IMG/VR virus record: IMGVR_UViG_3300028024_000105
Coordinates: 32,811 to 96,810 of that record
Direction: 5' to 3' (one strand)
Source of the DNA: a virus
DNA length: 64,000 bases
Shown: one piece after another, positions 1 through 64,000 of the stretch
Position numbering within the stretch: the stretch's first letter is position 1
Layout of the letters: each line of letters begins with the position of its first letter
The notes under the pieces: model-generated
Told to the model about the DNA's origin: nothing
Database searches by the model: none
The model's input: the letters and a program-made list of their open reading frames with translations, nothing else
Position numbers and translations under genes: made by a program

Positions 1-1
1 G

Positions 2-385
2 ACGAACTACTTCTTCACCGCCTGCAAGAACTGGGGCATCAACTACCTGAACAAGGAGCTGAAGACCATCGACCGGATGATGCCCATCGACGACCTGAAG
101 CTGGAGCCGGTCTACGAGGCGCGGTCGCACAAGGAGCAGCTCATTCAGGAGATCCGCGAGGAGTGCCTGGAGTTCATCCGCAGGCGCTTCACGAAGAAGC
201 ACGCCCAGCACGTGGCCGAGCGGTTCATGGAGGCCATTCTGCGCGGCGAGCGCCCCAGTTTCAACACGGGCAAGGTCGAGCGGTTCGCGCGCAGCCAGCG
301 ACAGCCAGCGAAAGACACTTACAGCATCGTCTTAATCAAGCTCCGCGAGCTGGTCTCCGAGCACATAGAAGAATTGACCGACTAG
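2..385 (+). CDS. Sigma-factor-like protein, 3' part
   Basis: The reading frame is open from the left edge, so the start lies outside the window. The visible 127 residues begin with NYFFTACKNWGINYL, which looks like sigma-70 region 2 (compare the AYFFTxxKNxxxN pattern). They end in a possible region 4 helix-turn-helix (KVERFARSQ, then DTYSIVLIKLREL). Sigma-like proteins of other phages redirect host RNA polymerase to phage promoters, and this window is full of repeated non-canonical promoter-like boxes, which fits. No cysteine or metal motifs are seen. The similarity is by eye and short, so a different helical DNA-binding protein is possible. The gene ends one base before an HNH gene. Confidence 0.42.
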   Translation, partial: TNYFFTACKNWGINYLNKELKTIDRMMPIDDLKLEPVYEARSHKEQLIQEIREECLEFIRRRFTKKHAQHVAERFMEAILRGERPSFNTGKVERFARSQRQPAKDTYSIVLIKLRELVSEHIEELTD

Positions 386-886
386 ATGTCTCGTACGACA
401 CACGGCCTGACCAAAGATCCGCTTGTACAGCAGCTTTATAGAGTGATTTACCGGGAAGCCAAACGCGACCTGATCAATGCCGCTGCACGCAAAAACTACC
501 ATCGTCGCCGACCTAAGTTTCTGCGCAAGAACAAACTGTACCGACAAAAGCACCCCGTCGAAGTGTTCAATAGACACCGCACACCACGTAATAGATACGT
601 CCGATTTCTGCGAAACGCCGGTCTCAGAGGTCACGTTGTCTCGATATCCTTCGAACACTTCAGAATTCTGATTCAAGAGCCTTGCTTCTATTGTGGTGGC
701 GACCTTCCTCCAACTGGCTGTGGCCTTGATCGCACAAACAGTAATTTGGGCTATACAAAATCCAACGTCGTGCCATGTTGCACAACCTGCAATATCGCGA
801 AACATACCATGAGCCCCGCCCAATACGTTGTGCACTGTCGTCGCGTCGTTTCCAAGAATGTTTCGCTTCAGCGTCTTACGAAGTAA
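386..886 (+). CDS. HNH homing-type endonuclease
   Basis: A 166-residue protein with a very basic N-terminal half. Its C-terminal HNH/zinc module has CFYCGG (C100, C103), GLDR (about 114-116), NVVPC (about 127-131) and CxxCN (C132-C135-N136). Free-standing HNH nucleases of this kind usually cut DNA and spread as mobile genes. It is visibly more AT-rich than its neighbours and sits exactly between the stop of the sigma-like gene and the start of the next gene (TAATG overlap at its own stop). That fits insertion without disruption of either neighbour. The ATG start directly follows the upstream stop. Confidence 0.85.
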   Translation: MSRTTHGLTKDPLVQQLYRVIYREAKRDLINAAARKNYHRRRPKFLRKNKLYRQKHPVEVFNRHRTPRNRYVRFLRNAGLRGHVVSISFEHFRILIQEPCFYCGGDLPPTGCGLDRTNSNLGYTKSNVVPCCTTCNIAKHTMSPAQYVVHCRRVVSKNVSLQRLTK

Positions 887-1314
887 TGGATAGCATCTTC
901 AGTCAGTATGCACGCCAGCACATCGAGCCCGCCGACTTCCTCGACCTGGTGTCGTATCGGAATCAACAACACAATATTACGAACCTTCGCGCCGTCGTCG
1001 GCGACGAGAAGTACATCCTGCTGCTGGACAAATTCAGTGGTTCATATACCCGCTTTCCTACCCCTCGCAATTCAATGCAGGCCGTGGACGACATCATGCT
1101 TGCCCAGCTCTGGGCAGACCTGAAGGACAAGGCCGGTCAGAAGGGCCTGGTCGAGTGGAACGAAGCGGAGACACGCTTCATCCGGCAGGCCGCCAAGATG
1201 GGCATGGAGTACCAGCAGGCCCATCGCCGCGCCGCGACCGTTCTGAAGGAGCTGATCAAGGCCCGCCAGTGGGCCAACATGCATGACGTCAACCGGGGCG
1301 GCACGCGCCCGTGA
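886..1314 (+). CDS. Hypothetical protein
   Basis: A 142-residue soluble protein, mostly helical by composition, with no motif recognised. The start used is the ATG overlapping the HNH stop (TAATG), which predicts translational coupling; a longer in-frame start would lie inside the HNH gene. It ends by overlapping the GTG start of the next gene. The C-terminal half (about residues 85-130) is rich in alternating charged and alanine residues, like a helical hairpin. Function unknown. Confidence 0.7.
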   Translation: MDSIFSQYARQHIEPADFLDLVSYRNQQHNITNLRAVVGDEKYILLLDKFSGSYTRFPTPRNSMQAVDDIMLAQLWADLKDKAGQKGLVEWNEAETRFIRQAAKMGMEYQQAHRRAATVLKELIKARQWANMHDVNRGGTRP

Positions 1315-1868
1315 AGACCCCGCTCCGATCCTTTCTCCGTCCGGACGCCTACGCGCCGTTCTTCAGCTTCGGACGCCGGATAGCATCGCCCGAAGCCTTC
1401 TTCCATGGTCTCAAGTTCCGGCACGGATCGCCATTGCAGAGCGCGGTCATGATGGAGCGCGAGTTGGCGCAGTACCGTGGCCGCCCGTTCGCTCGCCGGA
1501 CCTATATCTTCGCGGGCTTCCACTTCGGCGTCGACACCCTAGAGCACTATCTCCTGCTCAAGACCGTGATGCGCAGCAAGTTGACCCAGCACAAGCAAGA
1601 GCTGCTGTGGTTGATGGACGACACGGTCCTGGAGGACTACGGCCGCCTAGGCGGCTGGCACGGAGACGGCTTCGGAGGTCCCGAGTACGCTCGGATCATC
1701 CGCGAGCTGCGACAGGAGTTCCAGTGCCGTCTCGAGGAGACCGGCTCCATCAACTTCACATCCGCCAGCGAATTCAGCGCCATGACGAACAGGCAGTTCT
1801 TGTTCGGCGACACCCACGGCGTGCGTCCGCACCACAAGAGGCGAGCCCATGAGTCAGTTCAAGGTTGA
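1311..1868 (+). CDS. Hypothetical protein
   Basis: A 185-residue protein starting at a GTG that overlaps the previous stop (GTGA). It is rich in aromatic and histidine residues, including HFGVDTLEHY near residue 70. There is no signal peptide and no family was recognised. Its last 20 bases overlap the start of the RNA ligase gene, so both probably belong to one transcript with the ligase. Function unknown. Confidence 0.7.
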   Translation: MKTPLRSFLRPDAYAPFFSFGRRIASPEAFFHGLKFRHGSPLQSAVMMERELAQYRGRPFARRTYIFAGFHFGVDTLEHYLLLKTVMRSKLTQHKQELLWLMDDTVLEDYGRLGGWHGDGFGGPEYARIIRELRQEFQCRLEETGSINFTSASEFSAMTNRQFLFGDTHGVRPHHKRRAHESVQG

Positions 1869-2862
1869 GATCGTCCGCGTCGGCAAGATCGGCAAGCACC
1901 CCAACGCCGACACTCTGTCGGTCACGCACGTGTTCGATTTCCCCGTGGTGTTCCGGACCGGAGACTTCATCGAAGGCCAGAAGGCTGTCTACGTGCCCGT
2001 GGACTCGCTCGTGCCCACTGATCGGCCGGAGTTCGAATTCCTGAAGGAAGAAGGCAAGACGCACGCGCGGATCAAGGCCAAGAAGCTGCGCGGCATCTTC
2101 TCGATGGGCATGATCGTCCCGATCTGCGTTGCGACGTTCGGCGAGCGTTGCGCGGAGCTGGGTGACAACGTCGCCGAGCTGCTGGGCGTCACCAAGTACG
2201 AACCCGAAGTCCCGATGCACTGGGGCGGCCAGAACGAGCGCGACCCCGGCTTCATCCCGGTCTACACCGACATCGACCATTACCGCCGGTATCCCGACAT
2301 CCTGCAACCCGGAGAAAACGTCATCGTGACGGAGAAGCTGCACGGCGCCAACGCCCGCTTCACCTTCCACGAGGGACGGCTGTGGGTCGGCTCGCACAAC
2401 TGCATCAAGCGAGACGCGCCCGAAAGCATGTGGTGGAACATGGCCCGGAAGTACCAGCTCGCCGAGCGACTGGCCAAGTTCCCCGGCCATGTCTTCTACG
2501 GCGAGGTCTACGGCCACGTGCAGGACCTGAAGTACGGCTCGAAGGGGCCTGTCGACACCTGGTTGCGGTTCTTCGACGTCTTCAAGTGGAGCACCGGCAG
2601 CTACGCCGACCAAGACGAGACGGCCAACATCATCCTGGGGCTGGGCCTGAACATGGTGCCGCTGCTCTACGTCGGCGGCTGGCAGCCCGAGTTCATCCTC
2701 CCTCTGGCCGACGGATCGACGACGCTCGGAGGCCAGTGCATTCGTGAAGGCATCGTGATCAAGCCCGCCAAAGAGCGGCGAGACGACCGGCTCGGCCGCG
2801 TCATCCTGAAGCACGTCAGCGAAGGATACCTCACGCGGAAATCCGGAACCGAATACCACTAG
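1849..2862 (+). CDS. RNA ligase, DraRnl (Rnl5)-like
   Basis: A 337-residue nucleotidyltransferase-type ligase. Motif I is EKLHGA with the predicted AMP-accepting lysine K163. Motif IV is REGIVIKP (about 299-306) and motif V is ILKHVS with K321. About 130 residues precede the catalytic domain, starting with VEIVRVGKIGKHPNAD, which resembles the N-terminal OB fold of the Deinococcus-type RNA ligase family. Such enzymes seal 3'-OH/5'-phosphate RNA nicks and are common phage repair tools against host RNA cleavage, for example of tRNA. All key residues are intact. Confidence in the family is high; the natural substrate is unknown. Confidence 0.9.
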   Translation: MSQFKVEIVRVGKIGKHPNADTLSVTHVFDFPVVFRTGDFIEGQKAVYVPVDSLVPTDRPEFEFLKEEGKTHARIKAKKLRGIFSMGMIVPICVATFGERCAELGDNVAELLGVTKYEPEVPMHWGGQNERDPGFIPVYTDIDHYRRYPDILQPGENVIVTEKLHGANARFTFHEGRLWVGSHNCIKRDAPESMWWNMARKYQLAERLAKFPGHVFYGEVYGHVQDLKYGSKGPVDTWLRFFDVFKWSTGSYADQDETANIILGLGLNMVPLLYVGGWQPEFILPLADGSTTLGGQCIREGIVIKPAKERRDDRLGRVILKHVSEGYLTRKSGTEYH

Positions 2863-2868
2863 ACGCGA

Positions 2869-2880
2869 GCGTCCTACGGA
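2869..2880 (+). promoter_or_regulatory. Box A promoter-like element
   Basis: GCGTCCTACGGA in the gap after the RNA ligase. Here the next ATG (2887) is 6 bases beyond the box and has its own GGAG ribosome site. Confidence 0.6.
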
Positions 2881-2886
2881 GAAGAG

Positions 2887-3114
2887 ATGAAGTTGCTGGC
2901 CGTTCTTCTTGCTGTTTTGTTCTGCTTCACGTGCTGGGCCGTCCTCTCGTTCGTGATGGCTGTGCCTTTCATGCTGATCTGGAACTACGCCATCACGCAC
3001 GCGTTTCATGCGCCGGAGCTGGGGTACTGGCACGCCTACTGGCTCTTGATCTTCGGCTCTCTGTTCGTCATCAGGCCCAACACGGAACTCAATCGAGATG
3101 TACGCAAGACTTAA
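2887..3114 (+). CDS. Small membrane protein
   Basis: A 75-residue protein with two hydrophobic segments (about residues 2-31 and 46-62) separated by a short loop, so probably two transmembrane helices in the inner membrane. GGAG lies 7 bases before the ATG, and the gene follows a box A element. It overlaps the next start by 17 bases. A holin cannot be excluded on size, but no lysis gene is adjacent. Function unknown. Confidence 0.65.
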   Translation: MKLLAVLLAVLFCFTCWAVLSFVMAVPFMLIWNYAITHAFHAPELGYWHAYWLLIFGSLFVIRPNTELNRDVRKT

Positions 3115-3361
3115 GACCTGGGACGGCTTCGAGAAGATCGAGCCGCTCAGTGGAGCACCGCCCCTCACCATTCGGATCAGCAGAAGTCATCGGGAATGCG
3201 GACGTCACCCGAAGTGGACGGTCAAGACCTACACCGAGGAGATCGCGGAGCAGAAGGCGTGCTGCTTCAACGACACGTTCGGTCGCCTGCCCGACCGGGT
3301 CTTCAAGCTGAAGAAGGTCGAGGGCCTGCTCGCCGAATACGAGGAAGAGACCAGAATATGA
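3098..3361 (+). CDS. Hypothetical protein
   Basis: An 87-residue soluble charged protein. It starts at an ATG inside the end of the membrane protein gene and ends with an ATGA overlap with the next gene. It contains two adjacent cysteines (about 55-56) and several histidines and cysteines without a clear metal pattern. The ordered overlaps on both sides support it as a real member of the 2.9-5.1 kb operon. Function unknown. Confidence 0.6.
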   Translation: MYARLKTWDGFEKIEPLSGAPPLTIRISRSHRECGRHPKWTVKTYTEEIAEQKACCFNDTFGRLPDRVFKLKKVEGLLAEYEEETRI

Positions 3362-3615
3362 GACCCCTGATCGAGCTGCCGTCCACGAGCACCATCGCCG
3401 GGCCGAAGATTTACATCAACCCCGATCACATCAGCGCGGTCGAGATCAACGAGCCCAACGTGATCATCCGGCTGTTCGGATACAGCTACGACTACTACGA
3501 CCAGAACAAAGCCAAAGCGCTGGCGGCCCTGATCGAGGCGCGAGTGATCCCCGGCAAGCCCGATGATCTGCCGGAGCCCACCGAGAAACCCATCACCCTG
3601 GAGCTGCGGAAATGA
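3358..3615 (+). CDS. Hypothetical protein
   Basis: An 85-residue protein. The start chosen is the ATG in the ATGA overlap, because the upstream extension of the frame has the Arg/Gly-rich look of a shadow frame. The N-terminal part is predicted beta-rich (IYINPDHISAVEI), then YSYDYYD and a helical AKALAALIEA segment. It ends overlapping the methyltransferase start. Function unknown. Confidence 0.65.
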   Translation: MRPLIELPSTSTIAGPKIYINPDHISAVEINEPNVIIRLFGYSYDYYDQNKAKALAALIEARVIPGKPDDLPEPTEKPITLELRK

Positions 3616-4400
3616 AGAAGCTCGACGACGATGTGGTTGGCGTCCTTTCGCGCCTGAGCTACGACGAGAACGACGGAGCGACCGTCGCCTTCATCACGGA
3701 CGGCCAGCTCGACCCCAAGCTCTACAAGAAGCTCAACGAGGTCCTAGTCTCCTTCGGCGGGAAGTGGAACCGGAAGGTCAAGGGCCACATCTTCGCCGAG
3801 AACCCGCACGACAAGATCGACGGTGTCATCCTGTCGGGCGAGTTCGTCGACTCCCACGCGTTCGACTTCTTCGAGACGCCGTTCTCCCTCGCCCAGCGCA
3901 TGGTCGGAGAGGCGGGCATCGCGAACCTGAAGGACGGCGGCCGAGTCCTGGAGCCGTCGGCCGGTCGCGGCTCCATCGCCGACGCCATCATGGCGGTCAT
4001 CCCGGTCCTGAACTCGTGGACGTTCACGATGTGCGAGCTGCGAGAGGACAACCGGAAGGTGCTCGAGGAGAAGGGCTACAAGGTCGGCCCCTACGACTTC
4101 ATGGGGGTATCAGGTCCCGACGACCTGGACAGAGGCGGCTACGACGCCATCGTGATGAATCCCCCGTTCTCGAAGCAGCAGGACATCGAGCACGTGCTGC
4201 ACGCCTACCAGATGCTCCGGCCCGGCGGCAAGCTCGTCGCCATCATGTCGGCCGGAGTCAAGTGGCGCGAGAACAAGCGGGCGCAGGCGTTCCGCGACCG
4301 GCTCAACGAGTGCGGGTACTTCAGCGACCTGCCCCAAGGCACCTTCAAATCGAGCGGCACCATGGTCAACGCGGTCATGGTGACCATGAACAAGGAGTAG
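3612..4400 (+). CDS. DNA adenine methyltransferase-like protein
   Basis: A 262-residue class I SAM-dependent methyltransferase. The SAM-binding motif is LEPSAGRG (113-120), an acidic CELRED follows (141-146), and the catalytic NPPF motif of N6-adenine (or N4-cytosine) methyltransferases is at 183-186. The order SAM motif then NPPF fits gamma/N6A-type enzymes. The first 90 residues lack known motifs and may recognise the substrate. The likely role is protecting phage DNA from restriction or modifying DNA. The start overlaps the previous gene. Confidence 0.85.
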   Translation: MKKLDDDVVGVLSRLSYDENDGATVAFITDGQLDPKLYKKLNEVLVSFGGKWNRKVKGHIFAENPHDKIDGVILSGEFVDSHAFDFFETPFSLAQRMVGEAGIANLKDGGRVLEPSAGRGSIADAIMAVIPVLNSWTFTMCELREDNRKVLEEKGYKVGPYDFMGVSGPDDLDRGGYDAIVMNPPFSKQQDIEHVLHAYQMLRPGGKLVAIMSAGVKWRENKRAQAFRDRLNECGYFSDLPQGTFKSSGTMVNAVMVTMNKE

Positions 4401-4403
4401 ACG

Positions 4404-4688
4404 ATGTCCGCAGTGAATCATCCCTCCCACTACGGCGGCGACACCACCTACGAAGTCATCAAGGTCATCCGGGCCTGGGGCCTGATGAACAACGCCTGCC
4501 GCTTCAACGCCATCAAGTACATGGCGCGCGCCGGAAAGAAGAACGACGACGTGCTGCAGGAGCTGGAGAAGGCGCGCTTCTACCTGGACTACGAGATCAA
4601 GATGCTCAAGGAAGCACGCGACGCGCAGGCCAAGAAGATCGAGGTCGCGGTCGAGCAGTCGCTGCCCGCGAGCAACGACAATGCGTAG
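4404..4688 (+). CDS. DUF3310 family protein
   Basis: A 94-residue protein that opens with NHPSHYGG, followed by YEVIKVIRAWGL, FNAIKYMARAGKK and an ELEKARFYLD helix. This is the typical pattern of DUF3310, a short phage family often found beside nucleotide metabolism genes. Here it lies directly before a MazG-like gene and overlaps it by 8 bases. The biochemical role of the family is not established. Confidence 0.85.
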   Translation: MSAVNHPSHYGGDTTYEVIKVIRAWGLMNNACRFNAIKYMARAGKKNDDVLQELEKARFYLDYEIKMLKEARDAQAKKIEVAVEQSLPASNDNA

Positions 4689-5130
4689 GCCCAGCGTCTT
4701 CCCGGCCGACATCGGCTGGCGAGTCTGGAAGCCCCATGAGAAGACCCTGCGCTGCTTCCAACTGGAGCACGCACTCTGGTCCCATCGCAACTTCCCGGGC
4801 AGCCGGAAGAATCCGATGCACGGCTTCATGGGGATGGTCGAGGAGCTGGGCGAACTCTCGCACGCCCTACTTAAGAGCGCGCAGGGAATCCGAGGCAGCA
4901 AGGCCGAGCACGAAGCGGCAGCCAAGGACGCGGTCGGCGACATCCTGATCTACATGATGGACTTCTGCACCAAGAAGGGCTGGAGTCTGCAGGACATCCT
5001 CACGGAGACCTGGGCCGAGGTCGGCCAGCGCGACTGGACCAAGCACAAGAAGACCGGCAAAAAGGTCGGCAGGAAAACACCAGCCAAGCGCGCAAAGCGC
5101 CAGTACCCACGGACAAGCATCTGTAGGTGA
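4681..5130 (+). CDS. MazG-like nucleotide pyrophosphohydrolase
   Basis: A 149-residue all-alpha NTP pyrophosphatase type protein. It has the EELGE helix (about 53-57) and the later DAVGDILIYMMD helix (about 82-93), which together give the acidic metal-binding EExxE...xxD pattern of the MazG fold. The C-terminal about 30 residues are strongly basic. Such enzymes hydrolyse NTPs or (p)ppGpp-like nucleotides. A second, weaker member of the same fold is at 21702-22073. The start overlaps DUF3310. Confidence 0.8.
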   Translation: MRRPSVFPADIGWRVWKPHEKTLRCFQLEHALWSHRNFPGSRKNPMHGFMGMVEELGELSHALLKSAQGIRGSKAEHEAAAKDAVGDILIYMMDFCTKKGWSLQDILTETWAEVGQRDWTKHKKTGKKVGRKTPAKRAKRQYPRTSICR

Positions 5131-5157
5131 TCGGCAATCCAACATACCTGCGCCCCA

Positions 5158-5170
5158 GCGTCCTACTGGG
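5158..5170 (+). promoter_or_regulatory. Box A promoter-like element
   Basis: GCGTCCTACTGGG, one base before an ATG (5172) that opens only a three-codon reading frame ending in TGA. A GTG frame follows directly at 5184. Confidence 0.5.
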
Positions 5171-5183
5171 CATGCACTTCTGA

Positions 5184-5285
5184 GTGGACGAACTCCGGCA
5201 GGCGGCGCCTGTCGTGGTTGCGATGATCGCGGCGGCCCGCGTGTGCTACTGCTGGCTCCGCGACAAGATCAAGGGGAAGCCGTGA
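5184..5285 (+). CDS. Tiny hypothetical protein
   Basis: A 33-codon frame from GTG to TGA, directly after the mini-frame behind the box A site. It has a hydrophobic middle (VVVAMIAAARVCYCWL) that could form one membrane helix, then a basic tail. The stop overlaps the next GTG start. Evidence is positional only. Confidence 0.35.
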   Translation: MDELRQAAPVVVAMIAAARVCYCWLRDKIKGKP

Positions 5286-5497
5286 CCGATCTGTGCTGGC
5301 GCGATGACCTGCAGCTCCTAGAGCTGGCTGCGAAGGCGGTCTGCCTTCCCTGCAGGCAGTTGATGCCACTCAAGAATCAGAACGTCCACGAGGTCGCGCC
5401 CAACGGCATCAGCGTCTTTTGCTCGGCCGCACCGATCAACGAGCTGATGGAGATCCGTATGATCACGGGAGTTCCCGGGGCCTGGTGGTCGTGCTGA
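5282..5497 (+). CDS. Small Cys-containing hypothetical protein
   Basis: A 71-residue protein from a GTG overlapping the previous stop. It contains CLPC (about residues 20-23), plus two further cysteines, with a leucine-rich N-terminal helix. The overlap at both ends (start in GTGA, stop shared with the GTG of the next frame) supports translation. Function unknown. Confidence 0.45.
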   Translation: MTDLCWRDDLQLLELAAKAVCLPCRQLMPLKNQNVHEVAPNGISVFCSAAPINELMEIRMITGVPGAWWSC

Positions 5498-5799
5498 ACA
5501 GAATTCGCGCCAGCCAATCCATCCGACAGCCTGCCCTGATCGTGCTGGAGGCTCTGTTGATGGGCATGCCCATCAAGATCGGCAAGGACGAGTACCATCT
5601 CAACGACGGCGTCTTCGGAGTCCGTCGAACCCGCCACACCATCGGCAGGCCCGAGCTGGACGAGGAAGTCTTGCTCCGCGTCGATGTCACCATCCCCGGA
5701 TTCATCCACATGTGTGAGAAGCTCTCGCCGCAGGAGCTGCTCGAGATCGCCGCGAACATCGGCCTGAATCGGGTGAAATCGAATAGGCGCCGAATCTAG
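5491..5799 (+). CDS. Hypothetical protein
   Basis: A 102-residue protein from a GTG that overlaps the previous stop. It has a central segment with a conserved look (MPIKIGKDEYHLNDGVFGV), a helical ELLEIAANIGL near the end, and a basic tail. No family was recognised. It is the last gene before a box C promoter and the TATCTGC palindrome. Confidence 0.5.
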   Translation: MLNRIRASQSIRQPALIVLEALLMGMPIKIGKDEYHLNDGVFGVRRTRHTIGRPELDEEVLLRVDVTIPGFIHMCEKLSPQELLEIAANIGLNRVKSNRRRI

Positions 5800-5828
5800 G
5801 AAACGGATAGGCGGCAGGGACGTCTTAT
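5800..5828 (+). promoter_or_regulatory. Box C promoter-like element (GAAAC-N16-CGTCTTAT)
   Basis: GAAAC at 5800-5804, then 16 bases, then CGTCTTAT at 5821-5828. The geometry is the same as the other box C sites. It precedes the gene at 5865. Confidence 0.55.
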
Positions 5829-5842
5829 CTGCACAGCAGATA
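5826..5842. promoter_or_regulatory. Palindromic operator candidate
   Basis: TATCTGC-ACA-GCAGATA is a perfect 7-bp inverted repeat overlapping the distal half of the box C element, a classic place for a repressor to block initiation. Half-sites (TATCTGCA or TGCAGATA) recur near other promoters between 7.6 and 30.4 kb. Confidence 0.55.
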
Positions 5843-5864
5843 CGATCAGAAAGGAAGGCCGCAG

Positions 5865-6041
5865 ATGAATCCGAATCAGAGCGAGAACCTGAAGCAGCAG
5901 CACGAGCGGAACGAGGCCGAGATCGCGCGTGGCGAAGCGGAGTATCGGCGTTCCATCGAGGCCCAGTACGAAGGCGGCGACGGCTTCGCCCCGGCGCATG
6001 ATCCTGAGTGTTGCGACTGCGAAGAGTGCCGTTTTTCGTAA
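5865..6041 (+). CDS. Small CxxC protein
   Basis: A 58-residue protein: a Gln/Glu-rich N-terminal helix (about 5-35) and a compact cysteine cluster CCDCEEC near the C-terminus, probably metal-binding. AGAAAGGA lies upstream of the ATG as a ribosome site. It is the only gene between the TATCTGC palindrome and the structured RNA region. Function unknown. Confidence 0.55.
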   Translation: MNPNQSENLKQQHERNEAEIARGEAEYRRSIEAQYEGGDGFAPAHDPECCDCEECRFS

Positions 6042-6059
6042 GACGGCAAGAACCATGAC

Positions 6060-6270
6060 TCCACTGAGTGGGGAGCCTCTGGTGCTGGGATCGCATCCCA
6101 CCTAGGCCACGGCCGGACTCTGGGTAGCCAATCCTGGGTCCAGATCGCGAGTGGACTGGGCGACAGAGAATAAGCGCCCCCGGGATTGCACGAGTTCTAG
6201 ACTCCCGTGCAAGAGCAAGGGTGACGAAACCCCGCCTGATGGCGGGCGAAAAGGCTCCCCACTCAGTGGA
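6060..6270 (+). ncRNA. Candidate structured RNA, family not recognised
   Basis: The ends form a perfect 19-bp inverted repeat (6060-6078 with 6252-6270) that closes a 211-nt domain. Inside are several simple hairpins: TGGGAT-CGC-ATCCCA (6086-6100), a GTCC/GGAC stem near 6139-6157, TTGCACG/CGTGCAA (6186-6192 with 6206-6212), GGGT/ACCC around 6219-6232, and CCCGCC-TGAT-GGCGGG (6231-6246). No coding frame with neighbouring-gene character crosses it, and the next gene starts 32 bases after it. It does not match tRNA, tmRNA, RNase P, 6S or SRP RNA by eye. A small inverted-repeat element is an alternative. Confidence 0.6.
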
Positions 6271-6301
6271 TTCGACAAGGTAAAGAGAAGGAATACGATC
6301 T

Positions 6302-6478
6302 ATGCCGAAACGCGATGGATTGGTCGATGCCGCCAAAGCTGCGATTGACGAGGTCTTCGGCGACACCAGCGTCAGCAAGGAGCAGACCCTGGATCGGATG
6401 AACGAACTCAGCAACCACATCGAGTCGTCGATTAGCTGCCTGGAGGAAGACATCAAGCGCGAGGCCCGGGACGAGTAG
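6302..6478 (+). CDS. Small helical hypothetical protein
   Basis: A 58-residue acidic helical protein (MPKRDGLVDAAKAAIDEV...), with a likely coiled coil over about residues 28-55. GAGAAGGA precedes the ATG. It is the first gene downstream of the structured RNA candidate and might be controlled by it. Function unknown. Confidence 0.55.
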   Translation: MPKRDGLVDAAKAAIDEVFGDTSVSKEQTLDRMNELSNHIESSISCLEEDIKREARDE

Positions 6479-6497
6479 ACGTGCGAAGGAGGAGTCG

Positions 6498-6794
6498 ATG
6501 AAGAAGCCCATTATCCGGACCGTCCAAGGCATGCGGATCATCACGTGGCCGCAGACCGACGGCGGCACGCACATCGAGGTCTGCCCGTTCAAGGACGAGG
6601 ACCTGCATTCGGTCACGATCTACCAGCACGCGAGCGTCACGCTGTGGGGCCGCAAGAAGGTCGACAAGGCCGAGGTCAACTGGGGCACCTGGGGCCCGGA
6701 AACGCCCCGGCGCGCTCGGCAGTTCGCGCGGGCCGTGCGGCTGGCCAGCACCATGGCAGACGAGATCAACGCCAAGATGGTGGTGACGACGTGA
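6498..6794 (+). CDS. Hypothetical protein
   Basis: A 98-residue protein behind a strong GGAGGAG site. The first 60 residues look beta-rich (IIRTVQGMRIITW, VTIYQHASVTLWG), the rest is a basic helix. It ends in a GTGA overlap with the KTSC gene. No family recognised. Confidence 0.6.
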   Translation: MKKPIIRTVQGMRIITWPQTDGGTHIEVCPFKDEDLHSVTIYQHASVTLWGRKKVDKAEVNWGTWGPETPRRARQFARAVRLASTMADEINAKMVVTT

Positions 6795-7000
6795 ACCGCG
6801 AGCCGGTCCAGTCGTCGAACGTCGTCTCCGTGGGCTACGACGCCCTGGGCGAGATCCTCGAGATCGAGTTCAAAGGCGGCGCCGTCTACCAGTACAAGCA
6901 GGTTCCGCTGCACATGTACGAGCAGCTCAAGGCGTCCGAGTCGGTCGGCTCGTTCATCGCCGGGCAGATCAAGCCGAACTACAACTGCGTGCGGATGTGA
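6791..7000 (+). CDS. KTSC domain protein
   Basis: A 69-residue protein that is almost entirely one KTSC domain. The typical pattern is visible: REPVQSSNVVSVGYD, LEIEFKGGAVYQY, VPLHMYEQLKASESVGSF, IKPNYNC. KTSC is a small domain named after lysyl-tRNA synthetase C-termini and is common in phages; its role there is unknown. GTG start overlapping the previous gene. Confidence 0.85.
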   Translation: MNREPVQSSNVVSVGYDALGEILEIEFKGGAVYQYKQVPLHMYEQLKASESVGSFIAGQIKPNYNCVRM

Positions 7001-7233
7001 GGAAGCGCCACATCACCGTCACTGTCAGCGGCCCGCCGAGATCGGGCAAGAGCACGGTGGCGGTCACCATCGCGGCCTACCTCAACGCCGTGCCCGGCTG
7101 TCGCGTGAAGTTGGAGGACTCCGACTCGACCGCCGCGCTGGCCACGAAGTACGAGCACGCCCGGCAGATCCTGCGCAACAGCAGCGTGACGATCAAGACC
7201 AAGAACTGGGAGCCCATGCCGGGAGAACGATGA
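6997..7233 (+). CDS. Small P-loop protein
   Basis: A 78-residue protein with a Walker A motif GPPRSGKST (about residues 12-20) and a following VAVTIAAYL helix. It is far shorter than any complete P-loop NTPase and lacks an obvious Walker B, so it is either a minimal nucleotide-binding protein or a remnant. The GTG start overlaps the KTSC stop and the end overlaps the YopX start, which argues for an intact operon member. Confidence 0.65.
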   Translation: MRKRHITVTVSGPPRSGKSTVAVTIAAYLNAVPGCRVKLEDSDSTAALATKYEHARQILRNSSVTIKTKNWEPMPGER

Positions 7234-7586
7234 AGACCTGCGTCGAGATGCTCTGCGAGAACTACGGCACCTACATGCCGTACACGCACGAGCACGAGCT
7301 GCGCCTGGACCGGCCCAAGCGGATGGAATTCACGGGCCTGTTCGACAGCCAAGGCGCGCCGCTCTATGAGGGCGACATCCTGCTGGAGTACATCAACGAT
7401 TACTTCGGGAACGCTCCGGCCGTGGTACACTGGGCCCCGGACAAGGGAGCCTGGATCAGCTTCGGCGCCTACGACGGGGGCGGCGCCCATTCCAGCCTGA
7501 ATGGAGAGCACTTCAGGCGGCACGAGAAGATCGGGAGCATCGAGACCACCCCGCACTGGTACTTCCCGGCCAAGAAGCGCGCCTAG
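7230..7586 (+). CDS. YopX family protein
   Basis: A 118-residue protein carrying the YopX signature KRMEFTGLFDSQGAPLYEGDIL (about residues 31-52), followed by a beta-rich C-terminal half with WAPDKGAW. The YopX family is frequent in phages of many hosts and has no settled function. It ends the operon that began at 6302; a box C promoter follows at once. Confidence 0.8.
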   Translation: MKTCVEMLCENYGTYMPYTHEHELRLDRPKRMEFTGLFDSQGAPLYEGDILLEYINDYFGNAPAVVHWAPDKGAWISFGAYDGGGAHSSLNGEHFRRHEKIGSIETTPHWYFPAKKRA

Positions 7587-7599
7587 GCATCGGATTCCT

Positions 7600-7628
7600 G
7601 TAACGGGAGAGCAGATAGGCCGTCTCAT
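7600..7628 (+). promoter_or_regulatory. Box C promoter-like element
   Basis: GTAAC (7600-7604), 16 bases, CGTCTCAT (7621-7628). The spacer contains AGCAGATA, an operator half-site. Confidence 0.65.
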
Positions 7629-7653
7629 GAGTATGAACGGAAAGGGATTGACG

Positions 7654-7791
7654 ATGAAGACGACCTTCAAGACCCTGCGGCAGTGGATCGAGTCGAAGTA
7701 CGGCCGGGGCGTGGTGACCGACATCCGGAAGCTGCCGCGCCAGACCCAGCGCTACCTTCGCTCGCAGTGGCAGGAAGAGGGCAACGCATGA
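7654..7791 (+). CDS. Small basic protein
   Basis: A 45-residue basic protein (MKTTFKTLRQWIESKYGRG...). The ATG at 7654 was chosen because GGAAAGGG lies before it. In-frame ATGs at 7627 and 7633 directly behind the box C element would add a short MSMNGKGLT leader, a pattern also seen at 11312 and 18627. Overlaps the next start. Function unknown. Confidence 0.5.
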   Translation: MKTTFKTLRQWIESKYGRGVVTDIRKLPRQTQRYLRSQWQEEGNA

Positions 7792-8135
7792 GCCACACCC
7801 CCGGCCCCTGGAAGGTCATCAACACGAACGGCTGCAAGGGCATCGGCTACAAGCCGGGCCGGAACCCCAATCCACAGACGCAGTACCGGGAACTCTTCAC
7901 CACGGTGGGGCTCTGCGCGACCGACGAGGCAGAGGCCGAAGACCTGGCCAACGCCCGCCTCTGCGCCGCCGCCCCCGAGCTGCTGCAGTACCTCAAGGGC
8001 ATGATCGAGCGCTTCGAGGAGAAGGCCGGGGAACGCCCGCACAAGTTCTGCGGCTGCACCTACTGCTTCGCCATCGCGGCGGTCGTCAAGGCCGAGAAAG
8101 GCACCCCCATGCCGAAGGTCGAGCGGCCCACATGA
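7788..8135 (+). CDS. Phage protein with HTPGPW / AAPELL motifs
   Basis: A 115-residue protein with the pattern common to a widespread uncharacterised phage family: N-terminal SHTPGPWKV, central ANARLCAAAPELL (about 61-73), then a helix. The C-terminus adds CGCTYC, a possible metal site. Starts in an ATGA overlap and ends overlapping the next gene. No function is known for the family. Confidence 0.75.
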   Translation: MSHTPGPWKVINTNGCKGIGYKPGRNPNPQTQYRELFTTVGLCATDEAEAEDLANARLCAAAPELLQYLKGMIERFEEKAGERPHKFCGCTYCFAIAAVVKAEKGTPMPKVERPT

Positions 8136-8479
8136 AGCGCACCGAGACGGACAAGGGACTCTGCAGCCATTACCGGTTCACCGTCGGCGCCTACAAGAAG
8201 TGGTGCACCCGCAAGTCCGTCGTGACCGAGGACGGCCGGGAATGGTGCCGCCAACACGCCCCCAGCAGCTACAAGAAGCGCCGGGACGCCAGCAGTGCGG
8301 AGATCAAGCGGAGGATCATCGGGTACGGACGGGTCGACGAGATCCACCGCGCGCAGGACGCTGTCGTCGAGGCCGCCAAGGCATGGAGGAAGGCGGGAGA
8401 GGAGACCCTAGCCGACGCCGTGGCCAACCTAGTGGAGGCTGTCGAGGTCCTGGAGAAGCTCGAGGACCCGAAGCCGTGA
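8132..8479 (+). CDS. Hypothetical protein
   Basis: A 115-residue basic protein. The N-terminal half has dispersed Cys and His residues (C11, H13, C25, C39, H41) that could bind zinc. The C-terminal half is a long amphipathic helix rich in Ala, Glu and Val. Overlaps both neighbours. Function unknown. Confidence 0.65.
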   Translation: MKRTETDKGLCSHYRFTVGAYKKWCTRKSVVTEDGREWCRQHAPSSYKKRRDASSAEIKRRIIGYGRVDEIHRAQDAVVEAAKAWRKAGEETLADAVANLVEAVEVLEKLEDPKP

Positions 8480-8661
8480 ACCGCCGCCGCTTCCTGACCC
8501 TCGCCGCCGGGGCAGCAGCTCTCCCGCTAGTGCCCCTGCCCGCCATCCTACCCACCCCCAACATCTGGATCTGGTCTGGCCTGCAGATCCTCGCACAGCG
8601 GGAACGCGCGATGCGGGAGAACAGAGTGATCATCACGGCCAACCAGCAGCCGAGAGGATAA
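8476..8661 (+). CDS. Short protein with twin-arginine-type signal
   Basis: A 61-residue protein from a GTG overlapping the previous stop. It opens with NRRRFLTLAAGAAALPLVPL: a twin-arginine pair followed by a hydrophobic stretch, as in Tat signal peptides, and a possible cleavage region near residue 25. The remaining about 35 residues are too short for a known enzyme. It may be an exported or membrane-anchored peptide. Confidence 0.55.
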   Translation: MNRRRFLTLAAGAAALPLVPLPAILPTPNIWIWSGLQILAQRERAMRENRVIITANQQPRG

Positions 8662-8755
8662 CCCCTGCCAGCCGGTAAACCCGCAATCCCGAAAACGCCG
8701 TTAGACGCATTGCAGATAGCGGGTATGACCCGGAAGTCATCCCACTAGAATGCGC

Positions 8756-8767
8756 GCGTCCTAGACC
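8756..8767 (+). promoter_or_regulatory. Weak box A-like element
   Basis: GCGTCCTAGACC in a non-coding gap that also holds a TTGCAGATAGC half-site (about 8710). No start codon follows at the usual 5-nt distance; the next likely gene is at 8845 behind a box B. Confidence 0.35.
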
Positions 8768-8830
8768 CCTTTGCGGCCTTCCTGGTGCAGATTACGGGGC
8801 GGGGTGCTGGTCGTGCCAAGCCGTTCCGCC

Positions 8831-8844
8831 CTGTCCAAGAGTGC
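8831..8844 (+). promoter_or_regulatory. Box B promoter-like element
   Basis: CTGTCCAAGAGTGC directly before the ATG at 8845, with TCCAAG 5 nt from the start codon. Confidence 0.65.
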
Positions 8845-9567
8845 ATGGAAGACGAGAAGGCCGACCAGACGCCCACCGATCCACGGAAGCCCGTCAAGGC
8901 GAAAGACCTTGATTTCGAGGCGCTTGCAGACGAATTGACCCGCACGCCGGAGAAGGTGACCAAGCGCAAGCCCCTAGCGCAGCCCCTTGAAGGTCAGACA
9001 GTTGCAAAGGCCGACACTGGAGAAAAGAAGGGGGAAAAGGAGAGCTTGCCCACAGAGGGGACGCCGGGACGCGGGCAGGCGCCACCTAGGGCGCCCGGCG
9101 CGGACGTTCCCGCCCCCGCCGACCCCCCGCGAGCCCCGATCTTTCACAGCCTGGAGCCGATCCCCGACCATCCCGGGCAGATGCTCGCTGCCTCCGACCG
9201 GCTCACCGAGAAGATCGTCTTCCGGCTCAAGCAGCGCATGATGCAGCTCCTCGACCGCCTGGACGAGCTGTCCCCCTACGACCAGATCAAGCTGGCCCCC
9301 GAGATCCTCGAGATGCTGGCGCAGGCGCAGGACATGGCCCTCACGGCCCACTGGACCAAGAAGCTCGAGAAGGCCATCGCCGAGAAGGCTGCCCTGCTGA
9401 ACCAAGGCAGGGGCGGCCCCATGCTCAAGAAGCTGGGCGCCGTAGCAGCGCAGGTGCAGAAGGCCCAGCACGTGGATGGGCGTACGGTGCAGGGGCGCAA
9501 CAAAGCCCGTGCCCTGGGGCGCCTGGCCCCCGACGACCTACCCGCAGCAGAGGCGTCAGAGGGGTAG
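8845..9567 (+). CDS. Hypothetical late protein, possibly virion or packaging
   Basis: A 240-residue protein. The ATG at 8845 was chosen because a box B sits exactly before it, although the frame is open further upstream. Residues 1-110 are low-complexity, Pro/Lys/Glu-rich and probably disordered. Residues about 125-205 are helical (LTEKIVFRLKQRMMQLLDRLDEL, then EMLAQAQDMALTAHWTKKLEKAIAEKAALL). Box B otherwise marks virion or late genes here, so a small terminase or structural role is possible but not shown by motif. Confidence 0.6.
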   Translation: MEDEKADQTPTDPRKPVKAKDLDFEALADELTRTPEKVTKRKPLAQPLEGQTVAKADTGEKKGEKESLPTEGTPGRGQAPPRAPGADVPAPADPPRAPIFHSLEPIPDHPGQMLAASDRLTEKIVFRLKQRMMQLLDRLDELSPYDQIKLAPEILEMLAQAQDMALTAHWTKKLEKAIAEKAALLNQGRGGPMLKKLGAVAAQVQKAQHVDGRTVQGRNKARALGRLAPDDLPAAEASEG

Positions 9568-9697
9568 GCCCAACTGTCCCTATTCCCCTAGAATGCGGGA
9601 CAGTTCAGCTATCTGCAGAGCTGAAAAGCGCAGGGAAGCAGGACAGTTCACTACCTGCATTGTGCGACGTCCTACCTGCTTCGTCGTATAGCAGGAC
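9568..9697. repeat. Intergenic region with two direct repeats
   Basis: Two related copies, GGGACAGTTCAGCTATCTGCA (about 9596-9616) and AGGACAGTTCACTACCTGCA (about 9641-9660), lie 44 bases apart. GCGACGTCCTACC, a box A-like core, follows at 9664-9676, and a GCAGGAC lies just before the next ATG. This looks like an operator/promoter region rather than coding DNA. Confidence 0.5.
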
Positions 9698-9817
9698 ATG
9701 AAGCAGGCCACGTGCCCACGATGCGGCAGCACACACACCACGGAGCAGCAGGGCGGGATCATGCACTGCCTCGATTGCGGGGCGCATTGGATTCCGTCCT
9801 GGTCACTGTCCTGGTGA
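9698..9817 (+). CDS. Tiny zinc-ribbon protein
   Basis: A 39-residue protein (MKQATCPRCGSTH...) with two knuckles, CPRCG and CLDCG, 17 residues apart, the spacing of a complete zinc ribbon, then a Trp-rich tail. Likely to bind nucleic acid or a protein partner. One of a large set of very short zinc-binding proteins in this genome. Confidence 0.6.
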   Translation: MKQATCPRCGSTHTTEQQGGIMHCLDCGAHWIPSWSLSW

Positions 9818-10064
9818 CCGGCGCCGTGGCACGGGAATTGCCCTAAAGCAAACGGCGTGCCAATCGAATCTCGAATCGCGCGAGGGGACGTGGGGGTGGC
9901 TCCGAAACAGCGCGCGGACCCCGGCCGCCACTAGGTGGCGCCCCCAAAAATCGGCCACAACATTCGAGGGGCCCTCTCCGCCCCCCGCCTGCCCGCTATC
10001 TGCATTTCTGACTGTCTATCTGCATTACCGGTAACGAATGGCTCTATGCCCCCGTCTTACAGGC
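9818..10064. other. Non-coding control region
   Basis: No convincing gene. It holds a short palindrome CGCCAC-TAG-GTGGCG (9926-9940), two direct TATCTGCAT half-sites (about 9998 and 10016, 18 bases apart) and a box C element at its right end. It is probably a regulated promoter region for the gene at 10065. Confidence 0.5.
10031..10060 (+). promoter_or_regulatory. Box C promoter-like element
   Basis: GTAAC (10031-10035), 17 bases, CGTCTTAC (10053-10060). The ATG at 10065 follows four bases later, so a leaderless mRNA is possible. Confidence 0.6.
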
Positions 10065-10268
10065 ATGATGAACACCAAGCCGCCGGTCGGATCGCCCGAG
10101 TGGGACCAGCAGTACACCTTGGGCTGGTCCGCCGGGCTCGATATCCTGCGCCTGGACCGCCGCGCCGCCTTCAACTGGGAGTTCGAGGTCTACCGCGCCA
10201 ACCGGGACCCGTCGGCCTTCGACATGGGCAAAGCTGACGTGATCTCGGAACATCGGGTTGGATTCTAG
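10065..10268 (+). CDS. Hypothetical protein
   Basis: A 67-residue protein with aromatic and charged residues (WDQQYTLGWSAGLDIL, FNWEFEVYRAN). Two adjacent ATGs (10065, 10068) lie directly behind a box C; there is no Shine-Dalgarno sequence. Function unknown. Confidence 0.55.
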   Translation: MMNTKPPVGSPEWDQQYTLGWSAGLDILRLDRRAAFNWEFEVYRANRDPSAFDMGKADVISEHRVGF

Positions 10269-10286
10269 GACAGAAAGGACACGACG

Positions 10287-10709
10287 ATGACGACCGAACA
10301 GGAAGTGACCGACATGATCGCGCGGCAGGTGATCGGCCTGCTGGACTCCACGATGGCGAACCTGCAGACCGCCCGGGAGAGGATCGCGGGCCTGGGCCCA
10401 GTGCTCGCGGTGCATGCACCCGGTGGAGGTCCCGGCCGCCCGTGCTTCTGCAACACCTTCGTCCGGCCGGAGCGCCAAGTCACCAAGCTGGCGGGCATCG
10501 TCGCCGCCAATTACGCGCGCACGGCCGTGCCCCTGGAAGGCACCCTGGAAAGCCTGCACCTGCAGCACCCGGTATATGTTCGCGAGGCCATCCGCAAGGC
10601 GTTCTTCGACGGCGTCCGGGCCGCTTCGGATCTGAGCGCCGCGCGCCAGAAGTGGCCGGACGATCCGCGCCATGGCAAGGGCGGCTATCACGACAACCGG
10701 AGGAAATGA
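10287..10709 (+). CDS. Hypothetical protein
   Basis: A 140-residue, mostly helical protein behind AGAAAGGA. The N-terminal helix (about 3-35) is followed by a Gly/Pro loop with a CFC pair and a C-terminal helical region ending in a basic tail. No family recognised. It is followed by a 15-codon frame (10709-10756) that might link it to the next gene. Confidence 0.6.
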   Translation: MTTEQEVTDMIARQVIGLLDSTMANLQTARERIAGLGPVLAVHAPGGGPGRPCFCNTFVRPERQVTKLAGIVAANYARTAVPLEGTLESLHLQHPVYVREAIRKAFFDGVRAASDLSAARQKWPDDPRHGKGGYHDNRRK

Positions 10710-10757
10710 TGTTCGAGAGATCGCGGGTCACGTCACGTACGAAGATGGGAGGATGAA

Positions 10758-11012
10758 GTGAGCGCAGGCTGCATTCCGAACAAGGCCGACCGCAAGGCGG
10801 TGATCTCGCGGGCCGTCGAGCACCTGGAGAAGGCTCTGAAGATCCTCCGCAAGTGTACGGAACCCGACAAGGCCAAGCGCGACGTCGAGGAAGCGTCCGG
10901 GCATGTCTCGCGCGCCCTGGGCGACTTCTACGACGACGGCACGGTCCATGACGACCCGGAGGCGCCCAAGCAGCCGGGCCTGCGCCGTCTCACCGAGCAC
11001 TACTTCAGCTAG
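10758..11012 (+). CDS. Hypothetical helical protein
   Basis: An 84-residue protein from a GTG behind GGAGGA. It appears to be a helical hairpin (residues about 10-60) rich in Lys, Glu and Ala. It converges on, and overlaps by 4 bases, a minus-strand gene, so it ends its operon. Function unknown. Confidence 0.6.
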   Translation: MSAGCIPNKADRKAVISRAVEHLEKALKILRKCTEPDKAKRDVEEASGHVSRALGDFYDDGTVHDDPEAPKQPGLRRLTEHYFS

Positions 11013-11245
11013 ACGAGCGCGTAGTGCCCGCCCCCGAGCGCCCGCACGTGCGCGCGAGCGACGAGGAAGACCTTGGGGTTCCGGGGCTTCTCCGGCGTGT
11101 ACTCGGTCTGGCACGGCACGCGGATCTCGACCGAGCGGGCCGGGATGCACGCCTGGGCGGTGTGGATGGTCCACGGCATGCCCGCCGCACCCTTGGAGAT
11201 TTCCCGCTTGTTCACATGAAGCCTGATCTTGCGTCTACGTTCCAT
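11009..11245 (-). CDS. Hypothetical protein
   Basis: A 78-residue basic protein starting at an ATG exactly 5 nt behind a minus-strand box A (MERRRKIRLHVNKREI...), so start and orientation are well defined. It looks beta-rich (WTIHTAQACIPARSVEIRVPC). Tail-to-tail with the plus-strand gene that ends at 11012. Function unknown. Confidence 0.65.
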   Translation of the reverse strand: MERRRKIRLHVNKREISKGAAGMPWTIHTAQACIPARSVEIRVPCQTEYTPEKPRNPKVFLVARAHVRALGGGHYALV

Positions 11246-11260
11246 GTCCCGTAGGACGCT
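11246..11260 (-). promoter_or_regulatory. Box A promoter-like element
   Basis: On the minus strand, AGCGTCCTACGGGAC then ATG (11245), with 5 nt between TCCTAC and the start. Divergent from the box C at 11279. Confidence 0.7.
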
Positions 11261-11278
11261 CGAGAAAATCGCAATTCT

Positions 11279-11307
11279 GTAACAATCATGCAGGTAGAGC
11301 GTCTTAC
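11279..11307 (+). promoter_or_regulatory. Box C promoter-like element
   Basis: GTAAC (11279-11283), 16 bases including CATGCAGGTA, CGTCTTAC (11300-11307). Very similar over its full length to the plus-strand site at 18687. Confidence 0.7.
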
Positions 11308-11332
11308 CTACATGAACAGAATGGAGACCAAG

Positions 11333-11530
11333 ATGACGGAGGCCCAAGCCCTCAAGGAAGCCCAGCGGCAGGTCCACGGAGTGCTTGCGATCAAGAAGTA
11401 TTTCCGCCTGCGCTACGACGGCCGGAGCGCCGACCGCCTGAACCCCACGCACCACGTCCGGGTGTTGTCCACCCGCAGCGGGTTCCGACCCTTCACCCTG
11501 TTCATCACGGACACGAAGGTGGCCCGGTGA
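11333..11530 (+). CDS. Hypothetical protein
   Basis: A 65-residue basic protein. ATG 11333 has GGAG 7 bases upstream; an in-frame ATG at 11312 sits four bases behind box C and would add MNRMETK. Beta-rich C-terminal half (HHVRVLSTRSGFRPFTLFIT). Ends overlapping the next start. Function unknown. Confidence 0.55.
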   Translation: MTEAQALKEAQRQVHGVLAIKKYFRLRYDGRSADRLNPTHHVRVLSTRSGFRPFTLFITDTKVAR

Positions 11531-11706
11531 TGGCCCGCGAGGACCGCCGGAAGCTGGCGTTCGCCATCCTGTACACGCTGGTTCCCGTCATGCGCCGAGA
11601 CCCGGCCAACTGGGTGAACGCGGCCTACCGCGCACTGCACGAGATCAACTACACGATGGCCGAGACGGAGATCATGGTCCGCGAGTGGAAGAAGTCCTGG
11701 AGGTAG
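11530..11706 (+). CDS. Small hypothetical protein
   Basis: A 58-residue helical protein (MAREDRRKLAFAILYTLVPV...), basic and Trp/Tyr-rich at its C-terminus. Its ATG shares a base with the previous stop. It lies in a run of four short, tightly spaced frames. Function unknown. Confidence 0.5.
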   Translation: MAREDRRKLAFAILYTLVPVMRRDPANWVNAAYRALHEINYTMAETEIMVREWKKSWR

Positions 11707-11709
11707 CCA

Positions 11710-11904
11710 ATGACCGACGCCGCCTACACGCGCACTGCCATCGAGGCGATGGCCAACAGCCTGGGCGTGACGCTGACTCCTCCGCAGCACCGCTCGGCCG
11801 CCAAGAAGCTGGGCATCTGGCTGCGGATGCGGCAGGAGCACACGACGGCCGACGTGTTGATCAAGTCCGAGGAGCTGGTCCGTGATCTGCAGGTGAAGTT
11901 GTGA
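11710..11904 (+). CDS. Small hypothetical protein
   Basis: A 64-residue helical protein (MTDAAYTRTAIEAMANSLGV...), with an alternating basic and leucine pattern. The preceding stop is 3 bases upstream. It could be a small DNA-binding protein, but no helix-turn-helix can be defined with confidence. Confidence 0.5.
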   Translation: MTDAAYTRTAIEAMANSLGVTLTPPQHRSAAKKLGIWLRMRQEHTTADVLIKSEELVRDLQVKL

Positions 11905-12017
11905 GCGATTGCAAGCACGAGTACGAGCGCTCGGTCTCGCTGGCGTGGGCCGGTGGGATGATCTGCGTCGTCTACCGATGCATCCACCGCTGCGGCTGGT
12001 GGATTTACGCGCGCTAG
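11901..12017 (+). CDS. Tiny Cys/Trp-rich protein
   Basis: A 38-residue frame from a GTG overlapping the previous stop. Four Cys and two His (CKHEYE, CVVYRCIHRCGWW) suggest a metal site. It converges with the minus-strand gene at 12014, overlapping it by 4 bases. Confidence 0.45.
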   Translation: MSDCKHEYERSVSLAWAGGMICVVYRCIHRCGWWIYAR

Positions 12018-12229
12018 AGCGCGGATCGGCGATGCTTCGGCACGTACTCCCAGCCACGAAAGAAGCCGTGGGTGCAGGGTCCACCGAACATGGCCTGGAA
12101 AATCTCGCACATCACCGCCTGGGCGACGCGCTTGCGGGCCTCGTCGGTGATCAGCTCGTCGGCCAGCCCGCCCTCGAGAATCGGCACGCCGTGCAGCTTG
12201 GTGAGGCCGTGTCGCCTAGGTAGCTTCAC
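12014..12229 (-). CDS. Hypothetical protein
   Basis: A 71-residue protein from a GTG overlapping the stop of the cytosine methyltransferase, so probably translated from the same mRNA. The central helix (LADELITDEARKRVAQAVMCEIFQAMF) resembles short phage proteins that accompany modification genes, but no family was recognised. Confidence 0.55.
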   Translation of the reverse strand: MKLPRRHGLTKLHGVPILEGGLADELITDEARKRVAQAVMCEIFQAMFGGPCTHGFFRGWEYVPKHRRSAL

Positions 12230-13137
12230 GCCGGAGTCCTCATTCGCCGAGCAAGGCTGACAAACGCGTACGCTGACTGGAGAGGTACGACTCCGTTTCC
12301 GGCGCATCGAATCCGGTCCAGCCAATCGGCCATCCCATCATCCACTCCCAGAACAACGGGTTCTGTCCCAACTGGGAATAGAGAGAGGTCGGAATCGGGT
12401 CGAGGGGGGAATAGGGGTCCGTAGTCTCCCACTCCTCTATCGGAGGGCACGGACAGTCCGCCACATGATCCCCCCGATGGAGCGTGCACAGGAAATCCTC
12501 GCACATCTCGCAGCGCGTCCAAGGCGCGAAGCGCTTGCGGAACGCCCACGCGGCCCTGTCGAGCTGATCGAATTGCGGAACCCCCTCGCGCATGATCGTC
12601 GCCGGGGAGCCCTTCCAGTCGCGTGCGGCCGGAGTCGGCCAGAATGAACAGCCTTTCTCTTCGGTGCGGCGCGCCGACTTCGCGCGCGCTGAAGATTCCC
12701 GCTTCAACTCGGTAACCCAGCTCTCGAAGGTCTCGCCAGACGACGTCGAGCCCGAGGTTGACGTGTCCTGGGACGTTCTCGAAGAAGCACCGGGGGGGGC
12801 GAATCTCCGCGATGATGCGCTTGATGAAGGGCCAGAGATGTCGCTCGTCGTCGGTTCCTTTTCGGTCGCCGATGAGGCTGAACGGCTGGCAGGGGTAGCC
12901 GCCAGAGAGGAGATCCACTCGGTCGCGGTACGGGCGGCCGTCGAAGGTTGAGACATCGTCCCAAACAGGAGCATGATCCAAGACCTGGTCTGCCATCCGG
13001 GCCACGAGAGTGGCTGCAGCGTAGGCTTCCCGCTCAACGTAACCCACGCACCGGTATCGCTCTCCAAGAGCGACTTTGAGTCCGAGTTCGAGGCCACCAA
13101 CCCCGGCACATAGAGCCAGCCCATTCAACATCTCCAC
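12226..13137 (-). CDS. C5-cytosine DNA methyltransferase
   Basis: A 303-residue Dcm-type enzyme. SAM-binding motif LALCAGVGGLELGL (7-20), catalytic PCQPFS with Cys83, ENV (120-122), then REVGAPHRRERLF. The target-recognition region (about 180-260) is Gly/Pro-rich, and motif X (GNGVVPLQSAYAF) is near the C-terminus. Complete and probably active, methylating cytosine at a specific site to evade restriction. GTG start used; an in-frame ATG lies two codons in. It follows dCMP deaminase in a minus-strand operon. Confidence 0.92.
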   Translation of the reverse strand: MEMLNGLALCAGVGGLELGLKVALGERYRCVGYVEREAYAAATLVARMADQVLDHAPVWDDVSTFDGRPYRDRVDLLSGGYPCQPFSLIGDRKGTDDERHLWPFIKRIIAEIRPPRCFFENVPGHVNLGLDVVWRDLRELGYRVEAGIFSAREVGAPHRRERLFILADSGRTRLEGLPGDDHARGGSAIRSARQGRVGVPQALRALDALRDVRGFPVHAPSGGSCGGLSVPSDRGVGDYGPLFPPRPDSDLSLFPVGTEPVVLGVDDGMADWLDRIRCAGNGVVPLQSAYAFVSLARRMRTPA

Positions 13138-13149
13138 GGCAGCGCCGCT

Positions 13150-13668
13150 CTAGGTCTCGAGGTCGAAGGCGTTGCCGGAGAAGAAGCCCTGGATCTTGCC
13201 GATCAGCGGGCCTTCGTAGGTTCGCAGGTCGACGCCGGACTCCATGAACATCACACGGACTCGCTTCGCCTGCTCGGCCCACTTCGTGTCGGCGCCGACG
13301 TAGCGCTCGTCCCAGCGCTTGTCGACGACCACTTCGTAGATTCCGGCTTGGATGATGGCGCGAGCGCAGTCGGCGCACGGCGTGCCGATGGTGTACATCG
13401 TGCGTCCGCGCGTCTTGATGCCGTTCCGCGCGGCCTGATAGATCGCGTTCCGCTCGGCGTGCTCGTACCAGAGGTACTTCTCCGGCCGCTCGTTCCGCTC
13501 GGGGACGTCGTCGTTGACGTGGACCGGCATGCCGTTGTAGCCGGTCGAGATGATCTCGTGCTCGTAACCGATCAGCACTGCGCCGATGTGCGTGCTCGGG
13601 TCCTTGCTCTTCTGAGCAACGAAGTACGCCAGCGACATCAGGTAGGAGTCCCAGTCGATCTTGTTCAT
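13150..13668 (-). CDS. Deoxycytidylate (dCMP) deaminase
   Basis: A 172-residue zinc-dependent deaminase. HAE (70-72) and PCADC (97-101) provide the zinc ligands and catalytic Glu71. N-terminal SKDPSTHIGAVL and TGYNGMP are typical of the dCMP deaminase/ComEB group. It converts dCMP to dUMP, feeding dTMP synthesis during phage replication. The ATG lies 5 nt behind a minus-strand box A. It is the first gene of an operon with the cytosine methyltransferase. Confidence 0.9.
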   Translation of the reverse strand: MNKIDWDSYLMSLAYFVAQKSKDPSTHIGAVLIGYEHEIISTGYNGMPVHVNDDVPERNERPEKYLWYEHAERNAIYQAARNGIKTRGRTMYTIGTPCADCARAIIQAGIYEVVVDKRWDERYVGADTKWAEQAKRVRVMFMESGVDLRTYEGPLIGKIQGFFSGNAFDLET

Positions 13669-13683
13669 GTTCCGTAGGACGCC
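13669..13683 (-). promoter_or_regulatory. Box A promoter-like element
   Basis: On the minus strand, TTCGACATTCCCGC lies upstream of GCGTCCTACGGAAC then ATG. The TCGACATTCC upstream part is shared with the sites at 20269 and, loosely, 28476, giving a two-part promoter. Confidence 0.75.
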
Positions 13684-13703
13684 TGGTCGCGGGAATGTCG
13701 AAT

Positions 13704-13717
13704 CGGTCCAAGCCGGT
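13704..13717 (+). promoter_or_regulatory. Box B promoter-like element
   Basis: CGGTCCAAGCCGGT then GTG (13718), with 5 nt between TCCAAG and the start. It lies back-to-back with the minus-strand box A at 13669. Confidence 0.65.
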
Positions 13718-13951
13718 GTGAAGAAGTTCATCGACGTCGATCAGCAGGCCATCGCGCGGCGGGACCCGTGCCCGATCAACGTGCGCGTGGGCGCGCTACA
13801 CCTGCGCGCGTCGTTCGTGGACGTCCTGGGCGCAGTGCAGGCCCGGTGCGACTACGAGCGGCCCTGCTCGTTCGGCGCTCGCGTGTGGGTGGAGACCGAA
13901 GGGCCGGTTGTGTTCTGGGATTCGTCAGGAGAGCCGACGCTTCTTTCCTGA
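13718..13951 (+). CDS. Hypothetical late protein
   Basis: A 77-residue protein from a GTG fixed by its box B. The fold appears to be mostly beta (INVRVGALHLRASFVDV, GARVWVETEGPVVFW). No family recognised. Its late-type promoter groups it with the two putative effector genes that follow. Confidence 0.55.
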   Translation: MKKFIDVDQQAIARRDPCPINVRVGALHLRASFVDVLGAVQARCDYERPCSFGARVWVETEGPVVFWDSSGEPTLLS

Positions 13952-14245
13952 AATGCTCGGGACGGCGCGTCCTACGAAACGAGCGAGAAGCCGACGTAAC
14001 CCGGGGCTGCACCTGTACGTAGCTGCGCACCGTACAGCAGGGCCTGCCAATACCGGGGTACATCGCTCAAAGACAGCTCGTCGGGCGCGAACGCGGGCGA
14101 AAACGGCCGTAGCGTGACAGCCGGAGAGACGGCAAAAATTCGCCCTGGTGGTGGCTTTCTGCTGCTTCACCACCTTCGCCGCGTTGGAAGCCGAGCAGCG
14201 TCACGACGCGGACAGGGTTGGAATCGTGGAAACGGAGTAGTGGTC
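13952..14245 (+). other. Non-coding region behind a box A; possible small RNA
   Basis: A good box A (13967-13977) is not followed by a start codon at the usual spacing, and no coding frame can be supported before the ATG at 14246. The stretch contains a clear hairpin, CTGTACG with CGTACAG (14013-14019 and 14031-14037), and further GC-rich complementary pieces. It may encode an untranslated RNA or simply a long leader for the small zinc protein at 14246. Confidence 0.4.
13967..13977 (+). promoter_or_regulatory. Box A promoter-like element without a gene at the usual spacing
   Basis: GCGTCCTACGA; a GAG codon rather than ATG lies 5 nt beyond TCCTAC. Confidence 0.5.
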
Positions 14246-14440
14246 ATGGGCGTCCCATCAACCGATGCCAAACCACCGTGCAGCGAATGCGGGAAGCCCT
14301 CCATTTCGATGTGTCCGTACTGCAAGCTCTACGTCCATCAGGGTTTCGGCCTACACAACGGCAACTGCAGCGGAAAGCACGAGGCCAAGTGCTCCGGGGC
14401 TCGATGGTCCCGCGATTCCGACCAGTCCAAGCAGGTGTGA
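14246..14440 (+). CDS. Small zinc-binding protein
   Basis: A 64-residue protein with CSEC, CPYC, two His and two more Cys in a CxxC...CxxC...H...H...C...H...C order, like a B-box or MYND-type double zinc site. GGAG lies 9 bases before the ATG. Its end overlaps the box B and GTG start of the kinase-like gene. Possible adaptor or nucleic-acid-binding protein. Confidence 0.55.
   Translation: MGVPSTDAKPPCSECGKPSISMCPYCKLYVHQGFGLHNGNCSGKHEAKCSGARWSRDSDQSKQV
14422..14436 (+). promoter_or_regulatory. Box B promoter-like element
   Basis: CCAGTCCAAGCAGGT then GTG (14437). The first bases of the gene (GTGATCCAT) are identical to those behind the box B at 15631. Confidence 0.65.
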
Positions 14441-15363
14441 TCCATCTCCAGCGTCCGGACGACTTTCTGAAGGACTACGACGAGTCCAAGCACCCGCGCG
14501 ACGAGCGCGGACGTTGGGCATCGGGCGGCAGCGGAGGGGCATCGAGTCCGGACATCTCGCCTGGCTCGCGCACCCTCCCTTCCGTCATGCGGGAGGCGAG
14601 CGGACACCCCAACAAGGTGGACATCGAGCGCCTGGGCGACGAGACCACGAGCGTCGGCACGGTCTACAAGGCCACCTTCAAGGACGGCAGCAAGGCCGTC
14701 TACAAACCCGAGAAGGGGAACGGCTACACGACCACGGGCTTGGACGAGCAGGACAACGAAGTTCAGGTCAAGCTCCGGCGCGACATGGACACCAGCGTGC
14801 CCCAGTACAAGAAGGAGCTGGCCACGATGGAGATTGACCGGGAACTCGGATTCAACCGAGTGCCGCACGTTGAGGTCGTGGATTACGGCCACGGGCTCGG
14901 GCATGCGCAGGCGTTCATCGAGGGCGAGGTCGCGGCCAATGTCGACTACAACACGGTGTCCAACGACGTGTTGACGGGCGCGAGCATGCAGCAGGTCGCA
15001 GCCCTAGACATGATCACCGGGAACACGGACCGGCACTTCGGAAACTTCATGCTGGGCCGGGACGACGATCAGTGGTACGCCATCGACAACGGTCTGACGT
15101 TCCCCGACAAGAACGGCCAGTTCAACAGCGTGCCGGTCCGGACGTTGGGCAAGGGCGGTGTCTCGATCCACGAGAGCGTGAAGGCGTCGCTCGCGAAGTT
15201 CACGCCGGAGAAGCTCGACGTCATCATGTCGCGCAACGGTATCGGCAAAGCCGCGCGCGAGCAGGCGAAGGCTCGCCTGAACATATTGAAGACCAAGAGT
15301 ACCTGGACGGGCGTGGCGCATGAGATGATCGCCTACAACCCCTCAAATGGAATTGAGTTCTGA
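14437..15363 (+). CDS. Kinase-fold putative effector
   Basis: A 308-residue protein. N-terminal module VIHLQRPDDF and HPRDERGRWASGG (19-31) recurs in the next effector and resembles tags of MuF/portal-associated phage proteins. The kinase-like core has GTVYKATF, AVYKPEKG with candidate Lys90, a helix with Glu136 (IDRELGF), catalytic NTDRHFGN (196-203) and metal-binding AIDNG (Asp217). The pattern is that of HipA/PI3-4-kinase/Fam20-type kinases, not classical Ser/Thr kinases. The GTG start is fixed by a box B. I infer a late product that could be packaged and injected; the target is unknown. Confidence 0.7.
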   Translation: MIHLQRPDDFLKDYDESKHPRDERGRWASGGSGGASSPDISPGSRTLPSVMREASGHPNKVDIERLGDETTSVGTVYKATFKDGSKAVYKPEKGNGYTTTGLDEQDNEVQVKLRRDMDTSVPQYKKELATMEIDRELGFNRVPHVEVVDYGHGLGHAQAFIEGEVAANVDYNTVSNDVLTGASMQQVAALDMITGNTDRHFGNFMLGRDDDQWYAIDNGLTFPDKNGQFNSVPVRTLGKGGVSIHESVKASLAKFTPEKLDVIMSRNGIGKAAREQAKARLNILKTKSTWTGVAHEMIAYNPSNGIEF

Positions 15364-15370
15364 GGGCACA

Positions 15371-15625
15371 ATGCTTCGAGGCGTTCGAGTCAAGGTCCTG
15401 GAGTCACGGGGGCAGCGCACCCTCTCCGAGTACATGCTCGCGGGAGACCGCGCAGTCCTGACGTCCGGCAAGCCCATCCCGACCCTTTCGATCTCCGCTG
15501 CCGATGCCGCCCTAGCCCCCGGCCTGGTCGCCCGCGTCTACACGCCCGACGACGGCAAGTGGTTCCTCCGTGCGCTGCTCGTCACCTTCAAATCCGGCTC
15601 TCGGATGCTGGCCGAGCGCTTCTAG
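15371..15625 (+). CDS. Hypothetical protein
   Basis: An 84-residue protein between two effector-type genes. ATG 15371 has GAGG 6 bases upstream. Beta-rich (MLRGVRVKVLESRG, LVARVYTPDDGKWFLRALLVTF). Its position might make it a chaperone, inhibitor or partner of the kinase-like protein; there is no motif to decide. Confidence 0.55.
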   Translation: MLRGVRVKVLESRGQRTLSEYMLAGDRAVLTSGKPIPTLSISAADAALAPGLVARVYTPDDGKWFLRALLVTFKSGSRMLAERF

Positions 15626-15630
15626 CCCGA

Positions 15631-15645
15631 CCGGTCCAAGGGTAC
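15631..15645 (+). promoter_or_regulatory. Box B promoter-like element
   Basis: CCGGTCCAAGGGTAC then GTG (15646), TCCAAG 5 nt from the start. Confidence 0.7.
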
Positions 15646-16461
15646 GTGATCCATTTCACGTATCCGGACGGCTACTTCGAGAAGCGGCGCGACCTGACCA
15701 TCGGAAAGGTCGGTTACTGGGACGAACAGCAGCATCCGCGCGCCGAGGACGGCAAGTTCACGGACGGATCTGGCGGCGCCACGTCGAGCGACGGTCCGGG
15801 TATCCCGAGTTCGGCCGCAGGTGCGGCGCTCGTGAGTCGGGCCGGACAGATGCCCAACTACGAGAGCGTCGCCGACTTTGCGGCGGCTCGAGAGTACATG
15901 GGCAAGCTGGGCACGAACCTGCTGGTGCTGAACGGTGCGAATCCCTCAGACGTTCGTGTCGCGATGCAGTCGACACGTGACTTCATTGAGAAGACCGGCC
16001 TGTCGCCCGAGCGTCTGTACGTGACAACCGACCAATTTATGGTCGACCGCTTCGGCGCACCCACGGCAGACTTGGCTCAGGCTCTGTACGATCCGCAGAC
16101 CCGTGCTGTCATGTCGTCGAAGCTGACCGCACTTTCGGCGAAGCCTACTCAGCCCGGCGGATTCACCATCGGCGAGGACGGATTCAACGAGGCGCAGACG
16201 GCTCTGTGGCACGAGTTCGGTCACTCCGTGCACTTCACGGCCCACGTGGGTTCGCCTGGTCGAGTCCCGCCCAATTTCCGAGGGGCGGTAGAATCGCATT
16301 TGGTTGGAACGTTCAAGGCTCAGGGCATGTCAGACTACGGAGTGACCATGCGAGCCGAGTTCGTGGCCGAGTACGTGTCCGGCCGCATGATGGGCCGCAA
16401 GTTCGGACCGGCGGTCCACGAGGCGTATATCCGATACGGTGGCCCGAAGTTGGGAGACTAA
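15646..16461 (+). CDS. Zinc metalloprotease-like putative effector
   Basis: A 271-residue protein. The N-terminal module (VIHFTYPDGYFEK, then HPRAEDGKFTDGSGG, about 30-44) matches that of the kinase-like protein at 14437. The C-terminal half has the zincin motif HEFGH (189-193) followed by AEFVAEY (E238 or E242 as third ligand), as in gluzincins. The middle (about 75-165) has no known motif. The GTG start is fixed by a box B. The likely role is cleaving a host or virion protein; delivery with the virion is inferred. Confidence 0.7.
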   Translation: MIHFTYPDGYFEKRRDLTIGKVGYWDEQQHPRAEDGKFTDGSGGATSSDGPGIPSSAAGAALVSRAGQMPNYESVADFAAAREYMGKLGTNLLVLNGANPSDVRVAMQSTRDFIEKTGLSPERLYVTTDQFMVDRFGAPTADLAQALYDPQTRAVMSSKLTALSAKPTQPGGFTIGEDGFNEAQTALWHEFGHSVHFTAHVGSPGRVPPNFRGAVESHLVGTFKAQGMSDYGVTMRAEFVAEYVSGRMMGRKFGPAVHEAYIRYGGPKLGD

Positions 16462-16462
16462 G

Positions 16463-16582
16463 ATGACGCCGAACAAGCCGTTGACCCCCGAGCAGGTCCA
16501 GCAGGTCTGGGACAAGATCGAGCAGGCCAAGCCCGATCTGCCCGAGAACTCCAAGGACAAGCCGGACCAGCCCAAGCCATAG
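16463..16582 (+). CDS. Tiny charged protein
   Basis: A 39-residue frame directly behind the metalloprotease gene: TPEQVQQVWDKIEQAKPDLPE then a Lys/Pro/Asp tail. A single helix at most. A strong terminator follows 22 bases later, which fits the end of an operon. Confidence 0.45.
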   Translation: MTPNKPLTPEQVQQVWDKIEQAKPDLPENSKDKPDQPKP

Positions 16583-16604
16583 TCAGCAGACCTTTCTGTT
16601 CTAA

Positions 16605-16648
16605 CCCCGCCGGGAACTTATCGAGACCCGGCGGGGTTTTTTATTTTC
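16605..16648 (+). terminator. Rho-independent terminator
   Basis: CCCCGCCGGG (16605-16614) pairs with CCCGGCGGGG (16627-16636), followed by TTTTTTATTTT. The loop (AACTTATCGAGA) and the upstream CTTTCTGTTCT recur in the terminator at 20208. Confidence 0.9.
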
Positions 16649-16682
16649 TATATTCCGAATCATTCAAGATCCCTTCGACCGC

Positions 16683-16694
16683 GCGTCCTACGGG
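16683..16694 (+). promoter_or_regulatory. Box A promoter-like element
   Basis: GCGTCCTACGGG; an ATG 5 nt later (16697) opens an 8-codon leader frame (MTVERKEE) whose stop overlaps the ATG of the DUF7666 gene. Confidence 0.65.
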
Positions 16695-16719
16695 ACATGA
16701 CGGTAGAAAGGAAAGAGGA

Positions 16720-17571
16720 ATGACCATCGAAGTTCGAACCAAGGCACAATTCGAGGCCGCGCTCAAGATTCCCAACTCCATCATCGACATCCTGGAGGGC
16801 ATCTACGAGCTGGTGACGTACGGAAGCGAGGCTCCGTTCATCCGGCTGTTCGGCAAGGCCGAACTGACCGTCGAGGCGCGGGGATCGTCCCAGCCGCGCG
16901 TCGAGGCGTGGGGATCGTCCCAGCCGCGCGTCGAGGCGTGGGGATCGTCCCAGCCGCGCGTCGTGGCGTGGGAATCGTCCCAGCCGCGCGTCGAGGCGTG
17001 GGGATCGTCCCAGCCGCGCGTCGAGGCGTGGGAATCGTCCCAGCCGCGCGTCGTGGCGTGGGAATCGTCCCAGCCGCGCGTCGAGGCGTCCGGTTTCGTG
17101 CAGCTTTCGCTTCTCGGCAAGATCGTCGCGAAAGCTGCAGCGAAGGTCGCCGTGCTGATCGAGGGTGACGGCCCGAAGGTCACGGGCGGGAAGCAGATCC
17201 GCCGCCAGCTCTTCAAGAACGGGAAGGGATGGTGCGAGTATTACGGAGTCCCGGTCAAGGCAGGGAAGGCCATCGTGTTCAAGGCCCTCGACAAGGACCT
17301 TCGGAGCAGTCACGGTCTCGTCTATCCGGTCGGCGCGACCGTCAAGAGCGACGGCTGGAACAAGAACGAGTGCGATCAGGGACTCCACTTCATCCCTACG
17401 CCCAAGATGGGATACGAGTTCGCGCCGGAGGCCGAGCGGTTCGTCGCGTGTGAAGTCGCCGTGAAGGACATGCTCGTCTTCTCCACCGGCTCGTACCCGA
17501 ACAAGGCGAAGGCTCCGGAGTGCAAGGTCCTCTACGAGTGCAACGACGACGGCGAGGAGATCAAGAAGTAG
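16720..17571 (+). CDS. DUF7666-type protein with 10-residue repeats
   Basis: A 283-residue protein. Residues about 50-123 are seven-plus copies of a decapeptide (VEAWGSSQPR with E/V, G/E and W/R variation), expected to form a regular beta solenoid. The C-terminal 140 residues contain WCEYYGVPVKAGKAIVFKALD, SSHGLVYPVGATV, CDQGLHF and KCKVLYE, as in DUF7666 proteins of other phages. AAAGGAAAGAGG precedes the ATG, and a leader frame may couple translation. A terminator follows. Possible binding or sensing protein; activity unknown. Confidence 0.75.
   Translation: MTIEVRTKAQFEAALKIPNSIIDILEGIYELVTYGSEAPFIRLFGKAELTVEARGSSQPRVEAWGSSQPRVEAWGSSQPRVVAWESSQPRVEAWGSSQPRVEAWESSQPRVVAWESSQPRVEASGFVQLSLLGKIVAKAAAKVAVLIEGDGPKVTGGKQIRRQLFKNGKGWCEYYGVPVKAGKAIVFKALDKDLRSSHGLVYPVGATVKSDGWNKNECDQGLHFIPTPKMGYEFAPEAERFVACEVAVKDMLVFSTGSYPNKAKAPECKVLYECNDDGEEIKK
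16870..17079 (+). repeat. Seven 30-bp tandem repeats (coding)
   Basis: Units of exactly 30 bp start at 16870, 16900, 16930, 16960, 16990, 17020 and 17050, with a partial unit after. Differences are a few point changes (GAG/GTG, GGA/GAA, TGG/CGG). The reading frame is kept, so copy number can change without frameshift. Confidence 0.95.
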
Positions 17572-17592
17572 ATCAACGCCCTTTTCTTTCAA

Positions 17593-17633
17593 CCCCGGCG
17601 ATGCATCCAAGTGTCGCCGGGGTTTTTCTTTTC
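17593..17633 (+). terminator. Rho-independent terminator
   Basis: CCCCGGCGA pairs with TCGCCGGGG (17593-17601 and 17614-17622), then TTTTTCTTTTC. Confidence 0.9.
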
Positions 17634-17660
17634 CCACCGTTCGAATTGTGTTTCGTCACC

Positions 17661-17672
17661 GCGTCTGACGGA
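17661..17672 (+). promoter_or_regulatory. Box A promoter-like element
   Basis: GCGTCTGACGGA, then GC and ATG (17675): TCTGAC is 5 nt from the start. TCGAA lies 16 bases upstream of CGTCTGAC. Confidence 0.7.
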
Positions 17673-17674
17673 GC

Positions 17675-18160
17675 ATGCAAGCGACCCTGGACGCGCGGCG
17701 CATCCGGCTGACGGCGCCGCCGAGCCATTCGTCCGAGGGTACACCGCCGGTTCTCCTAGACGGCGTCGTGATTGGTCGAGCCCGGCGAAGCACCAGCCGA
17801 CTGGTGTTCGGGTACGGCCGGTACATCGTGAAGGTCGGCCACCAGAGCAGGAACGAAGTCGAAGTCTGGGATGGGCTTCCCGATGTAGACCGGCCGTACT
17901 TCGCGGCCCCAGTGGCGTGGGGGACCGTTGAAGGCGACGTCGAGCGCCGTTGGTGGGTCGCCCAGCGCGTGCTCCCGATCAAGCGTGCCCTTCAGTGCTA
18001 CAGCCTGGCCGAGTGGCAGACCGCCTGGGAGGAACTCTATCCCGTGCTTCTGCGCAACGACATCCGCGACGTGCTGTTCGACGAGGTCATCGGCATGCCG
18101 CGTCCGCACAACTGGACCATCGTCGATGACGCTCCTGTCGTGTTCGATTACGCTTCGTAG
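17675..18160 (+). CDS. Minimal kinase-fold-like protein
   Basis: A 161-residue protein. YIVKVGHQSRNEVEVW (about 50-65) resembles the VAIK lysine strand and the Glu-bearing helix of protein kinases, and MPRPHNWTIVDDAPVVFDYA at the C-terminus resembles a shortened catalytic loop and DFG-like metal site. It stops right after this segment, so the C-lobe is missing; it may be a pseudokinase or a very small phosphotransferase. The ATG is fixed by box A spacing, with no ribosome site. Confidence 0.55.
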   Translation: MQATLDARRIRLTAPPSHSSEGTPPVLLDGVVIGRARRSTSRLVFGYGRYIVKVGHQSRNEVEVWDGLPDVDRPYFAAPVAWGTVEGDVERRWWVAQRVLPIKRALQCYSLAEWQTAWEELYPVLLRNDIRDVLFDEVIGMPRPHNWTIVDDAPVVFDYAS

Positions 18161-18172
18161 CCGGAGACCGAA

Positions 18173-18385
18173 ATGATCCACAGCGTGCAGATGCGTCCGT
18201 TGCTGAAAGGCGAAGCCTATCCGCCGGAAACCCGGGACATGAACCGGACGCCGCCGAAGCCCGCGCGATGCGAGGGATGCAAGGCGGTCCACACGCCGCG
18301 CGACCCGCTCTTCAAGGCGACGCCGATGATGGCGCCAGAGTTCATCACGTGCTGGTACTGCTTCCAGATGGGGAAGTCGGGCTAG
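18173..18385 (+). CDS. Small zinc-ribbon protein
   Basis: A 70-residue protein with CEGC and CWYC knuckles (about 33-36 and 60-63), the spacing of a zinc ribbon. It overlaps the stop of the convergent minus-strand gene by 4 bases. Function unknown. Confidence 0.55.
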   Translation: MIHSVQMRPLLKGEAYPPETRDMNRTPPKPARCEGCKAVHTPRDPLFKATPMMAPEFITCWYCFQMGKSG

Positions 18386-18606
18386 CTGTACTGCTCCGCG
18401 TAGGGCTGCAGAGCCTGGATCACGGTAGGTGGGATGTCGATCTCTTCGGTACCGCTGGTCGTGCCCACTTCGAGGGCGAAGGCGAGGGACGCCGACTCTC
18501 GTCCGCCCGGTGCGAAGACGAACCCCTGGTACTCGCCGGGCTCGCGAGTCGATCCGTCCAGTTCCATCCACCACCCCAAGGGCAGCCTGATCTTCTTGTT
18601 GGCCAT
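18382..18606 (-). CDS. Hypothetical protein
   Basis: A 74-residue beta-rich protein (IRLPLGWWMELDGS, YQGFVFAPGG, ASLAFALEV). ATG 18606 follows AGAAAGGA; an in-frame ATG at 18627 behind the minus-strand box C would add MNRKDTT. Divergent from the GHKL-protease gene, with both promoters in one 130-bp region. Function unknown. Confidence 0.6.
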   Translation of the reverse strand: MANKKIRLPLGWWMELDGSTREPGEYQGFVFAPGGRESASLAFALEVGTTSGTEEIDIPPTVIQALQPYAEQYS

Positions 18607-18631
18607 CGTCGTGTCCTTTCTGTTCATGTAG

Positions 18632-18660
18632 GTAAGACGCCGAGGGCTCTCGTTCGTTAC
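18632..18660 (-). promoter_or_regulatory. Box C promoter-like element
   Basis: On the minus strand, GTAAC (18660-18656), 16 bases, CGTCTTAC (18639-18632), then CTACATGAACAGAAAGGA. Confidence 0.7.
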
Positions 18661-18686
18661 CGGGAATGCAGATAATCGCATTCCGT

Positions 18687-18715
18687 GTAACAGTCATGCA
18701 GGTTTGGCGTCTCAC
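18687..18715 (+). promoter_or_regulatory. Box C promoter-like element
   Basis: GTAAC (18687-18691), 16 bases with CATGCAGGTT, CGTCTCAC (18708-18715). AATGCAGATAATCGCATT lies between this and the divergent site and could serve both. Confidence 0.7.
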
Positions 18716-18739
18716 TCATGTGAACAGAAAGGAGATCGG

Positions 18740-20188
18740 ATGAACTGGTTCGAGGTCGACAAGAAGGGCCTAGCCAATCTGCTGGGACGCCGGGGCAAGG
18801 CGTTCCTCGTGCACGAGCTGGTCCAGAACGCCTGGGACACGAACGCGACGCGCGTCGACGTGAACCTCGTGTCGCTGCCCGGCCGCAAGCTGGCCCGGCT
18901 GACCGTGGAAGACGACGACCCGGAGGGCTTCAAGGACATCTCGCACGCCTTCACGCTCTTCGCGGAGTCCGCCAAGAAAGGCGACGCCGAGAAGCGTGGG
19001 CGCTTCAACCTTGGCGAGAAGCTCGTCCTCGCGCTCTGCAAAGAGGCGAAGATCACGACGACGACCGGAGGGGTCAAGTTCAGCGACAAGGGGCGCCAAG
19101 TGATCGGCGCCACGACCATGTCCGGTTCCATCTTCGAAGCCCTGATCCCGCTGACCGACGCCGAGTTGGGCGAGATGACCAAGTCGGTCGCGTGTCTGAT
19201 CCCGCCCGCCGGGATCGCCACGTTCTACAACGGCGACGCGCTCCTGGAGCGCATGCCGCTCCACGAGTTCGAGATCACGCTCCCGACGGAGATCGCCAAC
19301 GCCGAGGGCCAGCTCCGGCGGACCGAGCGCAAGACCAAGGTGCAGGTCTTCGATCCGCAGGATGGAGAGCAGGCCAGCATCTACGAGATGGGCATCCCCA
19401 TCGTCGAGACCGAGGACAAGTGGCACTACAACGTGCTGCAGAAGGTCCCGCTCAACATGGATCGGGACAACGTGACGCCGCACTACCTCAAGACGGTGCG
19501 CGCGGCCGTGCTGAACGCCATGCACGAGAAGCTCACGCCCGAGGACGCCAGCACCCCGTGGGTGCGCGAGGGCGCGGCCGACGAGAACGCCACCAAGGAA
19601 GCCACCGAGAAGGTGATGGACCTTCGCTTCGGGAAGAAGCGCGTCATCTTCGACCCCTCCGACCTGGAGGGCAACAAGCTCGCCGTGTCCGAAGGCTACA
19701 CCGTGATTCCGCCCCGGTCCCTGAACAAGGACGAGTGGGACAACGTCCGCAAGCACGACCTAGCAAAGCCCGCCGGGCAGGTCACGCCGTCGCCCAAGCC
19801 CTACTCGCCCGAGGGCGACCCGCTCAAGATCCTGCCCGAGCTGGAGTGGACCGACCCCATGAAGCGGGTGGCCGAGTACGCGCGCTGGCTCGCGCAGGAG
19901 CTGCTGGGGAACAACCGCCTGCACGTGATCATCGCGCGCGAGGCAACGTGGCCTTACGGCGCGACCTACGGCATGGATCAGTTGACCCTCAACCTGGGCC
20001 GACTGGGGCACGACTGGTTCAAGTCGGTCGGCCAGCACACGGATCGCTTGCTGATCCATGAGTTCGGGCACCACTACGCGGCGGACCACCTGTCGAAGGA
20101 ATACTACGATGCCCTGTGCAAGCTCGGCGCGAAGATGACGGCCTTGGCCCTGCAGTACCCGGAGGTCTTCAAGGGTTTCCGGATCTGA
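18740..20188 (+). CDS. GHKL ATPase-zinc metalloprotease fusion
   Basis: A 482-residue protein. The N-terminal GHKL fold has the N-box helix HELVQNAWD (25-33), EDDD (57-60) as the nucleotide-binding acidic motif and GRFNLGEK (87-94) as the glycine lid. The C-terminus has a zincin motif HEFGHHYAADHL (440-451). The middle is partly disordered (Pro/Lys-rich about 350-370). Such a combination suggests an ATP-gated protease or remodelling factor, comparable in logic to Hsp90/MORC-type switches. GGAG lies 5 bases before the ATG. It ends at a terminator, so it is probably monocistronic. Substrate unknown; host defence or takeover is a guess. Confidence 0.75.
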   Translation: MNWFEVDKKGLANLLGRRGKAFLVHELVQNAWDTNATRVDVNLVSLPGRKLARLTVEDDDPEGFKDISHAFTLFAESAKKGDAEKRGRFNLGEKLVLALCKEAKITTTTGGVKFSDKGRQVIGATTMSGSIFEALIPLTDAELGEMTKSVACLIPPAGIATFYNGDALLERMPLHEFEITLPTEIANAEGQLRRTERKTKVQVFDPQDGEQASIYEMGIPIVETEDKWHYNVLQKVPLNMDRDNVTPHYLKTVRAAVLNAMHEKLTPEDASTPWVREGAADENATKEATEKVMDLRFGKKRVIFDPSDLEGNKLAVSEGYTVIPPRSLNKDEWDNVRKHDLAKPAGQVTPSPKPYSPEGDPLKILPELEWTDPMKRVAEYARWLAQELLGNNRLHVIIAREATWPYGATYGMDQLTLNLGRLGHDWFKSVGQHTDRLLIHEFGHHYAADHLSKEYYDALCKLGAKMTALALQYPEVFKGFRI

Positions 20189-20207
20189 ACTAGCCTTTCT
20201 GTTCTGA

Positions 20208-20250
20208 CCCCCGGCAGGAATTTATCGAGACCTGCCGGGGGTTCTTTTTT
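20208..20250 (+). terminator. Rho-independent terminator
   Basis: CCCCCGGCAGG (20208-20218) pairs with CCTGCCGGGGG (20231-20241), then TTCTTTTTT. Nearly the same loop as the terminator at 16605. Confidence 0.9.
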
Positions 20251-20268
20251 CGACATTCCTGCATCGGC

Positions 20269-20280
20269 GCGTCCTACGGA
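20269..20280 (+). promoter_or_regulatory. Box A promoter-like element
   Basis: GCGTCCTACGGA with TCGACATTCC upstream (from 20250); ATG (20283) is 5 nt behind TCCTAC. Confidence 0.75.
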
Positions 20281-20282
20281 GC

Positions 20283-20951
20283 ATGAGGTATCTGCTCGCG
20301 CTGCTGCCCCTGCTGATGCAGGACTGGGGCCATCAGGAACGCAGCGGCCTGGACACGGGGGACCTGGCGGCGGCTCTCGAGGAAGCCGACAAGGAAGTGG
20401 TCGAGGTTCAAAAAGAGGCTCGAGAGCTTCGCATCGAGAACAGAGCGACGTTCGAGCAGCTCGAGATCCTCGTCGCCGAGAACGGCACCCTGAAATGGGA
20501 GCTGGAGCGCGCTGGTAGGCATCGGGTGATCAACGCCCTCGAGCGAGTGCTGCTTCAGAGGCTGATGGAGCCCGTGGATCGGTGGCTCGCGGCCCCCATG
20601 ATCTCGAATGAGCCGCTACCCCTAGTCAAAGAGGGCCAGCGCTGGTACGTGCTGGTCATCCAACCACGGAACGCCCTTCGTTCCGGTCCTCTGTGGGTGA
20701 AGTTCTATCTCGACGCGGCGGAAACCGACGCCCGGTGGTACGCCGAACGTGAATCCCAGTTCATGGCGATGTCCATCCACGCGAAGAGCAAGCGTCGCGG
20801 GCTGATCGACGTCCTCGAGCGCCACCTGGTCCTGTCTCTCGGCGACCCAGAGGCCGTCGAGACCATGATCGACGGCACGCCGCATCTGTATCGACTCGTG
20901 ACCAAGGACAGCGACGTCGACAAGCTGCGGAAAGAAGACCTGATCTACTGA
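20283..20951 (+). CDS. Hypothetical coiled-coil protein
   Basis: A 222-residue protein. A hydrophobic N-terminus (MRYLLALLPLLM) could be a short anchor or signal. Residues about 28-75 form a strong coiled coil (LEEADKEVVEVQKEAREL...). The rest is mixed alpha/beta (YVLVIQPRNALRSGPLWVKFYL). The start is set by a box A; no ribosome site. First gene of a plus-strand operon. Function unknown. Confidence 0.65.
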   Translation: MRYLLALLPLLMQDWGHQERSGLDTGDLAAALEEADKEVVEVQKEARELRIENRATFEQLEILVAENGTLKWELERAGRHRVINALERVLLQRLMEPVDRWLAAPMISNEPLPLVKEGQRWYVLVIQPRNALRSGPLWVKFYLDAAETDARWYAERESQFMAMSIHAKSKRRGLIDVLERHLVLSLGDPEAVETMIDGTPHLYRLVTKDSDVDKLRKEDLIY

Positions 20952-21079
20952 TGCCTCCACGCCGCCGCAAGACACCGCGCCGGAAGCGGCAGCACTGGGT
21001 GACCGGGTCCGCAATGAACATCGACCGACGGCAGCGCGCTCCGCGCCGCCTGAATGAAATCGACGGAAGACAGAGGTAG
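20951..21079 (+). CDS. Tiny highly basic protein
   Basis: A 42-residue, Arg-rich protein (MPPRRRKTPRRKRQHW...). TGATG overlap with the previous gene; the following ATG is 2 bases after its stop. Composition suggests nucleic-acid binding. Could be a shadow frame, but the exact packing favours a gene. Confidence 0.4.
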   Translation: MPPRRRKTPRRKRQHWVTGSAMNIDRRQRAPRRLNEIDGRQR

Positions 21080-21081
21080 TT

Positions 21082-21702
21082 ATGAGTCACGCCTGGTTCG
21101 TCGGCGCCCACGGTGTCGAAGGTGTCTTCGAGGCCATGGACATCATGAAGTGCGATCCCGCCGAGTGCGACGACGAGGGCAAGGATCGCTGGGTTGAGTT
21201 CCTCAAGAAGAATGGCCGCTGGGATGATGCCAAGTGCTCGGCGGAAAAGACGGACTCGGTGTTTCTCGACGGTGGCGGCATGGTCATGATCAAAGAGGCC
21301 AAGGTCGCGTGGGAGGCCAACGGCTGCAAGTTCGAGACATACGCCCGGCAGATCCCGATCCTACTGGGCACGTTCAAGCGGATTCTCGGGCGCCCGGTGC
21401 CCGAGTTCCCGAGCTGCACAGGCTTCGGAGGGTTCTGCCGGAAATATTTCTTCTCCCTGAAGACCGTCACAGACTCCATCCCGATCCTGGAACGGCTCGC
21501 CGTCGAGACGGACGAAGATCGTCTGAAGACCGAGGGCGAGCTGCAGGACGCGCTGAACCGCACGCCGAACGCGACGAGCGTCCGGACATGCAGTTGCGAT
21601 TCCGGACGCCAGTACGCCGACTGCTGCGGCAAGGGCACGGAGTCGCCGGAGCAGAACTCGCTTCGGCGCGGCATCACGATGAATCAGGTGGAGAAGAACT
21701 AG
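21082..21702 (+). CDS. SEC-C motif protein
   Basis: A 206-residue protein with a C-terminal SEC-C zinc motif, CSCDSGRQYADCCGKG (about 171-186), the SecA-C-like metal-binding tail found on many proteins. The N-terminal 160 residues have no recognised domain (several Cys, a PVPEFPSCTGFGGFC segment). The motif typically mediates protein or ribosome contacts; here the role is unknown. Confidence 0.7.
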   Translation: MSHAWFVGAHGVEGVFEAMDIMKCDPAECDDEGKDRWVEFLKKNGRWDDAKCSAEKTDSVFLDGGGMVMIKEAKVAWEANGCKFETYARQIPILLGTFKRILGRPVPEFPSCTGFGGFCRKYFFSLKTVTDSIPILERLAVETDEDRLKTEGELQDALNRTPNATSVRTCSCDSGRQYADCCGKGTESPEQNSLRRGITMNQVEKN

Positions 21703-22073
21703 TGAACGACGCGCAGCAGCTCCTCTCCGATCTCGCAGCCAGTCCGTGCGTGTGCTCGGGTCACGCGGCTCTATGCTTCCCGTGTCGAGCGCGCGCCGCA
21801 GGCATGCCGCTGCGGCCGAGCGTGACCGACATGTACCACAAGGTCGCCCAGCTTCGCGTCCAGCAGAAGCTGAAGGAGCGCCTGGAGAAGCGGGGCAAGC
21901 ACGCGTTCATCTCCACGCATGAAATCTACGGCATCGTCGCCGAGGAGTTCAAGGAGCTGGGCGACGCGCTGCAGGCCAACGACCGGGAGGCGTTCGTGTC
22001 GGAACTGGTCGACATCTGTGTCGGCGCCCTGCACGGGATCGCCAGTCACTACTCGGGGGCCCTGGAGTGGTGA
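21702..22073 (+). CDS. MazG-like helical protein with Cys cluster
   Basis: A 123-residue protein from a GTG sharing a base with the previous stop. It has an N-terminal CVCSGHAALCFPC cluster (about 16-28). Then HEIYGIVAEEFKELGDALQ and ELVDICVGALHGIA show the EExxE...D spacing of the all-alpha NTP pyrophosphatase fold. A MazG-related nucleotide hydrolase is likely; the zinc-like N-terminus is unusual for it. Confidence 0.6.
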   Translation: MNDAQQLLSDLAASPCVCSGHAALCFPCRARAAGMPLRPSVTDMYHKVAQLRVQQKLKERLEKRGKHAFISTHEIYGIVAEEFKELGDALQANDREAFVSELVDICVGALHGIASHYSGALEW

Positions 22074-22288
22074 GACGGATACCTCCGGCCGCCTTCGACA
22101 TCATCCGGTGCCCGTCTTGCGGCTGCATGGTCGACTTCACGTTCGCCCTGCGCCCGTGCGCGGACTGCGACAAGAAGCTCTGCCACAACTGTGCGTATCG
22201 GACCAACGACATCGCGGATAAGTCCCGCTGCAAGAAATGCTTCCGTAAACGAATTGCGGTAACGAATCCCGTTAAGCGTCGTCCTTGA
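22070..22288 (+). CDS. Double zinc-finger protein
   Basis: A 72-residue protein with CPSCGC, CADCDKKLCHNC and CRCKKC-like knuckles, giving two zinc sites in a RING/FYVE-like arrangement, and a basic tail. GTG start overlapping the previous stop. The end of the gene contains the upstream half (GTAAC) of the box C for the lipoprotein-integrase operon. Confidence 0.55.
   Translation: MRRIPPAAFDIIRCPSCGCMVDFTFALRPCADCDKKLCHNCAYRTNDIADKSRCKKCFRKRIAVTNPVKRRP
22259..22287 (+). promoter_or_regulatory. Box C promoter-like element
   Basis: GTAAC (22259-22263), 16 bases, CGTCCTTG (22280-22287). The last three bases are the first of the inverted repeat at 22285, so binding there would block the promoter. 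Confidence 0.6.
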
Positions 22289-22326
22289 CACCATCTAAGG
22301 GAGGGGGCATTCTTAGGTAGTGTCAA
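22285..22326. repeat. 15-bp imperfect inverted repeat, operator or attachment-site candidate
   Basis: TTGACACCATCTAAG (22285-22299) and CTTAGGTAGTGTCAA (22312-22326) match at 13 of 15 positions when inverted, with a 12-base centre rich in G. It lies between promoter and lipoprotein start, 374 bases before the integrase. Confidence 0.65.
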
Positions 22327-22340
22327 AGAGGGTCACAGCC

Positions 22341-22700
22341 ATGAAGCGTGCTCTGTTGATTCTGTGCCTGGCCGGATGCGTGCCCCAGCCCGCCGAGCTG
22401 CCGCAGGAAGCTCCCACGATCCGCGCGTCTCACCCCGAGTGGAGCGCGAAGGTCTGCGAGGCTGTCGAGCGCGGCCTGATGTGGGAGGGGATGAACATCG
22501 ACCAGTTCCAGTGCTCGGCCCTGTACGGACAGGGCAACGCTCTGGTCTATCCCGACGGCCCCCATCACCATCGGGCCGCCGACACCGCGAGCGAATCCAA
22601 GAACGGCTACATGCTTAGGTACGAGAAGTCGTACGTCTGGATCACCGGCTTCTTCGACAAGGGCGGCATGATGGTCGACTACCGGAAGACGGCTCGCTGA
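22341..22700 (+). CDS. Lipoprotein
   Basis: A 119-residue protein with a compact lipoprotein signal: KR, hydrophobic ALLILCLAGC, with Cys13 as the lipidated residue. The mature part has two further cysteines and a beta-rich end (MLRYEKSYVWITGFF). It immediately precedes, and overlaps, integrase 1. In temperate phages such lipoproteins often act in superinfection exclusion; that is inferred from context only. Confidence 0.75.
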   Translation: MKRALLILCLAGCVPQPAELPQEAPTIRASHPEWSAKVCEAVERGLMWEGMNIDQFQCSALYGQGNALVYPDGPHHHRAADTASESKNGYMLRYEKSYVWITGFFDKGGMMVDYRKTAR

Positions 22701-23791
22701 TGGGCTACGTCTACCGGCGCGTCTGGCCGAGTGGCAAGGTCCGTTTCATCATCGCCTACACCGACGTCGACGGCCGCACCAAGCGCCGAGTGACGAAGGC
22801 CGAGTCGAAGCTGGTGGCCAAGCGTCTGCTGTCGGCCGCCGAGAACGACGTCGAGCGCGCGAAGCTGCAGGGCATGCAGTCCCGAGACACCATCGTGACC
22901 CGGCCCGAGGTCGTGACGTTCCGCGCCGCAACGGCCGAGTACGTGAAGCACCACGCGTCTAAGCTGAAGGCGAGCACCAAGGACTCGTACGAGCTGATCC
23001 TGGAGAAGCACCTTCTGCCCTCGTTCGGCTCCAGCGCGCTCCGCGACATCACCATCCGCGACGTCGAGAGGTACATGACGGCGCGCCTGGGCGCCGACAA
23101 CGGGGACGGTGGGAAGATCCAGCCCGCCACCGTCCGCAACGAAGTCCACTGCCTGTCGAGCGTGTTCCGGTACGCCGTCCGCTCGGCCATGGTCCAGCAC
23201 AATCCCGTCCGAGATTCCCAGAAGCCGAGGACCGAGCAGAAGATCCTGCGCTTCCTGGACCCGGCCGAGGAGAAGGAGATCCTCTCGCGCGCGTACTCGC
23301 CCCTGCGCGAGGCCATCGTGACCGCCATCCACTCCGGCATGCGCGAGGGGGAACAGGCCGCGCTGCTCTGGTCTGACGTCCGCATGGACGAACGCAAGAT
23401 CATCGTCCGGCACACCAAGAACGGCCGGGACCGGGCCATCGACATGAGCGACACGCTGTACGAGACGCTCAAGAGCCTGATCCGGTACACCGACTGCCCG
23501 TACGTCTTCGTGAACCCGCGCGCGCACGAGCGGTACGAGCGGTTCAACAACACGGCCTGGAGGAAGGTCTTGCGGGACGCCGACGTGAAGAGCCTGCGCT
23601 GGCACGATCTTCGGCACACGTTCTGCTCGCGGCTCGCGCAGCGCGGCGTCCACCCCAAGACGATCATGGAGCTGTCCGGCCACAGCAGCCTGAGCCAAGT
23701 GGAGCGGTATGCCCACATGACGCCGGACCATCGGGCGGCGGCCGTCAAGGTCCTGGACCAGAAGCCCAAGAGGAAGGCCAAGGCGCAGTGA
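22700..23791 (+). CDS. Tyrosine recombinase (integrase 1)
   Basis: A 363-residue phage integrase with all parts: N-terminal arm-binding region (about 1-65), SAM-like core-binding domain (about 75-165) and catalytic domain with R215, H302 and R305 (WHDLRH), H328 (SGHSS) and nucleophile Y337 (VERYAHM). All five key positions are present, so it should be active for site-specific integration or excision. It lies in a lipoprotein-integrase operon under a box C promoter with an overlapping inverted repeat. Confidence 0.93.
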   Translation: MGYVYRRVWPSGKVRFIIAYTDVDGRTKRRVTKAESKLVAKRLLSAAENDVERAKLQGMQSRDTIVTRPEVVTFRAATAEYVKHHASKLKASTKDSYELILEKHLLPSFGSSALRDITIRDVERYMTARLGADNGDGGKIQPATVRNEVHCLSSVFRYAVRSAMVQHNPVRDSQKPRTEQKILRFLDPAEEKEILSRAYSPLREAIVTAIHSGMREGEQAALLWSDVRMDERKIIVRHTKNGRDRAIDMSDTLYETLKSLIRYTDCPYVFVNPRAHERYERFNNTAWRKVLRDADVKSLRWHDLRHTFCSRLAQRGVHPKTIMELSGHSSLSQVERYAHMTPDHRAAAVKVLDQKPKRKAKAQ

Positions 23792-23982
23792 TGGACCGAG
23801 TCGACACCTGGCTTGTGCTTCTCGTGGGCCTGCTGCTCTTCGAGATCCTAGCGGTCCCACCCAACGATCAATCATGGAACTCGGATCGCGTCATCATCGG
23901 GATTGTCATCCTGGGGATGACCATGCTCTGCGCGCTGATGCGGTGGTGGGCGTGGCGCGAAAGAAAGCGCAGGGTACCATGA
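23791..23982 (+). CDS. Small membrane protein
   Basis: A 63-residue protein with two transmembrane segments (about 8-23 and 37-54) and a basic C-terminus. The ATG shares a base with the integrase stop. Could be a membrane-directed lysogeny or exclusion protein or, less likely, a holin. Function unknown. Confidence 0.6.
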   Translation: MDRVDTWLVLLVGLLLFEILAVPPNDQSWNSDRVIIGIVILGMTMLCALMRWWAWRERKRRVP

Positions 23983-24125
23983 AGAGGCTGAAGAATCGGA
24001 CCTGTCCCTACCACTGCAGGTTCTGCGGTGCCCGGCTACGCCGGGACACGAACGGCCACTATTGCCCATCCCGCAACTGCCAGTGGTCTCTGAACGGCTC
24101 CGGCTGTCCGTGCACGTGCACCTAA
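23979..24125 (+). CDS. Tiny zinc-ribbon protein
   Basis: A 48-residue protein with CPYHCRFC, CPSRNC and a CPCTC tail; enough Cys/His for one or two zinc sites. ATGA overlap with the previous gene. Part of the large set of short zinc proteins. Confidence 0.5.
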   Translation: MKRLKNRTCPYHCRFCGARLRRDTNGHYCPSRNCQWSLNGSGCPCTCT

Positions 24126-24135
24126 GATCCCGTCT

Positions 24136-24149
24136 CGGTCCAAGAGGAC
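24136..24149 (+). promoter_or_regulatory. Box B promoter-like element
   Basis: CGGTCCAAGAGGAC then ATG (24150), TCCAAG 5 nt from the start. Confidence 0.7.
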
Positions 24150-24566
24150 ATGAGCGGTCACATCCTTGGCGACATCTCTTCCCAGAAACTCCCCGAGCGA
24201 TTCAGCGCGAGCTACTTCTTCGAGCGCGACTGTTGGATCGACTGCCGGGTTCCTGAGATGATCACCATCGACCCCACGGCCGAGATCGGCTGGGAGGTCA
24301 AGATGGTCTGCATGTCGCACGACATCAACCCCGGTATGTTCGGCCGCCTGGTCGGACGCCCCATCAAGATCGGCGCAAAAGCCTTCATCGCGGGGTTCGC
24401 GCTGTTGTACAATTGCGAGATCGGCGAAGGTGCCGTCGTCGCCGTGGGCTCGGTGGTGAGAAGCCAGAAGGTCGAGCCCTGGACGGTTGTGGCCGGGAAT
24501 CCGGCCGTGCCCGTGAAGCGCTACGACTGGGGCCTGAAGAAGTGGGTCCCGATCCCGCCCCCGTAG
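24150..24566 (+). CDS. Left-handed beta-helix acyltransferase
   Basis: A 138-residue protein with hexapeptide repeats of the NodL/WbbJ/maltose-acetyltransferase type: IDPTAEIGWEV, PIKIGAKAFIAGFALLYNCEIGEGAVVAVGSVV, then VVAGNPAVPVKR. These enzymes transfer acetyl or acyl groups from CoA to sugars and similar acceptors. The N-terminal maturation domain is missing, so it is short for the family. The box B start suggests late expression, perhaps to modify surface sugars. Its last 10 bases are also the 5' end of the tRNA gene. Confidence 0.8.
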   Translation: MSGHILGDISSQKLPERFSASYFFERDCWIDCRVPEMITIDPTAEIGWEVKMVCMSHDINPGMFGRLVGRPIKIGAKAFIAGFALLYNCEIGEGAVVAVGSVVRSQKVEPWTVVAGNPAVPVKRYDWGLKKWVPIPPP

Positions 24567-24633
24567 GTCAATTGGATAGACCATCCGGTTTCTACCCGGA
24601 TAGTTGCAGGTTCGAGTCCTGCCGGGGGTACCA
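24557..24633 (+). tRNA. tRNA-Arg (anticodon UCU)
   Basis: A full cloverleaf: acceptor GCCCCCG/CGGGGGT (one G-U pair), D stem GGTC/GACC, anticodon stem TCCGG/CCGGA with loop TTTCTAC, variable loop TAGTT, T arm GCAGG-TTCGAGT-CCTGC, discriminator A and an encoded CCA. Anticodon TCT reads AGA, a codon rare in high-GC hosts. The upstream gene's stop codon TAG is bases 8-10 of the tRNA. Confidence 0.95.
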
Positions 24634-25182
24634 TCAGCTCCTGGGCAGGACCTTCCAATGTGAGAACGGCGGCAGCTCCGCGTCGTCCGGCACGATCACA
24701 CCGTAGGCCGCGACCGGCCGGGGCATCGAGTAGTCCGGCACGATCACTCGGCCGTAATGCTGCAGCTCGGCGGGCTTCGTGAGGTTCTGCCCCAGCGACC
24801 CGGGCATGTCGAGGTTGTTCACGAACACGATGGCTTCGGGCCAGCGCTGCTTGACGATCTCCATCTGCTGGTGGAGCAGACGATCCGCCACCCACACGGT
24901 ATCCATGTAGAACATCGAGGGGCGCGGAGGGTCGATCCTGCGCAGCCACTCCACGGCGTTGGCGGTCTCGAGATGGATGCGCGGGTACCTCTGCTGTCCG
25001 ATCTTCACCGCCTGGTCGTTCAGATCGCAGCCCAAGCCGAAGCTGTCTGGCACGAACTGTGAGAAGTAGCCGACCGTCTCGCCTTCGAGGACGCCGCACT
25101 CGACCCAGCTCTTGATGCCGAACCGGCCGATCAGCCAACCGGCGAGGCACATGCGATGGAAATTTTCTTGATGCGTGGCCAT
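24634..25182 (-). CDS. SAM-dependent methyltransferase-like protein
   Basis: A 182-residue protein. WVECGVLEGETVGYFS (about 25-40) and GCDLND (acidic SAM ribose ligand) match class I methyltransferases with the glycine loop partly altered. FYMDTVWVADRL and IVFVNNLDMPGS follow in the order of FkbM/macrocin-O-methyltransferase-like proteins. ATG 25182 has GAAGG 6 bases upstream. It ends directly against the CCA end of the tRNA and follows a radical SAM gene in one operon. Confidence 0.6.
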   Translation of the reverse strand: MATHQENFHRMCLAGWLIGRFGIKSWVECGVLEGETVGYFSQFVPDSFGLGCDLNDQAVKIGQQRYPRIHLETANAVEWLRRIDPPRPSMFYMDTVWVADRLLHQQMEIVKQRWPEAIVFVNNLDMPGSLGQNLTKPAELQHYGRVIVPDYSMPRPVAAYGVIVPDDAELPPFSHWKVLPRS

Positions 25183-25190
25183 TTTTGCCT

Positions 25191-26081
25191 TCAACTGTAG
25201 GATGGGAGCTTGCACAGATCCTTGCACATCTGGTTCAGGTCACCGGCAAGGTGGCGCCGCCGAGCGGCCCGGTACTTCTCTCCGTTCCAGACTTCGGCCA
25301 GCGTGTTCTCGTGGATGTTGCCCATGACCATCGCCGCGTTGTAGTCGTAGCAGCACGTGACGACGTCTCCGTTGGGGTTGACGTACACGGTCTCCCAGAA
25401 CTCGCGACATCCCAGCTTGTCGGCCTTCAGGACCGGCGTGCCTTCCGCATCGAAAGAGTAGCGGTGGTAGCTCTTGTTCTTCGGCAGCATCTCTCGCTGG
25501 GCCCGCTCGTCGACCAAGTACGGAGGCTTGAAGCCGATGCGGATGCCGAGGGAGTCGGCCATCGCCTGGGCAGCAGGCATCTGGTGTTCGTTGTGGGCGA
25601 AGACGATGAAGGTCCAGATCGTCTTCTTGGGCGCGAGCTTGGCCAGCAACCGCAGGCCGTTCATCGCCTTCTCGATGTCGCCGCGCACCCGGTACTTCTC
25701 GTAGGTGGCCTGATCCATGCCGTCGATGGAGACCGCGATGTCGTCGCAGAGCGCGATGTCCTGGGCCAGCTCTTCGGTCACGAACATGCCGTGCGTAGTG
25801 AACTGCACGGCCGAGAACTCCTTCACCTTCCGGATGATCTGCCCGATCTCCTTGTGGAGCGTCGGCTCGCCCCAGTTGTGGACGTAGGTGTAGCGCACCG
25901 AGTCCTTGGCTTCGCGGCAGACCTTGTCGACCAGATCCATCGGCATGAAGGGGACCTTGGTGGTCTTGGCGCGCGTGACCTGGCCCGCGCCCGTGCGGCA
26001 CGAGGGGCAGCGCAGGTTGCAGACGGACACGGTCTCCAGCACGAGCTGGCGCGGGGCCGGGGCGACTTCCGAGTATTCCAT
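25191..26081 (-). CDS. Radical SAM protein with SPASM-like C-terminus
   Basis: A 296-residue enzyme. CNLRCPSC (about 22-29) is the CxxxCxxC motif binding the SAM-cleaving 4Fe-4S cluster; NWGEP is the GGEP-like SAM site; SIDGMDQATYEKYR is typical of the barrel. The C-terminal CREFW, NGDVVTCCYDY and final CKDLC can bind an auxiliary cluster, as in SPASM/twitch proteins acting on peptides or sugars. The start is fixed by a minus-strand box B. With the following methyltransferase it may modify a peptide, sugar or base late in infection; the substrate is unknown. Confidence 0.85.
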   Translation of the reverse strand: MEYSEVAPAPRQLVLETVSVCNLRCPSCRTGAGQVTRAKTTKVPFMPMDLVDKVCREAKDSVRYTYVHNWGEPTLHKEIGQIIRKVKEFSAVQFTTHGMFVTEELAQDIALCDDIAVSIDGMDQATYEKYRVRGDIEKAMNGLRLLAKLAPKKTIWTFIVFAHNEHQMPAAQAMADSLGIRIGFKPPYLVDERAQREMLPKNKSYHRYSFDAEGTPVLKADKLGCREFWETVYVNPNGDVVTCCYDYNAAMVMGNIHENTLAEVWNGEKYRAARRRHLAGDLNQMCKDLCKLPSYS

Positions 26082-26094
26082 ACCACCTTGGACC
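26082..26094 (-). promoter_or_regulatory. Box B promoter-like element
   Basis: On the minus strand, GGTCCAAGGTGGT then ATG (26081), TCCAAG 5 nt from the start. Confidence 0.7.
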
Positions 26095-26117
26095 CTGCGC
26101 CGCTCGGCGGCGCGAAT

Positions 26118-26141
26118 CACTACACCCAGCACTACACCTGG
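26118..26141. repeat. 12-bp tandem repeat, left cluster
   Basis: CACTACACCCAG followed by CACTACACCTGG; two copies, the second with the CTGG ending. Confidence 0.9.
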
Positions 26142-26320
26142 AATCGCGGTTGATGGAGCCGCGCGAAACACTTAGGGAATCAGTGCATTGTGGGCGACAA
26201 CGTCGTCAAGCACTCAATTTCTAATCTTGGCCGACGCCCAGTGTATCGCGTTTTGATCTGTCTTTTCCCAGTGGACGGATGGTACATGGTGGGTCGCTGT
26301 GGGTCCTGAAAGGACGCATT

Positions 26321-26356
26321 CACTACACCCAGCACTACACCCAGCACTACACCTGG
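26321..26356. repeat. 12-bp tandem repeat, right cluster
   Basis: Three copies: CACTACACCCAG twice, then CACTACACCTGG, in the same order and with the same variant last copy as the left cluster, 179 bases away. Confidence 0.9.
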
Positions 26357-26369
26357 GCGTCTTTGTAGG

Positions 26370-26576
26370 TCACGGCCTTGCTCCGTATTCGATCTCCGCG
26401 CCGTCCTTCTTCAGCCGAGCCACGAGCGCGTCGGCATCTTTCTTCGACAGGTGCGAGTGGATCTCGTAGACCACGACGGTGATCTTCTTCGAGGACGCCT
26501 GATTCTCTTCTTCTGGAATGCTGATGCCGAGATTGTAGGTGCCGCGCCCGTCGTACAGGTAGGCAACGCTCTTCAT
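26370..26576 (-). CDS. Hypothetical protein
   Basis: A 68-residue alpha/beta protein: VAYLYDGRGTYNLGISI, ITVVVYEIHSHLS, then a KDADALVARLKKDGAEIEY helix-strand end that looks like a small ACT- or SPOR-like fold. Last gene of the minus-strand operon that starts at 29553. Its start overlaps the upstream gene. Function unknown. Confidence 0.55.
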   Translation of the reverse strand: MKSVAYLYDGRGTYNLGISIPEEENQASSKKITVVVYEIHSHLSKKDADALVARLKKDGAEIEYGARP

Positions 26577-26791
26577 TTGTGCACCTGCATCATGAGGTTG
26601 TACCGCTCGATGTCCTTGGCTTTCTTGATACTCCAGTTCCGGCCGTACGCCAGAGCAAGGACCCGTTCGCGCTCCTTCAACGACATCCAGAACCAGACCG
26701 CGTTCGTGTTGACTTCGCGCTGCGCCGTCACAAGGATCTCGTCGAACTTCTTCCCGAAGTCGGTACGACGTTTGGAACCGTAAGTGCTCAC
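26573..26791 (-). CDS. Hypothetical protein
   Basis: A 72-residue, basic, helical protein from a GTG overlapping the upstream stop; contains MSLKERERVLALAYGRNWSI. A longer in-frame extension would run through the upstream gene and is not used. Function unknown. Confidence 0.55.
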   Translation of the reverse strand: MSTYGSKRRTDFGKKFDEILVTAQREVNTNAVWFWMSLKERERVLALAYGRNWSIKKAKDIERYNLMMQVHK

Positions 26792-26991
26792 GCTCCCACC
26801 GCCTTCTTCGTCTTCTTCCACCACACCTTCAGCCTGGTCTCGTGGCGCCTGCCGTCGCCGTGCTCCCAGCCCGGGATCTCGTCGCTGCAGAGCCCGGTGT
26901 GGCCCGTCTTGCGGCTGCACTGGAGCGAGTTGCCCGCTTCGCCTGGTAGGCCGCCGACCCTGATCTCGGCGTAGCTGCCGCAGCGGGTCAT
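26788..26991 (-). CDS. Small Cys/His-containing protein
   Basis: A 67-residue protein with C4, C25 and C35 and His residues (CSRKTGHTGLC), then a Lys-rich tail. The CxxxxGHxGxC spacing recurs in short phage proteins and may bind metal. ATG overlaps the stop of the YkgJ-like gene. Confidence 0.55.
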   Translation of the reverse strand: MTRCGSYAEIRVGGLPGEAGNSLQCSRKTGHTGLCSDEIPGWEHGDGRRHETRLKVWWKKTKKAVGA

Positions 26992-27425
26992 TTCTCGTTC
27001 TCCTCGAGCGGCAGCAAGCCCGAAGACATCTGCTCGGGCGTGACTCCGTAGGCTGCGTCGGCGTTGAAGCCGCAGCCCTTCATGATCCCCGGGTTGGTTG
27101 GACGCTCGATCTCCGGCGTGGCGTAGAAGGGGTAGCCGCTGCACATCTTCGGCTTGTCGGCCTGGATCGTGCAGCCCTGCTTGCCGTCGGCCATCACTCC
27201 GAGCATCTTGCACGGGCCGTAGTAGAACCTCATGCCGTAGCCGACGTCGCGTTTGCCGAGGCATCGACCCTCGAGCATCGGGAACAGCATCCAGATATCT
27301 TGCATGATCGTGATTCCCGGCGCTTGGTCGCGCCAAGCGCGGAAGTTGTCTCTCAGCTCGCGCGGACTCGGCGGGATGTGAAGGACCTTGCAGCACATTC
27401 CGCTGCGCTGGCATCCGATGCTCAC
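26988..27425 (-). CDS. YkgJ-family metal-binding protein
   Basis: A 145-residue protein with the YkgJ pattern: CQRSGMCCKV (5-14), then CLG, GPCKML, GCTIQADKPKMCSGYPF (about 84-100) and a late Cys. The eight-odd cysteines are expected to bind zinc or an iron-sulphur centre. The family is annotated as zinc/iron-chelating with unknown substrates. GTG start; followed closely by the small Cys/His protein. Confidence 0.75.
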   Translation of the reverse strand: MSIGCQRSGMCCKVLHIPPSPRELRDNFRAWRDQAPGITIMQDIWMLFPMLEGRCLGKRDVGYGMRFYYGPCKMLGVMADGKQGCTIQADKPKMCSGYPFYATPEIERPTNPGIMKGCGFNADAAYGVTPEQMSSGLLPLEENEK

Positions 27426-27428
27426 GAC

Positions 27429-27638
27429 CTACTCCTTCTTTGCCGGACTCTGCGCCCATCCGCAGCGCGGGCAATACTGGCGGCCGTTGTCCCAGTCCGC
27501 CCCTTCGACCTTGATGTCGGACTGGCGGATCGCGGACTTGTCGAGGCTGCGGCAGGTGTCGGACGCGTCGATGAAGACGTTGATCTTCATCCGCAGCTTG
27601 CGCTCGCCGCACCTGGGACACCTGGGCTGCACGATCAT
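27429..27638 (-). CDS. Zinc-ribbon protein
   Basis: A 69-residue protein with CPRCG at residues 7-11 and CPRCG at 56-60, framing a 45-residue middle (MKINVFIDASDTCRSLDKSA...). A complete zinc ribbon with a long insert. ATG overlaps the upstream cupin-like gene. Confidence 0.6.
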   Translation of the reverse strand: MIVQPRCPRCGERKLRMKINVFIDASDTCRSLDKSAIRQSDIKVEGADWDNGRQYCPRCGWAQSPAKKE

Positions 27639-28228
27639 GGATTGTCCAGCTTGTCGTACTTGTTCCACGCGACCCATCCGGTCTTCGCGTAGAAGCCCCA
27701 GATCCTCCGCACCGGCCCGCAGATGACGAGCGTCCAGACCGGGCTGCGGCTCACCCACTTGATGGTGTGGCTGTCCTCCGCGCGCTTCCAGTTGAACCAG
27801 CGCCTGCGCTCGGGCTCGGGATCGCCGATGAACGGGCAGGACTGGTGCCCGCAGTGATGCGGCACGTCCTCGACATAGTGGCCGCGCAGGATGATCGACA
27901 GGAAGCTCCACGGGTGATCGTGGAGATCCCGCTGCTGGTCCGGCCGGAAGATCCGGTGGAACTTGACGGAGAACCACGGCGTCGTGATCAGCGACACCCG
28001 GTCGATGTAGACCGTCTTGCCGTCGCTGATCTTCGTCCGGTTCATGAGGCCCCAGCGGCGGCCCTGCCGCTCGGTCTCCAGAGTGAGTTCGTCGCCTTCG
28101 AGCGGACTGCGCGTCACGCTCGCTTTCTGGTATTGGGACAACAGTGTGATCAGAAACGCGATGAGGGTGCCGACGACGACGAATCCTACGCCGAACGCGC
28201 GGGGGTCAATGTCGTAGATACTGAACAT
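27635..28228 (-). CDS. Membrane-anchored cupin-like protein
   Basis: A 197-residue protein. One transmembrane helix at about 13-32, then a beta-rich soluble domain with FHRIFRPDQQRDLHDHPWSFLSIILRGHY (about 90-118), whose DLHDHPW is the metal-binding HxH of cupins, and SHTIKWV with a further His. Small phage cupins of this type occur beside zinc-ribbon proteins; their substrates are unknown. AGGAG lies 8 bases before the ATG. Confidence 0.65.
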   Translation of the reverse strand: MFSIYDIDPRAFGVGFVVVGTLIAFLITLLSQYQKASVTRSPLEGDELTLETERQGRRWGLMNRTKISDGKTVYIDRVSLITTPWFSVKFHRIFRPDQQRDLHDHPWSFLSIILRGHYVEDVPHHCGHQSCPFIGDPEPERRRWFNWKRAEDSHTIKWVSRSPVWTLVICGPVRRIWGFYAKTGWVAWNKYDKLDNP

Positions 28229-28231
28229 GCT

Positions 28232-28462
28232 CTACTCCTGTGTCCTCAACCACTCCAGCAGGTCGGGCTTGCGGAACATCACGCGGCGCCGACCGATGCG
28301 GACCTTGATCTCGAGAAGTGCGGCACCCAGCGGATCAGTGATTCCGCTCTTGGCGCGCTTCATGGTCTGGCGGACTGCGGCGGGAGAGCGGCCGACGTAC
28401 CTGGCGACTTCGTCGACGGTGATCAGGGGTGCGTCAGCCGGGCTCGTACGCTCTTGTCCCAT
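28232..28462 (-). CDS. Helix-turn-helix DNA-binding protein (excisionase-like)
   Basis: A 76-residue protein. TVDEVARYVGRSPAAVRQTMKRA (about 15-37) is a winged-helix/MerR-type helix-turn-helix as in HTH_17 or excisionases, followed by VRIGRRRVMFRKPDLLEWL, the usual wing and C-terminal helix. The start is fixed by a box A. Two integrases are in the window, so a directionality factor is plausible; a transcription regulator is the alternative. Confidence 0.75.
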   Translation of the reverse strand: MGQERTSPADAPLITVDEVARYVGRSPAAVRQTMKRAKSGITDPLGAALLEIKVRIGRRRVMFRKPDLLEWLRTQE

Positions 28463-28465
28463 GCT

Positions 28466-28476
28466 CCGTCAGACGC
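28466..28476 (-). promoter_or_regulatory. Box A promoter-like element
   Basis: On the minus strand, GTCGATAATTCCTGCGACC upstream, then GCGTCTGACGG and ATG (28462) 5 nt behind TCTGAC. It lies inside the end of the operon, giving the HTH gene its own start. Confidence 0.7.
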
Positions 28477-28489
28477 GCGGTCGCAGGAA

Positions 28490-28675
28490 TTATCGACGCC
28501 TGGTGCGGATCAACGTCTTGGTTCGACCCTGCTTCTTGCAGTCGACGCAGGCGAAGCCCACGAGGACGTAGTCGAACGGCTTGGGCTGATGTGTGGTGAC
28601 GAGGAAGTGACAGCAGGAGAAAGGGTGATCGGGATTGCAGCGGTGACGTTCTGGGATCAGCACGAGTAGCGCCAC
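28490..28675 (-). CDS. Small Cys/His-rich protein
   Basis: A 61-residue protein from a GTG overlapping the upstream gene's last codons. HRCNPDHPFSCCHF and CVDCKKQ supply Cys and His for one or two zinc sites; the end is strongly basic. Several frames overlap here, so the start is less certain than the stop. Confidence 0.5.
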   Translation of the reverse strand: MALLVLIPERHRCNPDHPFSCCHFLVTTHQPKPFDYVLVGFACVDCKKQGRTKTLIRTRRR

Positions 28676-28866
28676 GCTCGCGCGGCACCCGTCCACTCGA
28701 AGCCCATCTTCTCCATCGTCATGCGGTCCGGCAGCGAGAGCCGGTCCGGCCGGATGTCCGTGCCGATGTAGACGCTGTCGTCGGCGACGAAGAGACCGAG
28801 ATCCTGGGAGACGGGGATGTACTTCTGCAGGAGCTGCAGGGCCTGGAGGAAATGGCGGCCTTTCAT
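28657..28866 (-). CDS. Hypothetical protein
   Basis: A 69-residue protein (MKGRHFLQALQLLQKY...). A helix at the N-terminus, then a beta region FVADDSVYIGTDI and a Trp-containing end. ATGA overlap with the upstream gene supports the start. Function unknown. Confidence 0.55.
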   Translation of the reverse strand: MKGRHFLQALQLLQKYIPVSQDLGLFVADDSVYIGTDIRPDRLSLPDRMTMEKMGFEWTGAARAWRYSC

Positions 28867-29027
28867 TCGTCGCTCGCTTTCTCTTTGCGCTTCTCGGTGT
28901 TGTGGGTCCGGTCGTCGCGACACCATCCGCAGGAGCCGCCGGTCCGACAGGCCCGGCAGAACCGCCCGGCCCGCCGGTACGGTTTCCGCTTGTCCTTCCG
29001 CTTGGGGTAATTCTTGTCGAAGCTCAC
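28863..29027 (-). CDS. Tiny basic zinc-binding protein
   Basis: A 54-residue protein with CRACRTGGSCGWC (about 24-36), a four-cysteine knuckle in a very basic, Lys/Arg-rich context. GTG start overlapping the previous stop. Likely nucleic-acid binding. Confidence 0.5.
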   Translation of the reverse strand: MSFDKNYPKRKDKRKPYRRAGRFCRACRTGGSCGWCRDDRTHNTEKRKEKASDE

Positions 29028-29431
29028 GTCGTCTTGGACTCGGTGTCGATGCGCCAGATGGTCTGGATGCCGCCCGAGCCCGGCTTGGTGATGTCCACCT
29101 GGCTGGACCGCACGTGCATGTGGGTCTGGACCGGGAAGTACATGCTCCCGATCTTGCCCTTGCGCGCGGCTGCGTAGAGCAGGCCCTGGGGGCTGTACTC
29201 CACGTGCAGCGCGACTTCCGGCGTGACGGCGGGCTCGGCTGCCCGCATGATGGTCTCGAGGCTGCTCGTCAGCTCGGCCGCGAAGGCGTCGAGCTGCCCC
29301 TCGGTCAGAAGCGGCTTGATCGCGCAGAACGATGCGCGGTAGTAGCTCCCCGCCGAATCCGAGATGTCCTGCTTCGCATTCTTGAGGACGTCTCGCCACC
29401 ACGCAACGGCCGCGCTGATCGCATCGTTCAT
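29024..29431 (-). CDS. Hypothetical protein
   Basis: A 135-residue protein. N-terminal half helical (AAVAWWRDVLKNAKQDI, LDAFAAELTSSLETIM), C-terminal half beta-rich (VALHVEYSPQGLL, QVDITKPGSGGIQTIWRI). ATGA overlap with the membrane peptide gene upstream. Function unknown. Confidence 0.6.
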   Translation of the reverse strand: MNDAISAAVAWWRDVLKNAKQDISDSAGSYYRASFCAIKPLLTEGQLDAFAAELTSSLETIMRAAEPAVTPEVALHVEYSPQGLLYAAARKGKIGSMYFPVQTHMHVRSSQVDITKPGSGGIQTIWRIDTESKTT

Positions 29432-29553
29432 CGCTCTTTCCTCTCCAAAAGATGAATGATCAGGGCAGCGAGAGCGATGCCCGTTGCGAGCACTAGCCAG
29501 AGTTCAAAGCCCAAACGGGCCAATAGCTCCGGCAGGGGAACTGCCCTGACCAT
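29428..29553 (-). CDS. Tiny membrane protein
   Basis: A 41-residue protein, first gene of the minus-strand operon. The ATG lies 5 nt behind a box A (MVRAVPLPELL...). One transmembrane helix (about 16-36) and a charged C-terminus (LERKER). Function unknown. Confidence 0.6.
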   Translation of the reverse strand: MVRAVPLPELLARLGFELWLVLATGIALAALIIHLLERKER

Positions 29554-29567
29554 GTTCCGTAGGACGT
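29554..29567 (-). promoter_or_regulatory. Box A promoter-like element
   Basis: On the minus strand, ACGTCCTACGGAAC then ATG (29553). Confidence 0.7.
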
Positions 29568-29684
29568 GTTCACGAATGATTTCTGAAACGATTGCCCATT
29601 ACCAACCGTCTATGCATTGGGAGCAGTGCGACCGGGAGAGCAGTTAGGAGTACCGAGCGGCTATCGAGCAAAGCCGTTATGAGG

Positions 29685-29712
29685 TTGCTTCCCGGGCGCG
29701 AGCTGCTATACT
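29685..29712 (+). promoter_or_regulatory. Sigma70-type promoter candidate
   Basis: TTGCTT (29685-29690), 16 bases, TATACT (29707-29712), then GGAGG and a further AGGAG before the ATG at 29740. It is one of few host-like promoters in the window. Confidence 0.6.
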
Positions 29713-29739
29713 CTCGGAGGGGTAATAGGAGACCGTACC

Positions 29740-30408
29740 ATGGAGCAACGCCTGAAGCAGTGCGTCAAGGTCGAGAAGCCGCTGGTCGGAGGCAAGCTCC
29801 GAGCCAAGAAGGGGTACATCTACTTCTGGACCGAAGACGGGATGCGCTGGTTCCGCCACAACGAGCGGGCCTACCGTAGCATGCGCCAGATCCGGTCTCT
29901 CGAGAACAAGCTGGCCAGACACTTCCCTGAAGTGAAGATCAAGAACCACGTCGACAAGCACGGGGAGCTGCCGGACGGTCTGGACAAGGGCGGCCTGCCG
30001 ATCAAGACCTTCCCCCTGGTGTTCGGTGACGGGCGGCGCCGAGATCACCCCCGCCTGGAGCACCTGCAGAAGAAGATCGGCCAGCTAGAGCGTGAGAAGA
30101 AGGAGCTGCAGGCCATCGTCGCGCTGACCGGCGATGCCGATTTCGTGCCCACCGATTTCGTCACCAATCTAGGCTCCAACCTGGTGCAGGAGTACACTCG
30201 GCCGGACGGGACCAAGACGCTCGGCATGCAGATAGCGGGCGAGCCCGAGATCCGCCTGACCCGAGCACAGTGGCAGAACATGGTCGAGTTTCAAGAGGTC
30301 ATCGTCGACGCGCTCCGGAAGTACGGAGAGCACGTCAAGCGCCGGACCTTGGGATACGACCGGAGCGCGCAGGACGCGCCGTCGGACGTCCACATGCCGA
30401 AGAACTGA
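29740..30408 (+). CDS. Hypothetical protein
   Basis: A 222-residue protein. Basic N-terminal region (LRAKKGYIYFWTEDGMRWFRHNERAY), a coiled-coil segment around 106-125 (HLQKKIGQLEREKKELQ), and a C-terminal LTRAQWQNMVEFQEVIVDALRKYG helix. Good AGGAG 8 bases before the ATG and a host-like promoter suggest expression in the lysogen or very early. No family recognised. Confidence 0.65.
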   Translation: MEQRLKQCVKVEKPLVGGKLRAKKGYIYFWTEDGMRWFRHNERAYRSMRQIRSLENKLARHFPEVKIKNHVDKHGELPDGLDKGGLPIKTFPLVFGDGRRRDHPRLEHLQKKIGQLEREKKELQAIVALTGDADFVPTDFVTNLGSNLVQEYTRPDGTKTLGMQIAGEPEIRLTRAQWQNMVEFQEVIVDALRKYGEHVKRRTLGYDRSAQDAPSDVHMPKN

Positions 30409-30439
30409 CCACTATCTGCAGGGCAGTTACAGATTGCCT

Positions 30440-30468
30440 GTCACACCGATAGGCCACTGCCGTCCTAT
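30440..30468 (+). promoter_or_regulatory. Box C promoter-like element (variant)
   Basis: GTCAC (30440-30444), 16 bases, CGTCCTAT (30461-30468). ACTATCTGCAGGGCAG lies just upstream (about 30411). It precedes integrase 2. Confidence 0.55.
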
Positions 30469-30493
30469 TCCCGTCACCGAAACGGAGGATGGG

Positions 30494-31165
30494 ATGAAGA
30501 CCTGGGCGCTGCACCGCGAAGACCTGATGACCCGCGAGGAGTGGCTGAAGCTCCGTTCCCACCTGCAGGCCAAGTACGACCTGGCCGTCGCCCGCGACAC
30601 CTGGACGGCGGTTCAGGATCTGGTCATCTGCTTCACCGCCATCTACACGGGCCTGCGCCGGATGGAGCTGGCCGGACTTCGGCTCGGTGACCTGCACCTG
30701 ACGAATGAGAATCCCTTCATCGTGGTCCGCCACGGTAAGGGTGACAAATTCCGCGAGGTCGTGATCTCCCCGAGCACGCGCGCGATGCTGAAGTCCTTCC
30801 TGCGCTCGCAGCACGTGACGCCCGAGGACGCGCCGGATCGCTTCCTGTTCGTCCCGCAGCGCGGCGAGCACTACACCCCGGACGGGATCTACCGGGTCTG
30901 GAAGACGGCCTGCCGCGAAGCGGGCATCCGCGAGGTCTCCATCCACAAGGCCCGGCACCTGTACTGCACCACCCTCTACGCGGTGAAGAAGGACGCCCGG
31001 TTCGTGCAGCGGCAGGCCGGACACACGCGCCTGACCACGACGCAGGTGTACATCGACATCACCGACGTGGACGCCAACGAGAATCTGGTCCTTCTCGATA
31101 AGGCTTTGACGCAGCGTCCTACGGTGCATGAATCTGTCGGAGGCGCTGGCTGCCGCACAGCGTAA
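30494..31165 (+). CDS. Tyrosine recombinase (integrase 2), compact
   Basis: A 223-residue Xer-like recombinase: TGLRRMEL with R55, HKARH with H151/R154, AGHT with H177 and nucleophile Y186 (TTTQVYID). It lacks the arm-binding and most of the core-binding domain of integrase 1, and its length fits a catalytic domain with a short N-terminal helix. It may resolve dimers, act on a second site or regulate inversion. GGAGG precedes the ATG. Its last 38 bases overlap the HNH gene. Confidence 0.88.
   Translation: MKTWALHREDLMTREEWLKLRSHLQAKYDLAVARDTWTAVQDLVICFTAIYTGLRRMELAGLRLGDLHLTNENPFIVVRHGKGDKFREVVISPSTRAMLKSFLRSQHVTPEDAPDRFLFVPQRGEHYTPDGIYRVWKTACREAGIREVSIHKARHLYCTTLYAVKKDARFVQRQAGHTRLTTTQVYIDITDVDANENLVLLDKALTQRPTVHESVGGAGCRTA
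31114..31124 (+). promoter_or_regulatory. Box A promoter-like element
   Basis: GCGTCCTACGG inside the end of integrase 2; ATG (31128) lies 5 nt behind TCCTAC. Confidence 0.65.
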
Positions 31166-31862
31166 GTGCTCCTGCGGCAACCGCGTCCACCGTTGTCAAA
31201 CCCGCTGTAGGGCCTGCGCCCAGACTCACGCCAGAAGGCAGGCCCGCCACACCGCGAATCTGATGGCTCGAGGTCTCTGCGGCCGGGGCTGCGGTCGTAC
31301 CTACTACCCTGGGAAGCCCTACTGCGCCGTGTGCATCGACGCCTACATCGCCCGGAACAAGCGCAACCGTCTCCTGGCGCGCGACGCGGGCGTCTGCCGC
31401 GACTGCAGGAAGCCCGCCGAGACCGGCCATCGCAGATGCTCAGTGTGCGCGGAGAAGCATCGGCAGTACAACCTGGATCGCTCCGAGCACCTGAAACTCA
31501 AGGGGCGATGCCGTAGTTGCGGCAAGCCGCGCCACCTGTATTCGAGCAATTTCTGCCTCTCCTGCCATCTTCGGAAGCTGTGCGGCGACCGCCTGGGCAA
31601 CCCGCAGTACGCGCGTCTCATGGCCGCCCGGATGGACGAGCAGAACGGCGTGTGCTACCTCTGCCGCATCACGCCCATCGCCATCGGGGTGAACGCCGAG
31701 CTGGAGCACATGTACCCGATCTCGCGGACCGAGTTCGGGGCCGACAGCCAGAATCCCGAATACTGGCGCTGGGCCTGCCAGCCCTGCAACAGCCGGAAGA
31801 GCGACCTGACGGCCTACGAATTCTGGGCGCTGTACCCGGCCCGCAATCCGGCCATCGCCTAA
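31128..31862 (+). CDS. HNH endonuclease with zinc knuckles
   Basis: A 244-residue protein. The first about 150 residues hold four or five CxxC knuckles (CSCG, CRAC, CGRGC, CAVC, CRDC, CSVC, CRSC, CLSC). The C-terminal HNH domain has CYLCR, LEHMYPIS (His of HNH), WACQPCNSRKSD. Zinc arrays plus HNH are typical of free-standing homing nucleases. Start fixed by its own box A. Related in layout to the gene at 55353. Confidence 0.85.
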   Translation: MNLSEALAAAQRKCSCGNRVHRCQTRCRACAQTHARRQARHTANLMARGLCGRGCGRTYYPGKPYCAVCIDAYIARNKRNRLLARDAGVCRDCRKPAETGHRRCSVCAEKHRQYNLDRSEHLKLKGRCRSCGKPRHLYSSNFCLSCHLRKLCGDRLGNPQYARLMAARMDEQNGVCYLCRITPIAIGVNAELEHMYPISRTEFGADSQNPEYWRWACQPCNSRKSDLTAYEFWALYPARNPAIA

Positions 31863-31875
31863 AGGTCGTGGCGCC

Positions 31876-31886
31876 GCGTCCTACAG
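31876..31886 (+). promoter_or_regulatory. Box A promoter-like element
   Basis: GCGTCCTACAG; the next ATG (31903) is further away and has its own CGGAGGA site. Confidence 0.55.
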
Positions 31887-31902
31887 AGCGTCGGAGGAAA
31901 TC

Positions 31903-32082
31903 ATGAGCAATCGGCATCCGAGGCGTCGCAACAAGATCAAGCCCTTCCCGATGACGTCGCGCGACGTGATCTGCGCACAGTGCGGTAAGGCCACCAATCG
32001 CAAGAAGACCAAGGCCATCGACCGGGGCGAGGGCAAGGCCACCCCGAGTCGCGTCTGCAGACCCGCCTGCGAGAAGTCATAG
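31903..32082 (+). CDS. Small basic Cys-containing protein
   Basis: A 59-residue protein with CAQC and a later CRPAC, enough for one zinc ribbon, in an Arg/Lys-rich context. Strong CGGAGGA ribosome site 7 bases before the ATG. Function unknown. Confidence 0.55.
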   Translation: MSNRHPRRRNKIKPFPMTSRDVICAQCGKATNRKKTKAIDRGEGKATPSRVCRPACEKS

Positions 32083-32085
32083 AAC

Positions 32086-32217
32086 ATGACATTCTTCCAA
32101 CGGGTCTGGTGCCGCCTGTTCGGCCATCGCCTGAACTACTTCGCGTGGCGGTTCCACAACGACACAGTCTGTTGGCGGTGCGGGGTCGATACTACCAGCG
32201 AAAAGGGCAAGACCTAG
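32086..32217 (+). CDS. Tiny hypothetical protein
   Basis: A 43-residue protein (MTFFQRVWCRLFGHRLNYFAW...) with CWRC and further Cys/His, hydrophobic-basic N-terminus. Three bases after the previous stop, and ends overlapping the convergent repressor gene. Confidence 0.45.
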   Translation: MTFFQRVWCRLFGHRLNYFAWRFHNDTVCWRCGVDTTSEKGKT

Positions 32218-32429
32218 AGCTTCGGCAGCACCGGCACACCCGACAGTGCCACCACCACCTTCCGGATCGTGTCCTGGGCCGGGACGAACATCTCGCGCTC
32301 CCAGTGCGAGATCGTAGACACCGACACATCGGCTTTCCTGGCGAGCCCGCGCATCGACAGCCCCCGGCGGGTCCTCTCTCGCCGCAGTCTCTTCCCCGTC
32401 ATTCCTTCTGAGTGTATCGGCACAGCCAT
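32214..32429 (-). CDS. XRE-family repressor-like protein
   Basis: A 71-residue Cro/C1-type helix-turn-helix protein: GKRLRRERTRRGLSMRGLARKADVSVSTISHWEREM, with the recognition helix around VSTISHWE. An internal ATG (residue 10, MTGKRLRRE) is an alternative start closer to usual length. It is divergent from the gene at 32697 with repeated GAACGAC elements between them, the layout of a lysogeny switch. It is a single small HTH domain, so dimerisation must be through that domain. Confidence 0.8.
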   Translation of the reverse strand: MAVPIHSEGMTGKRLRRERTRRGLSMRGLARKADVSVSTISHWEREMFVPAQDTIRKVVVALSGVPVLPKL

Positions 32430-32440
32430 GGTCGGCCATT

Positions 32441-32500
32441 ATTTATAACGAATCACTTTTGAACGACATTGAACACGTGCTATAATCCACCGAACGACCG
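32441..32500. promoter_or_regulatory. Divergent sigma70-like promoters with operator repeats
   Basis: Plus strand: TTGAAC (32459-32464), 16 bases, TATAAT (32481-32486). Minus strand: TTATAAAT (32448-32441) before the repressor. The sequence between repeats TTGAAC-GACA-TTGAAC (10-bp phasing), and CCGAACGACC follows at about 32491. GAACGAC copies overlapping both promoters are good operator candidates for the XRE protein. Confidence 0.65.
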
Positions 32501-32696
32501 GGGTGGGAGAAGGCGCTGGGGCAGTTTGGATACATACGACCTTGGATGTCACACGTCACCTGTACTATTTTCAGGCAGACAATAGTGAACGTCGGTCGTC
32601 ATATTTAATGTGGAATGGGTATGGGGCAAGAAACGAGCGTTCGGACCTGGAGGCATCCGGCGTCGTTGATCCGAGGGAGTAAGAGAAGGGTGAGCC
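32501..32696 (+). other. Long untranslated leader
   Basis: About 200 bases from the predicted start of transcription to the ATG at 32697. It contains a CTATT/AATAG hairpin (about 32571-32594), GAACGTCGGTCGTC (about 32587) resembling the operator sequence, and a 20-codon frame from 32544. AGAAGGG precedes the ATG. No larger gene is supported. Confidence 0.45.
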
Positions 32697-33074
32697 ATGA
32701 CGGAGAATAGGATTGAACGTCTGCAGAGCATACAACTTCTCCGTGGAGTTCCTGCGCCGGACACGCAGGCCGCGCTGTTCAACGAGATCCACTTCGGCCG
32801 GGGCATCCTGATGCGGACGGATTCCAAGAGGGTCTCGGTTTGGGCCGTAAGGTTCGCGGGAGTCCTGTTCAAGATCGTTGTCGACGCGCAGCGCCATGAG
32901 CTGGCGTCGGTGATCGAGATCGAGGACGAGGATTTGCGCGCGTGCGACTGCGGGCACAAGCATTGTCACAAGTCCTGCAAGGCCGTCACGGTCCTGGACG
33001 AGTCGGCAACGCCGTGCTGCTGTCAGAAGTGCGAGTGTCCGTTGTGCCAGAAGTACGATGCGGTGAAGCTGTAG
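32697..33074 (+). CDS. Hypothetical protein with Cys/His-rich tail
   Basis: A 125-residue protein under the sigma70-like promoter of the switch. The first 75 residues are mixed alpha/beta (GRGILMRTDSKRVSVWAVRF, FKIVVDAQRHELASVIEIEDE). The tail holds CDCGHKHCHKSC and CCCQKCECPLCQ, about 11 cysteines and 3 histidines, likely binding several metals. Its place opposite the repressor is that of an antirepressor or early regulator, but there is no motif to show this. Confidence 0.65.
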   Translation: MTENRIERLQSIQLLRGVPAPDTQAALFNEIHFGRGILMRTDSKRVSVWAVRFAGVLFKIVVDAQRHELASVIEIEDEDLRACDCGHKHCHKSCKAVTVLDESATPCCCQKCECPLCQKYDAVKL

Positions 33075-33122
33075 GGTTCGTGCGACCGGGGTTCTAATCT
33101 TTCGTTCTCTGAACTGCTCGAC

Positions 33123-33143
33123 GGGCGCGCTGTACACGCGCCC
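33123..33143. terminator. Hairpin between convergent genes
   Basis: GGGCGCG (33123-33129) pairs with CGCGCCC (33137-33143), loop CTGTACA. No long T-run, so termination is only likely from position between two convergent genes. Confidence 0.5.
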
Positions 33144-33148
33144 GCCTT

Positions 33149-33406
33149 CTATCCCTTCGGCGCCCTTGCGGCGCGGATCTTGGCAATCTCGAGAGACTCT
33201 CTCACGCACTCCGGCACCGGCCGCTCGGACTTGATGCGGTCGATGACCGCCTGAATCGGCGGCGCCTGGGCGCCCAGCACGATGGAGTTGGCCGCGTGCT
33301 CGAACGCCACCTGCAACATGCGCCCGCGCCCGAGGTCCGTGGCGAGGCACAGCTCGGTCAGCGTGTCGTCCGCTTCGTCCTGCACCTGGATGATGCGCTG
33401 TTCCAT
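33149..33406 (-). CDS. Hypothetical protein
   Basis: An 85-residue helical protein; start fixed 5 nt behind a minus-strand box A. Contains LTELCLATDLGRGRMLQVAFEHAANSIVLGAQAPPIQAVIDRIK. No family recognised. Confidence 0.65.
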   Translation of the reverse strand: MEQRIIQVQDEADDTLTELCLATDLGRGRMLQVAFEHAANSIVLGAQAPPIQAVIDRIKSERPVPECVRESLEIAKIRAARAPKG

Positions 33407-33421
33407 GCCTCGTAGGACGTG
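33407..33421 (-). promoter_or_regulatory. Box A promoter-like element
   Basis: On the minus strand, CACGTCCTACGAGGC then ATG (33406). Back-to-back with the plus-strand box A at 33444, with only 22 bases between them. Confidence 0.7.
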
Positions 33422-33443
33422 CACACAAAAAGGTTTTCCCCAC

Positions 33444-33454
33444 ACGTCTGACGG
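33444..33454 (+). promoter_or_regulatory. Box A promoter-like element
   Basis: ACGTCTGACGG; ATG (33458) 5 nt behind TCTGAC. Confidence 0.7.
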
Positions 33455-33457
33455 ATC

Positions 33458-33805
33458 ATGAGCGACGAATACTTCCGCGACTTCACCCGGAAGACGCTGG
33501 AGCGGATGCGCCCGGAGCAAGCACAGCGGGCGAAGAACAAGCCTCTGTGCCTCTGGGGCGGCTACGTCGAGCTGGACAAGTCGTGCTGCTGCCCCTTCGG
33601 CGAGGGGCTCGGGATCGACCCCACCAAGATCGTGGACGACGAGCGCGACCGCATCGACTTCGCCATGTACTCGGCCGCAACCGAGGCCGGATTCCTGGAC
33701 GTGACCGACGAGCAGAAGAACCCTATCTTCGTGAGCGGCCTGTCGCTTCTCAGCGAGCACGAGGTCCGGAAGGCGCTCGAGGTCGCCGCCGCAAGACAAG
33801 AGTGA
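33458..33805 (+). CDS. Hypothetical protein
   Basis: A 115-residue acidic protein with CLWGG and a KSCCCPFGEG cluster (about residues 41-50). No Shine-Dalgarno; start set by box A. It is the first gene of the operon with groES. Function unknown. Confidence 0.6.
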   Translation: MSDEYFRDFTRKTLERMRPEQAQRAKNKPLCLWGGYVELDKSCCCPFGEGLGIDPTKIVDDERDRIDFAMYSAATEAGFLDVTDEQKNPIFVSGLSLLSEHEVRKALEVAAARQE

Positions 33806-33809
33806 ATAT

Positions 33810-33856
33810 CCGGAGCCCCGGAACACAGCTTCGGCTGGCGCTTCCGGGTGCTCCGG
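33810..33856 (+). promoter_or_regulatory. Strong hairpin in the groES leader
   Basis: CCGGAGCCCCGGAA (33810-33823) pairs with TTCCGGGTGCTCCGG (33842-33856) apart from one bulge; the loop carries AGC-TTCG-GCT, a second stem with a stable TTCG loop. It lies between the stop of one gene and the groES ribosome site, so it could control mRNA processing or translation. Confidence 0.55.
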
Positions 33857-33882
33857 ACGCGCGATATGAAATGGAGAAGGCC

Positions 33883-34143
33883 ATGAAACTGCGACCCCTG
33901 AACAGCACCGTCATCGTCTGCCGCGAGAAGGAAGAGACCAAGTCGCCCGGCGGCATCCTGCTCCCCGAGCAGGCGCGCGAGGTCCCGAACCGGGGCCGGA
34001 TCGAGGCCGCGCCCAAGGACTGCGAAGTCAAGAAGGGCGACCGGGTCCTCTTCGGGAACTACACGGGCAGCGAGATCAAGGTCGACGGCAAGTCGTACCT
34101 TGTCCTGAACGTGAAGGACCTGCTGGCAGTGGTCGAGGAGTGA
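33883..34143 (+). CDS. GroES-like co-chaperonin
   Basis: An 86-residue Cpn10 protein: KLRPLNSTVIVCREKEETKSPGGILLPEQ, mobile loop around 19-35, EVPNRGRIEAAP, KKGDRVLFGNY and a C-terminal YLVLNVKDLLAVVEE. Slightly shorter than typical host GroES. Phage co-chaperonins (compare T4 gp31) replace GroES so that host GroEL can fold the capsid protein; here it sits just upstream of the virion module. GGAGA precedes the ATG; a longer frame reaches upstream but without GroES similarity. Confidence 0.9.
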   Translation: MKLRPLNSTVIVCREKEETKSPGGILLPEQAREVPNRGRIEAAPKDCEVKKGDRVLFGNYTGSEIKVDGKSYLVLNVKDLLAVVEE

Positions 34144-34325
34144 GACGCACCGTCTTCATCCAGCGCAGCATCGACGGCAAGATCCTCTACTTCCGGCCCG
34201 CTCCTGACAAGCGCTGGGACTTGATGGTCGACGAGCCCGGCGGCTCGCGGTACACGTTCCAAGAGCTGCAGCCTGGTGAGGGCCGCTTCTTCCACATCAC
34301 ACCGGCCCGCCCGCCGAAGCGCTGA
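34140..34325 (+). CDS. Hypothetical protein
   Basis: A 61-residue protein from a GTG overlapping the groES stop. Beta-rich (TVFIQRSIDGKILYF, RYTFQEL, RFFHITPA). Function unknown; translational coupling with groES is likely. Confidence 0.55.
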   Translation: MRRTVFIQRSIDGKILYFRPAPDKRWDLMVDEPGGSRYTFQELQPGEGRFFHITPARPPKR

Positions 34326-34333
34326 CGCGTCCC

Positions 34334-34349
34334 CTGTCCAAGGGGGTGC
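34334..34349 (+). promoter_or_regulatory. Box B promoter-like element
   Basis: CTGTCCAAGGGGGTGC then ATG (34350), spacing 7 nt. It is the first box B of the long virion operon. Confidence 0.7.
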
Positions 34350-34490
34350 ATGGATCATCGAATTCGGGCCGCTCTTCGGCTGATCGGCATCATCCTGGCC
34401 ACGTCTCTCCTAGCCGCCCTTGCAGCCACCGCTCTGATCGCATTCTTCTACGAGTGCGCACGCGCGAAGGGCGCTCTGCAGGTGCCCTGA
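34350..34490 (+). CDS. Small membrane protein
   Basis: A 46-residue protein with one long hydrophobic segment (about 11-36, LIGIILATSLLAALAATALIAFF) and a basic start. Its stop shares bases with the terminase start (TGATG). Could be a holin-like or virion membrane peptide; no function shown. Confidence 0.6.
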   Translation: MDHRIRAALRLIGIILATSLLAALAATALIAFFYECARAKGALQVP

Positions 34491-36229
34491 TGACGGACAA
34501 GATCCTCACGCCCGAGGAAGAAGACTTCAAGACCGTCTCGTTCTACTTGCAGAACCCGCCGCGCAACAAGCAGGAGCTGTACGCCTTCCTCAAGGCGCTG
34601 ACCGGCGAGGCGATGCCGCACACTGCCTGCTGCCCGAACCACGCCGCCCCGTTCGACTACATCTGGAACTCGTACCGGATGGACCTGCCGGAGTATCGGG
34701 GCAAGGGCTCGCGCAACCTGATCTACGTCGGCCCGCGCGGCGGTCACAAGTCTCTGTCCGTCGCCAAGCTGATCGCCGCCGAGCTGCTCACCAAGCCCCA
34801 GTGCTGGACCGTCGGCATGGGCGCCATCGAGACGCACGCCAAGGACACGTACCAGAACGTCATGCGGTACCTGTCTCACCCGGCCGTCGCGCTGGCCGGG
34901 ATGGTCATGAAGCAGCTCATGGAAGAGACCCTACTGTCGAACGGCTCGAAGTACAATCAGGTCTGCGCCACCTGGGCGGGCACGAACGGGAAGCACCCGC
35001 AGAAGCTCCGCACCGAAGAGAACGACCTGGTCTCCGACCCCGGCGTCATTGATCAGGCCAAGATGATGCCCTCCACCCACCACGGCCTGCGCGCGCACAT
35101 GACCTTCGTGTCCACGCGCAAGTGGGAAGACGGGATCATGGACGGCCTGGTGGAGAACGCCGAGGCGCGCAAGAACGAGGTTCTGGTCTCCTGCTACAAG
35201 GACAGCGCCGAACGCTGCTCCGAGGAACGCCACGGCCCGGCGTCCGACAAGCTCTACGAGGTCGAGGACATCTTCAACGAGGGCAAGACCGTCCAGTTCA
35301 AGGCGTACGCCAACTGCGAGACCTGCCCGCTTCTCCCGTCCTGTCGCGGCGACCTGGCCAAGGCCCACAAGTCCGGAGTCGTCTCCATCGACGACCTGAT
35401 CGCCGAGTGGGTGGACATGGACCGCGAAGTCTGGAAGTGGGAGAAGGAATGCGTCCGGGGGCGCGGCACCGGCAAATACTTCAGCTTCTGGGACAGCGTC
35501 CTGAACTCCGGTCACCACCCCTACCGTCCCGACATCGAGTGGGTCGATCTCTCCTTCGACTTCACGGGCGGCGGTGAGGACCCGACGGCCATCGGATTCT
35601 GGCAGACCGACGGCCTGGTCCCCGGGCGCCCCATGGAGGGCGACGGACCCAACGACTACCAGATCGCGGAGAAGATGTACGACGGTGCCAAGACCGACGA
35701 CTACGTCGCCAAGGACCTGTACGAGTTCATCAACGACAACGGCTACAAGCGCATCCGCTACATGTTCGGCGACTCGGCCGCCATGACTTGGATCAACCAG
35801 TTGAACAACACCGAGCCGCACGGCCACAAGAACTTCTTCAAGATCCGTCCGGTCCGCAAGATCGAGCGCACCGAGGGCTGGAAGCTGTTCCGGCAGCGCA
35901 TTCGAGACAACAGCGGTTGGCGCCACTGCTTCATCGACGCGGCCTGCACCCACACCAAGCGGGAGATCAAGAACGCCCGGCCGAAGAAGTCGGACCCCAA
36001 CGACATCGCCGACGCCTGCTCGGATCACTTCCTGGATCAGGCGCGGTATCGGTTCGTCGAGCTGCGCTACCACGGGATGCGCCAGCCGAACATCCGGATC
36101 ATCGGCGGGAGCCCCGAGGGGACCATCCTCCAGCCCGGCGGCAATTCCGGGGTGGAGCGGTCCAAGAGTAAAGACAGCCTGTATCTCCCGCGCTATCTTC
36201 GCACGGGGGACGACGAAGACGACGACTAG
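34490..36229 (+). CDS. terL: Terminase large subunit
   Basis: A 579-residue packaging motor. The ATPase has a Walker A-like YVGPRGGHKSLS (about 78-89, with His where Gly is usual) and an acidic TEENDLVSD (about 184-192) as Walker B candidate. The C-terminal RNase H-type nuclease has LSFDFTGGGEDPTAIGFW (about 349-366), FGDSAAMTW (around 425) and DPNDIADACSDHF (about 502-514) as its three acidic sites. The ATG overlaps the small membrane protein. No small terminase was recognised nearby; the protein at 8845 is one candidate. Confidence 0.88.
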   Translation: MTDKILTPEEEDFKTVSFYLQNPPRNKQELYAFLKALTGEAMPHTACCPNHAAPFDYIWNSYRMDLPEYRGKGSRNLIYVGPRGGHKSLSVAKLIAAELLTKPQCWTVGMGAIETHAKDTYQNVMRYLSHPAVALAGMVMKQLMEETLLSNGSKYNQVCATWAGTNGKHPQKLRTEENDLVSDPGVIDQAKMMPSTHHGLRAHMTFVSTRKWEDGIMDGLVENAEARKNEVLVSCYKDSAERCSEERHGPASDKLYEVEDIFNEGKTVQFKAYANCETCPLLPSCRGDLAKAHKSGVVSIDDLIAEWVDMDREVWKWEKECVRGRGTGKYFSFWDSVLNSGHHPYRPDIEWVDLSFDFTGGGEDPTAIGFWQTDGLVPGRPMEGDGPNDYQIAEKMYDGAKTDDYVAKDLYEFINDNGYKRIRYMFGDSAAMTWINQLNNTEPHGHKNFFKIRPVRKIERTEGWKLFRQRIRDNSGWRHCFIDAACTHTKREIKNARPKKSDPNDIADACSDHFLDQARYRFVELRYHGMRQPNIRIIGGSPEGTILQPGGNSGVERSKSKDSLYLPRYLRTGDDEDDD

Positions 36230-36243
36230 GGGCATCCATCGCC

Positions 36244-39162
36244 ATGCGGTACGTGCAGTTCCTGAAGGACCAGTTCCAGAACTTCGTCAACGGGGTGCCG
36301 CGTGAGCAGGTCGAAGAGACCGTCATCGCCCTTCGAACCCCCGTCGCGAAAGCGAAGAAATCCCAGCCGCAGGCTTCCGACGATCCGATCTTCGACGATC
36401 TGCGCACGCCCATGGTGGCAGAGCGCTACACCGAGGCGGACCTTCGGGACTTCCTGAACCTCTACTCCTCGCACACCTGGACGTTCCGCTGTGCCAACAC
36501 CATCGCCACGGCAGCGGCGACGGTCGATTTCGTCTTCAAGAAGGGCAAGGACGAGATCGAGGAAGAGGACCGGAGCGGCTTCCTGAAGCAGCCCAACTTC
36601 TTCCAGACCTGGTACGATCTGTTCGAGACCACCTTCCTGCATCTCGAGCTGGCGGGCAACTCGTTCTGGGAGATCCAGCGGCAGGACAAGGAGATCGTCA
36701 ACATCTTCCCGCTGCGCCCGGACCGTATCACCATCGTGCCGGATGCCAAGAAGCGCGTCCTGCAGTACGAGTACAACGTCAACGGCGAGATCATCCGCTA
36801 CGAGCCCGAAGAGATCCTGCACCTGAAGTACGCTGACGCGAAGGCCGAGTTCTGGGGCATCGCGCCCGCGTCGGCCGCGCGCAATACGATCACGCTGGAT
36901 TTCTACGCCATCGCCTGGAACAAGGACTTCTTCAACCACGGCGCCGAGCCCGGCTTCGTTCTCGAGACCGAGAACACGCTGACGGACATGGCGTTCAACC
37001 GGCTCCAGAAGCTCTGGGGCAAACGCCATCGCGGCAAGCCGCACGAGTTCGCGCTGCTCGAAGAGGGCCTGAAGTACAAGGCCGTCACGTCGAATCACGC
37101 GGACATGCAGTATCTGGAGGGCCGAGACAAGAACGCCGAGGAGATCGGTGGCGCCTACAACGTGCCCCCGTTCTTCCTGGGTCGGGACGGTGGCGGCCCG
37201 CCCAACGAGCAGAAGAAGCGACTCTACCAGACGAACGTCATCCCGAAGCTGACGAAGCTCGGCAAGTTCCTGAACGCCTTCCTGTTCTCGTCTCAGGGTG
37301 TGCGCATCGACTTCCTCACGAAGTCGCTGCCCATGATCATCGAAGACGAGGAGATCAAGGCGCGCATCGCCCAGTCGAACGTCAACCACGGCATCTGGAC
37401 CCAGAACGAGGCGCGCCACATCGAGTGGGGCATGAAGCCCGTGGCCTGGGGCGACACGTGGTGGCAGTCGGTTGGTCTGTTCGACACTCAGAAGCCCGAG
37501 ACCCGTCCGGTGCAGGGTGGCATCGCCGGGGATTTGCCCGGCAATGCAGGTTCCGGCGCTGGCAAGTCGTCCGGATTCAATCATCCTTCGCAGATTCCGG
37601 CTCCTACTTCGAAGGGCTGCACCTTCGAGTCCGATGGAGTGGACTTCGAGAAGGCCGACGAGATCGGCATGGTCCCCATCCTCAAGATGGAGGTCCGTGA
37701 GCCCGACTGGGCCGACAAGCAGGAAGTCGAGGACTGGCAGCAGTTCATGTTCTGGAAGCAGCTCGTCGGACCGGACGAGCTGGAGCTGCGGCGTCAGTTC
37801 CGTGGCTTCTTCAAGGGACAGGGCGAACGCATCCTGCCGCGCATCGCGCATCTGTGGCCGATGCACAAGGCCGAGGAGAGCGGCGACGCCCGCAAGATCG
37901 CCATCGTGGAGATCCTGAAGCTGCTCTTCGACGAACAGCTCGAGGAGAACGTCCTGCGCTCGTTCATGGTTCCCATCGCCGAGAACTCGGTCCGCAAGTA
38001 CGGCCAGAATCTGCTCACCACCAAGAACATCCCGATCCCCTTCCGCATGAGCGACCCGAACGTGCGGAAGTTCATGGAGAAGTACACCGCGTCGCAGGTC
38101 CGCCACATCAGCGAGACCACCCGGCAGATCCTGAAGGACCAGCTCCTGAAGGCAGCCGACGCGGGCGAGCCCATCAAGGCCGTCCTCGCGCGCGTGCGCG
38201 ATGCGTTCGACGGCAATGTCTCGGTGGCCCGCGCCCAGCGCATCGCGCGGACGGAGCTGGTCACCATGTCCAACAACGCCCGCCTGCTCGCGGCCCAGCA
38301 GTCCGGCGTCCTGACCCAGAAGCGGTGGATCTCCGAGAAGCTCCCCACGACCCGGCAGGAGAAGACCGGCGCCAACCACATCAATATGCACGGCATCCAG
38401 ATGGCCATCAACCAGCCGTTCGAGGTCCCCAACCGCAAGGGCGGCGTCGACCTGATGGACGTCCCTGGCGCCAACTCCGGATCGGCCGAGAACGTCTGCA
38501 ACTGCGTCTGCGTCGCCAGCTTCTCCGGCAATCGCGACGCCTTCGCCGACCTGATCGCGCCCCCCGACGAGGTCCCGCCGGACGCCAAAGTGATCGGCAA
38601 GTTGGCCGATCAGATTGCTGCCCTGGAGAAGTGCAACGCCGAGCTGGCCGAGCAGCTTCAGACTCTTCTCGCCGACGCCGAGACGGAGCCGGAACCCGAT
38701 CCCGAACCGCCAGCGCCCCCGGCTCCCCCCGCGCCGAACGTCACGAACGTGACCGTGAACGTGGCGCCGTCGCCCGCGCCCAACATCACCAACCAGATCG
38801 ACGTCAAGCCCTCCGATGTGAAGGCGCCGGACGTGAACGTGGAAGTCGACGTGAATCCGACCCCGATCAACGTGGAGGTCGAGGCACCCGACGTGCACAT
38901 CGACAACCACAATCAGATCGACGTCGAGCCCGCTCCCGTGCAGGTCGACAAGGCCGCCCCGCAGCCGGTGATCGTCAACGTGCCCGCGCCCATCGTCACC
39001 GTTGAGGTCCACCCCGAGATCAAGGCTCCGGACGTGCACGTGGAGGTCAATCCCGAGATCAAGATCCCGGCAACGACCGAGAAGACCACGATCATCCGCG
39101 ACCCGAAGACCCGCGAGATCAAGGGTAGCATCAAGGAAATCACTCCGGAGAACCCGGCGTGA
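36244..39162 (+). CDS. Portal protein fused to MuF head-morphogenesis domain
   Basis: A 972-residue protein. Residues about 40-430 are HK97/SPP1-type portal (FPLRPDRITIVPDAKKRVLQY, EEILHLKYADAKAEFWGIAPASAARN, GGAYNVPPFFLG). Residues about 560-760 are a MuF domain (SVARAQRIARTELVTMSNN, HINMHG, NVCNCVC). A coiled coil around 785-815 is followed by a long V/P/D/N repeat tail (to about 945) and KTREIKGSIKE, common at the C-termini of such portals. MuF domains are linked to injected cargo in other phages, which is relevant to the two putative effectors at 14.4-16.5 kb. Confidence 0.88.
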   Translation: MRYVQFLKDQFQNFVNGVPREQVEETVIALRTPVAKAKKSQPQASDDPIFDDLRTPMVAERYTEADLRDFLNLYSSHTWTFRCANTIATAAATVDFVFKKGKDEIEEEDRSGFLKQPNFFQTWYDLFETTFLHLELAGNSFWEIQRQDKEIVNIFPLRPDRITIVPDAKKRVLQYEYNVNGEIIRYEPEEILHLKYADAKAEFWGIAPASAARNTITLDFYAIAWNKDFFNHGAEPGFVLETENTLTDMAFNRLQKLWGKRHRGKPHEFALLEEGLKYKAVTSNHADMQYLEGRDKNAEEIGGAYNVPPFFLGRDGGGPPNEQKKRLYQTNVIPKLTKLGKFLNAFLFSSQGVRIDFLTKSLPMIIEDEEIKARIAQSNVNHGIWTQNEARHIEWGMKPVAWGDTWWQSVGLFDTQKPETRPVQGGIAGDLPGNAGSGAGKSSGFNHPSQIPAPTSKGCTFESDGVDFEKADEIGMVPILKMEVREPDWADKQEVEDWQQFMFWKQLVGPDELELRRQFRGFFKGQGERILPRIAHLWPMHKAEESGDARKIAIVEILKLLFDEQLEENVLRSFMVPIAENSVRKYGQNLLTTKNIPIPFRMSDPNVRKFMEKYTASQVRHISETTRQILKDQLLKAADAGEPIKAVLARVRDAFDGNVSVARAQRIARTELVTMSNNARLLAAQQSGVLTQKRWISEKLPTTRQEKTGANHINMHGIQMAINQPFEVPNRKGGVDLMDVPGANSGSAENVCNCVCVASFSGNRDAFADLIAPPDEVPPDAKVIGKLADQIAALEKCNAELAEQLQTLLADAETEPEPDPEPPAPPAPPAPNVTNVTVNVAPSPAPNITNQIDVKPSDVKAPDVNVEVDVNPTPINVEVEAPDVHIDNHNQIDVEPAPVQVDKAAPQPVIVNVPAPIVTVEVHPEIKAPDVHVEVNPEIKIPATTEKTTIIRDPKTREIKGSIKEITPENPA

Positions 39163-40238
39163 GATCCATCTCCGGCCCGCGTCCTGCCCGCAAGATCCGT
39201 GAGACCAGCGGTCCTACCATCCTGACGCTGGACGACATTCCGGACGGCTACCTGCTCGCCCGCGACGGCTCGCTGGTGGCGGGCGTCGACCCCAGCGGCT
39301 TCGCGCCGGTCGCAGTCATGGCCTGGAAGGAACACGTCCGGGCGGCGACCACCGCCAACGGGACGCTGGCCACCGCCTTCGAGAACGGCGACACCATCGA
39401 CGGAGTCGCCCTCGCCACGGGCGACCGCATTCTGATCAAGAATCAGACGTCTCAGGACGAGAACGGCATCTACGTCGTCGCCGCTTCGGGCGCGCCCACA
39501 CGCGCTACGGACGCCAACACGGCCGCCGAACTGGAGAGCGCCGCCGTCTTCGTCGACGAGGGCACGATCAACAAGAACACGGCCTGGGTGCAGACGACCG
39601 ACAACTTCACCCTGGGCAGCGGCAACGTCGTCTTCGCACAGTTCGACGGCGGTCAGCTCACGGCCGGGGCCGGACTCACTCGCTCGGGCGACACCATCGA
39701 CGTGGGTGCCGGAGACGGCATTCAGGTCAACGCGAACGATGTCACGGTCAAGCTCGACGGGGCTACGCTCACCAAAGGCGCGGGCGGTCTGAAGGTCACC
39801 AACCCCGCCATCGGGGACATCGGATGCGTGGCCGCGCGAGTGGCGAACTTCTCCATTCCCAACAACACCGATACGTCCCTGATCTTCGATACTTCCAAGT
39901 ATGACACCGACTCCATGCTGGATATCGGTGGAGCCCACCCCGAGCGCATCAAGTTTACGACGGCCGGGAAGTATTATTTGCTGGCGCACATGGAAACCCT
40001 GTTCAGCGTCGGCACCGATCTGTGGTGCGACGTCGCACTGAACGGCACCAAGATCAAGCGGTTCACGGCCTACTTTGGCCATGCTGGGATGGCGCTTCTT
40101 TGCGTTTTCGAGCGACAGTTCGCCGCAAACGATTACATCGAGTTCATCTTCTACCAGATCGCGGGCGGCGCGGCCGATCTCGGCGACGAGATGGGAACTG
40201 GCGAAGGTCTCACTGTAGCCGCGAGACGGGTGGCATGA
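39159..40238 (+). CDS. Fibre-like structural protein
   Basis: A 359-residue protein from a GTG overlapping the portal stop. Residues about 60-170 are the fibre/collar-type motif found in many phages: WKEH...NGTLATAFENGDTIDGVALATGDRILIKNQ, ENGIYVVAASGAPTRA, VFVDEGT. After a spacer of beta repeats, the C-terminal 130 residues look like a C1q/TNF-type trimeric head (TTAGKYYLLAHMETLFSV). Placed between portal and protease it may be a head or neck fibre. Confidence 0.65.
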   Translation: MRSISGPRPARKIRETSGPTILTLDDIPDGYLLARDGSLVAGVDPSGFAPVAVMAWKEHVRAATTANGTLATAFENGDTIDGVALATGDRILIKNQTSQDENGIYVVAASGAPTRATDANTAAELESAAVFVDEGTINKNTAWVQTTDNFTLGSGNVVFAQFDGGQLTAGAGLTRSGDTIDVGAGDGIQVNANDVTVKLDGATLTKGAGGLKVTNPAIGDIGCVAARVANFSIPNNTDTSLIFDTSKYDTDSMLDIGGAHPERIKFTTAGKYYLLAHMETLFSVGTDLWCDVALNGTKIKRFTAYFGHAGMALLCVFERQFAANDYIEFIFYQIAGGAADLGDEMGTGEGLTVAARRVA

Positions 40239-40612
40239 TGAAACAGCTCGGCCCCATCGACCCGAAGACCTTCGACGGCGCGCAGTTCGGAGCGATTCAT
40301 TCTCTCGTCAGAGGAGAGTTCTTCGCCAAGGAAGTGCAGGGCGAGATGTTCATCTTCGCGCCGGACTCTGTGCCTGACGATGCCCAGCTCGTCTTCGTGC
40401 TGCCAAAGACGGAGCCGAAGAAGCTCGCGGCCGCCATCATCGCCGACAACCTGAACAACGACGTCGAATGGGCGAAGCTGTCGACGGACCAGAAGCTCGA
40501 CCGCCTACGTGCCTCGCTTCTCAAGAGCGCGGCGCTGCAGATCAGCGGGAAAGCGGACCCTGCGGAAATCCAGAAAGCCTTGGTAGCTGAAGCGGAGGTC
40601 GCATCCCCGTGA
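40235..40612 (+). CDS. Hypothetical virion-module protein
   Basis: A 125-residue protein (two possible ATGs, 40235 and 40238, overlapping the previous stop). First half beta-rich (FFAKEVQGEMFIFAPD, AQLVFVLPK), second half helical (KLAAAIIADNLNNDVEWAKLSTDQKLDRLRASLLKSAAL). It might assist the fibre-like proteins around it. No family recognised. Confidence 0.55.
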   Translation: MMKQLGPIDPKTFDGAQFGAIHSLVRGEFFAKEVQGEMFIFAPDSVPDDAQLVFVLPKTEPKKLAAAIIADNLNNDVEWAKLSTDQKLDRLRASLLKSAALQISGKADPAEIQKALVAEAEVASP

Positions 40613-41538
40613 TCGAGATTCATCCGACCGAAGTCGTGGAATATGAGTTCACCGTCCTGGACGATGACGGCGTCCCCGTCACTGGCCTGACCGACGGCGA
40701 CTTCACCAAGACGCTGGTTATCGACGGGACTGGCAGCGGCGGCACCGTTACGATCACGGAAGTCTCGGTCGGCATCTACACCTACTCGTTTGCCGCCGGA
40801 GCCACCGGCCGCTACTACCTGCAGATCACCTGCACCGATCCGAACGTCACGACCGTCTGGGACGAGGACTTCCGATGCGTGATCGGCGACGAAGTCTTCG
40901 TCGGCCGGAACAACGTGATCGTCAGCACGGTGGCGCGCTTCGAGTTCCTGATCCTGGACCGCAACAAGCTCCCGGTCACGGGCATCTCGTCCTTCGGCGA
41001 CAAATTCATCTCCAAGAACGGCGCTGACCAGAGCGTGACGGGCCTCGCCGTCTCCGAGATTGGATCGACCGGAAGATACACCGTCACCTACACCCCGGCC
41101 ACCACGGGCGTCTGGGTCATCATCGTGGGCGACCAGATGCGCGGCTACTGGAAGGCCGTCTTCGATGTGGTGGTCAGCTCCACTCTCACCGCATCCGACA
41201 TCCGGATCGAGATGGACAACAACTCCACCAAGCTCGCGCGCGTCGACGTCGCAGTCTCCACCCGTGCCACGCCCGCCGATGTCCTGGCTGCCGTGGCGAC
41301 CGTGGTGCTCGACCCGGCCACGCTCTCGGCCATCGCCGACGCGCTCCTGGATCGTGCCGACGCCATCGACGGCAAGACGCCGCGCGAGGCACTGCAGATC
41401 ATCGGCGCGACCACGTCCGGTGAGTCCAGCGGTGACCCCGGGACTCCGACGTTCAAGGGTCTCGATGAAGTGACCGACCGCGTGGCCGCCATCGTGGACG
41501 GCGACGGGAACAGAACGTCCGTCACCTACCTCCCGTGA
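40609..41538 (+). CDS. Structural protein with immunoglobulin-like repeats
   Basis: A 309-residue protein from GTG. Two similar beta-sandwich-like units (VEYEFTVLDDDGVPVTGL... and ARFEFLILDRNKLPVTGI..., starting near residues 10 and 110), then a helical region. The sequence resembles Ig-like surface domains on phage heads or tails, but assignment is by pattern only. Confidence 0.6.
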   Translation: MIEIHPTEVVEYEFTVLDDDGVPVTGLTDGDFTKTLVIDGTGSGGTVTITEVSVGIYTYSFAAGATGRYYLQITCTDPNVTTVWDEDFRCVIGDEVFVGRNNVIVSTVARFEFLILDRNKLPVTGISSFGDKFISKNGADQSVTGLAVSEIGSTGRYTVTYTPATTGVWVIIVGDQMRGYWKAVFDVVVSSTLTASDIRIEMDNNSTKLARVDVAVSTRATPADVLAAVATVVLDPATLSAIADALLDRADAIDGKTPREALQIIGATTSGESSGDPGTPTFKGLDEVTDRVAAIVDGDGNRTSVTYLP

Positions 41539-41876
41539 CGACCTATCCATATCTGGGCAAGCCTGGCGGCGCAGTGCCGCGCGTCGGCCGCGTCGATCCA
41601 CAGCAGATGGTGGTGCGCCGTGGCAATATGCTCGTCGGCGCAGACATCCCGGTCGGTGTGCTGTCGATTCACTGGAACCAAACGCCGGAAGGCGAGATCG
41701 ACGGCGTCAACGACACGTTCATCCTGCCGACCGAGCCGCAGGTCGAGAACTCCATCATGCTCTTCAAGAACGGCCTACTGCTGGTCCAAGGTAGTGACTA
41801 CGCCGCTGTTCTCGACGCGGTGATTTTTGACACTCCTCCGGAAGTGGGGTCTGTCCTGTTGGTGACGTACCAGTAA
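41535..41876 (+). CDS. Hypothetical structural protein
   Basis: A 113-residue protein from GTG overlapping the previous stop. GEIDGVNDTFILPTEPQVENSIMLFKNGLLLVQGSDY is the NGxLL/DY motif seen in tail-fibre-type proteins, also present near the end of the 41886 protein (EVFLNGILQEAGAGNDY). Confidence 0.6.
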   Translation: MTTYPYLGKPGGAVPRVGRVDPQQMVVRRGNMLVGADIPVGVLSIHWNQTPEGEIDGVNDTFILPTEPQVENSIMLFKNGLLLVQGSDYAAVLDAVIFDTPPEVGSVLLVTYQ

Positions 41877-41885
41877 GAGGCAATC

Positions 41886-42926
41886 ATGCCCAGCACGCAG
41901 ATCAACGGCGGCACCCAGATTCAGGACGCCACCGTCACCAACGCCAAGCTGGCGGGCTCCATCACTTCGGCCAAGCTCGTCGACGGCGCCAACTTCGTCA
42001 AGAAGGACGGCTCGGTCACGATGACCGCCGATCTCCCGCTGGGCGGGTTCAAGGCGACCGGCGCGGCCGACGGCATCAACCCCGGCGATTACGTCACCAT
42101 GCGCCAGTTGGACGCGGCCAAGCAGGGCCTGGACGTGAAGGCTTCCGCGCGCGCGGCCACGACCGCCGTGCTACCCGCGTGCACGTACGCGAACGGCGCT
42201 TCGGGCGCAGGCGCGACCCTGACCGGGAACGCCAACGGCGCGCTCGCCGCGCAGGACGGGATCACGCTCGTCCTCAACGACCGGCTGCTGGTCAAGAATC
42301 AGGCGGCCCCGGAACAGAACGGCATCTATGCCGTCACGCAGGTGGGCACGGGCGGGACGCCCTTCATCCTGACGCGCGCGGTGGACGCCGACACGACCGC
42401 CAAGACCACGGGCGGGATGCACGTCTTCGTCGAGGAAGGCACGACCCTGGCCGACACCGGCTGGGTGCTGACCACCGACGGCGCGCTGACCATCGGCACC
42501 ACGGCCCAGAACTTCACCCAGTTCTCGAGCGCCGGGACGATCACGGCTTCCACCGGCCTGACCAAGGTCGGAAGCGACATCCGCGCGGTGGCCGGGAACG
42601 GCATCGACGGCGCTTTCCCCGGCGGCGCGCTCGCCGTCAAGGCGGCCGACACGTCGATCACGGTGGCGTCCGGCGGCATCAGCGTTTCCACGGCGTTCGT
42701 GACGTCTCACAAGGTCACGCGCGAGACCCCGAGCGGCACCATCAACGGCTCGACCACGGTGTTCACGCTGGCCAACACCCCGGTGGCCGGGACCGAGGAA
42801 GTCTTCCTGAACGGCATCCTGCAGGAAGCGGGCGCCGGGAACGACTACACGATCTCCGGAACCTCCATCACCATGCTGGCCGCGCCGCTGACCGGGGACC
42901 GTCTCAAGGTCAACTACTGGAAGTAA
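41886..42926 (+). CDS. Fibre-like structural protein
   Basis: A 346-residue protein. N-terminal INGGTQIQDATVTNAKLAGSITSAKLV repeats, then the motif shared with the 39159 protein (LVLNDRLLVKNQAAPEQNGIYAV, VFVEEGTTLADTGWVL), and a C-terminal NGILQEAGAGNDYTI hairpin unit. Typical phage fibre composition, low in Cys and aromatics. A duplicated relative of 39159. Confidence 0.68.
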   Translation: MPSTQINGGTQIQDATVTNAKLAGSITSAKLVDGANFVKKDGSVTMTADLPLGGFKATGAADGINPGDYVTMRQLDAAKQGLDVKASARAATTAVLPACTYANGASGAGATLTGNANGALAAQDGITLVLNDRLLVKNQAAPEQNGIYAVTQVGTGGTPFILTRAVDADTTAKTTGGMHVFVEEGTTLADTGWVLTTDGALTIGTTAQNFTQFSSAGTITASTGLTKVGSDIRAVAGNGIDGAFPGGALAVKAADTSITVASGGISVSTAFVTSHKVTRETPSGTINGSTTVFTLANTPVAGTEEVFLNGILQEAGAGNDYTISGTSITMLAAPLTGDRLKVNYWK

Positions 42927-42929
42927 ACG

Positions 42930-43616
42930 ATGCCTCCGACCGTCGTCCGCTCCGGGCAGATCCTGGACGGCAGCCTGACGGACGTCGACGTCGCTGCCGC
43001 CAACAAGGACGGTACGGCCGCAACGCCGTCGCTGCGCACCCTTGGCACGGGAGCCCTGCAGGCGGCAGCCGGGAATGACGCACGTCTCGGACTCAACATC
43101 GACTCGGACGCTCGCGTCTTCCAGTCCCCGCTGGTCACGAACGGCACCTTCCTACTGATCAGCGGGACGGCCTACTTCGTCTACCTAGGCCGGACGCTCC
43201 AGTCCTTCACTCCCAAGTTCGTGGAGTTCTTCATGTCTACGGCCGGGGCCGGAGCCCAGACGGCCGAGATCGGCTTCTTCTCGACGCCGAATGCCCCGGG
43301 CAAGGCCGGGCAGACTCTCACGAAGCTCGCGACGTCCAACGCGCTCGACTCGCTCACCGCCACCCTGACGGTCAAGCGCAACACGTCTGCCCTGGCTATC
43401 GCCATCGCGGCCGGTGTTCACCTGTGGGCGGGCATCCGTGTCGCCATGGCCACGACCCAGCCGACGCTGCGCGGGCTGCAGGACGACTGGGGCGAGGCAC
43501 AGATCCTCGCGCTCGCGGGCGCGGGCACGTTCGCGGCGACCGCCACCTTCGCCGGGGCTGTCCTGGCTGCCGCCACCCAGATCACCTGCCCGGCGCTCCG
43601 AGCCACGATGGATTGA
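42930..43616 (+). CDS. Hypothetical structural protein
   Basis: A 228-residue protein starting 3 bases behind the previous stop, rich in Ala, Thr and Gly. N-terminal VVRSGQILDGSLTDVDVAAANKDGTA is fibre-like; the rest is a probable beta-sandwich. No family recognised. Confidence 0.55.
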   Translation: MPPTVVRSGQILDGSLTDVDVAAANKDGTAATPSLRTLGTGALQAAAGNDARLGLNIDSDARVFQSPLVTNGTFLLISGTAYFVYLGRTLQSFTPKFVEFFMSTAGAGAQTAEIGFFSTPNAPGKAGQTLTKLATSNALDSLTATLTVKRNTSALAIAIAAGVHLWAGIRVAMATTQPTLRGLQDDWGEAQILALAGAGTFAATATFAGAVLAAATQITCPALRATMD

Positions 43617-43619
43617 GTC

Positions 43620-43895
43620 GTGAACAGATTCTTCTCGGGCTCGTCCTGGTCCAGCACGATGTTCGGCACGACTCTGTTCCACGGAATCGAGTCCTCCGTT
43701 GAAACAGGTGACGGCCACTTCTGGGGAAGCAAGTTCTGGTCGGGCTCCATGTTCTCGACCACCTTCTTCGCCGGTCGCCGCGTGGCCGCTCCCGTGATCG
43801 CGCCCGGCTGCTCGCCCCAGCGCCAGCGCCTGCCCATCATCGACGACGGCGACAGCGACGAAGAGGAATCGCTGTTCGCACTCGGCGAAATCTGA
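43620..43895 (+). CDS. Hypothetical structural protein
   Basis: A 91-residue protein from GTG. Ser/Phe/Gly-rich start (FFSGSSWSSTMFGTTLF, FWGSKFWSGSMFSTTFF), two similar 20-residue halves, then an acidic end (DDGDSDEEE). Possibly a virion surface or decoration protein. Confidence 0.5.
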   Translation: MNRFFSGSSWSSTMFGTTLFHGIESSVETGDGHFWGSKFWSGSMFSTTFFAGRRVAAPVIAPGCSPQRQRLPIIDDGDSDEEESLFALGEI

Positions 43896-43912
43896 GGTCG
43901 TTTCGTCGACGA

Positions 43913-43924
43913 CCGGTCCAAGCC
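43913..43924 (+). promoter_or_regulatory. Box B promoter-like element
   Basis: CCGGTCCAAGCC with GTTTCG upstream, in a 120-base gap before the gene at 44017. A second GTCCAAG copy lies at 43995 just before that gene's ribosome site. Confidence 0.55.
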
Positions 43925-44016
43925 TATATCAGTGAAGACATCGAACGCACACGGACACATCAACCACTACTTGCACGCACCCTGCGCGCTCCATGTCCAA
44001 GTCTACGGAGACGCAA

Positions 44017-44235
44017 ATGCTGCAGCCTAAGTTCAAGTACCGCATCCAGTACGGCAACCGGGTGAAGTACGCCAACGTGATCGACTTCAACAGGAACAGC
44101 GGCGTGCTCACGGTCGACGGCATCGTGACCATGATCTACCACCCCGAGCATCTCAAGATCACCAGCACCGAAGAATTGAAGACCGAACCGGACGGCCCGC
44201 AGGAGCGTGCTGCCGTGGGCGGACTCGCATTGTAG
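44017..44235 (+). CDS. Hypothetical protein
   Basis: A 72-residue beta-rich protein (FKYRIQYGNRVKYANVIDFNRNSGVLTVDGIVTMIY). ATG 44017 chosen for GGAG 7 bases upstream; an in-frame ATG at 43993 is an alternative. Function unknown. Confidence 0.55.
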   Translation: MLQPKFKYRIQYGNRVKYANVIDFNRNSGVLTVDGIVTMIYHPEHLKITSTEELKTEPDGPQERAAVGGLAL

Positions 44236-44244
44236 GAGCATCGG

Positions 44245-44649
44245 ATGAACACCATCGAAGCACCCAAGGAACTCACGTACGGACCGCACGAGGCGAAGGG
44301 TCGCCCCTTCCTGAAAGAGGGGACCTGGCTGTTCCTCATGGTCGGGGCCGACAAGTTCTACGCGAAGGTCAAACCCGAGGACGTCCAGAAGGCGCTCGCG
44401 GGAGAGATGTTCGAGGCACACCACGTCGTGACGGCCAGCATGCAGGGGCAGGGAATGCTCTTGGCGCCGCTCGTCGCGACGGTGGACCCCTGGTACATCA
44501 ACGGCACGCTGATCAGCGGGCTGTCGTTCATGCACCCGACGTCGGCCGCCAAGATGGACGACACGGTCTCGAAGGCGTTCAATCCGCCCACGATCATCAC
44601 CGCAAGAGCAACGGACATCCCCGTGACGGGCAAGATCCATCTGGGCTAG
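44245..44649 (+). CDS. Hypothetical protein
   Basis: A 134-residue protein, mixed alpha/beta, with a methionine-rich middle (ASMQGQGMLLAPLVATV) and a C-terminal ITARATDIPVTGKIHLG. Small gap to both neighbours in the virion operon. Function unknown. Confidence 0.55.
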   Translation: MNTIEAPKELTYGPHEAKGRPFLKEGTWLFLMVGADKFYAKVKPEDVQKALAGEMFEAHHVVTASMQGQGMLLAPLVATVDPWYINGTLISGLSFMHPTSAAKMDDTVSKAFNPPTIITARATDIPVTGKIHLG

Positions 44650-44652
44650 GCG

Positions 44653-45006
44653 ATGGTCGCGCCGCATTGGGTGGGTGGTCAAGTGGAGCTATTCCTTCGG
44701 TGGAAGGATCTCGAGTTCCCCGCGACCATCGACGCCGATGGGGATCTGCGGTTCCTTTGTCCGTGGTGCATGAACCGGATCGCTCTGCAGCCGCACGCCT
44801 TCAAGATTGAAGGGCAAGAGGTCCGGTCCACCGGCATTGTGACCTGCCGGGTCGACGAGTGCGGAGTCTGGTACGAGATCGTGCACGGGCGCTTCGTGCT
44901 GTGGGAGCCGCTCGGATGCGACATGTGGCTGCGACATCGCCAGTGGTACGCGCCGCAGCTAATTCACCCTGTTTGGAAAACGCGCAATGAGCGACGCAAA
45001 CGCTGA
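44653..45006 (+). CDS. Hypothetical zinc-binding protein
   Basis: A 117-residue protein with CPWC (about 36-39) and C-x5-C (CRVDEC, about 65-70), a possible zinc site, and a Trp-rich C-terminal half. Overlaps the next gene by 20 bases. Function unknown. Confidence 0.55.
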   Translation: MVAPHWVGGQVELFLRWKDLEFPATIDADGDLRFLCPWCMNRIALQPHAFKIEGQEVRSTGIVTCRVDECGVWYEIVHGRFVLWEPLGCDMWLRHRQWYAPQLIHPVWKTRNERRKR

Positions 45007-45271
45007 ACCCATCATCGACTTCACGCTCGAGAACACGGCCAAGCGCCGCATGCTCTACCTGAAGCGGCCGACCGGCGCCCCCATCCCTGTGGGGATGAAG
45101 TGGCACTGCGTCTGCGGCGCCGTGAACGTGATGAACGCGAACGAGAACCAGTATTGCACGCAGTGCGGGAGCCGCCTGCGCAATCAGGTGAACGACAACG
45201 CGCAGAACGGATACTTCACCACGGTGGTCGTCACCCACTTCAACCTGGGCGTCCCGCCCCCGCGTCGCTGA
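44987..45271 (+). CDS. Zinc-ribbon protein
   Basis: A 94-residue protein with CVCG and CTQCG (about 42-45 and 59-63), a compact zinc ribbon, flanked by basic and beta segments. It starts inside the end of the previous gene and precedes the protease by a box B. Function unknown. Confidence 0.6.
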   Translation: MSDANAEPIIDFTLENTAKRRMLYLKRPTGAPIPVGMKWHCVCGAVNVMNANENQYCTQCGSRLRNQVNDNAQNGYFTTVVVTHFNLGVPPPRR

Positions 45272-45280
45272 CGCGGTGTG

Positions 45281-45292
45281 TTGTCCAAGTAA
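45281..45292 (+). promoter_or_regulatory. Box B promoter-like element within an inverted repeat
   Basis: TTGTCCAAGTAA. GTGTTGTCC (45278-45286) and GGACAACAC (45301-45309) form a perfect 9-bp inverted repeat ending right at the ATG of the protease gene. Confidence 0.6.
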
Positions 45293-45309
45293 GTAGGACG
45301 GGACAACAC

Positions 45310-45909
45310 ATGACGACCCCCAAGAAGCCGATGTCGCACGCAGAGCAGTATTGCGTCGACCACATCATGAAGGACAAAGCCGGGAAGGCTTACCCCTTCG
45401 ACCAGTGCCTGATCGACCGCAAGGCCGACGGCTACTCCGACGAGAGCGCGCAGCGCATCTGCGGCGCCATCAAGGCGGGCACGGTCCACAAGAGCGCAGG
45501 CGGCACATTCACCACGGAGAAGCAGGCCGACGGCAGCCTCAGATGGGCCGCCGACTTCGAGTTCGCCAAGAAGGTCGACGAGGAACACCTGGTCTACGGG
45601 ATCGTCTACGAACCCGACGTCATCGACGCTCAGGATGACTCGGCAGGCGCCGCCGACATCGAGAAGGCCGCCCACAATTTCATGATCAACTCCCAGCGAG
45701 TGAAGATCATGCACAAGGAGAACGCCGGGCCGCGCGTCTCCATCGTCGAGTCGTACATCGCGCACGACACCTTCCGTCTGGGCGACCAGATGATTCGAAA
45801 AGGCTCCTGGGTTCTCGTGGTCAAGATCCACGACGAGGCCCTGTGGCAGCAGGTCAAGAAGGGCGACCTGACCGGATTCAGCATGGGCGGAAGAGCGCGC
45901 GCTGCGTAG
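45310..45909 (+). CDS. XkdF-type prohead protease
   Basis: A 199-residue protein. Residues about 75-199 match the XkdF phage serine protease domain: LVYGIVYEPDVIDAQDDSAGAADIEKAAHNFM, MHKENAGPRVSIVESYIA, IRKGSWVLVVKIHDEALWQQVKKGDLTGFSMGG. The first 70 residues (YPFDQCLIDRKADGYSDESAQRICGAIK) are an extra helical Cys-containing unit. It should mature the procapsid by cleaving the scaffold and capsid N-termini. The ATG lies at the end of an inverted repeat containing a box B, without a ribosome site. Confidence 0.85.
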   Translation: MTTPKKPMSHAEQYCVDHIMKDKAGKAYPFDQCLIDRKADGYSDESAQRICGAIKAGTVHKSAGGTFTTEKQADGSLRWAADFEFAKKVDEEHLVYGIVYEPDVIDAQDDSAGAADIEKAAHNFMINSQRVKIMHKENAGPRVSIVESYIAHDTFRLGDQMIRKGSWVLVVKIHDEALWQQVKKGDLTGFSMGGRARAA

Positions 45910-45924
45910 TGCGTTTCGAGTTCC

Positions 45925-45940
45925 GCTGTCCAAGAGAGTG
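45925..45940 (+). promoter_or_regulatory. Box B promoter-like element
   Basis: GTTTCGAGTTCCGCTGTCC then AAGAGAGTG. The upstream GTTTCGAGTT is almost the same as at 49347. Confidence 0.65.
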
Positions 45941-45956
45941 TACGCGAGAGAAACCT

Positions 45957-46382
45957 ATGCGGCTCACCGACATCGAAGTGGAAGAAGTCAGCCTTGTGGA
46001 CAAGGCGGCGAACAAAAAGAAGTTCGCGTTCTATAAGAGCGACACCGCAGAGGAAAAGAAGGCGGCGGAAGAGAAAGCCGCAGCCGAGGCGAAGGCCAAG
46101 AAGGATGCGGAGGACGCGGCAGCCAAGAAGGCCGCCGACGAAGCCGCAGCCGCGAAAGCGAAGGCGGAAGCCGACGCAAAGGCCAAGGCCGAATCGGAAG
46201 CCAAGGCGAAAGCAGAGGCCGACAAGAAGGCGGCGGAAGAGAAAGCCGCAGCCGAGGCGAAGGCCGTTCAGGAAGACGCCGAGAAGAACCGCAAGGCAGC
46301 GGCCGACGAGGCGGAAGCCAAGGAGCTGGCAGAGCTGATCGCCAGTCAGAAGGAAACACTCGACCTGCTCGCGCAGGTCTAA
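45957..46382 (+). CDS. Scaffold-like coiled-coil protein
   Basis: A 141-residue protein. It begins with IEVEEVSLVDKAANKKKFAFYK, the phrase that usually ends XkdF-like protease/scaffold polyproteins, then about 100 residues of Ala/Lys/Glu repeats predicted as one long coiled coil, and an ELIASQKETLDLLAQV tail. Position between protease and capsid and composition fit a scaffolding protein. Two 24-base segments in the coil are repeated, showing recent internal duplication. Confidence 0.75.
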   Translation: MRLTDIEVEEVSLVDKAANKKKFAFYKSDTAEEKKAAEEKAAAEAKAKKDAEDAAAKKAADEAAAAKAKAEADAKAKAESEAKAKAEADKKAAEEKAAAEAKAVQEDAEKNRKAAADEAEAKELAELIASQKETLDLLAQV

Positions 46383-46485
46383 CGCGCCCCTTTCATCGAC
46401 ACCACATCGAACTAGCCGACCTATCGCCGCACACGTTGTGCTGCACGGCCTTGGAGTCTTCAGCAAGTACAGAACGAGAATTGCC

Positions 46486-47829
46486 ATGGGCAACACGAAG
46501 CTCCGGGCGGACGCGGCGGCCAACAACGAGGCCATCAAGAAAATGATCGCCGACAAGGCGACGCAGGGCATGACCAAAGACCAGTTCGAGAAGGAGCTGG
46601 ACAAGCGCATGGCCGACGAGCGTCAGCGCACGCTCGGCGAGATGCGGAAGGGCCAGTACCACCCCGACCTGGTCCGCAACCCGGACAAGTTCGAGAACCT
46701 CGAGATCCTGATGGAGAAGTCGGATCGGGGCGACGTGGTCGAGTTCCAGAAGTGGAACGACGACATCGTCATCCTGTCCAGCCTCCTGAAGGTGCATCCG
46801 CAGGAGCTGAAGCACTTCAAGAAGTACGCCCCGAAGTTCAAGGGCAACGGCTCGTCCGAGATGGCGAAGGCCATGGCGGCGCAGACCGCGTCGCAGGGCC
46901 TGGAGTGGATTCCGACGGACTTCTCCACCGACCTGTTCGACCAGTACCACCTTCTGACGAAGGTGGCCGACCTGTTCGACGAGGTCAACATGCCGTCGAA
47001 CCCCTACAAGCTGCCGTTCGAAGGCGACGACCCCGACACGGTCCTGGGGCACGAGTACAACGACGGCGACACGTCCGAGATCGCGTCCGATGACGCGGGC
47101 ACGGGCAACAACACGATGACCGCCGTGAAGCTGACGACCCGCGTCAACTTCTCGGAGGAGCTGACGGAGGATTCGATCATCCCCGTCCTGCCCATCATCA
47201 AGAAGAAGATGGTCCGCTCCATGGCCATGGGCGTCGAGAGCGCGCTCCTGAACGGCGACACCACGTCGCCCCATCAGGACGTCGACACCACGTCCGCGAC
47301 CGACGTGCGGAAGGCGTGGAAGGGGCTGCGCAAGCTGTCCCAGACCGCCAACGACACGACCCTGACGGCGGTCCCGGCCATCACGGAGATCCGCGCCATG
47401 CTCGCCAAGATGGGCAAGTACGGCGTGAACCCCTCCGACCTGGTCTGGATCTGCGGCGTGAAGGGCTACCAGAAGCTGAAGGGCATGACCGAGGTCCTGA
47501 CGCAGGACAAGTACGGCCCCAAGGCCACCATCTTCAGCGGCCAGCTCGCGAGCCTCGACGGCATCCCCATCGTGGTCTCGGAGAAGCTCCGCGAAGACCT
47601 GAACGCGTCCGGCGTGCGGGACCTGACGACCCAGACGAAGGGCGTCCTGCTCCTGGCCCACCGGGGCTCGTTCCTGCGCGGCCTGCGCCGCCAGCTCACC
47701 GTCAAGCCCTGGATCGACCCGCGCACCGACGCGCAGTCGCTGATCCAGACGTGGCGCGGCTGCTTCATCGCGATGCGCGACGTCACGGCCGAGCCCATCG
47801 TGGTCAAGGGAGTCAACTGGGCGGTGTAA
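46486..47829 (+). CDS. Major capsid protein, HK97 fold
   Basis: A 447-residue protein. A helical N-terminal region (about 1-110, likely delta-domain removed by the protease) is followed by QGLEWIPTDFSTDLFDQYHLLTKVADLFDEVNMPSNPYKLPF, ALLNGDTTSPHQD, and WICGVKGYQKLKG...IPIVVSEKL...QSLIQTWRGCFIAMRDV, the spine, loop and P-domain order of HK97-type capsid proteins. ATG 46486 was chosen over an upstream in-frame ATG because of the GAG site and better N-terminus. A strong terminator follows. Confidence 0.88.
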   Translation: MGNTKLRADAAANNEAIKKMIADKATQGMTKDQFEKELDKRMADERQRTLGEMRKGQYHPDLVRNPDKFENLEILMEKSDRGDVVEFQKWNDDIVILSSLLKVHPQELKHFKKYAPKFKGNGSSEMAKAMAAQTASQGLEWIPTDFSTDLFDQYHLLTKVADLFDEVNMPSNPYKLPFEGDDPDTVLGHEYNDGDTSEIASDDAGTGNNTMTAVKLTTRVNFSEELTEDSIIPVLPIIKKKMVRSMAMGVESALLNGDTTSPHQDVDTTSATDVRKAWKGLRKLSQTANDTTLTAVPAITEIRAMLAKMGKYGVNPSDLVWICGVKGYQKLKGMTEVLTQDKYGPKATIFSGQLASLDGIPIVVSEKLREDLNASGVRDLTTQTKGVLLLAHRGSFLRGLRRQLTVKPWIDPRTDAQSLIQTWRGCFIAMRDVTAEPIVVKGVNWAV

Positions 47830-47858
47830 TCGCCGCCTGACCAGTACACGGCATCCAA

Positions 47859-47899
47859 GGGGTCCGGGGCAGAAGTTGCTCCGGACCCCTTTTCTTTTC
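47859..47899 (+). terminator. Rho-independent terminator
   Basis: GGGGTCCGG (47859-47867) pairs with CCGGACCCC (47881-47889), then TTTTCTTTTC. It directly follows the capsid gene and probably limits read-through of the most abundant mRNA. Confidence 0.88.
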
Positions 47900-47916
47900 A
47901 TCGAAGGACATCGAGC

Positions 47917-48714
47917 ATGGGAAAGCTCTACGCCTGCCTCAACGTTTATCAGGAAGAGCACCTTCTCCCTGACTGCCTGCGCTCCGTTCGCGAGAACCTC
48001 CCCGAAGCCGAGATCATCCTGATCGACGGCGCCTACGAATCCTGGATTCTGCAGGTCAAGGTTCAGGCCGCCATGGAGTACGCCGAGGGCCACGTCGAGC
48101 TGGCCGAGAGCATGCTCCGGTTCGTCTCCCCGATCTCGACCGACGCCACCATCCAGATCGCCAAGGACTTCAAGGTCGAGCACATCGTGATGCCGCAGAC
48201 GCAGTGCATGTGCGGCGGGAAGAAGACGCCGACCGGCTACTACGAGAAGGGCGCCTACCTGCCCTGGCCGTCGGAATGGCAGAAGCGCGCCCGCTTCTTC
48301 GACTTCGGACGGAACGGGGACTACTACTTCATCGTCGACGCCGACGAGCGGCTGCGTGGCAAGCCCGCGCCCCTGGTCGCCGACCACTACGCCGTGGTCC
48401 TGAAGCGCGACGACGACATCAGCCCCTACCCGGTGCACCGCGTCTTCAAGCACCGGCCCGGGATCAAGATGGAAGGCGCTCACATGGCGGTCTGGGCCAA
48501 CGAGCTGGTGCAGGACCCGGCGACCAAGGCCGACGTGATCAAGCCGGTCCTGATGCGGAAGGACGAGGCACCGATCCTGCAGGGCTGCCACTTCGACCAT
48601 CTCTTCGTCGGCCGCTACAAAGCCGATCAGGTCCGGACCCAAGCCAAGGGGGCGTACTACCGCAGGGGTCTGTCCAAGGAAGAGGAGAAGTTCCGCGCGG
48701 AACACGACATCTAA
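47917..48714 (+). CDS. Family 2-like glycosyltransferase
   Basis: A 265-residue protein. GT-A fold signs: LYACLNVYQEEHLLPDCLRSV at the N-terminus, AEIILIDGAYESW, and DYYFIVDADERL (about 137-148) with the metal-binding DxD-type DADE. A Cys-containing loop MPQTQCMCGGKK (about 90-101) is unusual. It sits between the capsid terminator and the connector genes, an odd place for an enzyme. It may glycosylate virion proteins, DNA or the host surface. Confidence 0.78.
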   Translation: MGKLYACLNVYQEEHLLPDCLRSVRENLPEAEIILIDGAYESWILQVKVQAAMEYAEGHVELAESMLRFVSPISTDATIQIAKDFKVEHIVMPQTQCMCGGKKTPTGYYEKGAYLPWPSEWQKRARFFDFGRNGDYYFIVDADERLRGKPAPLVADHYAVVLKRDDDISPYPVHRVFKHRPGIKMEGAHMAVWANELVQDPATKADVIKPVLMRKDEAPILQGCHFDHLFVGRYKADQVRTQAKGAYYRRGLSKEEEKFRAEHDI

Positions 48715-49247
48715 TGCCGCAGATCGAGATCAAGGTATTCGGGACTGAGGACCTGATCGCCAAGATCATGAAGCTGAAAGGCTTCACGGCGAGCCCGGGG
48801 TTTCAGGCACTGATGCATGAGGCAGGCGACGCGTACGTGATGCTCGCGATGCGCGACGTCCCCAAGCAGTCGCGCCTGCTCAAGAAGTCCATCGGCTACA
48901 CCGTCACGGGCGGCGCGCAGAACCCGACCCTTACCGTCGGCGTCGGCAACAACGACGTGAAGTACGCGTCCTACGTGGAGTACGGCACGAACCCGAGCGT
49001 CCGCACCGCGCGCATGAAGCGGTTCATGCACTGGTTTCAGGACGGCAGCGGGAAGACGATCCAGATCCCGACCGGTCTGAAAGGCGTCCCGCAGGGCGCC
49101 ATGTCGGTCTTCGCCCGGTCGGTGAACCACCCCGGCACGCCGCCGCGCCCGTTCTTCTTCAAGCACTTCCCCGTCATCCGCGCCCGCTTCATGCTGGAGC
49201 TGCAGAGGCTCCTGGAGGCGGAACTCAACAGCGGGCCGAAGGCGTAG
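48714..49247 (+). CDS. HK97 gp10-like head-tail/tail component
   Basis: A 177-residue protein starting in a TAATG overlap. Pattern typical of the gp10 family: IEIKVFGTEDLIAKI..., ALMHEAGDAYVMLAMRDVPKQSRLLKKSIGYTV, YASYVEYGT, PPRPFF, and a helical ARFMLELQRLLEAEL end. These proteins are needed for joining the tail to the head. Confidence 0.75.
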   Translation: MPQIEIKVFGTEDLIAKIMKLKGFTASPGFQALMHEAGDAYVMLAMRDVPKQSRLLKKSIGYTVTGGAQNPTLTVGVGNNDVKYASYVEYGTNPSVRTARMKRFMHWFQDGSGKTIQIPTGLKGVPQGAMSVFARSVNHPGTPPRPFFFKHFPVIRARFMLELQRLLEAELNSGPKA

Positions 49248-49293
49248 GCTCTCGAGAAATCTACCCATCTGACGTGCATGTTCTCGTTTGGAA

Positions 49294-49307
49294 CGGTCCA
49301 AGAGAGT
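49294..49307 (+). promoter_or_regulatory. Box B promoter-like element
   Basis: CGGTCCAAGAGAGT with TCGTTTGGAA upstream; an additional GTCCAAG follows at 49306. Confidence 0.55.
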
Positions 49308-49346
49308 CCAAGCCCAAATTCTAGCCCCGCCTGGTTTCGAGTTTCA

Positions 49347-49360
49347 CTGTCCAAGGTGTT
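49347..49360 (+). promoter_or_regulatory. Box B promoter-like element
   Basis: CTGTCCAAGGTGTT with GGTTTCGAGTTTCA upstream, matching the site at 45925. Confidence 0.65.
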
Positions 49361-49377
49361 GTAACGAGAGTGATACC

Positions 49378-49965
49378 ATGCCCTTGGATGAAGCCCTTGC
49401 CTGGACCAGCCGCGACGCGGTCAAGGCACACCTGAAGATCACGGCCACGGACCTGGACGACGAGATCGACACCAAGATCAACGAGGCGTCCCGGCTGCTG
49501 CAGAGCTTCATCGGGCATTCGCTCAAGACCGACACCTACACGGAATACTTTGATGGCGACTGCACGAACACACTTCTGGTGAGCAACTACCCCGTCCAGT
49601 CGGTCACGAGCATCCACGACGACACCGCACGGGTCTTCGGCGACGACAAGCTGATCGACTCCGGCGACTACGTGTTCGACTCCAACGAGAACGAGAACGT
49701 CGGCACGATTCGTCTGTTCAAGGGCCACGGCATCTTCTATCGCGGGGTCCAGAACATCAAGGTCGTCTACGTCGCAGGCTTCGACGAGGTTCCGGAAGAT
49801 GCCGAGCTGTCGTGCAAGCAGCTCGTCGCCTGGCTGATGAACCGCGCCGGGACCGAGGGCCAGACGTCGGCGTCGCTCGGCGGCAAGAGCGAGACCTACG
49901 AGATGGACGACATCCCCGAGTACATCAAGCGCGGCGTCCGGCGCTACAGAAAGATCGCCGCATAG
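49378..49965 (+). CDS. Head-tail connector (gp6-like)
   Basis: A 195-residue protein. LDEALAWTSRDAVKAHLKITATDLDDEIDTKINEASRLLQSFIGHSL is the N-terminal helical bundle of HK97 gp6/SPP1 gp15-type connectors, followed by NYPVQSVTSIHDD, IRLFKGHGIFYRGVQNIKVVYVAGFDEVPEDAELSCKQLVAWLMNR. The start used is the ATG behind GAGAG; the longer frame upstream lies in the box B region. Confidence 0.82.
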   Translation: MPLDEALAWTSRDAVKAHLKITATDLDDEIDTKINEASRLLQSFIGHSLKTDTYTEYFDGDCTNTLLVSNYPVQSVTSIHDDTARVFGDDKLIDSGDYVFDSNENENVGTIRLFKGHGIFYRGVQNIKVVYVAGFDEVPEDAELSCKQLVAWLMNRAGTEGQTSASLGGKSETYEMDDIPEYIKRGVRRYRKIAA

Positions 49966-49973
49966 GATACCCA

Positions 49974-50288
49974 ATGGAAGAGTACAGGCTAATTCGGCTT
50001 GCGAAGTTGGGCGCCAATCTCACCCCCGAAGAATGGTCCCAGTGGCGAGTTGTAGTAGAGAAATCGGTAAATGGAATTACGGCCGAGGCTTTGAAACTGC
50101 ATGGTACGGCTCGCCTACCACTGGCAGAGTTCCATAAAGATGGCGTACGACACCCCAATGCCTCAATCGAGTTTTACCCGACTCACGGAGAAATCAGGAA
50201 ATATCGACTTTTCTTGGGTGCGGACTTCACCAACACGATCATCACGCACGCCGAATTTGTAGAAGGCATCCGTCTGACTTTTTTATGA
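49974..50288 (+). CDS. Hypothetical protein, AT-rich gene
   Basis: A 104-residue protein (MEEYRLIRLAKLGANLTPEEW...). The gene is clearly more AT-rich than its neighbours, with codons such as AAA, ATT and TTA, so it may be a recent arrival placed between two connector genes. Its end overlaps the head-closure gene (TTTTTATGAG). Helical N-terminus, beta C-terminal part. No family recognised. Confidence 0.6.
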   Translation: MEEYRLIRLAKLGANLTPEEWSQWRVVVEKSVNGITAEALKLHGTARLPLAEFHKDGVRHPNASIEFYPTHGEIRKYRLFLGADFTNTIITHAEFVEGIRLTFL

Positions 50289-50638
50289 GTTTCCGCTCGC
50301 TGCACTTCATGAATCAGAAGGCCACGATCCTCCGGCCCAACCTGTCGGTGGACGTGACAACGATTCGCGACCGCATCCTGGACGGATACGGGACCGTGAA
50401 GGTCAACGTCCCGATCTACCTCGAGCCCGAGGGGAGCGACGTGGTCTTCCACGAGCAGCTTGGCCACCTGGGCGTGAACACCTTCGTCGGCTATCTGCCC
50501 GGCCAGACGAACGTGCTGGTCAACGACGTCCTGCTGATCGAGAGCGAATACTACGAAGTGCGCGGCGTATTGGACTACGGCCGACAGGGATTCCACGTCC
50601 GGGTCGACACCGTCAAGAAGAACTTCCATCGAGCATAA
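50285..50638 (+). CDS. Head-closure-like protein
   Basis: A 117-residue beta-rich protein with NQKATILRPNLSVDVTTIRDRILDGYGTVKVNVPIYLEP, VNTFVGYLPGQTNVLVNDVLLIESEYYEVRGVLDYG, the usual look of SPP1 gp16-type head-tail closure proteins (barrel with a DxLxxxxxYYxV segment). Position between gp6-like connector and tail completion genes supports it. Confidence 0.68.
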   Translation: MSFRSLHFMNQKATILRPNLSVDVTTIRDRILDGYGTVKVNVPIYLEPEGSDVVFHEQLGHLGVNTFVGYLPGQTNVLVNDVLLIESEYYEVRGVLDYGRQGFHVRVDTVKKNFHRA

Positions 50639-50641
50639 GCT

Positions 50642-51130
50642 ATGTCGGACATCATCCACCTTCAGGAAATCTGGGACGAGCTGGCGCGTCTGGCCGAGAC
50701 ACTGAAGGTCTCGCTCAGTCTCAAGGGCGTGTATCAGGGCGACTACGCCTTCCAGCCCACGGCCGGGATCTCGAACATGGTCAACGGCCTGTGGATTCAC
50801 CCCACGCCGGAGATGACCAGCGAGCCCGACGACCTACCCCGGCGCCTGATCCAGCGCTACCGCTTCCGCTTCGTCTACGTCCGGCGGATCAACCTGAACG
50901 AGAACCCCACCAAGCAGATCGTGGCCGAGATCAAGGCCCTGATCAACATGTACACGTCCAAGTTCGACCTGCCCGACATCACGAACATGCCCGCGCACGC
51001 GCAGGTCCTCTGGTGCAACATCGCGTCGGTCGACTTCCAGCCGCAGGAAGACGACTTCACCGCCGGGGTGGCGGCCGACCTGAAGGCGGTCGCCTTCCAG
51101 ATGGACTGCTTCGTCCGCACCCGCCGATAA
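50642..51130 (+). CDS. Tail completion / terminator-like protein
   Basis: A 162-residue protein: helical start (LQEIWDELARLAETLKVSL), GVYQGDYAFQPTAGISNMVNGLWIHPTPE, RFRFVYVRRINLNENPTKQIVAEIKALINMY. The alpha/beta pattern and place just before the tail tube fit a gpU-like tail terminator. Assignment mainly by order. Confidence 0.6.
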   Translation: MSDIIHLQEIWDELARLAETLKVSLSLKGVYQGDYAFQPTAGISNMVNGLWIHPTPEMTSEPDDLPRRLIQRYRFRFVYVRRINLNENPTKQIVAEIKALINMYTSKFDLPDITNMPAHAQVLWCNIASVDFQPQEDDFTAGVAADLKAVAFQMDCFVRTRR

Positions 51131-51164
51131 CCCGCCCTGCAGGCTGCAGGCGTTTCGGGGTCGA

Positions 51165-51180
51165 CCGGTCCAAGGGGATG
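51165..51180 (+). promoter_or_regulatory. Box B promoter-like element with mirrored copy
   Basis: CCGGTCCAAGGGGATG with GTTTCGG upstream. CCGGTCCAA (51165-51173) is repeated inverted as TTGGACCGG (51193-51201), the second arm abutting the tail tube ribosome site GGAG. Confidence 0.65.
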
Positions 51181-51209
51181 TCTAGACACACTTTGGACCG
51201 GAGTACCAC

Positions 51210-52190
51210 ATGGCGCAGAACGTCGGCCTTGGAATGCGGAGCTTCATCGGATTCGGCAAAGAATCCACGTGGGGCGTCCCCGTCACCCGCACCAACTTCA
51301 TCGAACTGATCTCGGAGAGCATTTCCAAGCAGGTCGGCCGGATCGAGTCCAACAGCATCCTCCGGCGCGGCGTTCGCAACACCCACGTGATCGCCGGGCA
51401 GATCGACGTCGCGGGCGACCTGGTCTTCGACGCCACCTACGGCGGCTGGCTCAAGCTGGCCGAGCAGGCGTTCGGCACCAAGGTCACGTCCCAGCCGGAC
51501 ATCACCAACGCGCCGTCGGCCTACCAGCACGTGTTCACCATCGCCGACACTCCTCCGGCCGGTCTGACGGTCGAGGTCTTCCGCGACTCCTCGCAGTTCG
51601 TCACGGAGCCCAACAAGAGCTTCGTCTATCGTGGCATGAAGGTCTCCAGCCTGGAGCTTTCGTGCGGCACGGACGAAATCCTGCGCGTCGCGTGCAACAT
51701 GATCGGCACCGACGAGACGCGCCAGTCCAAGTCGAGCGAGTCCTACTCCTCGAGTCGCGTGGCGGTCTACCATCAGGGCGTCGTGAAGTGGAACACGACC
51801 GACATCGAGGTCGGCCAGTTCTCCATCCGGATCGACAACGGCCTGGGCGCGCGGCCCAAGCTGGGGAGCCAGTACAGCCGCGAGCCGGTGCCCGAGAACA
51901 AGCTGGCCGTCACCGGGTCGTTCGAGATGGAGTTCGCGTCGTGGGAGCAGTACGACGACTTCTCGAACACGACCGAGCGGCAGTTCGAGGTCGAGTTCCT
52001 GGGCTCGCTGCTGGGCGGCACGATCTACGAGCAGATCAAGCTCGTGTGCCCGGTCTCCCTGCTCGACAACGTCCGCGTGCTCCTCGACAAGCCCGGCCGC
52101 GTCATGATCGGCGCCGACTTCAAGGCGTACCGGACCGACGTGGCCAACGAGGTCACGATGACCGTGCGCAACGCGGAATCCAGCGTGTAA
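51210..52190 (+). CDS. Major tail tube protein
   Basis: A 326-residue protein with the layout of long siphovirus tube proteins: RSFIGFGKESTWGVPVTRTNFIELISESISKQVGRIESNSILRRG, IAGQIDVAGDLVFDATYGGWLKLAEQAFG, then beta-rich repeats FVYRGMKVSSLELSCG and AVTGSFEMEFASWEQYDD. Its own box B and downstream terminator fit strong expression. Confidence 0.82.
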   Translation: MAQNVGLGMRSFIGFGKESTWGVPVTRTNFIELISESISKQVGRIESNSILRRGVRNTHVIAGQIDVAGDLVFDATYGGWLKLAEQAFGTKVTSQPDITNAPSAYQHVFTIADTPPAGLTVEVFRDSSQFVTEPNKSFVYRGMKVSSLELSCGTDEILRVACNMIGTDETRQSKSSESYSSSRVAVYHQGVVKWNTTDIEVGQFSIRIDNGLGARPKLGSQYSREPVPENKLAVTGSFEMEFASWEQYDDFSNTTERQFEVEFLGSLLGGTIYEQIKLVCPVSLLDNVRVLLDKPGRVMIGADFKAYRTDVANEVTMTVRNAESSV

Positions 52191-52198
52191 TCCCGCCA

Positions 52199-52240
52199 GC
52201 CCCTAGCGCTCACCCGGGCGCTAGGGGCTTGTGCTTTTGA
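52199..52240 (+). terminator. Terminator candidate
   Basis: GCCCCTAGCGC (52199-52209) pairs with GCGCTAGGGGC (52218-52228), then TTGTGCTTTTG: perfect 11-bp stem, interrupted T-run. Confidence 0.75.
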
Positions 52241-52256
52241 TGTGTGTGAGGATGCG

Positions 52257-52673
52257 ATGACCGAGACCAAGAAAGAAACCCCCACTTCCGAGCTTGCCGA
52301 AATGAGCGGCAAGTCCCTCGACAAAGTCACCGTCGAAGACGCCACCGGCAAGAAATGGGATCTCCTCCCCCTGGACATGACCGACATCATGGACTACGAG
52401 CGCCTGGTCGGGCAGTCCCTCTTCGACGCGGACATGCGCACCGTGAAGATCCGCGAAATCCTCTGCCTGCTCTACCTCTCGCTCCGCAAGACCGGCCTGT
52501 CCAAGGCCGACATCGAGGCCGAGAAGTGGGTCTGGCCGAACGAGCGCGCCTGCATGCGGCTTTTCAGCGGCGAAGTGATCATGAAGACGCCGGAAATCTT
52601 CGCGGCGCTGCTGCGGATCTCCGGTCTGAGCAAGGAGAAGAACGAGAAGGACCCTCACCCGGCGGACCAGTAA
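52257..52673 (+). CDS. Tail assembly chaperone (gpG-like)
   Basis: A 138-residue protein before the tape measure. It contains VTVEDATGKKWDLLPLDMTDIMDYERLVG, helical MRTVKIREILCLLYLSLRKTGLSK and IMKTPEIFAALLRISGLSKEKN. GAGG lies 7 bases before the ATG. A second frame overlaps its end at -1 (see 52649), the classic gpG/gpGT arrangement. Confidence 0.75.
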   Translation: MTETKKETPTSELAEMSGKSLDKVTVEDATGKKWDLLPLDMTDIMDYERLVGQSLFDADMRTVKIREILCLLYLSLRKTGLSKADIEAEKWVWPNERACMRLFSGEVIMKTPEIFAALLRISGLSKEKNEKDPHPADQ

Positions 52674-52891
52674 GGCACGGCCGCCGCTCCCTGCGCGGCA
52701 GCCAAATCGACTGGTTCGCCTTGTACACCGCCATGCGGAAGCTGGGCGTCTGCAGCACCCTCAACGAATTCAAGCACTTGACCATCGGACAGATGCGCTT
52801 CTTCCTGCGCAAGCAGGACGAGGCAGAAGCGCGCACCGCTAAGTCCAAGGAATTGAACGACAAGTTGAAGGCACAGCGGAAGCGGATGTAG
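52649..52891 (+). CDS. -1 frame extension of tail chaperone (gpT-like part)
   Basis: In the -1 frame relative to 52257-52673 and open well before that gene's stop. After the stop it encodes GSQIDWFALYTAMRKLGVCSTLNEFKHLTIGQMRFFLRKQDEAEA..., a typical T-part with no suitable start codon at its front. A programmed -1 frameshift is therefore expected; no textbook slippery heptamer is visible, so the exact junction is open. The first internal ATG (52733) is an alternative start. Confidence 0.6.
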   Translation, partial: GPSPGGPVRHGRRSLRGSQIDWFALYTAMRKLGVCSTLNEFKHLTIGQMRFFLRKQDEAEARTAKSKELNDKLKAQRKRM

Positions 52892-52895
52892 GCGA

Positions 52896-55325
52896 ATGCA
52901 GACGGGCAGTGGCGAGACGACCCTGACGGCGGTCCTTCGACTGCGCGACGAGATGTCGCCGCAGCTCGAGAAATCCAAGTCCGCCCTGGCCGGGATGCCC
53001 GTCGGCTTCGACATCCTCAAGAAGGCTGCCACCAAGGCGATGGCCATCATCACCGGCAGCCTGATCCTCATGACCAAGTCGGTCATGAGCACCGCCGACG
53101 AACTCGACAAGATGAACCGCCAGACCGGCGTGTCCGTCGAGACGCTCCAGAAGCTGGCGTTCGTCGCCGCCGAGTCGGGCGCAAGCCTGCAGGACATCGG
53201 ATCGGGCATGAAGTTCCTGGGTCGCAGTCTCGCTGCAGCGAAGAACGGCGGGCAGGAAGCCATCGAAGCATTCCGCCTTCTCGGCGTCGGCATCGAAGAA
53301 CTGAAGGCGCCGGGCATGACCACCGAGAAGCTGTTCATGCGCATCGCCGACTCGATGCAGTTCCTGAGCGACGAGCAGCGGCAGGAAGTCTTCAAGGTCA
53401 TGGGCAGGGGCGCGGCTGATTTGATCCCGCTCCTGTCTCAGGGCTCCGCAGCCATCACGGCCCTGGGCGACGCCGCCAAGGAGACCGGCGCCATCATGTC
53501 CGGCGAGGCCGTGAAGGCGCTCGACTCCTTCGGCGACCAGCTCACTGGCATGGGGATGGCCCTGAAGGGCATGTGGGGCGAGCTGCTCGCATCGCAGACC
53601 GTCTCCCTGCCGAAGATCATCGAGGGCTTCGGCGTCTTCATGGTCGCCATCAGCGACGTGAAGGGCAAGTTCGTGCTGGCGTTCAAGACCGTCCAGAACG
53701 CGCTGACCTTCGCGGCGGTCGTCATCAAAGCCACCTTCAACGCCATCGTCGACACCATCCAGATTTCGATGGCCAAGGCGGTCGACGCAATTCGTACGCC
53801 GCTCATGCTCCTCGCGCGCGGGCTCAACAAGGCCGGTCTCATGGCCGACGAGACGCTCGCCAAGATGCAGGTGGCGTTCGACGGCTTCGGGGCTGTCGCG
53901 CAGAAGAGCCTGAAAGATCCGTTCGCCAACCTGGGCGTCACGATCAAGCAGGAATACGCCGTCGCCATGCAGGCGCAGGGCGAGTTCGTCGACGAGATGA
54001 AGGCCGACTACAAGGCCGCCGTCGACTCCGTGGACATCTTCACCGGCCGCCTGAAACAGGCCGCAGCCCTGCAGACCGACATGGGCCGCGACAAGGCCGT
54101 CAAGCAGGCCAAGACCAAGAGCGACCCTCTCGACGAAATCCTCGCCATGGCCAAGGCGTTGAACATCGTCACCACCGAGCAGAAGAAGCTCAACCAGATG
54201 GCGGACGACTTCGCCAAGAAGAGCGGCATCCGGCTGAACGCCGAGCAGATGAAGATGCTCGCGGACGCGGCGGCCAAGGGCGACGCCGCCGTCCAGCAGC
54301 TCTTCGAGGACATCACCAAGGCGACTGAGGCGGACCCGCTCAAGGGCATGCAGCTCGCGCTGTGGGACCTGACCCAGCGCACCTACAGCTTCCGCGACGC
54401 CTGGGGCAAAATCTTCGAGGATCTGCGCTCGGGCTTCAGCGAGACCTTCGCCAACGCCATCGACGGAACCGAGAAGTTCGGCGACGGCTTCAAGAAGGTC
54501 ATGAAGGACCTGAAGCGGAACCTGATCAAGATGTTCACCGACTTCGCCACCAACCAGCTCTTCGGAGCGGCGGGCGGTCTGTTCGGGAGCGTCTTCGGCG
54601 CGTCCAGCCCTGCCGCCCCCGGGACGGGTGTGGGGCAGCCGGGCACGACTCCGGGCATGAGCGGTATGGGCGGGCAGATCGGCGGCCTGGCCAGCGGCAT
54701 CGGCAGCGCGCTCGGCATGAGCGGAGGCACGTTCGGGGCCGTCGCCGGACTCGGCGCGGCAGGCGCCGCGCTCACCGTGTCGGGCGTCTCGAACGGGAAC
54801 GTCACGCAGGGGACCATGGGGGGAGCCCTAGCGGGCATGGCCACAGGCGCGGTCATTGGATCGGTGATTCCCGGCATCGGCACAGTTATTGGTGGGGTTG
54901 TTGGTGCCATCGTTGGCGGCCTTGCTGGATTCCTGGGCAGCTCCGCGAAGAAGAAAAAGAAGGCGCGCGAAGCGGCGCGGAAAGCGGCAGCAGCGCTGGC
55001 GGCCTACAACGAGGCTCTGTCCAAAGCCCGGGTCGTCCTGAAGGGCGACATTCGGAACAAGCTGGGCGGCGGTCTCGCGACCGAAGAGGCGGCGGCGGAC
55101 ATCGGACATCTTTTCAGCGAGGATCTCAGTGCGGACGAGATCATGAAGTTCGGAGACCCGGCCGCCATCGCAGCCAAGGAAGCCGCCGTCGATCGGCAGA
55201 ACAACATCAATGCCCCGATCACGGTGAATGCCACCATCACGGGATCGTATGACGCGCAGAGACTTGCCGAAGACCTGTCATACCACCTGCAGAATCAGAT
55301 GGGCGGCGCGGCGGGCGGTCTATAA
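52896..55325 (+). CDS. Tail tape measure protein
   Basis: An 809-residue protein. The conserved TMP core ADELDKMNRQTGVSVETLQKLAFVAAESGASLQDIGSGMKFLG is at about 70-110, hydrophobic segments at 255-300 and 590-700 (Gly/Ala-rich AGMATGAVIGSVIPGIGTVIGGVVGAIVGGLAG), coiled coils between them. Using about 0.15 nm per residue, the tail would be near 120 nm. The C-terminus includes AITVNATITGSYDAQRLAEDL-like region usual in TMPs. Confidence 0.9.
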   Translation: MQTGSGETTLTAVLRLRDEMSPQLEKSKSALAGMPVGFDILKKAATKAMAIITGSLILMTKSVMSTADELDKMNRQTGVSVETLQKLAFVAAESGASLQDIGSGMKFLGRSLAAAKNGGQEAIEAFRLLGVGIEELKAPGMTTEKLFMRIADSMQFLSDEQRQEVFKVMGRGAADLIPLLSQGSAAITALGDAAKETGAIMSGEAVKALDSFGDQLTGMGMALKGMWGELLASQTVSLPKIIEGFGVFMVAISDVKGKFVLAFKTVQNALTFAAVVIKATFNAIVDTIQISMAKAVDAIRTPLMLLARGLNKAGLMADETLAKMQVAFDGFGAVAQKSLKDPFANLGVTIKQEYAVAMQAQGEFVDEMKADYKAAVDSVDIFTGRLKQAAALQTDMGRDKAVKQAKTKSDPLDEILAMAKALNIVTTEQKKLNQMADDFAKKSGIRLNAEQMKMLADAAAKGDAAVQQLFEDITKATEADPLKGMQLALWDLTQRTYSFRDAWGKIFEDLRSGFSETFANAIDGTEKFGDGFKKVMKDLKRNLIKMFTDFATNQLFGAAGGLFGSVFGASSPAAPGTGVGQPGTTPGMSGMGGQIGGLASGIGSALGMSGGTFGAVAGLGAAGAALTVSGVSNGNVTQGTMGGALAGMATGAVIGSVIPGIGTVIGGVVGAIVGGLAGFLGSSAKKKKKAREAARKAAAALAAYNEALSKARVVLKGDIRNKLGGGLATEEAAADIGHLFSEDLSADEIMKFGDPAAIAAKEAAVDRQNNINAPITVNATITGSYDAQRLAEDLSYHLQNQMGGAAGGL

Positions 55326-55338
55326 AGGATTTCTTGGC

Positions 55339-55350
55339 GCGTCCTACTGG
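55339..55350 (+). promoter_or_regulatory. Box A promoter-like element
   Basis: GCGTCCTACTGG; ATG (55353) 5 nt behind TCCTAC. It is the only box A within the virion module. Confidence 0.65.
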
Positions 55351-55352
55351 TC

Positions 55353-56204
55353 ATGCGCCAGCATAGGCTCCCACCAAGTCCCCTACCTGAAAACTGGCAA
55401 CACTTTAGTGCTTCCAAGAAGCACAGACTAAGTGTATTGGCCGCAGGTCTCTGCGGCTCCTGCTACAAGAATCCATTCGTAGCTGGTAAAACAAAGTGTC
55501 AACCATGCCTAGACAAACAAAAAGGTGAGCACAAACTATTACTTGAAAGTAGTGTTTGCACCACATGTAAAGAGCCATGGAACGGACCGCAGAATAAGTG
55601 CGACCCTTGTCGAAAGGAAATATCAATTCAAGGCCATCTGGCTCGACGCAAGAATGCCAAAAGGAAATCCTGCCTTAGTTGCGGCGCACCAAGAGATTGT
55701 GAAGGACGCATATGTGCTAAGTGCTTGAACGACTCGAACGACAGAAGGCGGGCAATTCGTGAACGCCGGAAGATCGACGGGTGTTGCGCAGATTGTGATC
55801 GAAAGAGCGTTGGAAACAGCGGCTTCTGCCGCTACCACTTCTTTTATTTCTACGCCGCTAAACTCGGCGATGTCACGAAGGCAGACGACCTAGAGCAGAT
55901 GTGGGAACATCAGGCTGGTAAATGTGAAATCTGTCCTCACCGCATGATTCTGGCAGTCGACATAAATCTTTGCCATTATAAAGATCGTGATCGGTATCCC
56001 GAATTGGCCAATGATCTTACGAATCTCTTTTGGGGTCATGCCTATTGCAACCGAAGTCAAAGTAACAAAACTCTTCCTGAATACTTTCAGCACTGCATCG
56101 AGGTCGTCGAAACAGCTCGCCTGAGAGGTCATTTAGATTCGTCGGGATTGGTCCAAGAGTCTGTATGGCCACTCCCTACATCGCATTTGACGGTGTCCAG
56201 CTAG
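55353..56204 (+). CDS. HNH-like homing nuclease with zinc knuckles
   Basis: A 283-residue protein, markedly AT-rich. Multiple CxxC knuckles (CGSC, CQPC, CTTC, CDPC, CLSC, CAKC, CADC) precede a C-terminal HNH-like part CEICPHRMILAVDINLCHYKDRDR and HAYCNRSQSNK. The first catalytic His region is degenerate compared with the 31128 protein, so activity is uncertain. It is inserted between tape measure and Dit with its own box A, and its last 40 bases overlap the Dit gene and its box B. Confidence 0.72.
   Translation: MRQHRLPPSPLPENWQHFSASKKHRLSVLAAGLCGSCYKNPFVAGKTKCQPCLDKQKGEHKLLLESSVCTTCKEPWNGPQNKCDPCRKEISIQGHLARRKNAKRKSCLSCGAPRDCEGRICAKCLNDSNDRRRAIRERRKIDGCCADCDRKSVGNSGFCRYHFFYFYAAKLGDVTKADDLEQMWEHQAGKCEICPHRMILAVDINLCHYKDRDRYPELANDLTNLFWGHAYCNRSQSNKTLPEYFQHCIEVVETARLRGHLDSSGLVQESVWPLPTSHLTVSS
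56149..56163 (+). promoter_or_regulatory. Box B promoter-like element
   Basis: TGGTCCAAGAGTCTG then TATG (56165), with GATTCGTCGG upstream; it lies inside the end of the HNH gene. Confidence 0.65.
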
Positions 56205-56941
56205 ACGATTACTTCGCCACCTGGCAGGAGCAGGCGAACTCCCGCATCAACGCGGTGACCGTGCCCCGGCGCCACGGCGCGCTGATCACGGACTCCGTGG
56301 TCGAGGACCCCCGCATCATCGGCGTGACCGGCCGGATGCAGAACGACGATCCGGAGGACCTGCGCGACATCATCGACCAGTTGTCCGAACTGTTCCAGCG
56401 CCGCAACAAGCGGCTCCAGCTCTGGAGTGACCGCTTCATCACGGCCTACAAGTCTCAGTTCGGGTTCGCCTACGTTCCCGGCTCCGGCATGCGTGCCGCA
56501 GACTTCAGCCTGCAGTTCTTCTGTCCCGATCCGTTCTGGTACGACACAACCCCCGACGCCGTCGACTTCGACCTGGCGCAGACGGATCTCGCGCTCGACA
56601 TCACGAACAACAAGTACCGGCGCGAGATCACGGTCACGAACGACGGAGACGTCTACGTCTACCCGACCATCACGGTCACGCCCGGCGGGACGCCGCTGAC
56701 CACCATCGTGGCACGCAACATCACGTCGGGTCGTATGTTCACCTATCTCGGCACCGTCGCGGTGGGCACGGCGCTCGTGGTCAACATGGCCGCCTTCACG
56801 GTGGAGAACAACGGCATCGAGGACCTGCAGAACTTCTCCAACAGCGACTTCTGGGCTCTCCAGCCCGGCGACAATGTGATCCAGATCGAGGGGACGGCGC
56901 CCGCCAACTACGACTTCGCCTTCACGAAGCGGTTCCCGTAA
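56165..56941 (+). CDS. Distal tail protein (Dit-like)
   Basis: A 258-residue protein following the tape measure. IAFDGVQLDDYFATWQEQANSRINAVTVPRRHGALITDSVVEDPRIIGVTGRM is the Dit N-terminal ring domain, with LSELFQRRNKRLQLWSDRFITAY and DFSLQFFCPDPFWYD. The C-terminal beta-sandwich (about 140-258) matches the usual second domain. It forms the hub at the tail tip. Confidence 0.82.
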   Translation: MATPYIAFDGVQLDDYFATWQEQANSRINAVTVPRRHGALITDSVVEDPRIIGVTGRMQNDDPEDLRDIIDQLSELFQRRNKRLQLWSDRFITAYKSQFGFAYVPGSGMRAADFSLQFFCPDPFWYDTTPDAVDFDLAQTDLALDITNNKYRREITVTNDGDVYVYPTITVTPGGTPLTTIVARNITSGRMFTYLGTVAVGTALVVNMAAFTVENNGIEDLQNFSNSDFWALQPGDNVIQIEGTAPANYDFAFTKRFP

Positions 56942-57615
56942 TGATCCGGCAGGAGCTGGATTTTCCCAAGGGGCTCATTCCCGCACGCCCACGCCTGCGC
57001 GGGCAGGCGCGCATGATGGTCGTCGACCGCAAGACCGGCGCCCGGCAGCACCGCAGCATCCTGGAGCTGCCCGAGTTCCTCCTGGGAGACGAGGTCTGGG
57101 CCAACCGTTCGCTGGCCGAGGGGTTCGATCCGGAGCTGCAACCGGTCTATGCTTCCGCACCCGGTTCCCACGCCAGCCCTACCGCCGGGCTTCCGATCCC
57201 GCGCGAGCTGGTCGACCGGCTCAACGTTCGCACGCTGACTCTGCACATCGGCAGTCCAAGAGAGCAGGACGACATTCTCAAGGGATACCAGACCGGTCTG
57301 GGTTGGCGGGAGTGGTACCAAATCCCCCAAGCCCCGGCCGGTCGAATTGCAGCCATCGGGACGACGGTGGTGAAAGCCTTCGAGACCTGGGCGCGGACCG
57401 GAGAGCTGACCGGCTGGAGCCGACTCTTCATCCAGCCCCCGTTCGAGTTCAAAGTGATCGGGAAGATGTTGACGAACTGGCACTTCCCGGGCGAGCCGCT
57501 GCTCGCGCTGACCTGTGCATTCGGTGGTGTTGATGTGATTCGTGAGGCGTACGAGGCGGCCGTCGCGGAAGGATACCTCTTCTCCGACTACGGCGACCGG
57601 CTCCTGATCATCTAA
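56941..57615 (+). CDS. Shortened QueA-like protein (SAM:tRNA ribosyltransferase-isomerase family)
   Basis: A 224-residue protein with QueA signatures in order: LIPARP and VVDRKTGARQHR (about 12-38), VYASAPGSHASPTAGL (69-84), LTLHIG (99-104), IAAIGTTVV (136-144), LFIQPPFEFKVIGKMLTNWHFP (162-183), TCAFGGVDVIREAY and SDYGDRLLI. QueA (about 340-350 residues) adds epoxy-cyclopentane-diol from SAM to preQ1 in tRNA. Here the middle domain of about 100 residues is missing while both flanks are kept. It is embedded in the tail operon (ATG shared with Dit stop, stop shared with the next gene's start), so it may be re-purposed. Confidence 0.82.
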   Translation: MIRQELDFPKGLIPARPRLRGQARMMVVDRKTGARQHRSILELPEFLLGDEVWANRSLAEGFDPELQPVYASAPGSHASPTAGLPIPRELVDRLNVRTLTLHIGSPREQDDILKGYQTGLGWREWYQIPQAPAGRIAAIGTTVVKAFETWARTGELTGWSRLFIQPPFEFKVIGKMLTNWHFPGEPLLALTCAFGGVDVIREAYEAAVAEGYLFSDYGDRLLII

Positions 57616-60600
57616 TGAGTTGCGTTGGAAGCGCCCCGACCTTCTCGGACATCTCGTCCTGGACACTGTCGCATGACGGCTCCGGATGCGAGAACACCGC
57701 CACCATCCACGTCGACGCCCCTTGCGGCTCCAGCCTCTACACCATCAAGCTGACCCGCACCCAGAACGCCGTCGACACGGACGTGTACTCGGCCACCATC
57801 CCCGACGGCCCGCTCTCCGCATACCAGTTCCAGTACATCGACACCCCGCCCTGCGGCCGGGGCACGATCACCTACCATTGGACCATTCTGTGCGACGGCG
57901 CGGTCCAGAGCACGAGCTACACCAAGTCCGCCGATCAGGGTGGCCCACCCACGCTGTCGCCCGACACGATGGCGCACGACGGCGGCACCTGCGAGAACAC
58001 GCTCCAGCTTCGCGTCATCATGCCCTGCGGCGAGTGCGGCGGGACGGTCAAGCTGTATCGCACTCAGGGCAGCGAACCGACGATGACGGCGGGTGAGGTC
58101 ATCTACTCGAACACCGTCCCCGACGGTCCGTCCGACACGACCTACAACTACGCCGAGACGCCGCCCTGCATTCGCGGCACGTACTACTACCGGTGGCAGG
58201 TCGTCCTGCCCGCCGGAACCTACAACGGCGGACTGCATCAGGCTGACTCCGGCGGCCCGGCGGTCATCACCTTCCACGATGCGCAGGTCGACGCCGACTG
58301 CAACATCACGGCACGGATGCAGCTCTCGAAGCCCTGCGGCGAGTGCGCGGGCACCTGGAAGCTGTTCCGGAAGCTGAACTCGGCCAGCAGCTTCGACGCC
58401 AGCGAGGAGATCGCGAGCGGTGAAGTCCCGGCCGGGCCGCTGATCGGCTTCACCGTCACGCATACGGAGCACCCGGGCAACGGCCACTGGTACTACGCTT
58501 GGCGCGTCTACAACGACACGGGCGGTATCGACGACGAGTTCAGCAGCGACCTGGCCACCACCGAGTGCATCCCGTTCTACACCCCGACGCCCATCTCCCT
58601 GCCAGAGGATGCGTTCGAAAAGCAGATCGTCCTCGTTCAGGTCACCGGCACCCCCGGGGGCGGACTGGTGTACACCGACAGGAAGATCATGAATCTGGCC
58701 GAGCAGCGGCTGGAGTGGTGGTACCACAAGAACGGTGGGTGCGCCGGGTTCCGCCTGCTCACCCATGAGCTTCTCGACGACGAGTTCTTCGACGACACGC
58801 TCGACGAGTCGTGGGAGATCCACGTCCGTATCAAGCTCGGCGGCGAGGACACCTACACGACCTGGTATCGGGGCGTCATCCGATCCATCAAACATCAGGA
58901 GCAGGGCGTCGACGAGTACGCCGACATTCACGGCTACGGCTACGTCGAGATGCTCAACAACATTCAGGTGCAGCGGATCTACCGGGCCGGGCTCACGGTC
59001 AAGCAGGTAGTCGACGATATCATCGCCCAAGACGTCCGGCCGTATACCCGCATCGTCCGGCCGAACGATCTGGACCCCACCAACGGCGACAGCGGCGTGG
59101 TGGCATCCAACTACATCCTCAAGTCCGACGTGCACTTCGAGTGCTCGGCTCTCCGGGCCATCAAGTTTCTGGCAGAGATTCAGGGCAACCGCGAGTACGG
59201 CGTGGATGCGCAGCGCCGCTTCTACTTCCGCCTGAACTCCAGCACCGTCGGCGCCAACTTCTTCCTGGCCAAGGACGTCGTCGACCGCGTGGCAGGCGGC
59301 AAGTCGTTCGGGCAGACCAACAGCCTGAAGGTGGCTGGCAAGTCGTTCGGTGCTCGCGACTTCCTCAAGATCCGAGAAGACGTCACGGACGTGACCAGCT
59401 TCGGCCGCCGTGAGACCCCCGTCGAAGTCCCCTGGGTGACCGGAGACGGTGACGCGTCCGCGTGGGCCGACAACATCATCGCGGTCAACAAGACCAAGCA
59501 GGACTGGGCGGTCATCACCAAGAAGACCGTCACGTCCCGGCTGGAGAACTCCCACCCGCTCCCGCGCGTCACCGTCTACGGCGGTGACGTGTCGAACGAC
59601 GTCAAGACCTACGACATCGCCAAGATCCAGTACATCGAAGGCGGCACCCGGGCACCGCAGGAGATCCGTGAGAAAGGTGTCCCCAAGCAGCAGATGGACA
59701 CGGACCAGCCCCTGAAGGCGATGTACTATCTGGGCCGATACCCCAACGACCTGATCGACGAGCTGAAGGAGCGCGTCTACGACCAGATCGACGCGCTCAA
59801 GGGCCGCCACAAGCAGTTCCGCTATCCGAACGACATCACCAACGAGCTGATCAACATCTCGGGCAAGATCCCGGGCGAGATCAAGTTCTACCACAAGGTT
59901 CCGGACGTCACGAACATCGACGTCACCAACAGCCCCACCGACCTGTCCGACCCCACCAACCCGCGCGGTGTGCTGGTGGCCTGGATCGGAGGCCAATGGG
60001 TGCAACTCTCTCCCCGCCGCATCTTCCACACTCTGAGCGGCGTGCGCGGACAGTTCATCGGCGAGATCGTCTCGCTGATCACGGACACCACCAACTTCCA
60101 GATCGGAGCAATCTACTGGTGGACCGGCGCATCCTGGTCCCCCGTCGGTTCCGGCTCGGGCGCGGGCAACATCATGGAGGGCGCCCGCGTCCAGAAGACG
60201 TCGAACACCACGATCTCGCCCGGCGGGACGACGCTCTCGTACGACTTCGTGATCGCCAACGACAACGCCGTCTTCTCCTCCGGCACGCCCACGCTCCTGA
60301 CGGCCAAGACGACCGGCTACTACAACATCTCGGCCGACGTGCTCTGGGGCAAGGGACTGAACGGCACCTATCGGGAGATCCGCATCAAACTGACGTCCGG
60401 CGTGAACGTCAAGATCGTCGCGAAGGACCGCAAGGATGACTTCGTCCACAATGTGAAGCGGACCAACCACGTCGAGACCACGCTGCTCATGCTCGCGGGC
60501 GACTACATCGAGCTGATCGCCGACACGGACGCTCTGGACGGTGGCAACGTCGTCGAGTATTCGGAAGAGGTCTCGCCGGTCTTCTCCATGGCGCTCGTGT

Positions 60601-62012
60601 CCGGCGGCGGCATCACGAGCAGCTCCATCGGCACGCCGAGTGGCCCGGCGGGTGGCGACCTGGCAGGCTCCTACCCTGACCCGATCTGCAATAGCAACAT
60701 CGCCCGGACGTCTCAGATCATCGACGTGACGGCCCCGCTCTTCGAGCGTGACGGACACAACACGCTGGCCTACGACCTGTACTTCGACATCACCAACTTC
60801 CGGGGCTCCGGGGCCAACGCCAAGCGTGGCGTGGTTCCCTCGCCCGGAACTCCTGCCCGCATCGGACGCTTCCTTTGTGAAGACGTCACGAACCCATGGC
60901 AGTATCCCACGGCCATCCCGATTGGGTTCTTCGGCGACGGATCGGACGGGGATCTCGACATCTCCGGCAGCGGCGACACCACTCTGTCGTCTGGAGACAG
61001 TTTCAAGAACTACCGCAACGTCAATCTGGGCGCGAACACGCTGTACGTCCACGCCGACGACTTCGCCGCCATGATCTGCATCAGCGGGACGCTGACTTCC
61101 AACGGCGGACGCATCGCGCTCCTGCATCGCAACGGCACGGCTGGAGGCAACGGCCTGTTCGGCGGCGGCAACGGCGGGGCAGGCGGCGGCGACTCCGGCA
61201 TCCTGGTTGTTCGGGCGAAGTACCGCGCGGGGGCCATCACGCTGTTCGCGGCGGGGGCGGCGGGCGGCAACGGCACAAACGCTTCGGCGCGCTCGGGTAA
61301 CGGCGGCGGCGGGAGCGGCTTGCCCGGCGTCATCTCGCAGGCGCGAGTCAAAGGCTACGCCATCACGGTCGTGTCCGCCAAGATCCACGCCGTCAGCCCG
61401 GCAACGAATGGCGGCGACGGCGGCGTCGGAATGACCGCCGCGCAGAAGCGGGTCTTCAAGGATGTGGCTTCCTGGCTGCTCGGAGAGTCCGGTTTCCCGA
61501 CCTTCGCCAGTAGCGACCGCAGCATCTACTGGACCGAAACGGTCTCGGCAGCCTCTGGCGACGGGGGCGGTGGGGACCTGGCAGGCAAGGACGGCATGCC
61601 CGGCGCCGGAGGCGGCGGATGGTTCGTCAACGGCGGGCGGGGCGGTCATGCAGGAGTAGTCGGCACGGGTGGCAACGACGCACAGGGCGGTCCGGGCGGT
61701 GGCGGTGGCTCGGGAGGCGTTGTGGTGTTCGTATCCCTGTCGGATGGCAGTGGCGTCACTATCGACGTGCGCGGAGGCAACGGTGGATCGGCCGGGAACG
61801 CGTCCGGCGGCGGCTGTGGAGGTTCGGGTGGCGGCGGCGGGGGCTCGGGCGGACGGTCCTATTCGATCACTCGCGGCGTGACAGTTCCGACGCATATGGT
61901 GACCGGCGGCACGCCCGGCGCTCCTGGCCTTCCTGCGGGCGACGGCGGCGCAGCGGCTGCAGCAATTGCGGGCACCGATGGTATTGCAAGCAGCCTTCTA
62001 ATGAACGAGTAA
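57615..62012 (+). CDS. Large tail-tip protein with Ig-like repeats and Gly-rich end
   Basis: A 1465-residue protein. Three N-terminal Cys-paired beta domains (each with CENT or CNIT, PCG..CG and a PxG motif) at about 15-110, 115-205 and 215-310. Then a baseplate hub-like region (about 330-720, KQIVLVQVTGTPGGGLVYTDRKIMNLAEQRLEW, GYGYVEMLNNIQVQRIY). From about 860 come fibre-like domains, and a Gly-rich segment at about 1350-1440 resembling collagen-like or polyglycine adhesin tips. Probably the tail-associated hub/receptor-binding protein. Long antisense frames on the other strand are a composition effect. Confidence 0.72.
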   Translation: MSCVGSAPTFSDISSWTLSHDGSGCENTATIHVDAPCGSSLYTIKLTRTQNAVDTDVYSATIPDGPLSAYQFQYIDTPPCGRGTITYHWTILCDGAVQSTSYTKSADQGGPPTLSPDTMAHDGGTCENTLQLRVIMPCGECGGTVKLYRTQGSEPTMTAGEVIYSNTVPDGPSDTTYNYAETPPCIRGTYYYRWQVVLPAGTYNGGLHQADSGGPAVITFHDAQVDADCNITARMQLSKPCGECAGTWKLFRKLNSASSFDASEEIASGEVPAGPLIGFTVTHTEHPGNGHWYYAWRVYNDTGGIDDEFSSDLATTECIPFYTPTPISLPEDAFEKQIVLVQVTGTPGGGLVYTDRKIMNLAEQRLEWWYHKNGGCAGFRLLTHELLDDEFFDDTLDESWEIHVRIKLGGEDTYTTWYRGVIRSIKHQEQGVDEYADIHGYGYVEMLNNIQVQRIYRAGLTVKQVVDDIIAQDVRPYTRIVRPNDLDPTNGDSGVVASNYILKSDVHFECSALRAIKFLAEIQGNREYGVDAQRRFYFRLNSSTVGANFFLAKDVVDRVAGGKSFGQTNSLKVAGKSFGARDFLKIREDVTDVTSFGRRETPVEVPWVTGDGDASAWADNIIAVNKTKQDWAVITKKTVTSRLENSHPLPRVTVYGGDVSNDVKTYDIAKIQYIEGGTRAPQEIREKGVPKQQMDTDQPLKAMYYLGRYPNDLIDELKERVYDQIDALKGRHKQFRYPNDITNELINISGKIPGEIKFYHKVPDVTNIDVTNSPTDLSDPTNPRGVLVAWIGGQWVQLSPRRIFHTLSGVRGQFIGEIVSLITDTTNFQIGAIYWWTGASWSPVGSGSGAGNIMEGARVQKTSNTTISPGGTTLSYDFVIANDNAVFSSGTPTLLTAKTTGYYNISADVLWGKGLNGTYREIRIKLTSGVNVKIVAKDRKDDFVHNVKRTNHVETTLLMLAGDYIELIADTDALDGGNVVEYSEEVSPVFSMALVSGGGITSSSIGTPSGPAGGDLAGSYPDPICNSNIARTSQIIDVTAPLFERDGHNTLAYDLYFDITNFRGSGANAKRGVVPSPGTPARIGRFLCEDVTNPWQYPTAIPIGFFGDGSDGDLDISGSGDTTLSSGDSFKNYRNVNLGANTLYVHADDFAAMICISGTLTSNGGRIALLHRNGTAGGNGLFGGGNGGAGGGDSGILVVRAKYRAGAITLFAAGAAGGNGTNASARSGNGGGGSGLPGVISQARVKGYAITVVSAKIHAVSPATNGGDGGVGMTAAQKRVFKDVASWLLGESGFPTFASSDRSIYWTETVSAASGDGGGGDLAGKDGMPGAGGGGWFVNGGRGGHAGVVGTGGNDAQGGPGGGGGSGGVVVFVSLSDGSGVTIDVRGGNGGSAGNASGGGCGGSGGGGGGSGGRSYSITRGVTVPTHMVTGGTPGAPGLPAGDGGAAAAAIAGTDGIASSLLMNE

Positions 62013-62021
62013 GGTGTAGAA

Positions 62022-63674
62022 GTGTATTGGCCGCAGCAAGACATCACGTCGAGTCCGACCACGGTCCTGGATACGGATCGCGTCTTCTGGTGCGACGCGA
62101 CCACGGGTGATCAGGTCCTCAACCTGCCCAGCGTGACTGGGAAGGCCGCACTTTACTTCGTCTTCAAGAAGATCGACGCAACCACTCACACCGTGACGAT
62201 CAACCCGCCAGCCGGGAAGACAATCGACGGCATGTCGAGCTATGTCCTGACGGCTCAGAACCAGATCATCGGCGTGACGGCCGACACCCACGGCAATTAC
62301 AAACTCGTTGACGGCAACAGCTCGGGAACCGCCGTCGGGCGCGGGACGCGGGTCAACGAGAAGACTGACGGCACGACCGGCGCCGGATCGCTCGCGGCTG
62401 TCGCGGGCATGACCGAGGTCGTCGAACTGAGCGTCGCGGGCACAGTTATTGTCAGCGTCAGCGGCTCGTGGCACTACACCGGCCAGCCGACGGCCGCCGT
62501 GATCGGCATGGAGATCGACGGCACGCAGTATTACTGGACGGTCAACAATTCGCTCGTCGGCGCGGGCTCCGACAATTTCCAAGACGCCGCTGGTTCCCAC
62601 ACGATGGGAATCTTCCTGAACGCCGGGTCACACACGATCAAGTTCCTGGCCGCCGCGACGAACATGTATCTGAACGGTAGTCCGGAGACTCCGGCATCCC
62701 TCGTCATCACGTACCCGACCGTGACGACCTTCGGCGGTGGCTCTCCGACCAGTGATCCGACCCACGACCTGTCGGGCGTCTGGTCCGACACTCTGGTCGT
62801 CGGCCTGCAGGGCGACCCGCTACCCACGAAGGTGGCTCGGAAGTACCTGCGGCGGAACGACGCGAACAGCGGCTGGGAGCTGTCCGATCCCACCTTCGCG
62901 GTGTTCAAGAACTCGTCCCTGGTCGGCATCCATCGGCGCATCAACATTCTGGACGCCACGAACATCATCACGTACGTGACGGAGGACATCACCAACGACT
63001 GGGTCAACATCAAGATCGAGTCGTCGGGCGGCGGGGGAGGCGGCTCGGACGATCCTCTTGGGAAAGCCTTCTTCGTCCACAACGGCCTGATGCCCGCCAA
63101 TACCTTCAAGGAAGAACTCTACGACTACCCGGCTACCGACTTCGCGAATCTGAACGGCGGCACCAAATCGGTCTCCATGTCGCGTGCGCGCTTCACCCCC
63201 GGCGGCAGCAACGTCGCAAACTGGGGATGGGACATTGGTTCGTCGAAATCTCAGATTCTGTTCATCATGGGCATGATGCGCGGGAGGCAGAATCAGACGA
63301 GCATGTTCATTACGAACACGCTTCCTGCGGCAGCCCAGATCGAAGATGCCTACAATTTCGATCTGGAACCCGGCGTCCCCGATATCGCCCTGCTCAAACG
63401 CGCGTCGGGCTCCTGGTCTGGACTTGGCAGCGAGGCGAAACTTGTCCCGACCAACAGCGATGCCGGGATGTCGTTTGGGATGGCTCTCTACTACGACGAC
63501 ACCACGAATCACCTGATTTGCTTCCTCCGTCTCGGAGGCGAATGGTTCCCGATCATCGACACCACCGACTCCACCTTCACCACGATGCGATATTGCGGCA
63601 TCTTCAACGATTCCTCCACTGGGGCGGGATCGGTCGTGTGGTCCGGCGTCCCGATGGCTATCTACACCGACTAA
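62022..63674 (+). CDS. Tail fibre / receptor-binding-like protein
   Basis: A 550-residue protein from GTG. N-terminal unit TVLDTDRVFWCDATTGDQVLNLPSVTGKAALYFVFKKIDATTHTVTINPPAGKTIDG is a common fibre domain. A TNF/C1q-like beta unit follows (about 130-235, VSGSWHYTGQPTAAVIGMEIDG), then a Gly linker (GGGGGG near 345) and a C-terminal carbohydrate-binding-like domain. It follows the hub gene after 9 bases. Confidence 0.7.
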   Translation: MYWPQQDITSSPTTVLDTDRVFWCDATTGDQVLNLPSVTGKAALYFVFKKIDATTHTVTINPPAGKTIDGMSSYVLTAQNQIIGVTADTHGNYKLVDGNSSGTAVGRGTRVNEKTDGTTGAGSLAAVAGMTEVVELSVAGTVIVSVSGSWHYTGQPTAAVIGMEIDGTQYYWTVNNSLVGAGSDNFQDAAGSHTMGIFLNAGSHTIKFLAAATNMYLNGSPETPASLVITYPTVTTFGGGSPTSDPTHDLSGVWSDTLVVGLQGDPLPTKVARKYLRRNDANSGWELSDPTFAVFKNSSLVGIHRRINILDATNIITYVTEDITNDWVNIKIESSGGGGGGSDDPLGKAFFVHNGLMPANTFKEELYDYPATDFANLNGGTKSVSMSRARFTPGGSNVANWGWDIGSSKSQILFIMGMMRGRQNQTSMFITNTLPAAAQIEDAYNFDLEPGVPDIALLKRASGSWSGLGSEAKLVPTNSDAGMSFGMALYYDDTTNHLICFLRLGGEWFPIIDTTDSTFTTMRYCGIFNDSSTGAGSVVWSGVPMAIYTD

Positions 63675-63677
63675 GTT

Positions 63678-63692
63678 CTGTCCAAGGCAGTG
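63678..63692 (+). promoter_or_regulatory. Box B promoter-like element
   Basis: CTGTCCAAGGCAGTG; the ATG at 63711 is further away and has GAAAGG before it. Confidence 0.6.
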
Positions 63693-63710
63693 TCATCGAA
63701 AGGCATCGAC

Positions 63711-64000
63711 ATGTCATCTCCCGTTCGACTTCACATCGGCTGCGGCACCGTCTACCTGACGGATTGGATCAACGTGGATCTGCCATCGCCCAACTGCTTC
63801 CTCGCGTCCGAACGGCCGGACCTGGTGGAGCGCTACCGGGCCACGGCGGACGACTACTACGCCCGCCACAAGAAGACCATCGCGGACCTGCGCAAGGGGC
63901 CGCTCGACCAGTCCTACGTCTGCGACCGCTACGGCTCGTACAACTTCCTGCCGGTGGTGCCCGGCACCGTCGACGAGATGTTGGCCCGCCACTCCTTCGA
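63711..64000 (+). CDS. Class I SAM methyltransferase, 5' part
   Basis: The first 96 codons, cut by the right edge. LHIGCGTVYLTDWINVDL (about 6-23) is a SAM-binding glycine loop with the acidic ribose ligand, as in small glycosyl- or lipid-linked methyltransferases. With the glycosyltransferase (47917), acyltransferase (24150) and methyltransferase (24634) it adds to a set of late-type sugar or surface modification enzymes. Confidence 0.75.
   Translation, partial: MSSPVRLHIGCGTVYLTDWINVDLPSPNCFLASERPDLVERYRATADDYYARHKKTIADLRKGPLDQSYVCDRYGSYNFLPVVPGTVDEMLARHSF

Follow-up and report, generated by a model that had tools for sequence, protein, structure and literature searches.

QueA, the tRNA preQ1(34) SAM ribosyltransferase-isomerase (PF02547; PDB entries 1vky, 1wdi and 1yy3), comprises an alpha/beta core with an inserted beta-barrel and carries a series of near-invariant motifs (GTFxPV, HxMHxE, AGLHF, GTTxxR, TNFHLPxST, NDTxVxPAR and PLPPY). 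There is no QueA structure with bound substrate, and how the enzyme binds SAM and tRNA is considered unsettled (PMC10491745); the barrel is regarded as unlikely to contact or bind SAM (PMC1282579). According to published surveys, none of the viruses analysed encodes QueA (PMC6884629; restated in PMC8265664). A queuosine-pathway family has been reused in a phage-related setting: QueC-family proteins of type IV CBASS and qatABCD defence systems are repurposed to act on protein (PMC12424860), although the enzyme family is a different one, the genes belong to bacterial defence and not to a phage, and the case serves here as an analogy only. Among QueA relatives, a 359-residue paralogue on a Salmonella IncHI2 plasmid (L215:2620-3699) resembles the protein described below in that its GTF and HMH loops are altered, E, GTT and TNxHxP are kept, and its score lies under the QueA cut-off (221 versus 324 bits). 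By contrast, it has a barrel-length insert and lies beside a RidA-family gene; it was not placed in our tree.

Here we describe a QueA-derived gene in the tail block of an uncultured phage. The window, that is, the whole stretch of 64,000 nucleotides analysed, corresponds to positions 32811-96810 of a 96,810-base IMG/VR record (G000).

Genomic context

The gene (56941-57615, plus strand; 224 residues) lies in a block of tail genes on the same strand. Upstream are genes for the tail tube protein (51210-52190; Pfam Phage_tube_2, 2.3e-31), the tape measure protein (52896-55325; matches to PHROG tape measure families) and the distal tail protein Dit (56165-56941; PHROG 33, 2.4e-36; Pfam SPP1_Dit, 1.9e-10, and Sipho_tail). 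Downstream follows a large gene of 1465 residues (57615-62012), which matches no Pfam family and is labelled a putative tail tip from its position only. The ATG at 56941 shares one base with the Dit stop codon (TAATG), and the stop codon at 57613-57615 shares one base with the ATG of the 1465-residue gene (again TAATG). A gene caller had placed the start further downstream, at the ATG at 57013; position 56941 is preferred because the N-terminus is conserved in the copy found in a related phage, G001. The reading frame, its ends and its coupling to virion genes are therefore as the sequence-only reading had given them, the tail-tip label being positional.

Between the tape measure and Dit genes lies an open reading frame of 283 residues (55353-56204) with zinc-finger-like CxxC pairs and no Pfam match. 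This stretch is AT-rich (GC 0.46-0.51 versus 0.62-0.72 around it) and is missing from G001, in which the stop codon of the tape measure gene abuts the start of Dit (L002:7228); it is possibly a homing-endonuclease insert. A glycosyltransferase-2-like gene (47917-48714; Pfam 5.7e-4, below cut-off) lies between the major capsid and tail genes, and its G001 counterpart, at the corresponding position, is 62% identical; further glycosyltransferase and sugar-nucleotide genes are found within L003:400-14826. The record also encodes, outside the window, a DNA polymerase III alpha protein with a C-terminal uracil-DNA-glycosylase domain (L004:2172-5798, record 22172-25798; Pfam UDG, 2.1e-24), which is 68% identical in G001. 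Neither a Thg1-like tRNA-His guanylyltransferase (L003:17838-18500) nor a probable RNA ligase (window 1849-2862; reported in the NCBIfam and Pfam scans, member not named) has a match in G001, and a radical SAM protein with a SPASM domain (window 25191-26081, minus strand) has none among the G001 matches listed.

Fold and loss of the barrel domain

Membership of the QueA superfamily is clear: the window protein matches PF02547 (Queuosine_synth) at 4.7e-40 and 138 bits, against a gathering cut-off of 25 bits, and the PDB QueA sequences 1wdi, 1vky and 1yy3 at 3e-28 to 4e-21, with about 30-40% identity to QueA over the C-terminal part. Structure prediction, which had been suggested as a check on the QueA-like identity, agrees with this assignment. 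An AlphaFold2 model (pLDDT 79, pTM 0.82), built from an alignment of the viral pair and 22 QueAs and hence not independent of QueA, retrieved the same three entries with Foldseek (E 5e-14 to 5e-12, TMq 0.68-0.72), and these were the only PDB matches at E ≤ 0.001. Searching the viral protein models of BFVD with this model returned no similar fold at the same threshold. A single-sequence model of the G001 copy was unusable (pLDDT 33).

What is preserved is the alpha/beta core. Residues 1-52 correspond to the N-terminal portion of the alpha/beta domain of QueA and residues 67-224 to its C-terminal portion, whereas residues 53-66 form a linker at the former barrel position; model confidence is low at residues 61-81, around the linker of some 20 residues that replaces the barrel. 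The middle domain of about 100 residues that had been noted as missing is thus the inserted beta-barrel, of about 90-100 residues, which is absent from both the window protein and the G001 copy. Nor was it found elsewhere: no second PF02547 locus was detected in G000 and G001. As the barrel is rated unlikely to bind SAM, its loss alone leaves SAM binding possible.

QueA motifs and the queuosine pathway

The sequence-only reading also held that all flanking QueA motifs were present, and this does not stand. GTFxPV, HxMH and the histidine of AGLHF are lost, the arginine of GTTxxR is replaced by lysine, the ST after TNFHLP reads EP in the window pair, and NDTxVxPAR and PLPPY disappeared together with the barrel, so that most of the near-invariant motifs are changed or deleted. 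Kept are R20, N55, P80/A82/G83, LH, GTT, E148, TNxHxP and GD, as well as E124 in one alignment; PTAG, TLH, GTT..E, TNxHxP and GD are motifs shared with QueA. Relative to 22 full-length QueAs, both viral copies keep 34 of the 77 near-invariant columns that are present in the viral proteins. Extending the comparison to a more distant viral relative (G402, below) and to 57 scorable columns that are near-invariant across 58 QueAs, all three viral proteins keep 26, including the polar residues R20, N55, H102, T141, T142, E148, T178, N179, H181 and D219. A further 14 columns are altered in all three proteins, four of them to the same residue.

The scores mirror these changes. Against equivalog cut-offs of 324 bits (NF001140) and 267 bits (TIGR00113), the window protein reaches 122 and 99 bits, the G001 copy 117 and 95, and the G402 protein 188 and 154. 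Searches of G000 and G001 revealed no TGT (PF01702), QueC (PF06508), QueD (PF01242) or QueF (PF14489), and no TGT was seen in G402; 52 other proteins of the window record, compared with NCBIfam and Pfam, gave no queuosine family in either listing of 25 families. The earlier impression that no other queuosine gene accompanies this one therefore holds for these four families in the two related phages. The hallmark of a DpdA system, TGT/DpdA together with the preQ0 genes QueC and QueD in the phage, was likewise not found in G000 and G001, although PF01702 may miss a divergent DpdA.

Viral relatives

All three virus records with such a protein come from uncultured viruses: two related phages and an unrelated one. 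The first relative, G001 (IMGVR_UViG_3300046514_000858, 93.7 kb), has an equally barrel-less copy, 67% identical, in the same slot, sharing one base with each neighbour (TGATG in both cases); the absence of homologues in the same position, which had been named as grounds for doubt, is thus not what is observed. G000 and G001 have much of their gene content in common (roughly 30-73% protein identity), so both may owe the slot to a shared ancestor.

The second, G402 (IMGVR_UViG_3300031576_000109, 44 kb), was found by a scan of IMG/VR with a planctomycete QueA added to the alignment. Its record contains terminase, portal and major head protein genes (PHROG), and its QueA-like protein of 322 residues retains the barrel, is 44% identical to the window protein over 175 aligned core residues, and lacks many of the motifs that the window protein lacks, despite having the barrel. 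Besides the QueA-like gene, BLASTP between this record and the window phage gave weak matches of integrase type and a weak one of portal type (E 2.5e-4), and no further shared protein. Here the gene is ATGA-coupled to an upstream gene without assigned function and lies outside the Dit slot, at the end of the late block, between a tail-fibre-like gene and holin/lipoprotein-like (lysis-like) genes; these labels were made from the sequence, with no match in the families scanned.

Beyond G001, no other barrel-less QueA was found among 59 QueA-encoding IMG/VR loci, the rest being either full length or truncated at the end of a contig. A motif-pattern search of IMG/VR returned G001 as its sole match, and the peptides NWHFPGE or GWS[RD]LFIQ gave no relative among the matches in GTDB contigs. 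Several candidate leads were set aside. The queA matches in INPHARED look like host DNA, and in the record examined queA stands among bacterial genes: the contig deposited in GenBank as Acinetobacter phage MD-2021a (CAKLQH020000002.1; L067) contains queA and tgt along with other genes of bacteria and resembles host chromosome. The family phrog_28663 matches ordinary QueA-bearing genomes, and a glycine-rich tail protein, considered as a common partner, is lacking in G001.

Probable bacterial origin

In 392 Planctomycetota genomes, four full-length QueAs from one class (L216, L217, L218 and L219) match the viral proteins better than other QueAs do. L216 and L217 are 44-47% identical to the viral core and share with the viral proteins a compact loop, IPEPP-G, before GTT, as well as wording of the ETWARTG/PPFEFK type. 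In a maximum-likelihood tree of 61 rows, from which barrel and linker positions were omitted, all three viral proteins fall into one clade (support 100/99.7) that groups with the four planctomycete proteins (99/99.7); in an earlier tree from which this class had been left out, the viral pair stood on a very long stem. The deep donor search covered Planctomycetota, and a closer donor elsewhere is possible. No tail-tube match indicative of a provirus was obtained in the 392 genomes, a result that carries little weight as it had no positive control.

Unlike the viral proteins, these planctomycete QueAs are full-length proteins of cellular genomes with the barrel and the QueA motifs, and L216, L217 and L219 pass the NF001140 cut-off with 387-449 bits. 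At the level of sequence, a QueA lineage of intact appearance adjoins viral proteins that no longer qualify as QueA. The likeliest history is that a bacterial queA was captured and its QueA-specific motifs eroded, the barrel then being lost in the window lineage.

Selection

A crude Nei-Gojobori comparison of the window gene with its G001 counterpart gave a dN/dS of 0.24, the lowest of six late genes (0.37-0.63 for the other five); because dS is close to 1 and codon bias is strong, these values are rough, and the ranking alone is useful. Together with the 67% identity, this appears to indicate purifying selection. The window pair is identical at 44 of 52 bacteria-invariant columns but at only 47 of 88 variable ones, which points to the ancestral core as the constrained part. 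This pattern would fit a retained ligand site with an altered substrate, but also a retained fold.

Discussion

We consider, with moderate confidence, that a captured bacterial queA has been turned into a different late protein: a QueA-derived enzyme or ligand-binding protein with an altered substrate, not one of queuosine synthesis. Several lines of evidence favour this repurposed enzyme: the 26 near-invariant columns, polar ones included, that all three viral proteins keep; the same-slot copy in G001, the relative in the unrelated G402 and the single viral clade; the grouping of planctomycete QueAs, with the same loop and wording, with this clade; the lowest dN/dS, together with the better preservation of bacteria-invariant columns; and the published view that the barrel is unlikely to contact SAM (PMC1282579). 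In such a scenario, phages would have acquired a queA akin to the genes of one Planctomycetota class, its QueA-specific motifs would have been replaced while the remainder of the alpha/beta core stayed, and the barrel would have been deleted in the window lineage. The gene would then have become fixed in place, with Dit before it and the large tail gene after it, and would be expressed by translational coupling, such that production would coincide with that of the virion proteins. The retained core may still bind SAM or a related ligand, and could carry out chemistry based on SAM, not on preQ1-tRNA but on another substrate, for example a virion or envelope component. Two points count against this. 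The possibly catalytic GTFxPV, HxMH, H85, R145 and S185 are gone, which could fit loss of catalysis too, and conservation at ancestral columns may reflect the fold and not ligand binding.

The main rival is a structural exaptation, in which the QueA core, without catalysis, would be a tail part, bound in the virion with Dit on one side and the tail tip on the other. We regard this as somewhat unlikely. Such a part would suit the slot that the gene occupies in two phages, flanked by Dit and the large tail gene and sharing a start or stop codon base with each of them; the disappearance of the barrel and of many QueA motifs would agree with it, as would the signs of purifying selection. However, the G402 relative has the barrel and lies outside this slot, which is therefore not general and disfavours an obligate tail part, and all three viral proteins keep a number of polar residues that are invariant in QueA. 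Association with the tail as such is favoured by the Dit slot and the barrel loss in G000 and G001. A more specific proposal is a viral QueA-derived family made with virion proteins, perhaps on or in the tail, that would perform SAM chemistry, the QueA reaction in whole or in part, on a protein or other non-tRNA substrate and off nucleic acid; as worded, we find it doubtful. Identification as a SAM-destroying anti-restriction factor would be speculation.

Among the roles first envisaged (modification of tRNA, phage nucleic acid or a protein, or a structural part), action on tRNA as QueA is unlikely, given motifs that are not intact and scores of 122, 117 and 188 bits against a cut-off of 324 that the nearest bacterial relatives pass. 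A true QueA, made late and completing epoxyqueuosine in host tRNA with host TGT and preQ1, is thus very improbable: PF02547 is matched well over its cut-off, the predicted fold matches QueA and the host could provide the remaining pathway, but both equivalog cut-offs are missed by a wide margin, the barrel and GTFxPV/HxMH are lost, and the pathway partners sought in the two related phages were not detected. A functionless captured host gene, retained by chance in the tail block, would account for the shortening and the lost motifs but is scarcely credible for a frame that is open in both related phages at 67% identity, with the lowest dN/dS of the six late genes and its start and stop overlaps kept.

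These genes illustrate how a tRNA-modifying enzyme has found its way into the late gene blocks of phages of two or more lineages. The barrel-less core, under apparent selection, also offers a natural minimal construct for the roles of the two QueA domains and for SAM binding.
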